DNA from: Leuctra nigra
Taxonomy: Eukaryota; Arthropoda; Insecta; Plecoptera; Leuctridae
Assembly (NCBI GenBank): GCA_934045905.1
Contig: OW203763.1
Location: 48,398,121 to 48,462,120, forward strand
Reading direction: 5' to 3'
Length of the DNA stretch: 64,000 nucleotides
The notes under the pieces were generated by a model. That model did not search any database. It saw nothing but the letters and a program-made list of their open reading frames with translations, and was not told the origin of the DNA. This document shows, piece by piece, positions 1 through 64,000 of the stretch. Position 1 is the first letter of the stretch. Each line of letters begins with the position of its first letter. Made by a program: the position numbers and the translations under genes.

Positions 1-226
1 GCTCACTTTTCTTTGGCATGCAAACTCAAGCTTACAGTTGCGACTAAAGTGCGCCCACCTCTATTGTCTACTACCTATGCAAATCAAATACAATGATCTG
101 TGTCAGTCTTTCAATTTTTTATATTCAATAACTTTTCTTTTCAAAAATACAATACAAAAATACACATAACTGGTTAGGTATACCTATTGTATTTTGTATC
201 AAAATTAATGTGACATACCCTTTCAG

Positions 227-1387
227 ACACCGGACGGTATTGTGAAGAATACACACTGGGAAGCCGTTGTCAAGGCTGACAGTACAAAGGCACTCAAGAT
301 CTGCCCAAAGCTCACACACCATCACGTTGATCCAAAATTGTTTGAAAAAATGTCAGTGACAATGGCATTTCAGGTAAAATTTATTAATTGAAAACAAAAT
401 ATTGATTGTTATACTATTGGTATTATTATTATGTACAATACATTCATTTCCCATTGTTCCTAGTTCTTCAGCAATTCTGTCGCTGCTGGAATGGAAGTGT
501 ACCGTAAAGAAAACATACAAGACCTCATTGATTGTGAGGCTTCGGTGAAGTTTTCGAGACGTGTCAATGCACTTGTTGATGTAATGAACGTGAAAGTACC
601 TCTCAATGCTTTGGTCAAAGGTGGTGAGAATGAAAAAGTTACTATCATCCTTACCGAGTAGGTACTCCATTAGTATTTGTAATAGTAATAGTAATTACTA
701 ATACTTACTCCATAGTAATTGATTTTTAATCAATTATGTTCTAAATCCCAACAGGTAATCACAGACTTCATTACCTAGTTACTTGGAGAACTGGTACGAA
801 ATCTGCCATCATGATAAAAAGCACTTTATATCGGACTCCACATACCTCGGCCTGACAACAACACTTCGGAGCGTAGTGGAACTTACGAAATACCTGACAG
901 ACAAACTGAATTTCAAGTACATCATGACAAGCAGACTGAACCAAGATGCACTGGAGGTAAATAACAGGGTAACTTTATAATAATTAAACTAATTGTATGC
1001 AGACTTTGGTAGTAACGTAACAAAAGTTACGATTTTATTTAGATTTTATTACAATGTTTTGGACCCAGTAGCGAAGTAAAATAATTTCAATACTTTTGAA
1101 AAGTAATTTATCCAAGTCTGATTGTATGTGTATATTTTATGCTAAATAAAAATGCAGTGAATATGACGACCAATCATAATGCAGTGACCAATGGATATAA
1201 TACCTCTATTTTGTTTTTTCAGCACTTTTTCGGATGGGTGAGAGCAGCTGGTGGATGTAATACGCACCCTGATTCAACACAGTTTGCACGCTTGTTTCGA
1301 TTGCTATCCATTTATTCCTTGATAAAGCCACCAAAGGGTAGTAATGTGTCTGGGGCTGAAGCCCTGTCATCTCTGTTACAAATATAG
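227..1387 (+). pseudogene. P-element/THAP9-like transposase, internal exons
   Basis: Four exons can be joined in one frame: 227-373, 464-657, 779-956 and 1223-1387, each bounded by AG acceptors and GT donors. The product resembles the GTP-binding insertion domain and the C-terminal RNase H part of P-element/THAP9-type cut-and-paste transposases. The family-typical stretch SRLNQDALE|HFFG spans the junction of exons 3 and 4 and is followed by a GG..THPD.TQF...RLLS block and a KPPKGSNVSG block. The DNA-binding THAP domain and first catalytic residues would lie left of the window. The last exon runs to a stop at 1385-1387, before the normal C-terminus, although a matching C-terminal piece lies at 1871-2356. 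This is a mobile-element gene, probably inactive; exon boundaries are read by eye. Confidence 0.82.
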
Positions 1388-1870
1388 GATACGTTTGCTG
1401 GTAAAGAAATATACATTAAAATTTACAATTATATTGGCTTCTTAACTTGAAAAAAATAATACCTATAATAATACTGGGACATTTTACTCTTACAATCTTT
1501 GATGTTGATGTTTTCTCCCAACTTCCATGCCTCTCTTCCTAATGTTCTCACAAATTTCCCATGTCACCGCCTCTTTCAAGCCCACTTCCAACCTAATCGT
1601 TGCGCTATTTCTAGAATCAACTACTATTTTTAGTTTTTACAATAAACAAAATTATTTCTCATTACCTAACATTACCTAAATTGGAACCAGCGGATAGATT
1701 ATTTTATTATTATTACCTAACAAATAAAGTTATTTCTCATTACAAATAAAAAACAAAAATCACAGTCACAATAATTGTAATGATTACCTTTCTTCTGGCT
1801 CGTCCCTCCTCAGCCTCATCAAAAGAAAGACACAATACGCTCCACAGCAGAATTGAAGCAATAATCGACA

Positions 1871-2356
1871 ATGGGGGAGCGATCGATTGTTCAAACATCT
1901 GATGTTGCTCTTGCTTATGTTGGTGGGACAGTGGCAAGAAAAGCAAGACAAATGACTGGTGGCTGTGAACACTGCAACCAGTCTCTGGTATCATCTACGG
2001 AAAGTGAGAAGACCCTGCCTAGAAATATCCTAATAAACTTGAAGACATTAGGATTCTTGCTTCATCCATCCAGCAGCCTGTTCAAATTATTAAGAACACT
2101 GGAGAATTCTTTCCTTCAAGTTACAAACAATGAGAAGATTGACAAGAACATCTTGTTTGCAGTCATGGAGAGTGCAGAAAAGCACGAAGTAGAGCTTGTG
2201 AGGTGCGGAGACCGATTACACCAGAAAAACTTGACGACATCAATTATCAAGTTCTATTTGGTCATGCGACTTCATTTTATGTGTAGGAGAAAGAAAGAAG
2301 AATACATAGGAATACAAAAACAAAAAGAACTGAGCAAGCAGGCAAAATTGAGTTAA
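1871..2356 (+). pseudogene. C-terminal part of P-element/THAP9-like transposase
   Basis: Open frame of 161 codons in the same orientation as the transposase exons upstream. It begins with an ALAYVGGTVARKA block followed by a C..C pair, as in the C-terminal segment of THAP9-like transposases, and ends with a basic helix-rich stretch (residues about 105-150, rich in H, K and R) typical of that family. A stop codon lies just upstream of the ATG at 1862-1864, so in the intact element this was probably an internal or terminal exon entered by splicing rather than a separate gene. The roughly 480 bp between 1387 and 1871 is AT-rich and would be an intron or a degraded segment. No terminal inverted repeats of the parent element were found. 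Confidence 0.7.
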
Positions 2357-3640
2357 AAACAGTTAGAGACCGCATTACTTATCGGCAACAAATTGGAAAC
2401 AGTTATGTATACTTGACTTTTCTTGTACAGCATCGGTTTTATCTCCAATGCTTCTTGATAGCCAATTTATCATATGCGCAACATAGCATACAATTAACTG
2501 ACAAATCTTGGGCACCATGAAGTGTGTATAGCTGGGCCCTTTGGTTTTTCCATCACTTATAGAACACATTGTTGACATTATCATCATCTATCATTTGTTG
2601 ACATTGATTTGCCATTCTCGTTTTCTTCGTGACACCTTTCGAGTAACCTATGTGTGGATTCCCTAAGTACTCAACTCAGACCTACTGAAGAAACAAGATT
2701 GCTCACAGACAATGATGTCGCTCCTTGTCCATAAGTGCCAATATTCCAACGGTCTTGCATTTGGGGCCAGTTAGCAAACAAATCATAATTTCCAGTGTAG
2801 TAGGTCTAGTCTGAGTCAAGAGTGTCAATGTTATTGTGTTCAATTCTACGAGCGGACATTTGAGTCTACTGTCACAGTATTTCGGTATACTTCTCTATCT
2901 TAAGAAGTCCGATTGCAAATGAACAACATCAATTAAAGCAAGATAGTCTACGCTTAAAGTAATCGACTCGTAATACCTCTCAAAACTGAACTCTCTAGGT
3001 AGTACCTACCTATAATATTAAAACTGCTTTGCTTTCACTTATACTTTTTTTAAATTTGTAGTAGATGACTAAATTATAGCCTTCTAGCAAGTAGAGGATA
3101 AGTAAGTTATTTTTGCAAATTTAGTAACAAAATTAAAACAATTATTTTTGAAACATCGCACATTGTGTATCTCCTTGTCTTTAATAGGGACATATATGAT
3201 AAGCGTATTCACTTTGACCTTCATCATGTCAAATGAAGGAGTAATTCTAGAGTGAAGACGCTTATCGTTAATTTACCTTAATACCTAGGTCATGTACTTA
3301 TTAGTCGTACGTAGTAGTCCAAGTCAGTTATTTGGGGATTAAAGATTACTTTCTGGGGGGTAATTCAGGTGTCAAAAACTCTTCACTGATATCAGCCGAA
3401 CAGTCACGAGGAGAAAATTGCAGGACAAACGAACACATGTATAGGTACCACTGCAGTCATTGAACAAGAATGGGGGAGAGTTTCATTTAAGAAATGCATA
3501 GACATTCATTTGACAGGGATAAGTTAAAAAGCACTAGGTGAAAAACCTAATATTGAAACCTGCACTCTGACAACAGCAAGAGAATCTCATGTTTTTGTGA
3601 CAAATTGAAATGCCATGTCCAATGTTTATGGTCAACAGCT
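2357..3640. other. Intergenic, no gene seen
   Basis: No supported coding region. It holds one compact hairpin at 3198-3266 (listed separately) and short AT-rich runs. Confidence 0.5.
3198..3266. other. 69-nt imperfect hairpin
   Basis: Arms 3198-3213 and 3251-3266 pair at 15 of 16 positions (GATAAGCGTATTCACT against its near complement). A second 7-bp stem (CCTTCAT/ATGAAGG) closes an 8-nt loop. An asymmetric internal loop separates the two stems. The size is compatible with a small-RNA precursor or a tiny MITE; nothing in the sequence decides between them. Confidence 0.4.
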
Positions 3641-3800
3641 CTATGCTGGTATACCTACCATTTTCCTCCGAGTAGTAGTACCTACCTACCTACATTATTA
3701 TTAAACCACAGTACTTCCTGACTTTTGTTGAAAGTAGGTAGGTAGTACTATGAGGTTCTCCTGAGGTAGTACTAGGTAGGTACCTAGGTACGAATTACTG
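3641..3800. repeat. TACC/TAGG-rich simple repeat
   Basis: Dense short runs of TACCTACC and TAGGTAGG, both strands intermixed. The same tetranucleotide recurs through the window (for example 27835-27870), so this is a genome-wide low-complexity feature here. Confidence 0.7.
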
Positions 3801-4888
3801 ATTATCAACCTACCACACACAGGCTCACAGCACAGCTTGATCGCATCAAACATAATATTAAAACTGCTTTTATCATTGTAATAATTATTTATTTACAATA
3901 ATATACTTACTGCTCGGATAAAAATAGTGCACGTCAGTTATTGGAATTAAATACGAAATAATTACATACAAATGTGCAATCCCTTCAAATGTCAACAAAA
4001 CATGTTAGGTTAGTGTTTCGATTCCACTGCACAGTGAATCAAGTAATAAAGGTTCAGCCAGCATCGTTGCTGTTTTACCGAATGAGCCGTCGACGTCGCG
4101 TATTGAACAAGCACACATGTATCCAAGTGGCAGTTTTTTTTCATGGTTTTCGAAGATTCTGGGGGTTTAAATTTTCAGAGGTTTGCACTCCATACCAAGG
4201 CGGCGCGCGCAACAACGAATCTAGACTTCTTAATGGAAATAAATAAACCTGAAACTGATGTTCCTTCTTATCTGACACTAATGAAATAAACATAGGTTTT
4301 GATGCGAACGTTATATACGGAAGTGGTCTGGCTTGTTTAAATCGGCAATACAATAATATTCTTCAAGTATAGGCAATAGCACGAAGTAGTTTCCTGGTTT
4401 GAAAATATGAAAATATTATCTTCCACAGCAACATCACAAAACAATATAATAATCACTAAATAAGATCAGTAGACTAATTAAAATGCAAGCTAGATAACTG
4501 TATACAAGTACCTATAGAAGAAGACAACAACAATAATAAATGGACATCGATCGTATTTGCCATGAACAAAGGTAAACATTAAGTTGAACTCTCAGGGAGA
4601 GGCAGAGAGGTGGAAATGCCAGGTATAGGCCGGCCCATGCTATCCGTGTACAGCCAACGCATTAAGCCGTGATAAAAGCCAATGATAAAACCAGTCTTGC
4701 AAATCACCCCTCTGTATACAAATATCTGTATTTTAGGCAACTTTGGTAGTCGCGATAGGGGGTAAGTTTTATCACAACTTAATGCGTTGGGTATACATAG
4801 GCGAGTAAGGCGGGTAGCGTAAATTTCATCACCCGTCATACTCCTTCCCACCAGCACTATAAACACCAGGTGGCTCAGCTAGTTAATC
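3801..4888. other. Intergenic, no gene seen
   Basis: Only short open frames without recognisable domains or splice context. Nothing else could be supported. Confidence 0.4.
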
Positions 4889-4892
4889 TTAA

Positions 4893-5435
4893 GGGGGGAT
4901 GCCCAAGTAGAGGTCTCCGATAGATATTTGAATTAATATGCTTATTTAATAGATAATTTCCTTGTGCACCATATAAACGCAAGAAAACGTGGGGTAGCCG
5001 AACTCATTTCCAAGATATATCACTTTATAAATTTGAGTTAGCCCTATCTTTAACATGGTAAGTCGAAAAAACACGGTAATTTTCCTAGTAAATATTAGAT
5101 TTAAACTATTTTCCACCGATAGATTTTTTCCAAAAACTAATATTATGTGTATTAGACATAGAGGTATTTATTAAGATTTTTATATATACACCTAGCCGTA
5201 CGTTCTTAACAGTTAGACGCCAAATTCCAAATAATTTTCCTACACCTCCTGTGTTAAAATTTCTTAATCTTCCGAAGACATCATATTGAAAACTCAATAT
5301 AATTCGAGAGTTGCAAGTTACAAGACATTTGATGAAACTTTTACATAAAAATATAGTTGAAATGTTAAAAAAATTAATAAAAGTCGTACATTTCAACAAA
5401 AAATATTTTCGGAAAATCTACTTGGGCATCCCTCC
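4893..5435. mobile_element. TTAA-flanked TIR element (piggyBac/Kolobok-like MITE)
   Basis: The ends are inverted repeats: left GGGGGGATGCCCAAGTAG (4893-4910) and right CTACTTGGGCATCCCTCC (5418-5435), one mismatch. Both sides are directly flanked by TTAA (4889-4892 and 5436-5439), the target-site duplication expected for piggyBac or Kolobok transposition. The 543-bp interior is AT-rich with no transposase, so it would be non-autonomous. Confidence 0.75.
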
Positions 5436-5474
5436 TTAACTAAGTTCCTTTTAAGTTACATTGCCGTCCAAAAA

Positions 5475-5880
5475 CCATCCGGATTTTATTTAAAATGTGT
5501 TGTAAACATCTGTAAGCCTGCACGCTTTACCAATTGAGTTTATATGACATAAAAAAGTGAAATTGGGAGAATTTAAAAATGAGGAAACGCATTTGCAATC
5601 ATCTATCTTTCGTGTACCTTTCAGTTTACCAAGTGGCGACAAATATGTAGTACGAGATGAACGCACAAATTCCGGTCTACACCGGAACAATACACGTACA
5701 ATTTACGTTATTCACATGACTCAAAGTTGGGAACTTTTAACAAATTATAATTTGAGATAACTCAAATTCAACCAAAAGAAATTGACCCTTTCGTTATACT
5801 AACTTCGGAACTACTGAAAGAAAAACAGAAAACTTTAGACAAGAAGTGACGTTGTTGGCGTTAACTGTAATGATAGGTCA
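5475..5880 (+). repeat. Interspersed repeat, copy 1 of 2
   Basis: Begins CCATCCGGATTTTATTTAAA and ends near GACGTTGTTGGCGTTAAC. The second copy, with an internal deletion, is at 11868-12142. Neither contains a recognisable gene. Confidence 0.65.
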
Positions 5881-6187
5881 AAGTGAATAGAAAACATGGC
5901 TGCTATACACAAGAAGCATAGTGCATCCACTGTATGCAGTTGCCATGTTAACCAAGTGTATACGATTTTGTCATTCAGTTTCAGTTTCAGTTTTATTTCC
6001 AATTATTTTACATAGGTAGGTACATAAAACAATGACCCTTGAGTAGCAAGCTCTCATGTTTAGGGTATGTGGAAATGTATAAGTGATGAATGAGTGATGG
6101 AGGCGAACCTTGATCTGATCGACGCGACCTCCTTCTTGCATTAGCGGCAAAAAGTTGAACTAGATGAAGACGTTCCAAATATCAAAA

Positions 6188-6590
6188 CGCTGCGCGGCAT
6201 TTTATTGTGGACAGTTTCTAACAAAATTGAGAATGAAGTTTTCCATCAATGGATTTCTTCTATGACTGAGAGGGCACTAAAATCATTTTTAACCTCTCTT
6301 AGATGTATGAAATTCAAAAATTTCGCTGCGCGGCACTATTTTCATGGATTTTTTAAGCTAAAATTATTTTGGCTGGTCTGTCCGTTATTTTGTACAAACT
6401 TAAATAATGATTAAATTCCTAAAAGGGCTAAGATTCAAAAAGTTCGCTATGCCTATTTTATGAAATTATCCTACTAAAATAATTTTGGTTGGTTTGTTTC
6501 CCTTTATTTTCTACACACTAAAATAATTTTTAACCTCTCTTAGAGGTCTGAAATTCAAAATTTTCGCTGCGCGGAATTTGGGGTCTGGCC
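6188..6590 (+). repeat. Degenerate tandem repeat, about 120 bp x 4
   Basis: The phrase AAATTCAAAAATTTCGCTGC or variants recurs near 6310, 6431 and 6552, and an earlier CGCTGCGCGGCA at 6188. Spacing is about 120-136 bp and the units have diverged considerably. Confidence 0.55.
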
Positions 6591-7058
6591 CTCTGCGCTC
6601 TTGCTTCCCGGGACAATACTCGTTGTCTTGCATATCCGCTTGGGTTCAAGCCTAGAGCCTGGGAGGGGTGGGTGGGTCCCTGTGAACCGAAATGCGCAAA
6701 AAGTTTTGGATGTTCAGCACGCCACTGCTTCAATTCATGATGGAATCACCAATTTCTCTCTAGATTGACTGACACAAAGAGGAAGAGTGCAAATGAAGTG
6801 ATGAATTCAATGAATTGATACTGAGTTGACATAGTTGACAGAACAAGAGTGAGTGAGTGTTAAGTTAAGTGAGTGTCAAATGAGTGTTAAGAATCTGCTC
6901 TATACTAATTCACACATTTTCTCAAAACTTCTGACCATTCACACTATTAATAGTTTGCACAGCTATTCCTTGAAGTCGACCTTTGAAGTGCATTGAGAAA
7001 CTGAGTTGTATGCAAAACTTCCAGAGGAACCAGGATGATAGGAATGGATATGCGAATC

Positions 7059-7125
7059 CAACCGAACCGGGGCTCGAACCCAGGACCTCTAATTTGCCGG
7101 GCGAGAGCTCTCAGTAATATTCGTG
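7059..7125 (-). mobile_element. tRNA-derived SINE head or tRNA pseudogene, inverted copy
   Basis: Read on the minus strand it has the pol III B-box-like GGGTTCGAGCCCCGG and the same anticodon-arm segment as the copy at 7139-7209. The 5' part carrying the A box is truncated. The two copies face opposite ways with about 14 bp between them. Confidence 0.55.
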
Positions 7126-7138
7126 TAATATTGAACTC

Positions 7139-7209
7139 GGCTGGGCAGCTCAGTTGGTAGAGCTCTTGCCCGGCAAGTGAGGTCTTGGGTTCGAGCCCCG
7201 ATTCGGTCC
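7139..7209 (+). mobile_element. tRNA-derived SINE head or tRNA(Ala)-like pseudogene
   Basis: All four tRNA stems can pair: acceptor (7 bp, several G-T), D arm GCTC/GAGC, anticodon arm CTTGC/GTGAG, and T arm around GGGTTCGAGCCCC. The seven-base anticodon loop reads CCGGCAA, which would place GGC (Ala) at positions 34-36, but the usual T at position 33 is a C and the variable loop has only three bases. The many wobble pairs and an inverted partner next door favour a retroposed SINE head over a working tRNA gene. Confidence 0.6.
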
Positions 7210-7458
7210 AACATTTTTCACTTCGCACATCCCTTCATTAATCATTTGAAATTAAATTTTACAACCTACAGTATTTGTGTCCAACTCAACGTAAAAATTC
7301 TTCAATTTCTTACCTTTTGAGTTGAGTTTGGCAGTTATATTGTAAGCATTTATAAGTTAGTGTCTTATCACTAAAGTCTAGTTTACAAGGAAGGTTCAAT
7401 GCTTCATCCATTCCATATTAAAGCAGCAAAATAACTATTGAGTCACTTCATTAAATTC

Positions 7459-8332
7459 AGAGTTGGGTAGTAACTTAACGAAAGTAACTAGTTACTGGTA
7501 ACTAGTTACTTTTAAGGTAACTTTTGGGGTAACTAGTTACTTTTCATCCTCAGTAACTTTGTGAGTAACTAAGTTACAATTTTACAGGAACTTGTAACTT
7601 AATTTTCGTTACTTTTAAAGTTACTTTCAGGTGAAATAATTTGACAAAAATATAATATTTTCACAGTCAACAATCTCCCTATCTATTTCTTGAGAGAAAA
7701 TCAAACCCCCAGACAACAAATCACAGGAAATGAAGTGTGTCCTTCCTTCCCATTGATCTATTTCCTTCCACAAGTCATTAGCAGGTAGTTGGGCTGGGGG
7801 ATGACTGCAGGTGCGCTGCAAGTTTTTTTTCCGAGAATCATACCAATCCAAAGTTAAAACAAGTATGACGTCATTCATTACTAGCCAATAAGGGACGCTA
7901 TTACATAAAATTTATACCCAAACAGATGCAGTATTTCACAAATCAAAGCGATTGTCACATGTATGGACCATTAAAGAAGTGAAGTGAAGAGGTGAAGAGG
8001 TGCGTGCAATAATATTTACCAGTTACCGCAAGTGCAATTTACATTTATTTTTTGACTGTGAGCACGATGACTGTGAGTAAATACATATAATAAAATTGCT
8101 TTGCTCGGCAATTAGACGAACAAGTTCAACCCTCGGCGGAGTTCGATCACGTTTGTTTTTTGTCGAAAAAATATCCGAAAAGTAGCTTTAAAGTAACTTA
8201 AAGTAACTTAAAATTTTCGGTAACTACTCAGTTACTTTTCAAATCAAGTAACTTACCAAGTAACTAAGTTCCTTTTGAGATCAGGTAACTTACAGAGTAA
8301 CTAGTTCCTTTTTACAAGTAACTTACCCAACT
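7459..8332. mobile_element. hAT-type MITE
   Basis: Ends are inverted: CAGAGTTGGGTAGTAACTTA at the left and AAGTTACTTACCCAACTCTG-like complement at the right. Both flanks carry the identical 8-bp ATTAAATT, the duplication length of hAT elements. The interior is rich in AGTAACTAGTTAC-type palindromes near both ends and has no transposase. Confidence 0.88.
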
Positions 8333-8447
8333 CTGATTAAATTACATATATAACCGGTTCCAACTCATGAATTGAATGAAACATTGAACCATGTAAACTA
8401 GACTTAAGGTTCGACAAAAGAAATAACTATGCAAACTGTTTCCCCAG

Positions 8448-8781
8448 TTTTAATAATATGATGATACATATTGATGATGTATCACAAGCCTTTATCGCGG
8501 CTGAGTTTTCACCTGATGTTGTAGACGAAGACTTCGGTGTCATCGAGGGAGTAGTAGTCGTCACGTTCCCGCCGTCTGAATCTGTTGATCAACGCATGAC
8601 TCAGCACGTAGAGCAAGATGAAGAGCAGGAAGAATATCTGCAACCACACAAACTCATCAGCATTCTGCAAGCAAGACGCATCCCATTAGGAAACTTGTCT
8701 GTAACTAGGTTAGGTTACAATGCCATGGAAAATGGTGGCGAAGAAAGTGATTGTGATCTAGTAGTAGGGAAACTTGCCTAG
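8448..8781 (+). CDS. Possible terminal exon of an unknown gene
   Basis: An open frame from a pyrimidine-rich acceptor (TTTCCCCAG at 8439-8447) to a TAG at 8779-8781; the first in-frame ATG is at 8458. The 107 codons after that ATG encode an acidic protein (many D and E, with an EQDEEQEE patch near residue 55) without membrane segments or a motif I recognise. An AATAAA polyadenylation signal lies just after the stop at 8790-8795, which supports a 3' exon. No upstream exon could be identified because a hAT MITE occupies 7459-8332. It could equally be the end of a transposon gene. The start by splicing or by ATG is undecided. Confidence 0.4.
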
Positions 8782-9548
8782 TGTATTCAATAAATATTGC
8801 AAATGTGTCACTCGACCGAAGAATAACTCAGTCAGGAAGGTTGACTGTGGAAATCAGATTATGCGGCCATTCCATCGTTACGGGTTGGGACATTCACACA
8901 ACTTAATGTCATGTAAAATCATGTAGAATATAGTTTAAGCTCTCAAAATTTTACCATAAATATATCTCTATATTAGGTATAAGCTGTGAACATTTTGTTT
9001 GATTCCATCCATTGGTTTTCACACACAAAATTGTTAAACATGAGATGAGTTACGGGTGGGACACATTTGAACCCTGCCTTAAAAACCCTCATGGATGAGC
9101 AAGAAATTCTGTGAATCTAGAATCAATATGGGGGTCTAGTATTTTTTTTCAACTAATGACATGTCAATGCAATATAATTTCATTGGGACATGTTGATTGC
9201 CTGCATTCTATGACTCTAGTGACTTGTTGAACACCGTTACGGGCTGGACAAGGAAATGTTACGGGTGGGACCAGTGTGAATAATATAGTCCAAAAGTGGA
9301 TTTATTAAGATTTGTAATGTCATTCTGTTAAGAAACAACATTTAGAAGTTCACGTACAAGGTTTTAAATAATTAAGACATTTGAAAATGGCTAATTACCT
9401 AATAATATAATGATTACTATTCAATTAGAGTAAGGAAAATTGTTCATTTCAAATTTAAGTTAGAATTGAAAAGTTGAATGAAATACTGTGAATTCTGGCA
9501 TCTAATCTTTTAGTTATAACTTATATATACAAATGGTAACACTTAAAC

Positions 9549-9692
9549 TTAAACTGCCCATGGTTGTTGCAAACTACAGGTGCTTGTCTGCTTTTCACTA
9601 TCGATGACATCGATCCAATCCCAATAGTTGCCACTGGCCTTCATGTAGTTCACTAAGCATTCATCGGATTCTTCATAGATTGAGCTCATGAT
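9549..9692 (-). CDS. Terminal exon inside element A, unknown transposon protein
   Basis: On the minus strand an acceptor (CTTATTGCAG) opens a 47-codon frame ending in TAA at 9549-9551. The peptide contains ECLVNYMKASGNYWDW around residues 11-26. The same spacing of V, M, N-W and W occurs in the plus-strand terminal exon of element B at 14171-14313 (VQVNVMVPYAKNWKW). This shared ending suggests both are remnants of the last exon of the element's own gene. I do not recognise the protein family. Upstream exons on the minus strand are not resolved, although 12960-13060 read on the minus strand also has short protein-like open stretches. Confidence 0.45.
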   Translation of the reverse strand: MMSSIYEESDECLVNYMKASGNYWDWIDVIDSEKQTSTCSLQQPWAV

Positions 9693-10503
9693 CTGCAATA
9701 AGTAAGCAATTATAATATGGGATACGAATAGGCTAATTTAAATTATAACTGCAATATCTACTTTTAATTATTGTTATTTTCAATTATTTTTTTTAACAAA
9801 ATATAGTGCTTTTAAGAAGTAAATTGTTCCCAGTTTAATGCAAATAAACATGCATTGTGGTGTCCCACCCGTAACACATGAAAATGTCCAACCCGTAACG
9901 CTTATTTGAAGCACTGGGCTTTGAAAAATCTCAAATGCGAGTATTGGATGATGTTAGGGGAACACCATGAACAGAAAATTTACCACCCAAGAATTCTTGT
10001 TAGCAAATGTGTACTTTCTATTGAACTTATACATGTGTTCTTGTAACGGGTGGGACAATACGAGTGATGAATATTCAAATGAGAAATACACTTTTAAAAC
10101 TCACCCCTCTTGAAGACTGGAGGCTTCTAAATTCTCAGCAAGGATCCCCACAATGAAAATATTCTCCAGAGGTGTGTTTCTTGGCGGTAAAATCAGTAGG
10201 TACCTAACGCATAGATGCTAAAATTTATCTAGTCGGGCGATAGCTCAACGCTGCCAAGCACCGTCTTTTACGAGGTCTACTTTTTATAAACGGCGAGCTT
10301 ACTTCCACAGACTTATACAGCAACGGCTTAAGTGGTGATTTCGGGGTATCGGCTTGCATAGACGCAGTTTGAAATGGAAGTTAAAAACCATGGTTATCGG
10401 GTATATTTAGCCACCTGACAACACCTACCAAATTTCAAAGGGCTGCGATCATCCCTTCAGGGTGAAAATTGGGCCTGAATCATGTTAAAATCACACTTTC
10501 AGC

Positions 10504-10526
10504 TAGTTAGTTAGTTAGTTAGTTAC
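10504..10526. repeat. TAGT microsatellite
   Basis: Five successive TAGT units. Confidence 0.8.
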
Positions 10527-10859
10527 TGCCCACGTCTCTACGATTGCTCTCGTCTACAGGTCGCATCTTTCAGTCTAGAGAGTTGAAATTTGGCAGAATC
10601 ATAGACATTAACTCCTCATGCTCTCTTTTACAAAAATCGATGAAAAATTTTAACCGGAAGTGAAGTTATTACAATTTTAAATTTTAAATTTTATAAAAGG
10701 CAAACGGGTCCATCTAGAGTTTTGAAAATTGGCAACATTAAAGACAATACATTGCTAGACACTCCACTTCAAGAAAAACCAAACATTTCTCACCGGAAGT
10801 AGTGCAATTATCAATATTTATGTTCCGCTCTTCCTCTTTGAGGTAGAACACAGCGGCTG

Positions 10860-10972
10860 CAGACATTGTTCGTCTCACTAGCGCATTCACTGTAGGCAAG
10901 TGCTAGCTACGATTGTATTCCTGGTGGTCGTGAGTTCGATTCCACGAAGGGCTAATTTTTTTTATTTTTTTT
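10860..10972 (+). mobile_element. tRNA-like SINE fragment with T-rich tail
   Basis: A B-box-like GTGAGTTCGATTCC at about 10929-10942 is followed by a T-rich tail (TTTTTTTTATTTTTTTT). A-box similarity is poor, so this is a weak call. Confidence 0.35.
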
Positions 10973-11867
10973 ATTTACTTCCTTCATTTTGGCGTTCAAG
11001 GTTAAGTGTTCAAAATGATAATCCGATATGCATTCAACGCTTACTTTAGGTACACTTTTAATATTTTACTTATATGGATTATAATTATTTGACAATACAC
11101 CTTAAAAGTTGCAATAATAAAACAATTCGTGGTCAAAACAGAATTTTGGGGGCTCGCAGTTACTAAACTAGAAAAAGGCTCAATTAGGCGTTCAAAACTT
11201 TTATATTGTCAAAATGAAATATCAAATACCAAACTTACTTGGGAACTATAGCGTTAGTTACAATTAGCCCTCATGTGACGCAACAAAATTCAATACTTCG
11301 GACAAGCGATGCTAAAAAATTAAAAATATCCAATCAAGAAAGAAATTTGTGTCCGAATTTCCACTGCACACTAGACTTTTCAATCTATTTATAGATTCGT
11401 AACAAACGCTATTGGAAGAATACCGAAACCGTTTGATTGACAAAATGTTATTGTTGGCATTTTACAGACGAAATGTTACCTTATAGCCGGTACAAATGAA
11501 ACGATCGATAGTTTTTAATTTTGGCAGAATAAAGATAACATATTGCTTTACACAACACTTGAAAACAAATCGAAACAATTGTATCGTAACAGAAGTTGTT
11601 GATAACAACTAAATTGTTAGATTTTCAACGCTACAAAGAAAACGGTTCGATCGAGAGTTTTGATATGACCATCCAAATACCTAGGTACTCGTCTTCTGAC
11701 AAATAGTAGACTCTTCGACCGACCGACTGATGATGACCTTGTTGCCTTGATTTGATCTGACATTGCGTTGTATGTACTCGGCGGCAATAAATCAGACGGC
11801 TTTCGTCTTTGCTATTGAAAGGTTCTCACTTCTCTGTTTACGAAACACAGCATTTTGCATTCCAATA

Positions 11868-12142
11868 CCATCCGGATTTTATTTAAATTTGTTGTAAGCA
11901 TCTGGAAGCTTTTACGCTTTTGTGACATATACAAGTGAACTAGGAAGAATTTAAAAATTTCCGTTATTCACATGACTCAAAGAAGTGAACTTTTAACAAT
12001 TTAAAAGTTGAGATAACTCAAATTCAACCAAAAAAAAGAGATTGACCATTTCGTTATACTAACTTTGGAACTATTGGAACAAAAACAGAAAACTTTAGAC
12101 AAGAAGTGACGTTGTTGGCGTTAACAATGTAATTATAGGTAA
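11868..12142 (+). repeat. Interspersed repeat, copy 2 of 2
   Basis: Shares its first about 70 bp and its last about 150 bp with 5475-5880, lacking the middle. It sits immediately left of the long inverted repeat 12189-12952. Confidence 0.6.
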
Positions 12143-12188
12143 CACTTAATGATCACTGAAAGCTGCTATAAACTTTTACCCCATATGA

Positions 12189-12952
12189 CATGCTGTACAA
12201 AAACAAAAACTTGTAAAAAAAACTGCCAAGCACCTTCCCACTTAAAACAATTGAGATCTAAAAGAAGGGCCAAGCAACAATATATTGTTTAAACATTTTT
12301 GCACTTAAAATTCGTGAAATCATTTCGCCCAGTTACTGCCGCCAAGCACAACACTATAAACCTAACGTTGTGTCCAAATTTGAAGAATAAAATCTAAGTG
12401 CACCATCATTGTAAACTTTAAAAAAATTATAAAAATTAAAAACGACTTAAAAAATAAATTTAAAATCGAAATTAAAAAAATCAAAAATAAAGCTTGGCGC
12501 ATTGAATTTGCACCGACCGTAGATTCTTCTATCTTCTTCCTACTTTCTGTCTTTCTTCGGCTCCTTTATCGTCATATTCTTTCTTTCGTCGTCTCCTTTG
12601 TCGTCATCTTATTCTTATGTTGCCTTCTTCTTGACACAATGCGCACAGCTTTATTTTTGTTTTTTTTAATTTCGATTTTTAATTTATTTTTTAAGTTGTT
12701 TTTAATTTTTATAATTTTTTTAAAGTTTACAATGATGGTGCACTTAGATTTTATTCTTCAAATTTGGACACAACGTTAGGTTTATAGTGTTGTGCTTGGC
12801 GGCAGTAACTGGGCGAAATGATTTCACGAATTTTAAGTGCGAAAATGTTTAAACAATATATTGTTGCTTGGCCCTTCTTTTAGATCTCAATTGTTTTAAG
12901 TGGGAAGGTGCTTGGCAGTTTTTTTTACAAGTTTTTGTTTTTGTACAGCATG
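12189..12952. repeat. Long near-perfect inverted repeat, arms of 316 bp
   Basis: The left arm 12189-12504 and right arm 12637-12952 are reverse complements of each other with only scattered mismatches, separated by a 132-bp pyrimidine-rich spacer. The outer ends are CATGCTGTACAAAAAC and its complement. There is no coding frame. A diverged fragment of one arm (GCCAAGCACAACA region) is at 29096-29175, so the sequence is a dispersed family. Transcription through it would give an RNA that folds into a duplex of about 316 bp. It could be a fold-back MITE or a hairpin-RNA locus. Confidence 0.85.
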
Positions 12953-13517
12953 GTATTTTTCACTAGTTTGAAGTGTTGGACAATCATCCATAGAAACTGT
13001 TGCCACAAATGTATCTCTTCAGATAGAAGAAAACCAAGTTCATATTCAGTTTCCTTGGTATTTTTACTATAATTTAGGCCAGAAACATTCCAAATTTAAC
13101 AACATTTATTTTTCCTCAAAATAATTTGTCTGCCATGGAATGGCCGCCGAATGTTAGGATACAAATAACTATGGGTAAATTCTCATGGGTTGTACCTACA
13201 TGACATTAGCAACATTTAATCGTGTGTTGCAGGGCGATTCCACAGAAACAGAACATTCACAAAAAATTATGAAAGTGACAATAGAATTTTTAAACCAAAC
13301 TATTTCAATAGTAAAAACTATGAGATTTCATAATATTCAACTTCAACGTAAACAAAAAATTGTTTCTTTGAAAATAATACCTTTTTGTTGAGTAAATGTT
13401 TTTCACCAAACAATTCATCAGTAACGAACATTGCGCTTATTTTTTTCTTCTTCAGTCTAGGTTACAAATACATCTAAAAAAGTTACTTTGTCAAATCAAA
13501 CAAGTCTTCAACTACAT

Positions 13518-13537
13518 ATATATATATATATATATTT
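13518..13537. repeat. AT dinucleotide microsatellite
   Basis: About ten TA units within element B. Confidence 0.8.
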
Positions 13538-14170
13538 CATGTTTAAAAAAAAAATAATAAATATTGAGTAAAAATCAATAAATGACATATTCTCTTGGTC
13601 TATGTCACACACGTTACGTACAAAGGCAAAAAAGTAATTTTACATGGTATTTCAAAAAGATTTTTTTTATTGTATTTTAGAATGTCATTCTAATGATGGA
13701 TAATAAATATTGTTAAATTAGATAAAGCCAAAAAATTTTTATGACCATTTATAATATTCGTCACACACGTTACGTTTCTCGTTCCCGAAATAGCTTTGCA
13801 TTGGATCAATGACAAATTCAATGTATTTTACTAATTTAATCCATATTATGATTTAAAAACAATATTTGAACAGTAGAGACACTGTGTTGACAACAATTAT
13901 GAAGAGTAATTAGTTTTTGTTATGTTTTATACAGGGAGAAATATTTTCCCTCCATTTGTTGTCTTGTTTCCCTCCAGAACTGCTCAGGCTCTTTTTTAGG
14001 TTAATTTTTTTACTGAATATTGTTGATTATTGGTTAATCTAAGATAAATCTAAGATTAATCTGACCTGGAGGATGTCTCACTCTCAGAAAATGATCAAAA
14101 ATGAGTTATCTTCAACGTCGACGTTGGAGATTGGTGCTCCGTAACGTATATGAGAACGTAGTATTTGCAG

Positions 14171-14316
14171 GGGAAATGACCAAGAAGGGTCCAACAGAAG
14201 TTCAAGTCAATGTTATGGTGCCATACGCCAAAAATTGGAAGTGGTTGAGGACGCCCGATTCAATATTATCCAATAAAAAATGTGTTACATCAAGTTGTCG
14301 GCTCCGAGGGTTGTAA
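14171..14316 (+). pseudogene. Terminal exon remnant of element B
   Basis: A TTTGCAG acceptor at 14164-14170 opens a frame to a stop at 14314-14316. It includes VQVNVMVPYAKNWKW, which matches in spacing the minus-strand exon of element A. In the next frame the end reads on past the stop, so a small frameshift has probably occurred near the run of A at 14275. The function is unknown; I infer a transposon-encoded protein. Confidence 0.4.
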
Positions 14317-15189
14317 ACGCTCGTGGACTACAACACACTTTGTCTGAACATGTATTATCATTTACTTTCTGTTTAATAGTATCATACTAATCATACGATT
14401 ACAAATTTTCAATAGGTTTCAGTTGAAAAATCCATGCGTCACACAAGTTATGCCCCGATGTCACACACGTTACGCAATTATATATTTTTTTTTCACTAAG
14501 ATGAAATTTTTTTTATTTTTTGAACAATGAATTATCATTAAACAGATAAATGACAGGTTAACTTCAAATTTTCTGAAATTTGTAAATCTTGCAGATTCAC
14601 AGGAAATGGACCTCGAACTCAAAATTTACGAACTCTCATTTCTATCGCGTCACACACGTTACGCATTTTGTAAAATCTGTAACTTTTAAATAAAACATTT
14701 TCATAGACAAAATGAAGTGTGTACCAATAAAGAAATGTTCAATCTACAATTGTGCTACCTATCTTCAAATTATTATAAAAAATTTATTTTGTCCAGAACT
14801 ACAACTTTAACTGAGAATTTGGCGTGCGAATGTCACACACGTTACAGTGGAATCGCCCTGCATGCTGCATATGGTGTGAAGTACAAATTTAAAAAAAAAA
14901 AAAAAAAATGTGGTACCTACAGAATTTTTAAAGACGGTTTGACGGATCGACTTCAAATTAGCACAAATTAGAGATGGTAAATGTGCCTCAAAAGTATTCG
15001 AAACTAAAGTCCATTTGTGGAATATTTGTATTCTCTTGGTGATTAAATAAAAGAAATTAAAACGAATGAAATGAAAAAGTTTGTTTTCTAGTATTTTGAA
15101 GTATTTTTTGGCATTTTGGCACCACGGCCCCAAAATAAGAAAACCAAAAATGCTAAATAATCGTCACTAGAGGCATGCATTTACTATTT

Positions 15190-16545
15190 ACCTACCTTGC
15201 TGATTCTACCGAAATTGGAATATTCTTGTCCCAGGGGAAATAAAGCATATTCCAGCTTAATACTTAACCTATATTTTTTTTCTTAAAGATAAAATGATTT
15301 CCTATCAATGGCATTTAAATTTTTTTATCAAATCTTAAAAATAAAAATTGTGGATGACGTTTTATACCCAAAATATCATTTCCATGGCCTGTCCCTCTTA
15401 GTAATTCCAAACTTTGAATGCTGCTCATATGTAGCATATGATCTATTTTTTTAAGTGGGAATGGTGTGAACATTACTCCCCAACACCTACCATGAAAGTT
15501 TATTTTTTTTACTTCACTCATTAAAGCAGGGCAGGGTCATTTAGGTCTGTCCCCAAGGTTTGAATCATTACCATGGATGTACAAAGATCACCCAAATTTT
15601 CCCACCTAGGATGGAAACTTTTAGTTTTTTAATTTGTATACTGTTGGTACAAGTGGCAAGTGTTCTGAATCCACTATGCAAGGTGTTGCTGCTGCTTCTG
15701 ATTTCACGTGAGAAATTGATAACTAACCAAATTTAGGTGCGTGTTTTAATTACTCATCATTTCCATGGTTTTAAAATCTAACCCTTAAAACAAATTTAAA
15801 ATTTAGGGGATTCACATACATGTGTATTGGGATGACTTCTACTGAACCTCAAAATCTAAGCTCAAAATGTTTTGGCGCCAATTAGTAAACACAATAATTG
15901 TGTGAAAAAATCATTCCCGCGTTTTTTTCAAGTATCATTTCCATGGATATTTCAAGCAAAATGATGATTCTTTGGTACAGGAATGACTTTTTTTGAAATT
16001 TTAAGCTGTATCTTTGTAGCAGGTTATGCAATTGGTCTGAAACAAGGACAAAAAGTGAAGAATTACATTAAATTTCTTTTTTTTTTTTTACAATCCATGG
16101 AAATGATTTTTTTCAAGTTTTTCTAATTTTGAAGCTTTTTCTTGGTAGGTTTGTTATGTAATTGATCTAAAACATGGTAAGAAAGGGAATTATAAAATTA
16201 CATTGTGGTCTTTTAGAAGCCATTGAAATGACGATTTTTTTAATTTTATCATTTAGCTAATTTTTTTAGATACATTCTGGTAGATTGTTATGTGATTGTT
16301 CTAAATCATGGACAAAAAGTGAATTATGAAGTTTAATTGTTGTCTGTCCTTCCCTAGCATAAAATTCGTCATTTTCATGGACGCCTAATTTCCATGTGTG
16401 TAGAGCTTGATTTCTGCTGATGATATATTCTGATTACTGACCATAATCCTCATCTTTTTCACCAAAAATAATCAAGTTCTGAGAGGTAAAAAAAAAAAAA
16501 AAAAATTGGTCAAAATATTCCATTTTCGGTAGAATTAGCCACCTA
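15190..16545. mobile_element. Element E: motif-array TIR element
   Basis: Imperfect inverted ends share ATTCTACCGAAA and TGGAATATT (left 15200-15225, right about 16515-16545 on the other strand). Seven copies of ATCATTTCCATGG or variants are at 15375, 15564, 15755, 15934, 16095 (inverted), 16220 (inverted, degenerate) and 16368. No coding exon was recognised. The architecture equals that of elements A-D but with a 13-bp motif, and no clean target duplication was found. Confidence 0.55.
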
Positions 16546-16860
16546 CAACCAGTCAAATTTTAAGACAATTGGACAATTCGTTTCTAAAAAGTAGGGGCCG
16601 CCCGTACGTGCTGTAGAAACGAATATTTTGTTGTCTGCTCATGTATTTCACAACCTCTCCCACAAGTAAGAGGTCCCGGGTTCGTGCCCCACTTCGCCAA
16701 AGGAAAGAATGGGAGATTTAAAACTTAATCATTTGAGATAAAGGTAAGGTTGTTGGTGGTTTACCTACACAGGATGTTCTAGAAGAAAGCATGAATTGTT
16801 TGTTTAATACAACATAAGTGAGATCACACATTTTAACATGGTAAAAAATATTACTATTTG
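16546..16860. other. Intergenic with an isolated B-box-like tRNA segment
   Basis: The phrase AGGTCCCGGGTTCGTGCCCC near 16669-16689 resembles a pol III B box and tRNA T arm, without a convincing A box. Probably a SINE fragment. Confidence 0.35.
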
Positions 16861-17063
16861 CTGTAGTAAATAGTTATCCAAATTAAAATATTTCTCAACA
16901 ATGTGATATTTCCCATTTTTGAGATCCAGTAGGCCGAAAATGCTATGTTGTTGCTTACAGTAAAAGTGTTTGGTCTGCTCCTCAGTTTATTATGCATTAA
17001 CGGTATGTTGAGTGTGTGTGAGTGTACGGTACGACTTGGCTGGGTGGAGCGACCGCTCCACTA
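16860..17063 (+). mobile_element. Helitron-like 3' end fragment
   Basis: Ends in ACTTGGCTG, then the palindrome GTGGAGCGACCGCTCCAC (17044-17061) and CTAGAT, exactly as four other copies in the window (29782, 34941, 55652, 61977). Upstream it shares the segment with AGTAGGCCGAAAATGC and the CTTACAGTAAAAG segment with those copies. The 5' part is missing. Confidence 0.65.
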
Positions 17064-17920
17064 GATCTTCTACTATGATGATATTTACATTTCCTGTAAA
17101 TTGGGATTCGTGACTGCTATGCTTGTTACCTTGGTCTACGTAAGAACGAGGCAATGTACATTGTCAGCACATTGCATGGAGTACGGTTATAATGAGTGTT
17201 CAAGTGTCTAGGTATTGGCACTGCCATTCACGAGCCGATTGGATGCATATTGACCTAATCTAATCTTTGTTCCTTGAACTCTGTCTGACGAAGATTGCGA
17301 TGAAGATGAATCACTGAAAACAGGAACTTAACTGGGATTGTTTTTCAGTGCTCTGCTATAACCAGTAGGTCCCTAATTGTGTCCTAATATAGAAGTAATC
17401 AACTGTTTAAACTTTAGCAGAGAGCATTGAAAAACTGGCCCATACAGTACTTGCCTGTCCATAAAGTTTGAATTGAGAATAATTTCTTCTTTCAATTTCG
17501 CATATTAGAACATTTCGAGGGCTAATTGTTTTGGTAACACAAACAGATTATTATAGGTATTACCATGTTTTACCGAATTCGATTTAATCTGGATTACTTA
17601 ACTATAGTTAGATTATAGATTTTGATTAAAGAATAAATCTCTACCAATCAGAAAATCTCAGAATGATTGAAAACTGTTACCTATGTTACCTAAATTAGAT
17701 TGTGCCGGAATAACTAACGGATTAAGGGCCGGTATTACCATTAGTTTAAGCTACAGTTAGCTACATTAACACACACATTTAATGATTTAATACACACGTT
17801 TATTTATCTTGTACTACATGGACTGCAGTTTTTTAAGCTATGCCAAGTGCATTATGGTAATAATCCCGATGTATAATCAGAATAGTCACGAAATGGAGCT
17901 TAAGGGGGTTCCACGGTTAC
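17064..17920. other. No gene seen
   Basis: AT-rich DNA without supported ORF, RNA or repeat. Confidence 0.4.
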
Positions 17921-17921
17921 G

Positions 17922-18299
17922 GCATAGGAATGAGAATTTGCTGTAATTCACACCAAAGATTAATGAAACCATATTACATACAACTAGCAAAAAATATTTG
18001 CCCCTTACGGTATCAAATAATTAGATATTCTTGATTGAAGATCATCTTTTCCCCCATAAGATAACACAGGGAGACATAAAATCGTCCCGGAAAATTGGCC
18101 TTAAATTGCTCCTAAAACCGCAAGAGGAATGACAAATTATTGAAAATAGTCTCAAATTAAAGATAATAATTTTTAGAATAAGACTGCCGTTTGAAAATAT
18201 GGGGTCACGGGCCAAATAAGAAAGAAAATGTGTACAATGTGTGAAATTTACCATAAATCTGGCAACATTGCACTACAAATATGAATTATTTTGGGATAG
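17922..18299 (-). repeat. Interspersed repeat R, inverted copy
   Basis: Reverse complement of 30980-31346, about 370 bp, including the shared phrase TAAATTGCTCCTAAAACC. It contains no recognisable gene. Confidence 0.7.
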
Positions 18300-19848
18300 T
18301 TTAATTGGAACTTCAATTAAAAACGTATAGTTGGAGCACACGGAAAGATAATTGTTTTATGCTGTTGTTTGAGGCATTGTTTCATCAGAGATTTGTATGA
18401 ATTACGGCGAATTCTAAGCACCATGGCTGGAGCAGTGGGACCACTAAACTGAACTGAAGATTAAACTAATGGTAAATGCAACTGTTTCGATAATAAGTGG
18501 CTAATAATTGGCTGTGCCGCCAATTTACAATTTAGTTACCTATTCCTGTAACATAACTTTCGTAATACCGGTCCTTTCCAGGTGTATTGTTTTCATTTTC
18601 ACCTTTCACCATTGTTCAGAATATAAATCCCCCGTTCCCAAGTGTATTCCAAATAATATGCAAAATAATCAGAACCCTTTCATTTGCTAAGGACAAATGT
18701 GCTCGTTTTAATTAGGTATCTGCCTTTGTATTATTCCGACGTATAAAAGTGTGTGTGTGCCCAAAACCAGGTGTCTGTGGGCTGGCATGCGGGTCCGGGC
18801 CGGGCCACACAGGCACAGGAATTGGTTTTCAATTCAAAAGTCAATTTAGACCATTTAGAAGCGTTTTGGACAATACTTTTCGTCAATTCGATATTTGGTT
18901 ACTTTATATAATTTCTTTACAATTTTGAGAATTTGTTAGATACCTTTTAGTAATTCATCGCACAATCCCCCCCTGGAACCCTGAATTCCCCCATAGAGAG
19001 GAAATATAACCCCTGACCTAGTAGCTATTAAACAGACAAGTGTGGTATAACGGAAGAAAACTTCCGCGTTTTGTCCATGTTATCTGTGAATATTAATTAA
19101 TATTTGTTATCTTATTGGCGATATGGCACATTTTGTGCCCGTCGGTGTAATAAATTAGATATAGTAGAAAAGAAAATAATTCAATATTTTAAATGCAAAC
19201 ACTTCGTTGATATTTGGTAAGTGAATGTATACTGACAACTGTGGTTGAATGGCCTATTATTTCACAGTGGCTATAGTTCAAGTTTTAATTTCACCATTCC
19301 CATTAAAACAGATAACAAACAAATGAGGCCAGCTGGCAAAACGGCGCAACCGGCCCTGTTCAGGGCAATCAAAACGCGCAACAGAGCAAATACAGAAACA
19401 TAGAAACTAAAAACTTAACAGTTAGCTCTATAATGTGCCCATATTATTCCATACTCGTTTAATTCCATTATAGAAGTCAGTGACTTGGTGTATGGTTTAC
19501 AAATCAATTAAATTAATATCGGAAAATATATATTGTATTGGTGATTTAGTTTATAATATATCTTGCACCTACATAGAAATATGAGATTTCATCAAGAAGT
19601 TGCTAAATTACCTTCCCTAGAATTCCCTAGTAGAGTACCTATACATACTTAGGTAGGTACATGTTTTGAATTTAAACAATATCGTATGGAAACTGGCGAA
19701 ATCAGGCGTTATTTATAATAATTACAAGCTTTAAAGTGCTTGGTAAGGTGCATATTTCAAGTACATGCTTTGTATTGTGTATTTTATATTAGACCTTATA
19801 GTGCAGTTCAAGTGTAGAAAAAATGCTTTCCGCTCGATTGGAGTGCCT
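18300..19848. other. No gene seen
   Basis: AT-rich sequence with short ORFs only. Confidence 0.4.
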
Positions 19849-20464
19849 AAATTGATTTTTTCATAATTATCGATTGTTTACATCATTCATAATATTACCT
19901 GACGTGCCTTCAATTTTTTTGGTGGCCATCTTGGAAAATATGACGGAAAACGTAAATTTTACAAATTATTTAATTGTTGGTAGAGGAAAGGTTGAAAAAT
20001 TATGAAATAATTCACTAAAACTAACTCAAATATGGGGACTTGAAAAAAAATACGCCGTGAACGAATTTTATTTTTTCATTGTTGGAATTGACCAATCACG
20101 TTTCTGTGTTTTTTTGCTCTCAATTTATTATGAAACGCGTGGACTTAGACTAAAATATGTGGAATTAAAATTTGTAGACAATTTCATTTTAGACAATATG
20201 CGTTTTTTTTATATTTAATTTTTTTTTAAATTTAAAAAAAAATGTTTACGGCGTTTTTTTCAAGTCATTATATTTGAGCTGGTTTTAGTGAATTATTGTA
20301 TAATGTTTCAATCTTTCCTCTACCAACAATTAAATAATTTGTAAAATTTACGTTTTCGCTCGTTTTCCGCCATATTTTCCAAGATGGCCACCACAAAAAT
20401 TGAAGGCACGTCAGGTAATATTAAGAATGATGTAAACAATCGATAATTATGAAAAAATCAATTT
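19849..20464. repeat. Long inverted repeat, arms about 215 bp
   Basis: Left arm 19849-20064 and right arm about 20242-20464 are near reverse complements, with outer ends AAATTGATTTTTTCATAATT and complement. The spacer is about 180 bp. Each arm carries a GGCCATCTTGGAAAATATG segment. No coding frame. A fold-back element or a source of double-stranded RNA are both possible. Confidence 0.8.
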
Positions 20465-21401
20465 CATTACATTTGAATTACATTTGCTCCCCTACTATTA
20501 CTCCAGATGATATAAGTTACCTAGATTGTCATTTTGACTTGAATTTTGAGAAATTTCAAGATTTATTTTCAATGTATCCCGTGACATATTCTTGTTTTTC
20601 TATTCAAATTTTTCATTTTTAGGTGTATATTTCAGGAAAAGCATCTAACTAGCAAATTGTTATCGTGGAAGTACTATAACTGTCTTCAACAGTAAATTAG
20701 GAAAAACGAGGGGACAATATAGAGTTCAAAATAAACCTAATCCAAAAGTCTTGACTGAATATTCTGTTGACTAACTGACTAGACTAATGGGCAATGGCTG
20801 CAAGAGCACGTAATGAAGCTACATGGAGCGTGACAATGTGACAGAAGTTTTCTCTTCATGTAAGTAGCATGAAGGTTGAGTACTTCAATTGTCAAGTTCT
20901 CATAATCAAGTTGAAACATTATATAATTACTATGTGCTAATCTAATACTCGTTAACGGCTGTCGGCTGTCCATATCTTATGAGCCCAGCTGCATTGCATT
21001 CATATCGTCAACCATTCAAATACTTTAAAAAAAACACATTTACACATATTTTGTGAGCAAACTCGACGCAAAGGTAAAGAACTGTGTTAACGACGAGTTT
21101 TAGAAATAATATGTTCTAGGTCGAAGCTATTCGTCAGTTAGTGTCGCAATAGTGAAAATGTTTCATATTGACAATTTTCATAATATTTTCAATGATCATT
21201 GAAAGTTTCAACGATTTTTTTTTAATGATTTCTTCGTTCTTTTTTATTTTCTTAAATTGGAAAAAAATTATATTTATAATAGTAAATAATAATTTAATTT
21301 TAATAATAAAATTGATCCGATGCGCAGAACGATAGGGCACTTAGAAAATTATGCGTTGGCTTTACGTTTAGACGGTTTTGAGCAGGACTTCTGTTTCATG
21401 T
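20465..21401. other. No gene seen
   Basis: AT-rich, with no supported feature. Confidence 0.4.
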
Positions 21402-21803
21402 TCAAAACTTAAACAAAGCGTTTGAAAAATTGTGAACAATTTGAAAACTCTTGACAAAAATTTTCAGATTTTTTTTTAAATCATGAAAATATAGAACACT
21501 TTGACATTTTGAATAACTAAATGATTTAAAATGGATGAATGACGATATGCATGCTCGCCTGGACTGAGATCGCATTCCGAAGCTGTACATCTGACAATCC
21601 ATGTTCTCTCTGTCCGTGATATTCAATGCGCTCTCGGGTGACACTGACATGATATCACGGAAGATATCACGCGCGAGAAACAGTGATTCACATGATCCCG
21701 CCCACTGCGCAATGTCAGCCAAATGATCATCAGTTACTAACTTACTACTTTGAACACTCATCATAGCTTTGTTTTGTCGTATCTTTCGAAAATTCAACAA
21801 CAC
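21402..21803 (-). CDS. Hypothetical ORF, 133 codons
   Basis: This is one of the longer open frames in an otherwise empty region. The first half, with DDHLADIAQWAGSCESLFLA near residues 25-44, looks protein-like and is loosely reminiscent of death-fold helices, but I would not assign a domain from that. The second half is lysine- and phenylalanine-rich and looks like translated AT-rich DNA, so a frameshift or an exon end near residue 80 is likely. No splice sites or polyadenylation signal decide its limits. It may be a transposon fragment. Confidence 0.22.
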   Translation of the reverse strand: MLLNFRKIRQNKAMMSVQSSKLVTDDHLADIAQWAGSCESLFLARDIFRDIMSVSPESALNITDRENMDCQMYSFGMRSQSRRACISSFIHFKSFSYSKCQSVLYFHDLKKNLKIFVKSFQIVHNFSNALFKF

Positions 21804-22065
21804 CTCTAATTAGAATCACATTGATGAATGAAGTTAAAACGCAGTGACAAGATGGTTCTCGGCACAGAAGATACAGGGTCATCTTCATGGAGCAGCATCC
21901 TAACGGAGCATACATTCCCGTAACATCCTCTTAATTACACCTGACCGCCCCGGGTCCAGCCCGCGGAAACTAAAACCCCAGTCCATCCCAGGGTTTCAAC
22001 CCGGGGCGAGTTTGACTCGAGGCGAAACTAGTTACCTTTTCATCCCCTGCTGAAAAATCTTAGCA

Positions 22066-22285
22066 AGATCTTGCTAAGATCTTGCCAAGATCTTAGCAAG
22101 ATATTGTAAACAAGATCTTGCAAGATCTTGCCAAGATCTTAGCAAGATCTTGCAAGATCTTGGTAAGATCTTAGCAAGATCTTGCAAGAACTTGGCAAGA
22201 TCTAAGCAAGATCTTGCAAGAACTTAGCAAGATCTTGCAAGATCTTGGCAAGATCTTAGCAAGATCTTAGCAAGATCTTGTACAT
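22066..22285. repeat. Left CAAGATCTTG array
   Basis: About eighteen irregular units, spaced 10-12 bp, with linkers C, G or TA between palindromes. Confidence 0.9.
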
Positions 22286-22399
22286 TTTGCTGCCAAAAAA
22301 ACGTTAAAATTTCATAAAAAAATAAAATTTTCTATATTTATGAATACTCATTTGCATTCGGGAAACCTCTTCTGAAGTATTGGACAAGGTTTGATTACA

Positions 22400-22498
22400 C
22401 ATTTCAATTATAAAATCCCGTGGAACCGCCGTGTTTTGAACCTGCGATCTCATGGTCCGTAGTCGAGCGTCTTACCGAGTAGGCCACCGGTGCAGACA
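22400..22498 (-). mobile_element. tRNA-derived SINE
   Basis: Minus strand has an A-box-like TGGCCTACTCGGTAAGACGC and a B-box-like GCAGGTTCAAAAC at normal tRNA spacing. It lies inside the CAAGATCTTG element and so is younger than it. Confidence 0.6.
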
Positions 22499-23364
22499 AG
22501 ACTTAGCTGCGCTAATAGTGATCATATTGAGTTTTCATATTTAAGTGAACATATTTATATTATTTAGTGGATCATTATATTGTTATTAACATGATAAAAT
22601 AGGAGAAACGATAAATATTAAGATTTATTTATAAAGTAAATTGATCTGTGATATTTCCCCATAAAATATATCAGCTCACGCTCTGTAGTATAATTACTAT
22701 AGTTTATTTTACTAGGTGATGTGGTGCAAATTTTCTAAGTCAATGAAGTAAAAATTCTGTAGTTTCTATACCTTACTACTACAAATACTGTAGTAAAAAG
22801 TCAATGAAGATACTTCAGAATTTACTAAACTACAATATAAATCGGCTATAGTAAACATACTGTAGATTACACTTTTCTTTACTACAGATGAGATACTATA
22901 GATTTTCAATGAAGTATATATACTACCTATAGAACTTACTATAGCAAACTTATTCTGTCTGTAGTCAAAGTACTCTAGCTACATGCTTCGAATTACTACA
23001 GTGAAGTACGTTCCCTATAACTTTACTATAGAAAACTGCAGTATATATCGCAAGTAGTAAAAACACTATAGTACATACTTAGAATTATTATTATTATTTA
23101 TTTATCAACAATTACTACAGTAGGTCAAGTATATTTACTCCAGAGTAAAAAACAGTCTATTTCAGCGGTAGTAAAAATACTGTAGTTTATACTTTAGTTT
23201 ACCACCGATACTGTAGAATTTACTTCAGTAATCTATGGTATTATGGAGTAAGTTTTTGCATGTACTTCAAGTACTATAGCACATACTATAGTTTACTACA
23301 CGTTATTACATAATACTTTGGAATACCTACTTCAAAATATACTATAGGAAATTTTCCTAAGGGC

Positions 23365-23825
23365 CTTAGCAAGATCTTGAAAAAATCTTGGTAAGATCTT
23401 GGCAAGATCTTGGCAAGATCTTGGCAAGATCTTGATTAGGTCTTGTCAAGATCTTGATAAAATCTTATTAAGATATTACCAAGATCTTACCAAGATCTTG
23501 GTAAGATCTTGGCAAGATCTTGATTAGGTCTTGTCAAGATCTTGATAAGATCTTATCAAGATATTACCAAGATCTTGGTAAGATCTTGGCAAGATCTTGG
23601 TAAGATCTTAGCAAGATCTTGATTAGGTCTTGTCAAGATCTTGATAAGATCTTATCAAGATATTACCAAGATCTTGGTAAGATCTTAGCAAGATCTTACC
23701 AAGATCTTGTCAAGATCTTGGTAAATCCAAGATCTTGATAAGATCTTAGCAAGATCTTGGCAAGATCTTGGTTAATACAAGATCTTAGCAAGATCTTGCA
23801 AGATCTTGCAAGATCTTGGCAAGAA
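23365..23825. repeat. Right CAAGATCTTG array
   Basis: About forty units, with a higher-order subrepeat of about 100 bp containing GATTAGGTCTTGTCAAG that occurs three times (near 23434, 23522 and 23620). Confidence 0.9.
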
Positions 23826-23837
23826 TTTTCAGCAGGG

Positions 23838-25227
23838 TCCACGTGAGCTCTGTAATCTTATCATTTTACTTGAAACACAAAATAATGGAAATGTTTGCAT
23901 GATACTGCATTAATAAATGAACTACTTATTAAATTATTACCTTTATTATCCAAAGCAGCAACAAACTGTGCCGATCATTGCTACATTTTGATTTTGACAG
24001 AGGCATTGACGTTTGAAAAAGAAAAAACAAAGAAATCTTACGGTATCCACTGCCTTCTTGATTGGTTTTGTTCAATGACAAAAGCTGTAAATACATCGTA
24101 GTGTCATGCAGTGTAAACACATTCAATTTTTGACCCAGGTCAAACCCTGGGTACAGACCCGAGTCGTAAACCCGGAGCAATCGATCGACATATACAAAAA
24201 AAAATTATTCTTGAAATTACAAGTTCAAAAAACGTTTTCCTACATTTCAACTATATTTAAGTACAACAGACTCATTTAATGTTCTGTAGTTTGCAACTCC
24301 AGTCCAACAATGAGTTTTCAATTTTATGTTATCAGAGGATGAACAAAACTTTAACATGGGAGGTATAGGAAAATCATTTCGAATTTGGTATATAACTTTT
24401 AAAATAGCACACGTTGGTATTGTTTTCAATTTTTTTCCTGATAGTATGTCCATATGTCTACCATAAAAAAAGTTTTTTGCTCAAATCTATCGAGACAAAA
24501 AAAAATAGATCTTCATTTTAGCCTAAAAATGACACGATTTTCTTTTTCCGCCATAAGATAACATGGTGGAGACAAATCAATTTATCTCAGAAACTGGACA
24601 CGAGATGTGTTTCATTTTTTCATAGATTGTGTATTGCATGATTATCAATAAGTCACCAAAATTTCAAGTAAATCGGAAACATTGAGGTTATGGTGGTTCT
24701 ACCTTAAGTGGTGTAGTGTGAAAACAGCTTTAGTGTCTATACCTTCATTGCTCGAAACAACACTTCATTGAGAAGTCCTTATTGAAAATCAATAAACAAT
24801 TTGAGTGAGCCACTAGCCTGTTTTTCACGAAACCAAGGTTACTTTTGGCAAGGGTATTTTTGAAATACCTACCTACAATTTAGCATTGTTTGATATGATC
24901 TCAATGGAGGGATTCATATTGTTTCATATTGTTTCAATTATTTTTTGTTACTTTGTATTACATACCTACAAAAAATAACACCCCAACATATATTGATTAA
25001 AACTAAAATGATTATAAATTGAATTGAATTATTGTAATTTAACCTGAATTCCTGTACGTAGCTACGAAGTGAAATAAAATTCGTATTATTAAATGAACTC
25101 GAAAATGATCAGTCAGCGATTATTTGCCCGAATGTAACATATTTTGTAGGCCAAGTGGCAGACGTTGAACTGTTTTAATTCCAGGCTAATATTGTAATAT
25201 CGACTTACAATATTCTCTTCCATCTCT
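23838..25227. other. No gene seen
   Basis: Short frames only. Confidence 0.4.
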
Positions 25228-25540
25228 TTGAGATGTACACGTACACTCGACAAATCATAAAACGGTATTTGAGCGAAACAGATTGGCTGCTGGTTAGGTT
25301 CCTTGACAATCAATCCTTGTTATTATCAATGAAATCAGAGCTCACCTACTAGAGGTAGGTGACGAGTAGGTTTAGACTTCATCGGATGATGCCATCAAAT
25401 TTTTTTCAGACAATCCATTTCTTTCAAATACCGTTTTATGAATTGTCGAGTGTACATCTTTCACTTCTAGCCAATAGCGAGACAAATCGAAACAGTTCCT
25501 CTCCGATATTGGCTGGAAGTGAAAGATGTACGTGTACATC
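25228..25540. repeat. Compound hairpin repeat
   Basis: The segment with GTACACTCGACAAATCATAA (from 25238) is inverted at about 25425-25460, and a second inverted pair around GATGTACACG/CCAATATCGG lies at 25455-25535. It appears to be a degraded fold-back MITE. Confidence 0.5.
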
Positions 25541-26165
25541 TCATAGAGTTACACAATCGCGTTGATGGTCAATTCAGTGTGACAATTTGTAAACAATGAA
25601 TTAGGCCACCCGATGTGAAAATTAATTTGATTTAATTCCAAATTAAGTGGCAATTACCTACTGAAGACCCTGCGATGGTTTTGATTCCGTCCACCCATTC
25701 AGGATATAACTTGTCGCATCCATACATATTCACTAAATACTACACACGTCTAGATAATAATAAAAATAAATTCGAGTGTTTGTAGGTTCAAAGCATTTCT
25801 CCTTGTTTCTGTCAGATGCAGGTCTATAAATAGAATGAGTGACCTCCCCCCCCACCCCCCCCCAACAAACTGTCAGAAGCTGCAGAGTGTCTGTCCAGAA
25901 CGAGGGCGCTGCTACACATGAGAACATGATAAATAGTAGGCAGAGGTCAGAAAATAGACTCTCTTTACCTACACCAAACCACCTGAGCCAAAATAAACGC
26001 GCATTTTAAGTGGCATTGAAGAAAAACAATTCGCTCCAAGACCACTGGGCCAAGAACCAAGGTGGTTTAGTTCAGAGCACCGTGGTTCAGAGTCAGATGC
26101 ACACAAAGATAGAACATTCTTGAATGATAGTTTTATTTCTATCATCACATATGTTTCGAGCATAC

Positions 26166-26197
<32 letters not shown>

Positions 26198-27893
26198 TCT
26201 TTATTTTTAGAGCGAAGTTAAGCCAGTGGCTTCTCTTCCACTTAACTCTTTTGTTAACATAAGTGGTACAGTGTCAAGTAAATATGTGAATAAAAGGAAA
26301 ATTTTACAATGTATAATTCGACTATAGATAAGTTATTGATTGACATAAGGAATGTCAATTCCTTAAATCTGTATGTCCTTAAATGACATTACTTTAAATC
26401 TGAAAATGGATAACAATTGCTTATTTTGTTAAATTATCTTCTCCTTCTCCTTCTCCTCTTCTAATATAGTAGTAGTACCGGTCATTGGTAGTACCAATAA
26501 TTATATATGATCCGGTCACCGGAAACACAAAGTATCCATTAACAATTAATACAACAATAAATAAAATATTATATACCTACTACACAATATTTGAGAAAAC
26601 GCGATGTAAAGTTAAAATACCTACCTATAAATATTATTGCTTACATTCAAAAATAACAGGGAAAGAACTGATGCAAAGATTAATGTTAGATCAACCAATT
26701 ACAAAAATCAGTGACATTCTCCAGTAGGTATTTTATTTTGTTCAATGACAAACACGTCATGATGGAACGAGAAAAACCTAGGTACTACTTTGAAACGAAA
26801 TTTCATTGACTGACAATTTTTTCAGGTTTTCAGTTTTCAATTTATTTTTTCAAAAATACACCTAGGGTTAGGGTATCTCTTGCATCCGGCATAAAATAAG
26901 ATTGTGTGAAATTCTTGACCAATGAAATTTTAAAATCAAAAAGAAATTTCATGCAATGAAACATTACATTTTTACTTCCCAACCAATCCTAGGATGATTT
27001 CCAAAAACTGGTTAACAGACAAATAACAATTAGAGTAAGCAAAATGTTAGCTCAATCAATGATCAGAGAAACGGTGCAAGCCGAGTCGAAATGCTTGCTT
27101 AATCATCTCACAGAGAAACAAAATGATGAACAAAAACAATAGAGAGGAAGTTGTTTGATTGTCAATGAGATGACCAAACCCTCAACAGGATGTCATCTAC
27201 ATCCTCACACATAACTAGCAGGTAATGGCATGGGAGGGTTCTGCTAGATGAGACTTGGCTGGCATTCAGAGAATAGCATCAATTAAACATGCACACAGTT
27301 CATAGCGTAGAACTAGGCTGTGCCAAGCAACTCAAGTCCAAAATGATGCCAGAACTCAATTCCCCACATTTTGAGATTTAAAGTAGGTAGGTAAATGTAG
27401 ATTTCTAGCTTTGCAGATTGTGGTGAGGTGACTATAAACTAAGTTAACTTCATAACAGAAACTATACATTTGAAAAAAAAAAAAATCAAAATAGCAACAT
27501 GGTTCTGTAACCTAACTAACAAAGAAAAAGATTTGGCAATGTTGGTGTTTACTCTCCAAAGTGACAGGGCAAATTGTAAAACCAGCAGTTTGCAGAAACA
27601 CATGGGGAGAAAAATACTAATGCAATTCTTGCTAAATGTTACCTACCATCTTCCACTTATAAAATTAAAACCAAACAAAGTAGGGTAACTGAACATACAA
27701 TAATTTTGTTCGGGGCAGGCTAGGCTATGCACCTTTAAAGTACAATAATGCACCCAGAGTAGGTACCCAGACAGTAGACACTGCACAATCATTGAGTCAT
27801 GGATGTAAACAAACTTGGGCAGTAAAGGGTAGTAGGTACCTAGGTAGGTGTATAGGTAGGTAGGTAGTTAGTGTCGAGTTTTATTTTACTTAC
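25541..27893. other. No gene seen; simple repeats
   Basis: Contains a C-rich tract at 25846-25864, an (ATA)n microsatellite at 26166-26196 and a CTTCTC run near 26443. The region lies downstream of the exon at 27894-27968 and would be its first intron if that exon is real. Confidence 0.4.
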
Positions 27894-27968
27894 GATGTAT
27901 TCTCGAACTGTGTTATGGAAAATTTGGCCTCGTAAATCACGAACTTCATCGTCTTCCTCTTCGTCCAT
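27894..27968 (-). CDS. Probable first coding exon of an unknown gene
   Basis: On the minus strand an ATG at 27968 opens 25 codons that end exactly at a consensus GTAAGT donor (27893-27888), leaving phase 0. The peptide starts with a strongly acidic run (MDEEEDDEVRDLRGQ) and continues IFHNTVREYI. The exon lies in less repetitive sequence, and a CpG-rich stretch lies a few hundred bases upstream. I could not identify the next exon, which should lie to the left; the terminal-like exon at 9549-9692 belongs more plausibly to a transposon. The protein family is not recognised. The combination of a start, biased composition and a perfect donor makes chance less likely but not excluded. Confidence 0.5.
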
Positions 27969-28339
27969 TATATTAAGACATAAATTTAGTGGTTGAGTGT
28001 TCGTACATTTTAAGTAATATTCTTGAATCCACGAAACTTAATGGGTACCTACCTAGGTACTAGAATAGGTCAGACAATGAGGGTCAATCAATAATCTACC
28101 TACAAGGTACCATTTACTGTCACTTGCGAAGGGTAGTTTATCCAAATACACGAAAATACATCCAATTGAACCTCTCCTACAGTATAAATTATAATTAATA
28201 TAGTCCACAACACATTTAATAAAACTAGAACGACACTTTTGACACTTCAAAATCGCGTCGAACAACTGATCAACAACTGATGATCTTGCTGGCTAGTGGC
28301 TGGCTAGTAACTTAGGGACACAATACATCACCCACCAAA

Positions 28340-28530
28340 TGCAACTTGGTACACTTGGCAGTTGCTATACGCACGCCAGCGTGTATCCAACATTGTCGGA
28401 ACCAATCGGAACAATTTGGAGCTATGCGTGCGCATCTCTGTACACGCCGGCGTGCCCATAAGGACGTCGTTCAAGTTTTCCCCACTCGGAAATATCGCGC
28501 CACTTATCACGAGGTGAGTTTGAACTAAAG
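28340..28530. promoter_or_regulatory. CpG-rich stretch upstream of the 27968 exon
   Basis: Locally GC- and CpG-rich (GCACGCCAGCG, CACGCCGGCG, CGCGCC) in an AT-rich region. It lies 370-560 bp upstream of the start codon at 27968, so a promoter is possible. A GTGAGT donor at about 28513 would also allow a noncoding exon on the plus strand. This is inference from composition. Confidence 0.3.
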
Positions 28531-28567
28531 GCGGTAAAATAAAAAGAACAGAACTTTTGGTTGCGGA

Positions 28568-28893
28568 CAGGCGCGTAGGAAGGGGGGGGGGGGGGGGGGG
28601 ATGGGGGGAAAATCCCCCCCCCCCCCCTCTGATTCATTTACCCTCCCTATGTTCTTATACATTTATGTGTCAAGAAAAAAAATGGCTTAAAAAGTGTTAA
28701 AATCGCGTAGAAATGCACCAAATTGATGTCTAAAATTAAAAAAAATTCCGGGGCTGTGCGCACCGGACCCGCATTTTGCTGGGGGGCCCTCCCCCCAGAC
28801 CCCCCATTGTCTTCGTGGACACTAGTATATCCGGCTCAAGTTATTTTACAATATTATTCCCCCCCCCTTGCAAATTTAGTTCCTACGCGCCTG
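28568..28893. mobile_element. hAT MITE with G/C homopolymers
   Basis: Inverted ends CAGGCGCGTAGGAA and complement, flanked by an exact 8-bp GTTGCGGA on both sides (28560-28567 and 28894-28901). Inside are long G and C tracts and no gene. Confidence 0.9.
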
Positions 28894-28901
28894 GTTGCGG
28901 A

Positions 28902-29367
28902 GTATCCCTACACACAACATACACATACAAGACTACATACATGTCTCCCCAACAAAAATAAATAATTATTTTTATAATAATGACATTAAAAATGCAGCAC
29001 TGAAAGTGGTGATATCAAACAAATTAATAATATTTTGGAGCGTCGTGTATCTATTATTGAACAAACAAAATAATGATTAAAACAATTTCGTATTCAAAAT
29101 TCGTGAAATCATGTAACCAAGTTACTTCCGCCAAGCACAACAGTAAAAACCTAGCCTTGTGCCCAAATTTGCCATTAAATTACCAAAAAATTACAAATTA
29201 CATAATATTATACAACAAATAAAAATGTCATCCATAGATTTTAGATTTTGAAAAAGATCGTAATAATTCTTACAAAATTTAATTAATTCAACATTCAATA
29301 TTTAATAAACTCATTAATTTAAAAACAAATAAACAAATAAATTTAAATGTTTTTTTAAAGTTAAGTT
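28902..29367. other. No gene; fragment of the long inverted-repeat family
   Basis: 29096-29175 is a diverged copy of part of the 12189-12952 arm. The rest is AT-rich. Confidence 0.5.
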
Positions 29368-29775
29368 TTGTCCTGAAGAAGGTCCAAACATATGGATCGA
29401 AACAGTTGACATTACAGTTTATTCCATTTCAAAAGGGGAATGGGATCTTTAGTTGGTTGGAGGTGAGAAAGACTAGAGAAAAAACATGTCTGTCAACTTA
29501 GCTGAGAAAGTACTAACATTACAACAGATTCAAATTACTTTTTAAATGCATTTTGTTAGTCCAGGCTATTAAATTGACGATTTTATGGCAACTAGTGACA
29601 CATTATTTATTTTATGACTGATTTAAAGATCTAGTGGTCGTTTCAACACATGATTGATAAACACCAAAGCAAAATTTTTATGGTAGTGGTACTGCAAACT
29701 ATGCCATCTGTGGGAGATTTGCGAACTTCTTGGAACTTCCATTCCCCTTTTGAAATGGAATAAACTGTACTTACA
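29368..29775. mobile_element. Penelope-like LTR remnant pair
   Basis: A hammerhead-like core at 29373-29402 is followed by ACAGTTTATTCCATTTCAAA (29415-). The reverse complement of that segment recurs at 29735-29770. Inverted terminal copies with such a core are seen in the Penelope-like element at 42690-44965. No reverse transcriptase remains between them. Confidence 0.5.
29373..29402 (+). ncRNA. Hammerhead-ribozyme-like core
   Basis: CTGAAGA, then a stem of about six base pairs (GGTCCA/TGGATC) and GAAA, the CUGANGA...GAAA arrangement of the hammerhead catalytic core. Stems I and III could not be verified. Confidence 0.45.
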
Positions 29776-30612
29776 AATCTAGTGGAGCGGTCGCTCCACA
29801 CAGCCAAGTCGTACCGTACACTCTCAGTCACTCAACATACCGTAAATGCCTATCCCGGAAAAAAACCACTTCGTGTAAAAAAGGTAGCCAAGTCTCTTTA
29901 CTTTAAAAAAATTCAACACCGAAAAGGTGTGGTATCAAAAAAGGAGCCAAGTCAATTACATTTCCAAATATTTAATTGTATCTTTGAAATAAAAGTATAA
30001 ACACCGAGAAATACTTTACAAAAGGACTTAGATCATTTTAAGCTTATACTAAACGCAACTTTTCTTAGTAACCAAATCGGTTGAGGCGTATTTTTTTAAA
30101 GTAATACGTCCTTCTTCCTCCGACATGTGTTACAAGCTGTATGAATAAACTAACAAAAGAAGTGATATTTAGTTGCACTAATTTAGTTCCAATAATAGGT
30201 CCAGCCGTTTTTGAGTTATGACGATACTTCCGGTTTCAAAATGGAAATGGCAACACAAAAAAATCATAAGAGCAAGGTATCAAAATTTCAGGTTGATCGG
30301 TTCAGTCTGTGGTGGTTTAAATAGCAACTTCTGAAATCATTATCATCAGAATCAGAATCAGAAAGGGGTACAATTTCACGATTTTCACGGCTCTCAAGTT
30401 CGAAAACGGCACAACCAATTGTTATCTACTTTGGTATTATTATCTATACATATTGTCAGCTCAAAAAACTAAAAAGACATTTCACAGCAATGTGAGATTT
30501 TCCATTGTTGAGATCAGCAGGCCAAAAATCCTAGCTTAGTTGTATGTTTCGAAAAGTTTGCGTAAGTGTGAGCACCATGGGACTTGGCTGGAGAGGCGAC
30601 CGCCCCAATAGA
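29776..30612. mobile_element. Two rearranged Helitron-like fragments
   Basis: Starts with an inverted 3' end (palindrome 29782-29799), continues with a fragment of the 5' region (CGTGTAAAAAAGG and AGCCAAGTC segments) and a copy of the CCAGCCGTTTTTGAG/CTTCCGGTTT segment near 30200, and finishes with a degenerate 3' end at 30580-30612 in the opposite direction. Confidence 0.55.
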
Positions 30613-30979
30613 TGTAAAAAATGTGTATCGTTTCATATTTAGGTACGGCCCGGTTTTACAATGTCCCGACAAATGTCCCCGACAATTACTGTCGGGCGTA
30701 TAAGCCTGTCGGCAAATAAATATTGACTAGCGTTTTACAATAACGAACCAACCGATAAAAACCAGCCGACATTTGTCCATGCACTTAGCCGACAAAGTGC
30801 ATGTCGGCTAATTTTTGCTAATTTTTGGCTAATTTTTGCTTAATGACAAAAATTAAGCATTTTTGTCACAAGGTTGGTAGTACATATTTGCGTCACTTGA
30901 TCACCACTGCCCACCAGATACAAACAAACTTTATTAAAAGCAAGTCATGATGCTTAGAATTCACTGTGATTCATACAAT

Positions 30980-31346
30980 TTCATCCCAAAATAATTCATA
31001 TTTGTAGTGAAACGTTGTCAGATTTATGGTAAATTTCTCACATTACATTTTCTTTAAAATTTGGCCGGTGACCCTATATTTTCAAACGGCAGTGCTATTC
31101 TAAAAATTAATATCTTTAATTTGAGACTATTTTCAATGTTTTGTCATTCCTCTTTTGGTTTTAGGAGCAATTTAAGGCCAATATTACTGGACGACACGTC
31201 TCCCTATGTTATTTTATGGGGGGAAAGTGATCAATCAAGAATATCTAATTATATCATACGGTAAGGGGCAAATATTTTTTGCTAGTTGTATGCAATACGG
31301 TTTCACTAATCTTTGGTATGAATTACAACAAATTCTCATATTCTTC
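30980..31346 (+). repeat. Interspersed repeat R, direct copy
   Basis: Partner of 17922-18299. The short open frames in it are not conserved between the two copies, which argues against coding. Confidence 0.7.
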
Positions 31347-31523
31347 ACATATTCTTTATTTTTGCTTCTCGTGGTGTTGGGAATAAAATTTTTGTGGAGT
31401 TTTTCCATCTATGAATAGAATCCGATAGCATCATACAATAGGTATATTACTACAACATCAGTAACACAGGGAATATAGTTGGGTTATCAGGTGGTTTGTA
31501 TTAAAATGATTTATGAATCTTCG

Positions 31524-32606
31524 CACTGAGAGAAATAAATGTGAAATTATTTACGCTGAAAATATTTCGCTGGTTTTGGCGAAGTTTACACTTGTTTTAG
31601 CAACCACGTTTCGCTGGATTAGCGAAATCAGTTTCACAAACCGAACTAATTGGGTCTTGCGATTTAATTTCACTAGTGTTGCGAAATGTTTCATGTGACA
31701 AATAATCGTTCTTTTAGTGAAATATTTACGCAAATTTTGTGTAACTATTTTCTTAAAAGCTGTGAAATTATTTACGCTATAAACATTATGCTGCGTTTAA
31801 CGAAAATTTTCATTGTTTTAGCAACAAATTTCGCAGGAATAACGAAGGACTTTTCACTATTCGGGTCTTGCGATTTAATTTTACTAGATTTGCGAAATGT
31901 TTAGTAAGTAAGTAAGTAAGTAAGTTTTTTTCGCAGCGGCAAACGTGATCGATCGTTTAGTAGAATACTTACACTAAACCAGTGTAACATTTTAACATTT
32001 TGAATCTAGCGTCAGTAAATATTTCGCTAACTCCTCGCATCGTTCTTGTACAATTGTGATCGCTACTAACATCACCCGTCCGCACAGCCAGTTGGTCTAC
32101 ACGCTGTCTTCGAAATCTGCCGACCCGGGTTCGAATCACGCCCGAATCTCAACTAATCAAAGTGCGTTTTAATTTCAGATTCTAGTCACAAATGTAATCA
32201 TCTCTGTGAATATGTACTCAGATTGTAGTTGTAAGTAAATCCTATGAAGTAATCGTCAAATAACTTTTAAATTTTTTAATAATAAAATTTAACATTGGTA
32301 TAGCTTTGCGAAAAATAATCGCTAATCCAGCGCAATGTTTGCTATGTTTTTTTCTTACGTGTTACATTGGGGCCTGCGAAAATTTTCGCTATAATCCAGC
32401 GAAACTGTTTCACTAAAGTTGCATATTTAGACAGGGAAACAATTACACTAAATCTGTGAAACAAATTTCACTGGCCTAGTACAAATATTGCGGTAGAAGT
32501 CTGCGAAACCCTTTTCGCTATTTTTGTGAAATTTAATCCCTGTGTCTAGTTCAATGAGACTCTTACGCTGTTCCAGCGTAAGTTTCGCATGAAATTTCTC
32601 TCAGTG
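31524..32606. mobile_element. CACTA-like non-autonomous element
   Basis: Exact 16-bp inverted ends TCGCACTGAGAGAAAT at 31521-31536 and 32594-32609; the CACTG start is of CACTA/EnSpm type. Both ends are flanked by CG. The interior repeats TTTCGC/GCGAAA motifs many times in both directions. No transposase is present. Confidence 0.75.
32085..32152 (+). mobile_element. tRNA-derived SINE fragment
   Basis: A-box-like AGCCAGTTGGTCTACACGC and B-box-like CCGGGTTCGAATC at tRNA spacing, inside the CACTA-like element. Confidence 0.55.
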
Positions 32607-32890
32607 CGATAAGGTCAGACATCGATCAGACATTATTGACCAAAATGTAATGACCAGAAAAAATGTATTTCTGGGTCCATGACTACATAATATACAAAGA
32701 CATTTTATGCATAACATAACAAATTTTCTTGTTCAAAGACATTACTCACAGGGCAGTGAAATACTACCGTCATTCTGCCAAAATTGTAATGCTGTCATAA
32801 TTTTTTGATTGGAAATCAGTCGTGAATTTAACTTGATGAAATCCTGCTGTGTTTTGAAATAATAATTTTTTTATGAAGCTAGTACTACTA

Positions 32891-34876
32891 CCGGGTGGTG
32901 CAAAACAATCACCCTGATTGAGAGGTCACTAGGATATCGAAACTATTCTAGATAGGATTCTGAAATTTGTACACATACCTATTCGAAAACATACCGAAAT
33001 TTTATATGTGCAAGTTTCAAAAATATTAAAAAGTTACAGACGTTCAAATTTGGTTATTAAAAAATTATTATACGGAGCTCAAATAGCGCGCGTCCAGAAA
33101 ACTTCCAATAGCCGGGAAGCTGTTTCTTCAAAAATACGTACGATATCAAGCTGAAAATTTAAAATTATATTGAAAATATATTAAGATCGATTGTGTAAAT
33201 ATTTCAATCAATTCGAATGAATGGAACGAAAGTTATTGAATCTTGAAGTTGTGCTTGAAAATAGATTAGGGGGAAAATTAACTTTTATAACGTGTGTAAT
33301 AAAAGTTTAGAAATAAATCTACATATTCTGATTTTACGCTCAACTTCAAGATTCCATAACTTTCGTTCGATTCATTCGAATTGATTGAAATATTTACAAA
33401 ATCGATCTTAATATATTTTCAATATAATTTGAAATTTTCAGCTTGATGTCTTACGTAGGTTTGAAGAAACTGCACGCCAGCCAAGTCTTATCAAATTTGA
33501 TTATAATACGAGTTCGTACTGAAATAATTGTGATTTTCGCTGAAGACTCTTATTTTGTATTTTGTTGAGATTGTGAAACCGTAAAATTTCATTTTTTGGT
33601 CTTTGTGTTTCAGCATTTTGCCAGACATAAAACAACTATTGCTGACTAATTAGTCTCCTTACTAAACTTTGACTTTATGCAGTCAGCCAACGATACATAT
33701 CCGAAACTCAATTACAACAGTGACATTTCAGGTTTTGAAAATGTGTTGGTGATAAGTTTTTTGGGGGGGAAATCTTCTACCATCAAGCCGTTTTGTGTGA
33801 TGTTTTTTTAGATTTGCTAATATATAGAAGTGACTCAGATGTTCCACTTTAAATTAAGTCACGATGATTTCTTTCAAGAAATTTCGAAATCTGTCTGTCT
33901 ATGCATTTCTTTTATATCTTCTTATTAGATATATTAAGTAATTATCTCAACAAAATAAGAATACCTAATGTGTCCACCTGCTTGCGAATTATTTAATTGT
34001 GATATGCTTTTTAAGATTTAGAAACTTTTAGGAAAATGACCCAATACTTGACCTACCTTATAAGTGACGGAACCCAAGGATATCAGACTCTCTCTCTCAT
34101 TAAAAATGAATGTTGTATGTTTGTAAAGTTACTTCATACTAATAAAAAATAAAAAATAGTCACCATATTAAAAGATGTTTTTAACAGTACATAATAATGC
34201 TATTGTGTTGTATTACATGTGTGTTCCAAATTATACAGAACACAGAGTGAAAAGTAACAGCAACTTTCATTCTTTCTCTCACTTTATTAAAAATAGCACA
34301 TTGCAAAAAAATTACGAGTAACAATCAAGTATTTATCAATGAATAACAATATAATTATGCATACTTTCATCGTCCTACTTTATTAGGGATCATTTATACT
34401 GATAATTATAATTGACGAATGAATTAAAAAAGTTTGTTTTTAAATAAAACTATCCCAATTAATTCTCATATTTTAATTTACAATGTGACATTAATTATGA
34501 GGTAAATGTTTCTTGGAAGACAGTACAATAATACTCTAATGTTTTTCGGTCAGAGAGTATATAAGGGGCGTGACTAAGTTGCGTGGTGCCGAAATCGGGT
34601 ACAATTCGGAAATACGCGTCCCGCGTATTGGATGTTTTCTGGACGCGCGCTATTAATAGAGCGCGTCCAGAAAACATCCTATGAGCTCTGTTTAATCGTT
34701 TTTCGACAACGAAATTCGTACAGCTTTAACTTTTTTTCTATATATGTTATGGTGTTAAAACTCTCACAAATTAGACCTTGGTATGTTTTGTATAATTGGT
34801 GTAGTTTTCAGCCCGATCAGTGCAGGTTTCGTCACAGTGATGTCTCGCCCGTTGGACGTTTTTTTTGGCCACCCGG
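32891..34876. mobile_element. Mariner-like long-palindrome element
   Basis: Begins CCGGGTGG after TA (32889-32890) and ends CCACCCGG before TA (34877-34878). It is related to the better preserved element at 49088-49882, sharing the GCGTCCAGAAAAC and TTCAATATAATTTGAAA segments. The interior has nested inverted repeats, 33120-33460 and a 19-bp-arm palindrome at 34630-34680. Confidence 0.55.
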
Positions 34877-35005
34877 TAATTTATTGAATGGATATTTTCT
34901 CAGGGATTAGGAGCATATTTGAATTGAAACCCAAAATCTAGTGGAGCGGTCGCTCCACCCAGCCAAGTCGCACCGTACACTCACAGTCACTCAACATGAA
35001 AGATC

Positions 35006-36907
35006 ATGTTTGATCACTCAACATTGAAAGAAAAGATCAGGAAAATACAAACGGAATTAGATCAAGAAAAAAAGAAAGTTAAAAGTAAATTCTTAGAGGG
35101 TATGTTTAATGAAAATGATGTAAATAAAAGTTGGAGGAACATGTACCACTACATCAATACGCAAAAGAAGGGGGGGGGGGGGGGGGGGGACGGACGACTT
35201 ACCAACACTAATCAGTGAAAACGGAACACTCCATAGCGTAAGTGCAGAAAAGGCGGGGGCCCTTAATACATTTTATGAGAGAGTGTTTCAAAAGGAAGAA
35301 GAGAATGGGGAGGGGGAAGGGGGGGAAGGCGAAGAAGATAATTTACAAGTTAACGAAGGAAAAGAAAAAAATTTATATATCGAACGTAGCTATTCAGGAT
35401 TGTATTAGAAAGTTAAAAAATAACAAAGCACCTGGCATGGACGGAATTTCAAACAACTTCATAAAAATTGCACCAAAGGAAATTTCATTTTATTTAACTA
35501 TTATTTTTCAAAATTCAATCGATACGGGCATAGTTGTATTAGAATGGAAGAAAGCAATCATTATACCAATTCATAAGGGTGGGGAAAGGGCAAAATTATC
35601 CAACTATAGACCAGTTAGCCTAACATCAGCTGTCTGCAAGATATTAGAAAGATTAATTGATACCGAAATTAAAATCATAATTGAAAAAAGGGGGGGTTTA
35701 TTTAGAGGACAGCATGGATTTCGAAAGGGACACTCATGCACTACACAATTACAGGGGTTTGTGCAGGAGTTGTCGGACCCTTTGGACAGGGGGGAGAAAA
35801 TAGCTGCAATTTTTCTGGATTTCGAAAAAGCATTTGATAAAGTTCCACATAAACAACTAATAGTCAAATTACAGAATGTTATTCAAAATACAACTATCAC
35901 AAAATGGGTTCAAAATTTCTTAAGCAATAGAATACAAAAAGTAAAGGTCGGAAGTGAGTACTCAGACTACATAAGAGTAACATCTGGGGTACCACAAGGA
36001 AGTGTACTGGGACCACTGTTATTTAACATTTTCATCAACAACCTGGCACAAGGCATCACATCAAAAATCCGTCTATTTGCCGATGATTGTGTAGTATACA
36101 AAACTATAAATGGCAAAGACGATGAGGAGACGCTACAACAGGATCTACATTTAATAAATACATTGGTTGAAACAAATTTAATGGGGCTGAACGTGAATAA
36201 ATGTAAAGTAGTAAATTTCACCAGGAAAAATAGAAGAGAAGACCTTAATACAGAATTTTACCTGGGAGGAAACATACTAGAGGAGGTAGATGCCTACAAA
36301 TATCTTGGAATACACATACACAAGAATCTAGGGTGGGGAGAACATATTAAAAAACTTACTAACAAGGGAATAAAAGCTCTAAATTTTGTAATGAGACAAC
36401 TAAATGATACTGGGGTTCACATTAAAGAAAAAGCATACAAAAGTTTAATACGTCCGATGATTGAGTACGCTGGTTCAGTCTGGGATCCATACAATGAGAA
36501 TTTAATCAAAGAAGTAGAGGGGGTGCAGAGATTAGCGGCGAGAAGGGTTTTCAGAGTTGAAAGAAATGAGCAGGGGATAGTTGAAAAATTAAGAGAACGG
36601 CCCAGCGAGATGGTAGAGGAATTAGGATGGAAAAATTTAGGGGAGAGAAGGAAAAATGAAAGACTGATGAACTTCTTTAGGGTAAGGAATGGGTGGACAG
36701 GATGGGAGGAACTGGGGGAAAGGGTGGGGAGAGGTGTTCAGAGAAGTGTTCGAAGAGGGTGAGAAATAACTGTAGAAGGATCAAAGACCGACATAGGAAA
36801 ATACAGCTTCATAAGAAGAACAATTAAAGACTGGAACAGTTTAAGTGAGGAAGCGAAACGAGCTGAAGAACTTTTGGAATATAAAAGGATGATAGTGAAA
36901 AAGTGAA
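35006..36907 (+). pseudogene. LINE ORF2, reverse transcriptase, frameshifted
   Basis: The longest open piece, 35242-36762 (506 codons), holds the reverse transcriptase: KAPGMDGI near residue 65, IPIHKGG and NYRPVSL, FLDFEKAFDKV, SGVPQGSVLGPLLF, and the catalytic FADD (about residue 278), then AYKYLGI and the thumb region. Its beginning is read in two other frames: 35006-35170, ending in a run of about 20 G, and 35190-35400, which holds a SENGTLHS..AEKAGALN stretch typical before the RT. The expected C-terminus with DWNSL lies in another frame at about 36770-36907. Three frame changes, two at homopolymers, mean it is inactive or that the assembly has errors at those runs. The family is that of Jockey/CR1-like LINEs; exact clade not resolved. 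Confidence 0.85.
35169..35189. repeat. Homopolymer G tract
   Basis: About 20 G within the LINE coding region, at a frame change. Confidence 0.9.
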
Positions 36908-37495
36908 GAAAGAAGTTGAAGAAAGAAAAGACTGCCACCGTGCCAAAGCACATTTGCAGGATATATTACAAAAATACAAAAAAAATACAAAAATACAAAA
37001 AAAAACATACCGTAAATGCCTAATAAACTGAGGAGCAGATCAACCACTTTTACTGTAAGCAACAACATGGCATTTTCGGCCTACTGGATCTCAAAATTGG
37101 AAAATCTCACATTGTTGCAAAATATCTTAATTTCGAGCTATGGCCCACCCCACACCATGTACCAAATTTGTGAACAACAGGTTATGCCATTTGCGAGCTA
37201 GAGGGCCGTGAAAACAGTGAAATTACACCCCTTTTATCTGATGATGATGATGATGATGATGATTCTGATATCAGGCGACCCCGTTGACAGGGCCACAGCC
37301 TAAACGGCTGAACCGATCGATCTGAAATTTTAACCACATGTGCACTTTTGGCGTCTGATGATACCTTGCTCTTACGATTTTTTTGTGCCGCCATTTTGAA
37401 ACCGGAAGTGACGTCATATCTCAAAAACTAATAGACCGATCGGGACGAAACTAGCGCCAAACGATTCGGACGGTCATCTATATAAGGGTCATTCT

Positions 37496-38759
37496 CAATG
37501 GATTGACGATTTGGTAAAATGCACTAAATTAAAAAAAAAAAATTTAATTTGAGAAAATGTTATGTGGAATGATCAAGGATTATGTTTTATACATTACCTA
37601 GAAAGGGTTTATGCAGTTTTAAATTTAAGTGCATTTTATGGGACAATTTAGAAAATGGTCATGAATGTTACTTTTTCATTTGGCTCAAATATGATTAAAT
37701 TAATATTTGATCAGTAAAACTAGCACTGATTTAGATACATCATTGAAAGGCACATACAAAATTATATAATTATTGTGTAGTTTTACATTAACAAAATCTT
37801 AAAAGAAATAATCTTGACTCAGGGTACCAATCATGAAGGTCATGAATGTTACCAACATTAAGACCTGAATCTCCTTACTAATAGATAAATTAAACATTTA
37901 TGATACATTTTCTGATTGGATACTTTATATACTACTCAAATACATGTTATATTTGAATATATTTGAAGTATATATTTGAATGTTACTTTTTAAAGTAACA
38001 TTCATGACCAGGTAACATTCATGATAATCTAGGCTTTAAAAATCAGAATATCAGTTTGTATAAAACTGTTCAAAGTTTGTTTATGCCTACCAACATGAGG
38101 TTATAGAACACTTTCAATGTAAGATACTTCAATTAACATTGCTAATGCAATTAGTTATTTTTAAGAGGTAACATTCATGACTTTGAATTAAAATACGCAC
38201 ATTGGAACAGTCTTCAGATGAGGCAAAGTACCATTTTCTTTGCAAAAGAAATCGCCAAAAATATTGACTCGACAGGCACCAAAAAAAGAATCACTGCAGC
38301 CTAAGTCGCATCCTTCTTGAGTAGTCTTATCTTCATTTTAAAACGGTACCATTTAAAAAGTAACATTCATGACTAGTAGTGTGGGACAAAAGTTATTATA
38401 AGATTAAAAATGAAAATCACTAACAAATGCTACATTTTCTTTAGTAGTCTGAAGAAGTGTGTTTCATAGATCATTAATAATTATTGCTTATCCATAATTA
38501 AAAACTGCAAATGTGAAAAATATCATGAAATATAATGAATATCATGGTGTGGGACAGCCTATTTTCAGGATTTTCAGAGTTTCAAAGTCCTACAAAATCT
38601 GCGTGAGGTATTTAATTACCTCAAAATTTTGGCAACCACTTCTCAATTGTTCAAACTAATATATTCAACACGAAGAATGTGAATATGAGTGCAAAATTTC
38701 CAAATAAAAATTACTAAACTCTGCGGACAGCAAATAGTCAATCCCATTGAGAATGACCC
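37496..38759. mobile_element. Element C: motif-array TIR transposon
   Basis: Inverted ends GGGTCATTCTCAATGG (left) and complement (right; one extra G), flanked by ATAA on both sides (37492-37495; 38760-38763). Comparison with the uninterrupted host repeat near 61490-61510 and 55130-55165 supports a 4-bp duplication. Six copies of GTCATGAATGTTAC are at 37658, 37839, 37995, 38012 (one mismatch), 38168 and 38360; the last four are inverted. No transposase exon was recognised. Confidence 0.82.
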
Positions 38760-39329
38760 ATAAAATATCAATAGTCGAAATAGAAATGTACTATTACCGA
38801 AACCGGAAATGACGTCATAAAATTAGAAAATCTTACTAAAATCATCTCTTATAACAATAACTACATATTCAGAAGGTTTATAATGTTACATAACATTACA
38901 GATACAAATTTTAGGTGGCAGTGATGTCAGCCGCCATTTTGAAAACCGGAAGTGATGCCATAATTGAAATTCGAGAACGGCTGTACCGATTGGAACGAAA
39001 TTTTCGCTATACTTCATAGCATATTATTTACAGCATATACATAGTAACAAGCACAACTTTTCTCAGCAACCAAATCATAAAGGCGTATTTTTTTAAGGGA
39101 ATTATAGTCTTTGGTGCCACAATATAATGTTACAAGTTGTAAGAATAAACTGAAAAAAGAAGTGATGTCCCCATAAAAAAAAAACTCCGTGTAAAAATAC
39201 CAGCCAAGTCTCTTCAACTAAAAAAATTGAAGAAATCTAAAAATTCAGCACTGAAAAGTAGTGATATCAAAAAATTGGCCAAGTCAAAATTTTTCAAAAA
39301 ATACTTGGCGCATCGTTTTTTTTTTAGTG

Positions 39330-40430
39330 AATTATAGAAGTATAGATAAGTATATTTGATTACGGCCAACTTCTATACTATTTATAATTATAAAATTTGT
39401 TTATAAATAAATAATAAATAATAATCTATTTATAAATAAAAAAAATCTCAATACTTATATATTTTTTCAATAAATACCTACGTACCTACTATTAATCATC
39501 ATCTATACCCTAATCATCCTCTAACTACCCTTTAATCATCCGATATTCATCCTCTTATTATCTTGCAAACCCCCGAAAAAATCATCAACTAAAGATTATT
39601 ACTTTATATCCTTATACATCTTTTTTATTCCATCATCCTCTGATCTCCCTTAATCTCAGCATATACAATCGGTCCATAGACATCTTACAATCATCCTCTA
39701 ATCACCCTCCAACAGTCCTCAATAAATAAGTTTAATAATCTTCTAATCATCGTGCAATCTAATTCCTATAATCCATACAGTCATTTTCTATATGTAATCA
39801 TAATCATCCTATAATCATTCCGTAATCACCCACTAATCACCCTCAAATATTTATCACAATCATAATCAAATCATCTTCTTATTATCCGACAATCTAACTT
39901 CACTGATCCATAGACATATTCTATATGTAATTATACTCATCCTTTAATCGTCCTGAAATCACCCGCTAATCACCCCAACACTTATCCTCTAAATATTCGT
40001 TTAATCATCTTCTTATCATCCTGCAATAATATAACTCCAATAATCACGTAGTTTTTTTCTATTATGTCATTATAATCATCCTGAAATCACCCGCTAATTA
40101 TAATACAATAATTTACAAAATATTTGTTAAATCATTATGCAATCCAACTCCAATAACCCATATAGTAATTTTCTATGTAATCATAATCATCCTCTAATCA
40201 TGCAGTAATCACCCACTAGTCACCCCTAAATAAAAATAAAATCCTATAATTTAATCATCCACTATAATCATCCTGAAATCACACGCTATTCGCCCTATAA
40301 TAATCCTAAAAATATTAGTTTAATATAATAATCTTCTATAATCATCCTGAAAATATCAATTGATCTTCAGAACTGTCATCAGAAGAAGAACTTGACGAAT
40401 CGCAGTCAAAAAACTACATCATTTTTTCAC
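39330..40430. repeat. Degenerate ATCATCCT-type repeat region
   Basis: From about 39480 to 40360 phrases such as AATCATCCTCTAATCACCC recur at irregular spacing. There is no coding frame. Confidence 0.7.
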
Positions 40431-40608
40431 AGAAAACCTGCCGATAATGACTTGTCGGCCGCTTGAAGCAGCCGACAACTTTTCCTGACTTATCCTGCCG
40501 ACATCACGCCGATAAAAATTGTCGGTATATTGTAAAACGCCGATAAGAGATGTCGGGAGGATTATTCTTGTCGGGAACACTATCGGGACATTGTAAAACC
40601 GGGCCATA

Positions 40609-41009
40609 AACAAAGGATAAAAGCACAGACGAGGTAAAAGCAAAATCTCAATTGATAAATACTTTTATTACGTTTACTAACTCATGGTAAATTGTAAGTA
40701 TTACGTACAGGCTACACCTTGAAAATAAATAATTAATACAATTTAAATAGCTAATATAAGTACTATTCAAACAAGTACTTTGTTTGATAATTAAAGAATA
40801 AATAATATCACATACATTGTCAAATAATCAGTCCCTAAGACCAAAGTACCCAATAATTTATATTTATAATAGTTGTCAATATGAAACAAATCGGGGATTA
40901 AAAGCTTCCATCTCGAGGACAACTTAAAAGCTCCTCTCGACCTGAACACTAACAGCCTCATGCTCAAAAGATTCCTTGTTTATCGACGCAAGTGCCCAGA
41001 TGTCCCCGG
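40609..41009. other. No gene seen
   Basis: AT-rich, nothing supported. Confidence 0.4.
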
Positions 41010-41510
41010 CAGTGTTGAGTAGTAACATGATACAAAGTAACATGTTCACTATTTCGAGTAAGAGTCACTGTAACGGGTTACTTTTAAAATAAAGTATTTG
41101 TATTCCTAGCATGTTACTTATTTTGAGTAACTTAACTGATTGTAAAATGTTACAAATTTATTTTGTTTCCATAGAATATCTAAGTCGGTACACACCAAAA
41201 AGTCAATTTTAGAAGGTTAAAAAACACAAAATATTTTGAAAATGTCTCTTGGAAGGCAATTTTGGTATCTTTTTAATTTTATTCGGTGCATTTCATATTT
41301 ATTTGTATATTATTTATGACGTAACAGGTTCACAGATTTTTAACAAAGTAACTGTGAAAGTAACTGCTGACTTTAAGCAAGTACTAACTGTATGTGTTAC
41401 CTTTAAAATCTAATAACTGTAACATGCTGTAACTGTAACACTGTTAGAATTTTGGACAAGTAACTGTAACTGTAACACTAATACATTTTTAAAGTAACTT
41501 TGCCAATTCA
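41010..41510. mobile_element. hAT-like MITE fragment
   Basis: Starts CAGTGTTGAGTAGTAACATG and is filled with GTAAC/GTTAC motifs like the hAT MITE at 7459-8332. The matching right end and a duplication were not found. Confidence 0.4.
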
Positions 41511-41735
41511 AGATTATTAGCTCACGGTCTTGTGGTGTTGAGGACTGACATCCGCATGTCTACTTGCGGCCTCAACTTCTTTAGAGCATGAGGCTGGAAG
41601 CTCATTTGATTATGTACGTGCTTGCAGCTTGGGGAGAAGTGGCGGTTGCAACCGTGGCTGATATAGCTCTTCCTCACTTTCACGCTCTCAAGAGGCAATG
41701 CTGGCAAGGTCCTTCCCATCGTAATCACCTCCCTG

Positions 41736-42280
41736 TAAAGCTCACGTGTATATCCCTGTAAAGCTCACGTGTATATCCCTGTAAAGCTCACATGTATATC
41801 CCTGTAAAGCTCACGTGTATATCGCTGTAAAGCTCACATGTATATACCTGTAAAGCTCAAGTGTATATCCCTGTAAAGCTCACGTGTATATCGCTGTAAA
41901 GCTCACATGTATATCCCTGTAAAGCTCACATGTATATCCCTGTAAAGCTCACGTGTATATCCCTGTAAAGCTCACGTGTATATCGCTGTAAAGCTCACAT
42001 GTATATCCCTGTAAAGCTCACATGTATATCCCTGTAAAGCTCACGTGTATATCGCTGTAAAGCTCACATGTATATACCTGTAAAGCTCAAGTGTATATCC
42101 CTGTAAAGCTCAAGTGTATATCCCTGTAAAGCTCACATGTATATACCTGTAAAGCTCACGTGTATATCGCTGTAAAGCTCACATGTATATACCTGTAAAG
42201 CTCAAGTGTATATCCCTGTAAAGCTCACATGTATATCCCTGTAAAGCTCACGTGTATATCCCTGTAATGCTCAAGTGTAT
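41736..42280. repeat. 23-bp satellite, left array
   Basis: About 24 units of CCTGTAAAGCTCACGTGTAT plus three bases. Units carry CACGTG, CACATG or CAAGTG at the same position. The array stops abruptly at 42280 where element D begins and resumes at 46043. Confidence 0.95.
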
Positions 42281-42775
42281 GGGCCATTATCCCACTATAT
42301 TAGTTTTGGACATTTTTTTAAGATTTTTTTTTACTTGTTTCATGTTGCATTATTTTTTTTAATATTACTTACATAGTTGGGTAGCCAACTGGAAAGTAGC
42401 TTCGATCGATTCTCGGGTGTTACGAAATTATTTAGGATTTTGCATGATGAAACGTTCATTTTAGTAACCTCCGTCCCACACATATTTAATCCTAAAATAT
42501 AAAATATATTACTCAGATAACTTGTTTATAGTATTTATTCTTAAGCTGATGATATAACTTATTATAAAAAAATTATCGTGACTTAGAAATACCAATAACT
42601 TAAAAATTGTGCCAAAAGTACTTCATATTTTGAAGGAATTTAACAAAATTCAACATTACATTAGTTATATTTTGTTCTTCGCTTCTCCGATTATAAGTTT
42701 GGTGGATATATAATTACACATTAAAATCGTTAGGACATTTCACAAACTTTTATTTTTATAAAAATCGTTCCAATA

Positions 42776-42804
42776 TTTCGCCTTCCTTCGGAAGGCTTCT
42801 TCAG
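42776..42804 (-). ncRNA. Hammerhead-like core in left Penelope LTR
   Basis: Minus strand: CTGAAGA, A, a perfect 7-bp stem GCCTTCC/GGAAGGC with GAA loop, then GAAA. This is the CUGANGA-stem II-GAAA arrangement of hammerhead ribozymes, known from Penelope-like elements. Stem I and III pairing and the cleavage site were not established. Confidence 0.6.
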
Positions 42805-43329
42805 GGAAAGGACAAAAGTTATAAATTGACAGTTCGAATAATGAAATGAAATAACTAATAAGTGAAAAATCCAACTGGCCTATAAAAATCAAAGATAATC
42901 CTAAAGAAATTAATTACAGGTTATACAACCTAAAAACCAAACTAAAAACAAAAAAAACACAAATACGTTATTGACATCTTCGAGTTGGGTAGAGTTAGCA
43001 CGACGGGAAAAACTTGAGGCAAACATCTCGGCTGGGTTTATTATTAGTATTTATCAACAGAAATAACTACCTACATTTCTAGAAACATTATATATCTATT
43101 GTCTAATAATAATGAATATTGAACACAACATTTGATTTGAGTTGAAAAGTTACACCGACGAGATATTGTAATTTTTAGCGCTGGCTATACACAAGTCACG
43201 TGACATTTCCTCTCCTCAATCACTGCAGCGCTTATGGACGTCACGTGACAGGTGTGTCGACATGTTTGCCTCAACTCGCACAGTGGCAGGATAGGTCAAT
43301 GCTTTCTCTGCCCAACTATTAATGCTCGA

Positions 43330-44179
43330 AGATTGGCATAATGAAAAAAACTGATGAAAAAACTGAAACTGATTCTGTGGAATTTGCTGAAAAAATTAGA
43401 AATGTACGTCTGGATCCATGGGACAGATTGTTTAGTTTGGACGTAATTAACATCTATCCTAGAATTAGTTGAAGTATTTCTGAATAAGCAACGAGTTACA
43501 GAAGAAGAAGATCAAATTTCGATCAAGACTACAATGAAAATGTTGTAAACGAGTCTCGAATCTAATTATTTTCAGTTTCAAGATCATTTCTATCAACAAA
43601 AAAACTGGTTTAGCGATGGGTAGCTGTCTATCTAGTATTATGAGTGATGTATACATGGCAGACATCGAAGAAGAAATCATGAATGGAACGGGAATAAAAC
43701 CGAAGTTATGGATGAGATTTGTGGACGACCTTTTCATAGTGTGGAATGAGGGCAACGAAAATGCATTACAATTTCTGGATTACGTCAACAGTCTTAGGCC
43801 AACTATAAAGTTCACGATGGAAGAAGAGGACAATGGAAGTATTTCGTGTTTAGACTTTAAAGTAATCAGGAACTTGGACAAAATTGACACAGAACAGAAG
43901 TTTACAGAAAACCCACCCATACAAATCAGTATATTCATTTCTCATCTAATCACCATAATATGTTTAAAGAAATGTTTGATCAATAGGGCTAATACGCATA
44001 GTTCAGATGAGAGAAAAATATTAGTTGAAATAGCGTATTTACGAGAAATATTTGAAATGAACGGATATCCTAGAAGATTTGTAGACCGAGTATTATCAAG
44101 GAATACACGATCCATACAAGAAGAGGAACCAATCAATACCATATCGTTACAATACATTCCGAAGCTTCAGATGAGATAA
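43330..44179 (+). pseudogene. Penelope-type reverse transcriptase remnant
   Basis: The frame 43616-44179 contains MGSCLSSIMSDVYM (the motif usually read as MGSPLSP in the family), then WMRFVDDLFIVW with the catalytic FVDD near residue 38, and FLDYVNSL..TIKFTMEEE. Motif A (FSLDVINIYPRIS) lies upstream near 43425-43470 in another frame, and a one-base slip at the A run near 43600 separates the two. A further frame change near 43895 moves the YRKPTHT-type segment out of frame. The enzyme would copy element RNA by target-primed reverse transcription; here it is inactive. Confidence 0.85.
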
Positions 44180-44244
44180 GAAGAATACTTGGTAAATTTA
44201 ACATCAGGACTACATTTAATTCCGGTAGAACCCTAAAGAGTCAA

Positions 44245-44661
44245 TTGATGAATGTCAAACCTTTGAATATCTTACAAGAGGATAAGGGATGGGTCTACAA
44301 TTTAGATCAGTGTTCGAGCGTTTACATAGGTGAAACGAAACGGCCAGTATCGGTTAGGATTAAAGAACATAAATCCAATTTGAACAATAGAAGACGCAAT
44401 CCCATGGATAATCAAGTAAACTCATTATTAGCAGATCACGCAATGGAACTGCACCATGGTATAGAATGGCAAAAGGCGGGAAAGGTGTGGAAAGAAGAAC
44501 GATGGGGGAAGAGGAAATTTAAGGAGGCAGCTACAATGGCGGTATTAAGAAAAGAAAATATTGAAGTAATAAGTCAACCAAGTTATGAATTCAACAACAT
44601 TTGGAGAGACACTGTACAAGATCAAGTAAGAAAAAGATGGCAGAATCTGAAGAAGTGTTAA
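44245..44661 (+). pseudogene. GIY-YIG endonuclease domain of the Penelope-like element
   Basis: The 138-codon frame has VYIGETKRPVSVRIKEHK near residues 27-44, the YIG half of a GIY-YIG nuclease with the conserved arginine and EH. The first half of the signature is replaced by YNLDQCSS, in place of the usual cysteine-containing Y.C.C form. A conserved DHA..HHGIEW block follows near residues 64-78. It lies directly after the reverse transcriptase, as in Penelope-like elements, where it would nick target DNA. It is separated from the RT by a stop near 44179. Confidence 0.8.
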
Positions 44662-44876
44662 ACTGAAGATTATTGCTCACTGGTTTATGTTTTTTTCATT
44701 ATGTCAATATCGTATTTGTGTTTTTTGTTTGGTTTTAGTTTGGTTTTTTAGGTTGTATAACCTGTAATTAATTTCTTTAGGATTATCTTTGATTTTTATA
44801 GGCCAGTTGGATGTTTCACTTATTAGTTTTTTCATTTCATTATTCGAACTGTCAATTTATAACTTTTGTCATTTCC

Positions 44877-44905
44877 CTGAAGAAGCCTTCCGAAGGAAGA
44901 CGAAA
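44877..44905 (+). ncRNA. Hammerhead-like core in right Penelope LTR
   Basis: The same core as 42776-42804 in opposite orientation. One stem position differs (GGAAGAC instead of GGAAGGC, a G-A change that breaks one pair), so this copy may be weaker. Confidence 0.55.
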
Positions 44906-46042
44906 TATTGGAACGATTTTTATAAAAATAAAAGTTTGTGAAATGTCCTAACGATTTGAATGTGTAATTATTACATTTAGTTTTGCACATGAAAATAATA
45001 ATGCAAATTATACAAACTAAAATAAAATTAGTAAGCTATTATATATATTTTAATGAAAAAAATATAAACAGATGCTATCAGCATAATTTAAATTTTTTCG
45101 GCAGTTTTAAGGGAGGGACAGTGGTTATTTTGGAGAATCGGTAGTCCAAGATAATCATATTTATAGCACATCTTGCAAGAGTTTTTCTATTCTAACATAC
45201 TATTATACATATAATGGTAACTTGTTACGCATCAGATAATACAAAAATTAAAAATTTTCGTAATTCCCGACCCCATTGAAATTGCTGTTTTGGGACAGGA
45301 GTTACGCGGGACAGTAGTTACTTTTAAGAAGGAAAATGACGACAGTAATTTAAGGGTAGGTGCCAGAAACTCGAAACTCTGGAAATATTCCATGGCAACA
45401 TAGCACTATTTAATAAAAATTAATGCTAGTATGTAGCATAACACGTTTTAATTATACAGGGGTGGACAGGAGTTACGAGAGAAAGCGAACTCTCGCCTTT
45501 TTTGATGGAAAATGACTTCTCATTTTCTGTAATTTAATCAGAGCGCCTTGAAGTAAGCAGCAAATTCATGCAGACAGGTTGACGAACCAATAAAAATAAA
45601 TCTGGGTCTGTACTATTAACTCTACAATATAGTAGAACGGAGTTTTCAAACGGGACGGAGGTTACAACCAAAGTGATGGACAGGCACTAAAAAATTTATT
45701 ACAATTAATTGTGTGGACTAACTGATGTTTAATCTGTATAAATGTTAACTTTGTATCCGTCTTTTCACTAAAAAAAAATCATCTTACTATATTCATTGCC
45801 TCAAAATTAAATGCCGTGTGCTCTAACATTGACTTTTCAAAGACGGACACGGGACGGAGGTTACTTTTCACCTATAAAAGTAGCAAATTTGAAAATATTA
45901 TTGTACATAAACATAAAAATAGTGATTGCAACATGTAGAGGGGTACGTAATACAAATTTAAAAAAATATTTACCCTCAATTTCTTTCAATTTCTTTTAGC
46001 AATTCAACTCGGGCAGCGAAACTAATATAGTGGCCATTGCCC

Positions 46043-46948
46043 ATATACCTGTAAAGCTCACGTGTATATCCCTGTAAAGCTCACGTGTATATCCCTGTAA
46101 AGCTCACGTGTATATCCCTGTAAAGCTCACGTGTATATCCCTGTAAAGCTCACGTGTATATACCTGTAAAGCTCACGAGATATCCCTGTAAAGCTCACGT
46201 GTATATACCTGTAAAGCTCACGTGTATATCCCTGTAAAGCTCACGTGTATATCCCTGTAAAGCTCACGTGTATATCCCTGTAAAGCTCACGTGTATATAC
46301 CTGTAAAACTCACGAGATATCCCTGTAAAGCTCACGTGTATATACCTGTAAAGCTCACGTGTATATACCTGTAAAGCTCACGTGTATATACCTGTAAAGC
46401 TCACGTGTATATCCCTGTAAAGCTCACGTGTATATCCCTGTAAAGCTCACGTGTATATCCCTGTAAAGCTCACGTGTATATACCTGTAAAGCTCACGTGT
46501 ATATCCCTGTAAAGCTCACATGTATATCCCTGTAAAGCTCACGTGTATATCCCTGTAAAGCTCACGTGTATATACCTGTAAAGCTCACGTGTATATACCT
46601 GTAAAGCTCACGTGTATATCCCTGTAAAGCTCACGTGTATATACCTGTAAAGCTCACGTGTATATCCCTGTAAAGCTCACGTGTATATCCCTGTAAAGCT
46701 CACGTGTATATCCCTGTAAAGCTCACGTGTATATACCTGTAAAGCTCACGTGTATATCCCTGTAAAGCTCACGTGTATATACCTGTAAAGCTCACGTGTA
46801 TATCCCTGTAAAGCTCACGTGTATATACCTGTAAAGCTCACGTGTATATCCCTGTAAAGCTCACGTGTATATCCCTGTAAAGCTCACGTGTATATCCCTG
46901 TAAAGCTCACGTGTATATCCCTGTAAAGCTCACGTGTATATCCCTGTG
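46043..46948. repeat. 23-bp satellite, right array
   Basis: About 39 units with a 23-bp period and alternating ...TATATCC and ...TATATAC junctions; two units are shortened (CACGAGATATCC). Almost all units keep CACGTG. It ends about 400 bp beyond the ABCG stop codon. Confidence 0.95.
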
Positions 46949-47202
46949 TTTTGTTGTCTCACGTGTTATTAATTATTGAGGCTAATTATCTGTCTCGAGA
47001 GTCGAGAGAAGAGAAATATAATCAATCAAAAACTTTAAGAAATAACCAAAATACGACTTTGTAGTACGGTAATAGGAGAATCTAAAAGAGAGCTTTCAGT
47101 AAACTTTTGAAAACATGCTGTTGAAACTCATATGTAACGTCTATTTGAACACCCAACTGTATAGTAAGATTTGTTATTGTTTCCAAATCTAATGTGAGGG
47201 TT

Positions 47203-47208
47203 TTTATT
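47203..47208 (-). terminator. Candidate polyadenylation signal of the ABCG gene
   Basis: AATAAA on the minus strand, about 143 bases after the stop codon at 47351-47353. Confidence 0.45.
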
Positions 47209-47350
47209 ACTAAATGTCGTAATAGCGTTCTATAGCTACTTTCTATGCTGGTTCGCTTCCGGTAGAAAGACGAAGAGAGGTGAGGAGGAAGAGGAAGAGG
47301 GTTTGTCGACTGTGTTGAGATTTATCTGGTCAATGGGAGTTGTATGAGCT

Positions 47351-47698
47351 CTATCTGACTGATCGCAGTTTCCACCTTAGCATACCATAAGCTAAGATTC
47401 TAAATATGAAGAATATAACCAGTAGTGCGATGACATCATTCCAGAACTGATCCCCACTCATGGCGATCTCATGCAGGAACTTGGTGGGGTATTTGTAGTG
47501 GCAGTATTTGCCCTCCGCGCAGTGCAGCGTCTCTCTGTCGTGTCCGTAGATGGCGCCCACATAGCCCTCCAGTCCGTAGCGCAGGTAGCTGACCGTGGTG
47601 CACCAGCGCAAGTACACCGGCAAGTCCCGCAGAGTCACGCCGAAACCAGCGAACATCATCACCGGGATGGACAGAGTGGGGCCTAGGAATGTGCCGTT
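47351..47698 (-). CDS. ABCG-family ABC transporter, last exon
   Basis: Acceptor TTTGCAG at 47705-47699, then 115 codons and TAG. The product starts NGTFLGPTLSIPVMMFAGFGV, the segment after transmembrane helix 5 in ABCG half-transporters, followed by the reentrant region (DLPVYLRW...SYLRYGLEG), an extracellular loop with the two cysteines of HCAEGKYC, and a last membrane helix (residues about 92-108, VIALLVIFFIFRILAYG), finishing with WKLRSVR. It joins in phase 0 with the exon 50209-50364. The family moves lipids or pigments across membranes as dimers; which subtype cannot be told from this half. A 138-bp tandem copy of its start lies just upstream. Confidence 0.93.
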   Translation of the reverse strand, partial: NGTFLGPTLSIPVMMFAGFGVTLRDLPVYLRWCTTVSYLRYGLEGYVGAIYGHDRETLHCAEGKYCHYKYPTKFLHEIAMSGDQFWNDVIALLVIFFIFRILAYGMLRWKLRSVR

Positions 47699-47880
47699 CT
47701 GCAAATACAATATTCATGTTCAGGCTCCACTTCTGGATTACACCGGCAAGTACACCGGCAAGTCCCGCAGAGTCACGCCGAAACCAGCGAACATCATCAC
47801 CGGGATGGACAGAGTGGGGCCCAGGAATGTGCCGTTCTGCAAATACAATATTCATGTTCAGGCTCCACTAGTGGATTAAC
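47699..47880 (-). repeat. Tandem duplicate of the last-exon acceptor region
   Basis: The segment from 47612 to about 47740 recurs 138 bp higher, with GTGCCGTTCT at 47691 and at 47829. The copy contains the acceptor and the first about 85 bp of the exon, then runs back into intron sequence. Using the duplicate acceptor would add intron sequence in the message. Confidence 0.85.
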
Positions 47881-47911
47881 CCCCCACTAGAGCAGACCCC
47901 CTATTTACCAT

Positions 47912-48683
47912 TAGTGGCGTAGGAACCGGGGGGGGGGGAGGGGTGCAATGCCCCCCCCCCCCCCCCCAACTTTCAGGGAAGAGTGGCAAAGGGGGGCAAA
48001 AAATGCGTTGTATAATTTTTAAATAGTAGTAATTTAAGAATTTAAATTGCCAAATCGACCAATATTTGTGTTTAAATTGCGTTAAAAACGCATTAAATTC
48101 ATATTGATTTCAAAAAAAATTCGGGCCCGCGCGGCCTACACAGGCGAATTATTCTAATCCCTCCCCCAAACTCAAATTGGCCTAAGGTTATAATATTTTA
48201 CCTTCTACTAATCTATTACCTACCATTATGATACAAAAATAGTAAAAATACTAAAAAAATGTCATTAAATGTTTTTAAATATTTTTTTAAATATTTTTAT
48301 TTTTTAATGCTTGATGACACTTATTCAGTTATTGTAAATCCAGTTGCGTAGTAAGCTGTGGATTTTTGTCGTCAATATAGTACCTAGTAGGTAGTTAGTA
48401 CATAGACATGTTAGTATTACTTTTCGTACTTTTTTTAGGAATTGGAGTCATCATTAATAGGTACTTCAGTTTGTAAATAAAACAAATTTTCACTCCATTG
48501 TTGTATAATTAAAACAATTTAAAATAGTACTTCTACGCCATCTAAACCTCAAATTTTCAAAAATTTTCGCCTCCGGCGGCTGGGGCTCTCGCCCCAGACC
48601 CCTTCTTGTTGACGAAAATTTATTTCCTGCGTCACCTACTTGCCCCCCCCCCCCCCAACTTTGAAAACGTTTCTACGCCACTG
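47912..48683. mobile_element. hAT MITE
   Basis: Ends TAGTGGCGTAGGAAC and complement of CAGTGGCGTAGAAAC; flanks TTTACCAT and TTAACCGT match at six of eight bases. It contains long G and C tracts and no gene. It lies in the intron upstream of the last ABCG exon. Confidence 0.65.
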
Positions 48684-49085
48684 TTAACCGTACAAAATTA
48701 AGTTAAGCTTCCCAGGATCACTTTTAAAATTATTGCTTAAATTCTAAAAAAAAAACCCCGCGGGGAAACAATCGCAGGGTTGTTTGCTTAGTTTGTGCAT
48801 TTTAGAGCCACAGAATCACTTATAAATTGTTAAATTCTAAAAAAATCGCCCTCCGGGGTTAAAACAAATGGGCTTCACCCCCCCCCCCCCCCTGCGAGTG
48901 TCAAAATCCCCCCATGGTGAAAGTTGTTCCTACGCGCCTGATAGTCAAGGGGAGGAGAGGAAACCAGGTACCGGCACGTAGCTTATACTACTGAAAAAAC
49001 TTGTGAAATTAGTACTACGTGCACTAATTGTGCTACATTGCTATATTCACCTAGCTCTATATTCATCGTGTAGCTTTTTTGTTAA
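48684..49085. other. MITE fragment in ABCG intron
   Basis: A right end GTTCCTACGCGCCTG (about 48926-48940) matches the element at 28568-28893 but no left end is present. Confidence 0.5.
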
Positions 49086-49087
49086 TA

Positions 49088-49882
49088 CCGGGTGGCCCAA
49101 AAAAAGCGCACAATGGGCGAGATATCGCTCTGACGAAACAACTCCACCAATTAGATTGAAAATGTAACATAATATATACAACATTACTATAAGGTTTGAT
49201 GTGTGAAAGTTTCAAAAACACTACGTCTCTAGGAAAAAAGTTACAGCTGCTAGAATTTGGTTGTCGAAAAATCGATTATACGGAGCCGCGTTCAGAAAAC
49301 GGCCATTGGCCGGGACGCTGTTCCTTCAAAACTACTAACGGTATCAAGTTGAAAATGTCACATATTATTCAACATATATTGCCATCAATTGTGTAGAAAT
49401 TTCAATACATTTGGATTGTTGTAGCAAAAGTTGTGGAATCTTGAAGTTGAGCTTCAAGTTTTATTACACACGATAAATTGAAAAAGTGAAATGATATTTC
49501 GGATTTCCTCTCAACTTCAAGATAACAACACTTTCGTTCCATTTATCCAATTGTATTGAAATTTTTACACAGTTGATAGCAATATATTTAGAATAAAATT
49601 TAAAATTTTCAGCTTGATACCGATAGTATTTGTTGAATAAACAGCGTCCCGACCAATTGACGTTCTCTGAAGGCGCGAGCTGTTGCAGCCCGTATAATCG
49701 ACTTTTCAACAACCAACTTAGAACAACTGTAACTTTTTTCCTACACAAGTCATGCTTTTGAAACTCTCACATATCAAACCTTGGTATGTTGTTTATATTA
49801 AATGAGAAAATTTCAGCCCGTTTTGTGCAGTAGAATCGTCACAACAATGTCTCGCCCAATGTGCGTTTTTTTGGCCACCCGG
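49088..49882. mobile_element. Mariner-like MITE, nearly one long palindrome
   Basis: CCGGGTGGCC start and GGCCACCCGG end, each flanked by TA (49086-49087; 49883-49884). The inverted similarity extends far inward (GTATAATCGA with CGATTATACGG), so the element is two diverged arms of about 390 bp. It carries no transposase. Confidence 0.8.
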
Positions 49883-49924
49883 TATTTTGTGTATTATCGT
49901 GTATATTTTCGTGTAGCTATATTC

Positions 49925-50115
49925 AGCTTTTAAGCTCAACTTCAAGATACCATAACTTTTGTTCCAATGGTCCAAATGTAGGTATTGTCATTTTTACACA
50001 AGTGATATAGCAATATATTTTGAATAAAATTTGAAACTTTTGATTGACATCATAAGTACCAAGTACCTAGATTGAATAAACAGTGTCCCGGCCAACGGTC
50101 AAGTTTTATCAGGAC
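49925..50115. repeat. Partial second copy of the palindromic MITE
   Basis: Repeats the inner part of the neighbouring element, including CTCAACTTCAAGATACCAT and TGTCCCGGCCAA segments. Confidence 0.6.
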
Positions 50116-50208
50116 ATGAGGTGGCTATCCACATTATCTAAGCTCCTAAAGTCAGCTAACGATGTTGCAACGATGTGCTATAGGAGTGCAGAATCATAGG
50201 ATACTTAC

Positions 50209-50364
50209 AACAACGTTGAACACTGCTCCTATCATCAGACCCACAGACTGGGCGACGAAGACGACTAGCAGAGATATCACGAAGAACATCGAGAATCTGG
50301 ACCATTCCATCGGCTGATCACTCATGAGGTAGATGATGATGGAGAAGAGCATGGTTCCCAGCGT
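50209..50364 (-). CDS. ABCG-family transporter, internal exon
   Basis: Minus-strand exon of 52 codons between an acceptor (GTGTTTAG) and a GTAAGTAT donor, phase 0 at both ends. It encodes two membrane segments: TLGTMLFSIIIYLMS and, after the short loop DQPMEWSRF, FFVISLLVVFVAQSVGLMIGAVF. The latter includes the SVG..IGA pattern that ABCG proteins have in helix 5. The exon joins in frame with 51176-51276 upstream and 47351-47698 downstream. Confidence 0.92.
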
Positions 50365-51175
50365 CTAAACACATTGCCACAAGATATAGACCGCCTTATT
50401 AGCCTCAGCCGTTTATGTTGCATTCTGGGAATTACAGTTGAAATAGACAGAAAATAACTGTTCATGGTCAGAGATATTATTAAAGTCGAGAAAACGCTTA
50501 ATTCCATTCCTAAAAAGTTTATTAATAGGTACCATTTATACGAAACGTATTTTTAAACAAATTCTCAAGATTATGAAAAAATTATTTATATAAGTATAAC
50601 CAAATACGAAATCGACAAAAATATTTTCCAAAACGCATATAGAAATGGTCTAAAATCACTTTTGAATATCAACAATTTTCCTGGGCCGGTGCGCAACGGA
50701 GCCGTATGTGACTATCTTTCCACAGAAAGCTCATGGTTTCGGGCACAAACTTGTATTATTATATGTTTTCACCGGTTTACAGAGAATATTAAAGGATTCT
50801 CAATACATTGCATATTATGTGGAATTCACTTGGGAAGTAGGAATTACAACTATCCTGAACAACAGTGAAACTTAAAAGTGGGAATGGAGCTGAGAACCTC
50901 TGATCCATACCTAAAGTAAGGCGTAAGGCTATAGATCACACGAAAGAATAATTTCATCGTAAACATGTTTTTAACATGTTAAACATGTTAAACTTATTTT
51001 GTATTCCTGTAGGGTTTTCAATAGATACTTTTGAACTGAAAAGCTGAAAAAAGGTACTACCGGAAGAAAAGAACATACAATTATTCAAATTCTATATGAA
51101 TAATTGTAGAATTAGTGATAACAGAGACTGACATATAAAGCAACGTGTAATGAATGAGTATTGAATATTACTTAC

Positions 51176-51276
51176 TGAAATCGGGATGTCGATTAACGTA
51201 ACTGTCAAGTAATACGCTTTCAGAGAGTACCAGCGATTGAAATGTTCCTTTTGTAAAATCGAAAGCTCAGCAGGAA
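51176..51276 (-). CDS. ABCG-family transporter, internal exon
   Basis: Minus-strand exon from an acceptor (CTTTTTCAG) to a GTAAGTAA donor. The first two bases complete a codon begun by the exon 56307-56477, restoring the family phrase T.LTFPAE. The 33 codons that follow read ILQKEHFNRWYSLKAYYL then TLIDIPIS, matching the REH-N-WYSL-AYY region between helices 2 and 3 of ABCG transporters. It ends in phase 0. About 5 kb of intron full of Helitron-like and hAT sequence separates it from the preceding exon. Confidence 0.92.
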
Positions 51277-51559
51277 CTGAAAAAGAGAAGACCAGTGAAG
51301 ACACAAAAGTTTCCAATCTTGTCGAGGATTCGGTAAAATATGAGGTACCTATTGTTAAACATGAGCCTAACATTTACAAAATCATGAAGAAACGGACAAA
51401 ATGTGTGCAGTTCCCGTCTACTCTTTCCCATTTTAAACAAAAATATCGATAATCAACAGTAATAAAAATTGTAGTATAGTTTAAAGAATTAAGAGAGAAT
51501 CTACCAAAACGTGTGTTTACATCGCGTTAAAAGTAAAATGCACTGAATTTTAGAGTGAA

Positions 51560-51680
51560 ATACAAAATGTTTGCGGGCCTGTGCGGCCCGGACCCTCGTA
51601 TTATTGTGAGGCCCTCCCCAAGACCCAAATCGGAATATTTTACACTATGAAGGGTAAAGGGTACAATAAATGCTATACTA
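51560..51680. repeat. MITE fragment
   Basis: GCGGCCCGGACC and GAGGCCCTCCCC segments resemble the interior of the hAT MITE at 28568-28893. Confidence 0.4.
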
Positions 51681-51717
51681 TAAAAATCCAAAACACGCAA
51701 CTGGACTTATAATAAAT

Positions 51718-51908
51718 CCCAGAAAAAAACACTCCGTGTAAAAAAGGCAGCCAAGTCTCTTCACTTTAAAAAAATTCAACACCGAAAAGTAGTGATATCA
51801 AAAAAGGAGCCAAGTCAATGACGTTTTCCAAACATTTAATCGTATTTTTAAATAAAAGTATAAACACCGAGAAATACTTTACAAAAGGATTTGGCGCATC
51901 GTTTTTTT
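51718..51908 (-). mobile_element. Helitron-like 5' segment, inverted copy
   Basis: Reverse complement of 53413-53604, about 190 bp, both ending with the CACTCCGTGTAAAAAAGGC/TTGGCGCATCG segments. The loop between them holds a hAT MITE. Confidence 0.8.
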
Positions 51909-52572
51909 AAAGTCATCGTTCTATCCTAAAAGTGGAAAGAAATTTACAAGTAAGTACATTTTCCTCTTTCTGTTGGAGCCAGAATCTATGAATCAAGCTA
52001 CTTTTAGTAATGGCTATTTTATAGTTTTGTCAATGACGATTGAAGAAAGATTTCATGCTGTAATAGATAGGTAATATAAAGTGGGAAGAATTAAATAACA
52101 ATTGGAAGTGGGGCTCATACATATTCTTAAAGCACTGTTAAAATGGTGATATTAGAAGGGTATTTTTCATAATTTGATCTTGACTGAAGGAAATCATGAA
52201 ACGTTGTCAAATAATTACTAACTATCAATGGAACACTATTATATATTTTTGAAGTGTAAAGTAGATAAAGTTAAATTTTTTAATATAAATTCAATGTGAC
52301 GTCACTGTGCACTTTGTGAAATGTATTGTTATAAAATGTCAATTAATAGAAATTTATTTCATGTTGCGAAGGTATAACGCATGAGACTTAATTATGTTGA
52401 ACACGAAACAATATTACAAAGATAGCAATTGTGTATTTATTACAAACATAGGCAACAAGTTTCATCGTGTACAAATACAAATAGAAAATATTTTACATAG
52501 GTTTGTATAATATGTAATTGAAAGATGTTTCCCAATTATTCTAAAAATTCTAAATGACGGTTGTATATAAAT

Positions 52573-53373
52573 CAGGGACCCGAACCGGAACCGGAACCTA
52601 GAACCGGTATGAACCTTTATAATTTTGGAGCCAGAACCGGAACCGGAACCGTTATACTTGTTTCCCCAAGAACCGGAACCGGAACCCGAACCTTTATAAT
52701 CAATAAGGTTCTTAAAGGTTCTTAAAGGTTCTTTAAGGTTCCTTCTTTTAATAAAAGAAACATGTACGATTTAATTTTTTAACACTTGGATATTAATATT
52801 ATGATATTTTCAAAAAATATTATTTCCAAAGTTGCAAAAAGTTTTATTTTTTGATAAAATTTCTATTAGTATTTTTTGTAGACTTTTTTTAATTCTTAAA
52901 AATCCTTCATTTTCAAATGATGCTCGAGTTTTCAATATTTGAATCTGACTACTGCGATGAGAACTGCATTGCTGACAATTATGAAGCTCTGGCAAAATGA
53001 ATGTTTACGCCGTCTTATGGAGAAAATTGCCGCCATTGTCTCTTCTGACTCTGAGATTTAGTCTGCGTACCATTCTGTGACTGATGTATGCATATTACAG
53101 ACACTTCACCAGTGCTTCATTCATAGGACAAAATCCAAATCCAATAATTCCATTAAATTTGACATAATACTAAAGACTTGTTATAATCTAGTTTGATTTA
53201 AAATTTGAGAACCGGAACCGGAACCCGGAACCTTTATGCAGGAGCCGGAACCGGAACCGAACCTTTAAGATTATTTGTTTAAGAACCGGAACCGGAACCC
53301 GAACCTTTATAAAGTAAAATTGTGGAACCGGAACCGGAACCGGAACCTTTATTAATAAAGGTTCGGGTCCCTG
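52573..53373. mobile_element. hAT MITE with AACCGG arrays
   Basis: Ends CAGGGACCCGAACC and exact complement; exact 8-bp flanks ATATAAAT (52565-52572; 53374-53381). Both subterminal regions are arrays of GGAACCGGAACC-like units. No gene inside. Confidence 0.92.
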
Positions 53374-53412
53374 ATATAAATGACATATGCTTATGAATAG
53401 TAAAATGTATTT

Positions 53413-55675
53413 AAAAAAACGATGCGCCAAGTCCTTTTGTAAAGTATTTCTCGGTGTTTATACTTTTATTTAAAAAATACGATTAAATGTTTGGAAAACG
53501 TCATTGACTTGGCTCCTTTTTTGATATCACTCCTTTTCGGTGATGAATTTTTTAAAAGTGAAGAGACTTGGCTGCCTTTTTTACACGGAGTGTTTTTTTC
53601 TGGGATAGGTATCACTTCTTTTGTTAGTTTATTCATACAGCTTGATGCACATGTTGGAGCAAGGACTAATTTCTTTAAAAAAATACGCCTCAACCGATTT
53701 GGTTACTAAGAAAAGTTGCGTTTGGTATACGATTATAATGATTATCCTAGAAGAATAGCTAAGTTTCGTTACAATCGATCCAACCGTTTTCTATATATGA
53801 CGTCACTTCCGGTTTTGAAATAGCGGCCGAAAATAATGTCGTCTTGAATTCATAATTATAAGTCCTACATAATTGCATAATTTGGTTGCAATCGGTACAG
53901 CCGTTTTCGATATATGACGCCATTTCCGGTTTTGCAATGGCGGCCGAAAATAATGTCGTCTTGAATTCATAATTGTTAGTCCTAAATATTTCCAAAATTT
54001 GGTTGCAATCGGTACAGCCGTTTTCAATATATGACGTCACTTCCGGTTTTAGCAATGGCGGCCGAAAATAATGTCGTATTTAATTCATAATTATTAATCC
54101 TACATATTTCTAAAATTTGATGCAATCGCTACAGCCGTTTTCGATATATGACGTCACTTCCGGTTTTAACAATGGCGGCCGAAAATAATGGCGTCTTTAT
54201 TCATAATTATAAGTCCTACACATTTCCAAAATTTAGTTGCAATCGGTACAGCTGTTTTCGATATATGACGTCACTTCCGGTTTAAACAATGGCGGCCGAA
54301 AAGAATGTCGTCCTGAAATTATAATTATTTGTCCTACATAATTACATAATTAAGTTGCAATCTGTACAGCCGTTTTCGATGTATGACGTTACTTCCGGTT
54401 TTAACATTGGCGGCCGAAAATAATGTCGTCTTGAATTCTTAATTATTAAACCTACACATTTCCAAAATTTGGTTGCAATCGGTACAGCCGTTTTCGATAT
54501 ATGATGTCACTTCCGGTTTTAACAATGGCGGCCGAGAACACAGCAACCTTGAATTTATAAATATTTACAGTGTACGATTACTAAATATCCATTTAAAAGA
54601 ATAAAGTGGTGAATTTAGTGTCACTTTGCATATAAATGACGTAACTTAGCATATTTATGACGTCATTTCCGGTATAGGTAATAAGAAAACAATCTAGTTT
54701 TATCAAGTTGATACTTCATGAATGACCTTCTGAATTTATTAGCGCTAATTTCCGTCAAATCGGTCATGCCGTTTCCAATATATGACGTCACTTCCGGTTA
54801 ATTTCGTGGTTCCTGCCGCCATTTCCGGTACCGTTAATTTGTATATTTATTCATCCCAATTGATTTTTCAAATAGATCGCAGAATGAATAGACAGGATCT
54901 ATTTCATAGTTGCAATTGGTACAGGCGTTTTCGATATATGACGTCACTTCCGGTTTCAGGAATGGCGGCCGAGAACACTACAACCTTGAAATTTTAATTT
55001 GTATTGTCTATGTTACAATGTATAAGTAAATTTTGTATGTATTTTAAGTATAAATTGTTGAAATTAGTTAAATATTGCGTATTTATGACGTCACTTCCGG
55101 TTTAGAAAATAAGAAAATAAGAATTTTTTATTGATACTTCATAAAGATGACCATCTTAATCGAATGGCGCTAATTTCGTTCTAATCGGTCCAGCCGTTTT
55201 TGATATATGACGTCACTTCCGGTTTAAAAATGGCGGCACAAAAAATCACAAGAGGCAAGGTATCATCAGACGCCAAAAGTGCATATGTGGTAAAAATTTC
55301 AGGTCGATCGGTTCAGCCGTTTAGGCTGTGGCGGTGATAGCAACTTTTCCGGGAATCAGAATCATCAGAATCATCTGAAGAAGAAGAAAGCGGTGCAATT
55401 TCACGATTTTCACTGCCCTCTAGGTCGTAAACGGCATGACTGGTTGTTGTCGCGTGATGTATATGTTGTCAGGTGGGTCATATCTCAAAATTAAGACATT
55501 TCACAACAATGTGTGATTTTCCATTGTTGAGTTCCAGTAGGCCGAAAATGCTATGTTGTTGCTTACAGTAAAAGTAGTTGGTCTGCTCCTCAGTTTTATA
55601 GGCATTTACGGTATGTAGAGTGACTGTGAGTGTACGGTACGACTTGGCTGAGTGGAGCGACCGCTCCACTAGATC
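53413..55675 (+). mobile_element. Helitron-like element with TGACGTCA tandem array
   Basis: Starts at ACGATGCGCCAAGTCC, ends ACTTGGCTGAGTGGAGCGAC and the palindrome 55652-55669 followed by CTAGAT. Hairpin plus CTAG at the 3' end is a Helitron hallmark; inverted GACTTGGC near both ends resembles Helentron structure. No Rep-helicase gene is present. Confidence 0.6.
53770..54545 (+). repeat. 117-bp tandem repeat, seven units
   Basis: Units start near TATATGACGTCACTTCCGG, followed by a run to AATGGCGGCCGAAAATAATG. The octamer is at 53798, 53915 (variant), 54032, 54149, 54266, 54384 (variant) and 54502 (variant), giving a period of 117-118 bp. Confidence 0.9.
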
Positions 55676-56306
55676 AAGAAGTGTAAAAGTAAACAATTTA
55701 AAATTAACACACAAAAATCGCATTATTTTATAGATGTTTTAATACTGTGATTGGTTGAAATTTGAAAATGGAATCGATTGCCGATTATCGTCAAATATTT
55801 TGGATGACCATTAGGACCAACATTTTATGAGTTTTTGACAGTTTTCAGACAAATTGGGCAAAAACATCAACAGTTATTGGCATTTTTCTAACAATATCCT
55901 AGGCTTGAAATATAAGCCGAATGTATTCAAAGAAATTACAAAGAAATCATCTCTGCTCCATTGAAGAATTTCATTAGATTATTGAAATAGCGCCGCTTCC
56001 AATGTCTCGAGCCATGGGCGTCCGCAGGATTTCTGCCAGGTGGAGGCAAGGCAAGGAAAACAATATCTTACGGGTAAAGGGGGGTGTGGGGGGCGCGCCC
56101 CTTACCCTGCCCCGCAAGGCGTTTTTGGGGTTTTGGACTCTTTGAAATCAATTTTCTTTGGTTTTTTGGTTACAAAATGAAACTATGTAAATGTTTTCTT
56201 GCCCGCATGCCCGCATAGCAGCAACGTTTATACGGCTAGTCTTAAGCAATACGATGGCTCACTCATCAACGCGTTACACAGCGCGGTTTCTTATAGTTAC
56301 GAACTT
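55676..56306. other. ABCG intron, MITE-like fragment
   Basis: 56020-56150 has GGGCGTCCGCAGGATTTCTG and a GC-rich middle resembling insect hAT-type MITEs, without a matched end. The rest is AT-rich. Confidence 0.4.
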
Positions 56307-56477
56307 ACATGTGAGTATTGTGAGCATCATGTTTGTGAACATGTGGTGCATGAGGATGGAGAAGAGCAGATTGTAGTTGTCCAGTACTCGATCACCTTCG
56401 TTCCCTGCTCGGATGTAGAGAACACCCAGCATAATGCCAACCAACACGTTGGACAGAGTGCGTAGATGTGTCATTGT
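56307..56477 (-). CDS. ABCG-family transporter, exon with first two membrane helices
   Basis: Minus-strand exon of 171 bp from acceptor TTTCTAG to a GTAAGT donor at 56306-56301. It encodes TMTHLRTLSNVLVGIMLGVL, the end of the linker and membrane helix 1, then YIRAGNEGDRVLDNYNL and helix 2, LLFSILMHHMFTNMMLTILT. This matches the start of the membrane domain in ABCG half-transporters. The last base starts a codon finished by exon 51176-51276. Its acceptor and first about 90 bases are repeated in the tandem array that begins immediately to the right. The nucleotide-binding domain exons should lie right of the window. Confidence 0.93.
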
Positions 56478-59400
56478 CTAGAAATACGAGAACACACAAT
56501 AGGGATGTCAGAACACCATCACCTTCGTTCCCTGCTCGGATGTAGAGAACACCCAGCATAATGCCAACCAACACGTTGGACAGAGTGCGTAGATGTGTCA
56601 TTGTCTAGAAATACGAGAACACACTATAGGGATGTCAGAACACCATCACCTTCGTTCCCTGCTCGGATGTAGAGAACACCCAGCATAATGCCAACCAACA
56701 CGTTGGACAGAGTGCGTAGATGTGTCATTGTCTAGAAATACGAAAACACACAATAGGGATGTCAGAACACCATCACCTTCGTTCCCTGCTCGGATGTAGA
56801 GAACACCCAGCATAATGCCAACCAACACGTTGGACAGAGTGCGTAGATGTGTCATTGTCTAGAAATACGAGAACACACTATAGGGATGTCAGAACACCAT
56901 CACCTTCGTTCCCTGCTCGGATGTAGAGAACACCCAGCATAATGCCAACCAACACGTTGGACAGAGTGCGTAGATGTGTCATTGTCTAGAAATACGAGAA
57001 CACACTATAGGGATGTCAGAACACCATCACATTCGTTCCCTGCTCGGATGTAGAGAACACCCAGCATAATGCCAACCAACACGTTGGACAGAGTGCGTAG
57101 ATGTGTCATTGTCTAGAAATACGAGAACACACTATAGGGATGTCAGAACACCATCACCTTCGTTCCCTGCTCGGATGTAGAGAACACCCAGCATAATGCC
57201 AACCAACACGTTGGACAGAGAGCGTAGATGTGTCATTGTCTAGAAATACGAGAACACACTATAGGGATGTCAGAACACCATCACCTTCGTTCCCTGCTCG
57301 GATGTAGAGAACACTCAGCATAATGCCAACCAACACGTTGGACAGAGTGCGTAGATGTGTCATTGTCTAGAAATACGAGAACACACTATAGGGATGTCAG
57401 AACACCATCACCTTCGTTCCCTGCTCGGATGTAGAGAACACCCAGCATAATGCCAACCAACACGTTGGACAGAGTGCGTAGATGTGTCATTGTCTAGAAA
57501 TACGAGAACACACTATAGGGATGTCAGAACACCATCACCTTCGTTCCCTGCTCGGATGTAGAGAACACCCAGCATAATGCCAACCAACACGTTGGACAGA
57601 GTGCGTAGATGTGTCATTGTCTAGAAATACGAGAACACACTATAAGGATGTCAGAACACCATCACCTTCGTTCCCTGCTCGGATGTAGAGAACACCCAGC
57701 AAAATGCCAACCAACACGTTGGACAGAGTGCGTAGATGTGTCATTGTCTAGAAATACGAGAACACACTATAGGGATGTCAGAACACCATCACATTCGTTC
57801 CCTGCTCGGATGTAGAGAACACCCAGCATTATGCCAACCAACACGTTGGACAGAGTGCGTAGATGTGTCATTGTCTAGAAATACGAGAACACACTATAGG
57901 GATGTCAGAACACCATCACATTCGTTCCCTGCTCGGATGTAGAGAACACCCAGCATTATGCCAACCAACACGTTGGACAGAGTGCGTAGATGTGTCATTG
58001 TCTAGAAATACGAGAACACACTATAAGGATGTCAGAACACCATCACCTTCGTTCCCTGCTCGGATGTAGAGAACACCCAGCATAATGCCAACCAACACGT
58101 TGGACAGAGTGCGTAGATGTGTCATTGTCTAGAAATACGAGAACACACAATAGGGATGTCAGAACACCATCACCTTCGTTCCCTGCTCGGATGTAGAGAA
58201 CACCCAGCATAATGCCAACCAACACGTTGGACAGAGTGCGTAGATGTGTCATTGTCTAGAAATACGAGAACACACTATAGGGATGTCAGAACACCATCAC
58301 CTTCGTTCCCTGCTCGGATGTAGAGAACACCCAGCATAATGCCAACCAACACGTTGGACAGAGTGCGTAGATGTGTCATTGTCTAGAAATACGAGAACAC
58401 ACTATAGGGATGTCAGAACACCATCACATTCGTTCCCTGCTCGGATGTAGAGAACACCCAGCATAATGCCAACCAACACGTTGGACAGAGTGCGTAGATG
58501 TGTCATTGTCTAGAAATACGAGAACACACTATAGGGATGTCAGAACACCATCACCTTCGTTCCCTGCTCGGATGTAGAGAACACCCAGCATAATGCCAAC
58601 CAACACGTTGGACAGAGTGCGTAGATGTGTCATTGTCTAGAAATACGAGAACACACTATAGGATGTCAGAACACCATCACCTTCGTTCCCTGCTCGGATG
58701 TAGAGAACACCCAGCATTATGCCAACCAACACGTTGGACAGAGTGCGTAGATGTGTCATTGTCTAGAAATACGAGAACACACTATAAGGATGTCAGAACA
58801 CCATCACCTTCGTTCCCTGCTCGGATGTAGAGAACACCCAGCATAATGCCAACCAACACGTTGGACAGAGTGCGTAGATGTGTCATTGTCTAGAAATACG
58901 AGAACACACTATAGGGATGTCAGAACACCATCACATTCGTTCCCTGCTCGGATGTAGAGAACACCCAGCATTATGCCAACCAACACGTTGGACAGAGTGC
59001 GTAGATGTGTCATTGTCTAGAAATACGAGAACACACTATAGGGATGTCAGAACACCATCACCTTCGTTCCCTGCTCGGATGTAGAGAACACCCAGCATAA
59101 TGCCAACCAACACGTTGGACAGAGTGCGTAGATGTGTCATTGTCTAGAAATACGAGAACACACTATAGGGATGTCAGAACACCATCACCTTCGTTCCCTG
59201 CTCGGATGTAGAGAACACCCAGCATAATGCCAACCAACACGTTGGACAGAGTGCGTAGATGTGTCATTGTCTAGAAATACGAGAACACACTATAGGGATG
59301 TCAGAACACCATCACATTCGTTCCCTGCTCGGATGTAGAGAACACCCAGCATAATGCCAACCAACACGTTGGACAGAGTGCGTAGATGTGTCATTGTCTA

Positions 59401-60615
59401 GAAATACGAGAACACACTATAGGGATGTCAGAACACCATCACCTTCGTTCCCTGCTCGGATGTAGAGAACACCCAGCATAATGCCAACCAACACGTTGGA
59501 CAGAGTGCGTAGATGTGTCATTGTCTAGAAATACGAGAACACACTATAGGGATGTCAGAACACCATCACATTCGTTCCCTGCTCGGATGTAGAGAACACC
59601 CAGCATAATGCCAACCAACACGTTGGACAGAGTGCGTAGATGTGTCATTGTCTAGAAATACGAGAACACACTATAGGGATGTCAGAACACCATCACATTC
59701 GTTCCCTGCTCGGATGTAGAGAACACCCAGCATAATGCCAACCAACACGTTGGACAGAGTGCGTAGATGTGTCATTGTCTAGAAATACCAGAACACACTA
59801 TAGGGATGTCAGAACACCATCACATTCGTTCCCTGCTCGGATGTAGAGAACACCCAGCATAATGCCAACCAACACGTTGGACAGAGTGCGTAGATGTGTC
59901 ATTGTCTAGAAATACGAGAACACACTATAGGGATGTCAGAACACCATCACCTTCGTTCCCTGCTCGGATGTAGAGAACACCCAGCATAATGCCAACCAAC
60001 ACGTTGGACAGAGTGCGTAGATGTGTCATTGTCTAGAAATACGAGAACACACTATAGGGATGTCAGAACACCATCACATTCGTTCCCTGCTCGGATGTAG
60101 AGAACACTCAGCATAATGCCAACCAACACGTTGGACAGAGTGCGTAGATGTGTCATTGTCTAGAAATACGAGAACACACTATAGGGATGTCAGAACACCA
60201 TCACATTCGTTCCCTGCTCGGATGTAGAGAACAACCAGCATTATGCCGACCAACACGTTTGACAGAGTGCGTAGATGTGTCATTGTCTAGAAATACGAGA
60301 ACACACTATAGGGATGTCAGAACACCATCACATTCGTTCCCTGCTCGGATGTAGAGAACACCCAGCATAATGCCAACCAACACGTTGGACAGAGTGCGTA
60401 GATGTGTCATTGTCTAGAAATACGAGAACACACTATAGGGATGTCAGAACACCATCACATTCGTTCCCTGCTCGGATGTAGAGAACACCCAGCATAATGC
60501 CAACCAACACGTTGGACAGAGTGCGTAGATGTGTCATTGTCTAGAAATACGAGAACACACTATAGGGATGTCAGAACACCATCACATTCGTTCCCTGCTC
60601 GGATGTAGAGAACAC
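56388..60615 (-). repeat. 127-bp tandem array of an ABCG intron-exon junction, 33 acceptors
   Basis: Each unit has 36-37 bp of the intron end, the TTTCTAG acceptor and about 90 bp of the exon start. Acceptors lie at 56478 and then every 127 bp up to 60541; the distance 4063 is 32 x 127 minus 1, the missing base being in the unit near 58661. Units differ only at a few sites (CACCTTCG/CACATTCG, CATAATG/CATTATG, CTATAGG/CAATAGG/CTATAAGG). No unit but the first has the rest of the exon or a donor. Confidence 0.97.
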
Positions 60616-60697
60616 CAGTGTATGATTCGTAAGAAGTGAGAGAGTGGACTGTATCTAGTTTTGGAATATAATAGGTTTTCTTGACAGTAAGTTTACA

Positions 60698-60849
60698 CCC
60701 ATAAAAACACTCCGTGTAAAAAAACAGCCAAGTCTCAACTAAAAAAAAAATTATGAAATCTAAAAATTCTGCACTGAAACGTGGTGATATCAAAATATGA
60801 GCCAAGTCAAAACTTTATTTGAAAATTAAAAAATACTTGGCGCATCGTG
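60698..60849 (-). mobile_element. Helitron-like 5' segment, inverted copy
   Basis: Reverse complement of 60923-61079; the two are separated by 73 bp. The layout is the same as at 51718-53604. Confidence 0.8.
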
Positions 60850-60922
60850 TATATAAATTGCTTAGAAGTATAGGCCAGATATAAATGCATATACTTATAG
60901 TATACCTACAATGCCCTAAAAA

Positions 60923-61999
60923 AACGATGCGCCAAGTATTTTTTAATTTTCAAATAAAGTTTTGACTTGGCTCATTTTTTGATATCACTACGTTTCAGTG
61001 CAGAATTTTTAGATTTCATAATTTTTTTTTAATTGAACAGACTTGGCTGTTTTTTTTACACGGAGTGTTTTTTTATGGGGATTTCACTTATTTTTTTAGT
61101 TTATTTACACAACTTGTAAAACTTATTGGGGCAACAATGACGAATTCCTTTAAAAAAATACACCATTTCCGAATTAGTTAGGTACTAAGAAAAATATTGT
61201 TTGGAGCTAAATATAAACTTAAAGTGATATGCCATGAAGAATTGCGAAAGCATCGTTCCAATAGGTCCAGCCGTTTTTGAGATATGGCATCACTTCCGGT
61301 TTTCAAAATGGTGGCTGAAAGCTCTAACACATTGTATTAATATGTATATAAATACTTATATTTCATTATAAGCCTTCTGAATATGTAGTTGGTTTTTATA
61401 TTATAAAGGGGAAGTGAATTTAGGCAGATTTGCTAAACTATGACGTCATTTCCGGTTTCAGTAATTAGACAACTTTAATTTCACTATTGATATTCCATAT
61501 ATAGGACCGTCTGAATCGTTTGATGCTAGTTTCGTTCCGATCGGTTAAGTCGTTTTCGAGATATGACGTCACTTCCGGTCTCAAAATGGCGACACAAAAT
61601 ATTTATAAGGGCAAGGTATCATCAGGCAGACGAGCTGTACATGTGTTGAAATTTTCGGGTCAATCGACCCAGCCGTTTAGGCTGTGGCGGAGACCGCGGA
61701 ATTTATTGGAAGATGAGGAATCATTATCTGAAGAAAGCCGTACAATTTCATGGTTTTCACGGTCCTCCAGCTCGCAAACGGCGTAACCTATTGCTCCCAA
61801 ATTTGGTATATGTTGTAGGGTGGACCATAGCTCGAAATTAAGATATTTCGCAACAATGTGAGATTTTCCAATTTTGAGATCCAGTAGGCCGAAAATGCCA
61901 CTTTGATGCTTACAGTAAAAGTGGGTTGCTCCAGCCTTTTTATATGAGAGTGTGCGCGCCGTACGACTTGGCTGGCGTGGAGCGACCGCTCCACTAGAT
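60923..61999 (+). mobile_element. Helitron-like element, complete short copy
   Basis: Begins ACGATGCGCCAAGTATT, has CCAGCCGTTTTTGAG, TGACGTCA/CTTCCGG segments near 61440 and 61563, and ends with the palindrome 61977-61994 and CTAGAT. No open frame is conserved with other copies. Confidence 0.65.
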
Positions 62000-62200
62000 A
62001 TATATTAATAATTGAAAAGGACAGAAAATGCAAACATGTAGGTACATTGAAAGTGCAAGACAAGTAACAATCAAGGAATAAAAGCAAGATAAATTATAGA
62101 GAGAAAAAGTAAAATAGAACAAGGAAGCTTAGATCAAAGTTAATAGATCAGAGTTCAAAGAATGCAGATCGGCGCCAACATACCGCTCACCAAATTGAAG
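62000..62200. other. No gene seen
   Basis: Purine-rich spacer between the Helitron-like element and the BEL/Pao remnant. Confidence 0.4.
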
Positions 62201-62209
62201 AAATTAATT

Positions 62210-63999
62210 TTAGAAAAAAAGGGAAAAAATGATCGAGGAAAGAAAACATAAGAACGAAAAAGAGGAAAAGATGGGCTTCTTTCGCAAAAAAGAGGGTGGC
62301 ATGCATCCTCGGGAAGCGATGAAACATATCCTTCCGCCCACTCTGAGGAAGCCGGAGGGGCCCAGAAATGGCTTTGTAATGCCAATCGAGAGGAGACTTG
62401 TCCGCATTGGGCAAGTTGAAGAAACTCTTTAGAGTTATAATGACGTTGAGTGACTTTAATGTAAGGATTGAGAGCATCTTGCAGTTCCGAAGGTAGTAAG
62501 GGACCTGTCGGTACTGGAGCATTAGCGCGCTTGGCCAATAGAATCCGAGCGAATCGAAGAACGTGACCGAAGACGCGTTGAGCTCGGAGGAGGGTTGAAC
62601 ACTTCTGCAAGTCAACGAGTAACGGCTCGATGTCGACGCGGGTAACCAAGGTGACAGCGGCAGTCTTCATCTCGGGAACGTCCATGTTATGTTCACGATT
62701 AGGCGGATACCGGGGCCAGGTAGCAGGATCATTTTGCAGAAAACTGGGACCAACCAGCCACAAAGGATGTTCAATGAGCTGAGTCGGCAACAATCCACGG
62801 GAAGCGCAGTCGGCGGGGTTCTCTTCTGACGCAACATGCGCCCAGTCAGTGGGCGCGGAAGTCTCCAAAATCTCCACCACCCGGTTGGCGACGAAGGTGT
62901 TGAGGCGATGAGGTGAAGTGGAGAGCCAAGCCAGAACAATGCTTAAATCCGTGTAGAGGGCGACATAGTCTATCGTTAGACCATTGAGTGAAGGCAATGT
63001 ATCCTGAAGTAAACGGGCAAGTAATAATGCAGAAGACAATTCAAGTTTAGGAATGGTTAAAGTCTTCACCGGAGCAACTTTACTTCTAGCGCGCAACAAG
63101 CTGACATGAGTTGTAGAAGGAGTTGAAGTACGTAAATACAAAACCGCAGCATAACCTCGTTCCGACGCATCACAAAACCCGACCAAGTGACAGACGCCAC
63201 GAATGTTAGGTAAAGCTCGCGGAATACGAAAGCTTGAGAGAGATGATGCATCAGAAACTGCAGTTGACCAACTTTGAGCTAATTGGTCAGAGAGTGGGTC
63301 GTCCCATTGTACTTGAGAGAGCCACAATTGCTGAACGAATATCTTCATCCAGCAGACAAATGGAGTGAGGAAGCCAAGGGGATCGAAGATTCGTGCGATG
63401 TACGAAAGTGCCGAGCGCTTCGTGACAACGCCGTCGAAGGGCTGTGCGTGGAACGAGAAAGCATCGATCACTGGATCCCACTGCAATCCCAGAATCTTGA
63501 TTCCTTGGTCATCATTGGAGAACACCATGGGAGTTTCCAAATGTTCCGCAGGCACAGTGTTCAAGGCTTCGGGCAGATTGGAAGCCCACTTGCGGAGTTC
63601 AAACCCTCCTTTGGATAGCAGAGTTTGAAGTTGACATTGAAGCTCGTTAGCTTCGGTTATGTCTTCGGCACCGGAGACGATGTCGTCGATATAGGTGTGT
63701 TCTGTCAAAGCGCGAGAAGCGAGGGGAAAACTTACACCTTCATCGTGGCCAATTTGATGGAGAACACGTTAAGCGAGGAAAGCAGAAGGAGTAAGTCCAT
63801 AAGTGACAGTGTTCAATTCATATTCCATCACTGGAGATGTGGGTGTTGGTCGCCAAAAGATGTGTTGAAACTGTCGATCAGCAGGATGTACTTGAATTTG
63901 CCTATACATCTGTCGAACGTCAGCACATATGGCGATGGAATGAGTACGAAAAGTTATGAGAATCCCAGGAAGATCACGCTGAAGTTTTGGACCACACAT
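62210..63999 (-). pseudogene. BEL/Pao LTR retrotransposon pol, broken
   Basis: Read from the right edge leftwards: the frame 63999-63772 has the first half of the reverse transcriptase (GPKLQRDL, ADVRQMYRQI, YELNTVTYGLTPSAFLA). A TAA at 63769-63771 interrupts it, and the same frame resumes with YIDDI at about 63695, the catalytic tract of BEL/Pao RT. Then come ILGLQWDP, FDPLGFLTP, the RNase H domain with CDASERGYAAVLY and PKLELSSALLLARL, and the tether region ending in ENPADCASRG. Near 62407 the frame changes: the integrase-proximal stretch FLRVGGRI lies in another frame. The rest of integrase, LTRs and gag are absent from the window. It is a retrotransposon remnant, inactive. Confidence 0.92.
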
Positions 64000-64000
64000 G

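Follow-up and report, generated by a model that had tools for sequence, protein, structure and literature searches.

How could a gene keep its message correct when an exon start, together with its splice acceptor, stands in the preceding intron in dozens of near-identical copies, and is such a locus a single oddity or one case of a class? These questions are raised by a 64,000-nt stretch of the genome of the stonefly Leuctra nigra (here called the window), where a transporter gene on the minus strand carries such an array before its exon 8.

The ABCG1/4-like gene and its exon 8 array

The gene was mapped after adding 120 kb upstream of the window, with homologues placed by tblastn and exon limits taken from homology and splice consensus. 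Its 11 exons lie between 95175 and 47351 (minus strand, coordinates continued beyond 64000), with GT-AG limits in 10/10 introns and a joined coding sequence of 683 codons having a single stop at its end. Pfam assigns ABC_tran followed by ABC2_membrane to the protein, its best solved structures are those of ABCG1, and its named homologues are ABCG4 or ABCG1. By domain order and nearest relatives, the transporter is a member of the ABCG1/4 group, in agreement with the ABCG identity given in the initial annotation. The protein shares 70.5% identity over 601 aa with an Anabrus protein and, in a quick tree, is placed with Orthoptera and Blattodea. Four of its exons and the exon 8 array are located in the window as follows:

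47351..47698, minus strand: exon 11, the last, with the stop codon (homology, joined frame)
50209..50364, minus strand: exon 10 (homology, joined frame)
51176..51276, minus strand: exon 9 (homology, joined frame)
56309..56477, minus strand: true exon 8, 169 nt (homology, intact joined frame), with a TTTCTAG acceptor directly upstream and the donor GTAAGT
56391..60616, minus strand: exon 8 acceptor array of a 127-bp unit, with 32 decoy acceptors and the true one (TRF, unit split)

Two minor features of the same gene were also observed. Exon 1 contains an in-frame 27-bp repeat of 5.4 copies (94961-95106 in the continued coordinates, L012 961-1106), which gives the protein, close to its N-terminus, a run of nine-residue repeats resembling EVSPPAITE, and intron 7 has, at 62158-64000, minus-strand frames resembling a BEL/Pao-type retroelement polymerase, as judged by eye from the translation.

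TRF delimits the exon 8 array at 56391-60616, with a period of 127, 33.3 copies, 98% matches and a score of 8207, which bears out the earlier reading of an acceptor and exon start in tandem repeat. The array has 33 TTTCTAG acceptors on the minus strand, including the true one; the count of 32 decoys therefore stands, but not that of 33 copies upstream of the true exon, as this number includes the true acceptor. Only the last acceptor leads into the full exon (56477-56309), as had been stated, and the reading frame of this exon is continuous with those of its neighbours. Split at TTTCTAG, the decoy units measure 127 bp in 31/32 cases and 126 bp in the remaining one, each made up of the first 87 bp or so of the exon and roughly 40 bp from the end of the intron, and at its intron end the array starts mid-exon. 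The near-identity that had been noted is also found among the units, which differ by 1.4% and show no neighbour effect (p 0.27): ten of the 32 are identical to the consensus, seven others deviate at position 82 alone, and scattered variants are present across the array. The exonic variant types in the decoys include three silent and five replacement changes, as expected of untranslated copies. A genome search with 121 bases of the unit, in which the best candidates only were scored and very common words were skipped, placed 34/34 among the matches listed inside this array.

The decoys had been described as identical in sequence to the true site, which holds for TTTCTAG but not for the upstream context: an extra AG is found 19 nt upstream of the acceptor in 30/32 decoys and is absent at the true site and at decoys 20 and 31. 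Being absent at 3/33 sites, its absence at the true acceptor may be due to chance. A CTGAC motif, the putative branch point, precedes the acceptors by 30 nt in 32/33 sites and by 29 nt in the other. Selection preserving the decoy signals was also considered; CTGAC is kept in 32/32 decoy units, but variants are too few to give this much weight.

Splicing to a decoy would lead to an early stop in 32/32 cases, as the initial annotation had claimed. The in-frame stop comes after 35 codons in 28/32 decoys, inside their own unit, after 41 codons in one and after 70 in three, and the cause proposed earlier, that 127 is not a multiple of three, mostly does not apply.

Boundary arrays at other exons and loci

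The initial annotation described the exon 8 array and overlooked three others in this gene, as well as those of a paralogue and of a neighbouring gene. The ABCG gene has four boundary arrays, at exons 2, 5, 8 and 11, three of them acceptor arrays and one a donor array. The exon 5 array, before 80601, contains 23 acceptors, of which 22 are decoys, with units of 105, 104 and 84 bp; TRF splits it and does not join it to the exon, and its two pieces were merged by hand for the enrichment tests. The array of exon 11 is the smallest, with two copies:

47608..47878, minus strand: exon 11 acceptor array of a 138-bp unit (91 bp exonic, 47 bp intronic), with one decoy whose first base is 47836 (TRF and sequence)

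At exon 2, TRF reports a 34-bp unit in 84.8 copies at 88398-91276 (continued coordinates), with 79 donor-pattern sites, corresponding to 78 decoys and the true donor. Intron 2 (2888 nt) consists of this donor array except for 39 nt, and only 71 nt separate the final donor copy, which adjoins a CTAAC motif, from the acceptor. The units of all four arrays have an exon part and an intron part, either exon end can be affected, and the acceptor motif is present in every copy of the acceptor arrays (33/33, 23/23 and 2/2 at exons 8, 5 and 11). The true exon is intact at the end of each array, as seen in the 683-codon joined frame.

The decoys of these arrays have the same predicted consequence as those of exon 8. 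At exon 5, 22/22 would stop after about 10 or 25 codons, the single decoy of exon 11 would stop after 32, and use of any decoy donor of exon 2 would bring a stop in the first codon past the true exon end (78/78), so that all 55 decoy acceptors and 78 decoy donors tested in the ABCG gene lead to early stops.

A genome search with the Anabrus protein gave 74 matches in all, including tandem exon 5 matches in a close ABCG paralogue on another chromosome (C6); the search listed one decoy only of the window gene, and its silence at other loci proves little. The paralogue has three decoy acceptors before exon 5, with a 161-bp unit, and ten before exon 3, with a 149-bp unit and one of 159 bp, and the stretches before its exons 8 and 11 contain no decoy array. 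Its decoys lead to a stop in 13/13 cases, the phase before exon 3 being borrowed from the window gene. As the unit at exon 5 differs between the paralogues (105 and 161 bp), these two arrays probably arose separately. A neighbouring latrophilin-like gene, whose protein has HRM, GAIN, GPS and 7tm_2 above the Pfam cut-offs and two SUEL pieces, one above and one below, carries nine decoy acceptors with an 82-83-bp unit at the exon encoding the weaker SUEL piece; read in frame with the true exon, 9/9 stop after 15 or 20 codons. In total, seven boundary arrays with different units were found at three loci, and they constitute a recurrent class, not a single odd locus.

Near-identical tandem copies are difficult to assemble, and an assembly error, with the animal having one or a few copies, would account for the exon 8 array. 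The Leuctra nigra assembly comes from a male with 32-fold HiFi coverage and a QV of 57.2, and the X is reported as single-copy in the male sequenced (PMC10280035). The window is most likely on this hemizygous X, which removes confusion between haplotypes. Taken with the scattered variants among units and the seven separate arrays with different units at three loci, these data make an assembly error extremely unlikely.

The close C6 paralogue could also take over the role of the window gene, which would then be a decaying pseudogene with the arrays as debris. This is contradicted by the 683-codon open frame, the GT-AG limits of all introns, the identity to the Anabrus protein and the presence of arrays in the paralogue too, and we consider such decay very unlikely.

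Frequency of the arrays and their possible origin

With a score of 150 or more as the threshold, and with the exon 5 array, which TRF reports in two pieces, counted once, the ABCG gene has eight arrays; 4/8 lie across a splice boundary, where random placement of founding units predicts 0.28 (p 4e-5). Leaving out the exon 8 array, 3/7 straddle a boundary against 0.23 expected (p 0.0008), and among arrays with at least four copies, again without exon 8, 2/6 do so against 0.18 expected (p 0.011). The unmerged TRF rows give 3/9 against 0.36 expected for founding units (p 0.005). When whole arrays are placed at random, however, the overlap is ordinary (3/9 TRF rows against 2.5 expected, p 0.49), and all these tests concern one gene, chosen because of an array.

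In comparison, the exon loci of chaperonin (PF00118) had a boundary array in 0/30 cases, 30 having been examined of 57 genome matches. The 184 kb round the ABCG gene contain 19 arrays of at least 4.5 copies, and the 104 kb of loci L021-L051, some of which overlap, contain none. Exons with arrays (7/27, against 0/30 for chaperonin) give a rough Fisher p of 0.003, with 12 latrophilin exons estimated and the genes not randomly chosen. From the density of arrays and this contrast, the class is patchy, and its patchiness is not predicted by plain random minisatellite formation.

Several causes of this distribution were considered. A subtelomeric cause is not supported by the samples: of four 5-kb samples taken close to the C13 and C2 ends, none had an array with a score of 150 or more or one of 4.5 or more copies, and of four further samples on the X, two contained minisatellite arrays (L056, L057), one had a 6-bp repeat only and one had none, the whole sample being small. 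Exons rich in G+C are ruled against as the cause by the equal G+C of the ABCG (0.512) and chaperonin (0.513) exons. The possibility that the intron part of the unit is decayed exon is supported for exon 3 of the C6 paralogue (p 0.002) and unsupported for ABCG exons 5, 8 and 11 and for exon 5 of the C6 paralogue (p 0.26, 0.86, 0.99 and 0.68, respectively).

The excess of founding units at splice boundaries is not explained by pure tolerance. This excess, together with an exon composition that leaves G+C out as the cause, favours a process that targets boundaries, for example one tied to transcription or to spliceosome-bound RNA, as the seed of the arrays in place of chance and tolerance. Against such a process are the ordinary overlap of arrays placed whole, the choice of the gene for having an array and the 0/30 chaperonin loci, and we hold it to be rather unlikely. 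The corresponding general proposal is that tandem duplication in the stonefly starts preferentially at exon-intron boundaries, through a process linked to transcription or splicing, and has repeatedly filled introns of particular genes with tens of identical splice sites; it is accordingly a tentative one, with the odds against it.

Splice-site choice and comparison with known systems

Here it is proposed that the arrays are boundary-spanning minisatellites of the lancelet mirage type, whose presence is probably tolerated since they leave the exon complete and since exon definition gives preference to the closest partner site. The gene contains near-identical tandem copies of a boundary segment, which joins an intron end to an exon start or, at exon 2, an exon end to the opening bases of an intron. 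A complete exon is preserved next to the array, since the copy that abuts the remainder of the exon is whole; the coding frame is thereby unbroken, although partial exon copies, each bearing a splice signal, occupy the intron. The arrays could have arisen by tandem duplication of a boundary segment, followed by amplification and homogenisation of the copies. Where introns are long, exon definition would mostly pair the splice sites closest to each other on the two sides of the true exon, and would so choose the final acceptor where acceptors are repeated and the first donor where donors are. On the evidence of the sequence, the ABCG gene is presumably spliced correctly.

Human data are reported to favour the sites nearest across the exon in long introns, and the same source (PMC9225289, section 9) describes exon definition as merely reducing the preference for the upstream acceptor, so that, as far as this account goes, decoys could be used often. 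The short intron from the last exon 2 donor copy would be tempting and would win under intron definition. Given the merely reduced acceptor preference and the position of that copy at 71 nt from the acceptor, a leak to decoys is to be expected; the resulting transcripts, with their early stops, would be removed by nonsense-mediated decay. The array itself would have no selected role and be close to neutral, with some mis-spliced transcripts as its cost.

The early stops at all decoys of the ABCG gene, and the presence of an exon 5 array in both paralogues, also fit a regulator in which productive splicing and poison splicing, the latter including a stop, compete and array length sets the amount of transporter. 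However, an early stop is expected anyway on reading into non-coding sequence, and the position of the arrays is not conserved, as the exon 5 units differ in length (105 bp in the window gene, 161 bp in the paralogue) and the paralogue lacks an array at exons 8 and 11. Regulation by decoys is therefore considered improbable, and tolerated boundary-spanning minisatellites are the reading retained in the following comparisons.

Mutually exclusive exon clusters of the Dscam type are rows of duplicated exons in one gene. The stonefly copies differ from these in being partial exons that run into intron and a stop, with the last copy alone having a true donor. A mutually exclusive cluster was rejected, since the copies stop in frame and lack the 3' part of the exon, and are thus not complete exons.

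The closest known system is that of the lancelet mirages, described in the globin genes BflGb6 and BflGb9, Adh3, PGBD5 and troponin C as boundary-spanning minisatellites at the start or the end of an exon; RT-PCR there showed regular splicing to be undisturbed (PMC3087553, PMC3902484). The two systems have in common boundary-spanning tandem repeats, splice signals, a whole true exon and near-identical units, and by structure the stonefly arrays can be classed as mirages. Lancelet units are given as 10-160 bp at low copy number (two BflGb6 haplotypes have 3 and 6), whereas in the stonefly acceptors reach 33 copies and donors about 85, with four arrays in one gene. Mirages are also marked by length instability between haplotypes or cells; the stonefly arrays were analysed in a single haplotype. 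The minisatellite of human IFI6 (6-16, G1P3) is cited as having several splice donors used for distinct mRNAs (Turri 1995, cited in PMC4526556), and, on this citation, it shares with stonefly exon 2 a tandem repeat at the exon end with a donor in its units; in contrast to IFI6, use of any decoy donor tested in the stonefly would give an immediate stop (78/78) and no viable message. Minisatellite growth at exon edges is also reported for human segmental duplications, where minisatellites at exon-intron boundaries have on average 30-bp units in four copies, can change splicing and may form new introns, the repeat being often kept in the transcript (PMC2812944). A literature search over titles and the starts of abstracts, with subscription journals outside its coverage, found no insect case of boundary-spanning minisatellites, and none was present in the available part of an insect genome paper (PMC8956072). 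The insect host, the scale, the involvement of both exon ends and the recurrence in paralogues are new.

Most work on how a splice site is chosen uses two or three competitors that differ in strength. With 33 acceptors and about 80 donors that are nearly identical in one gene, position must decide, and exon and intron definition can be tested against each other directly in a gene that occurs in nature. The arrays also extend boundary-spanning minisatellites from lancelets to an insect, suggest overlooked cases elsewhere and offer a source of cryptic exons and new introns. If boundary seeding were true, this genome would be a natural experiment on the choice of the spliceosome among equals and on intron birth.

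Other repeats and elements were observed near the gene. Downstream of the last ABCG exon, a 23-bp unit forms two arrays, at 41730-42280 (24 copies) and 46043-46947 (39 copies), the second beginning about 400 bp after the stop codon, and on the minus strand this unit has a donor-like GTGAGC and an acceptor-like stretch (TTTACAGGG). The largest array in the 184 kb has a 91-bp unit in 53 copies (L020 4320-9153) and contains TTCACAG. On the plus strand, frames judged by eye from the translation resemble a non-LTR reverse transcriptase at 35242-36759 and a Penelope-like element with a GIY-YIG part at 43538-44658. Additionally, ABCG-like matches were found very close to four chromosome ends, at C1 17663-23313, C10 69965-98066, C13 46060-89849 and C4 39979845-39990547 (the position of the C4 end being taken from the published chromosome size), as if a transporter copy had spread between ends.
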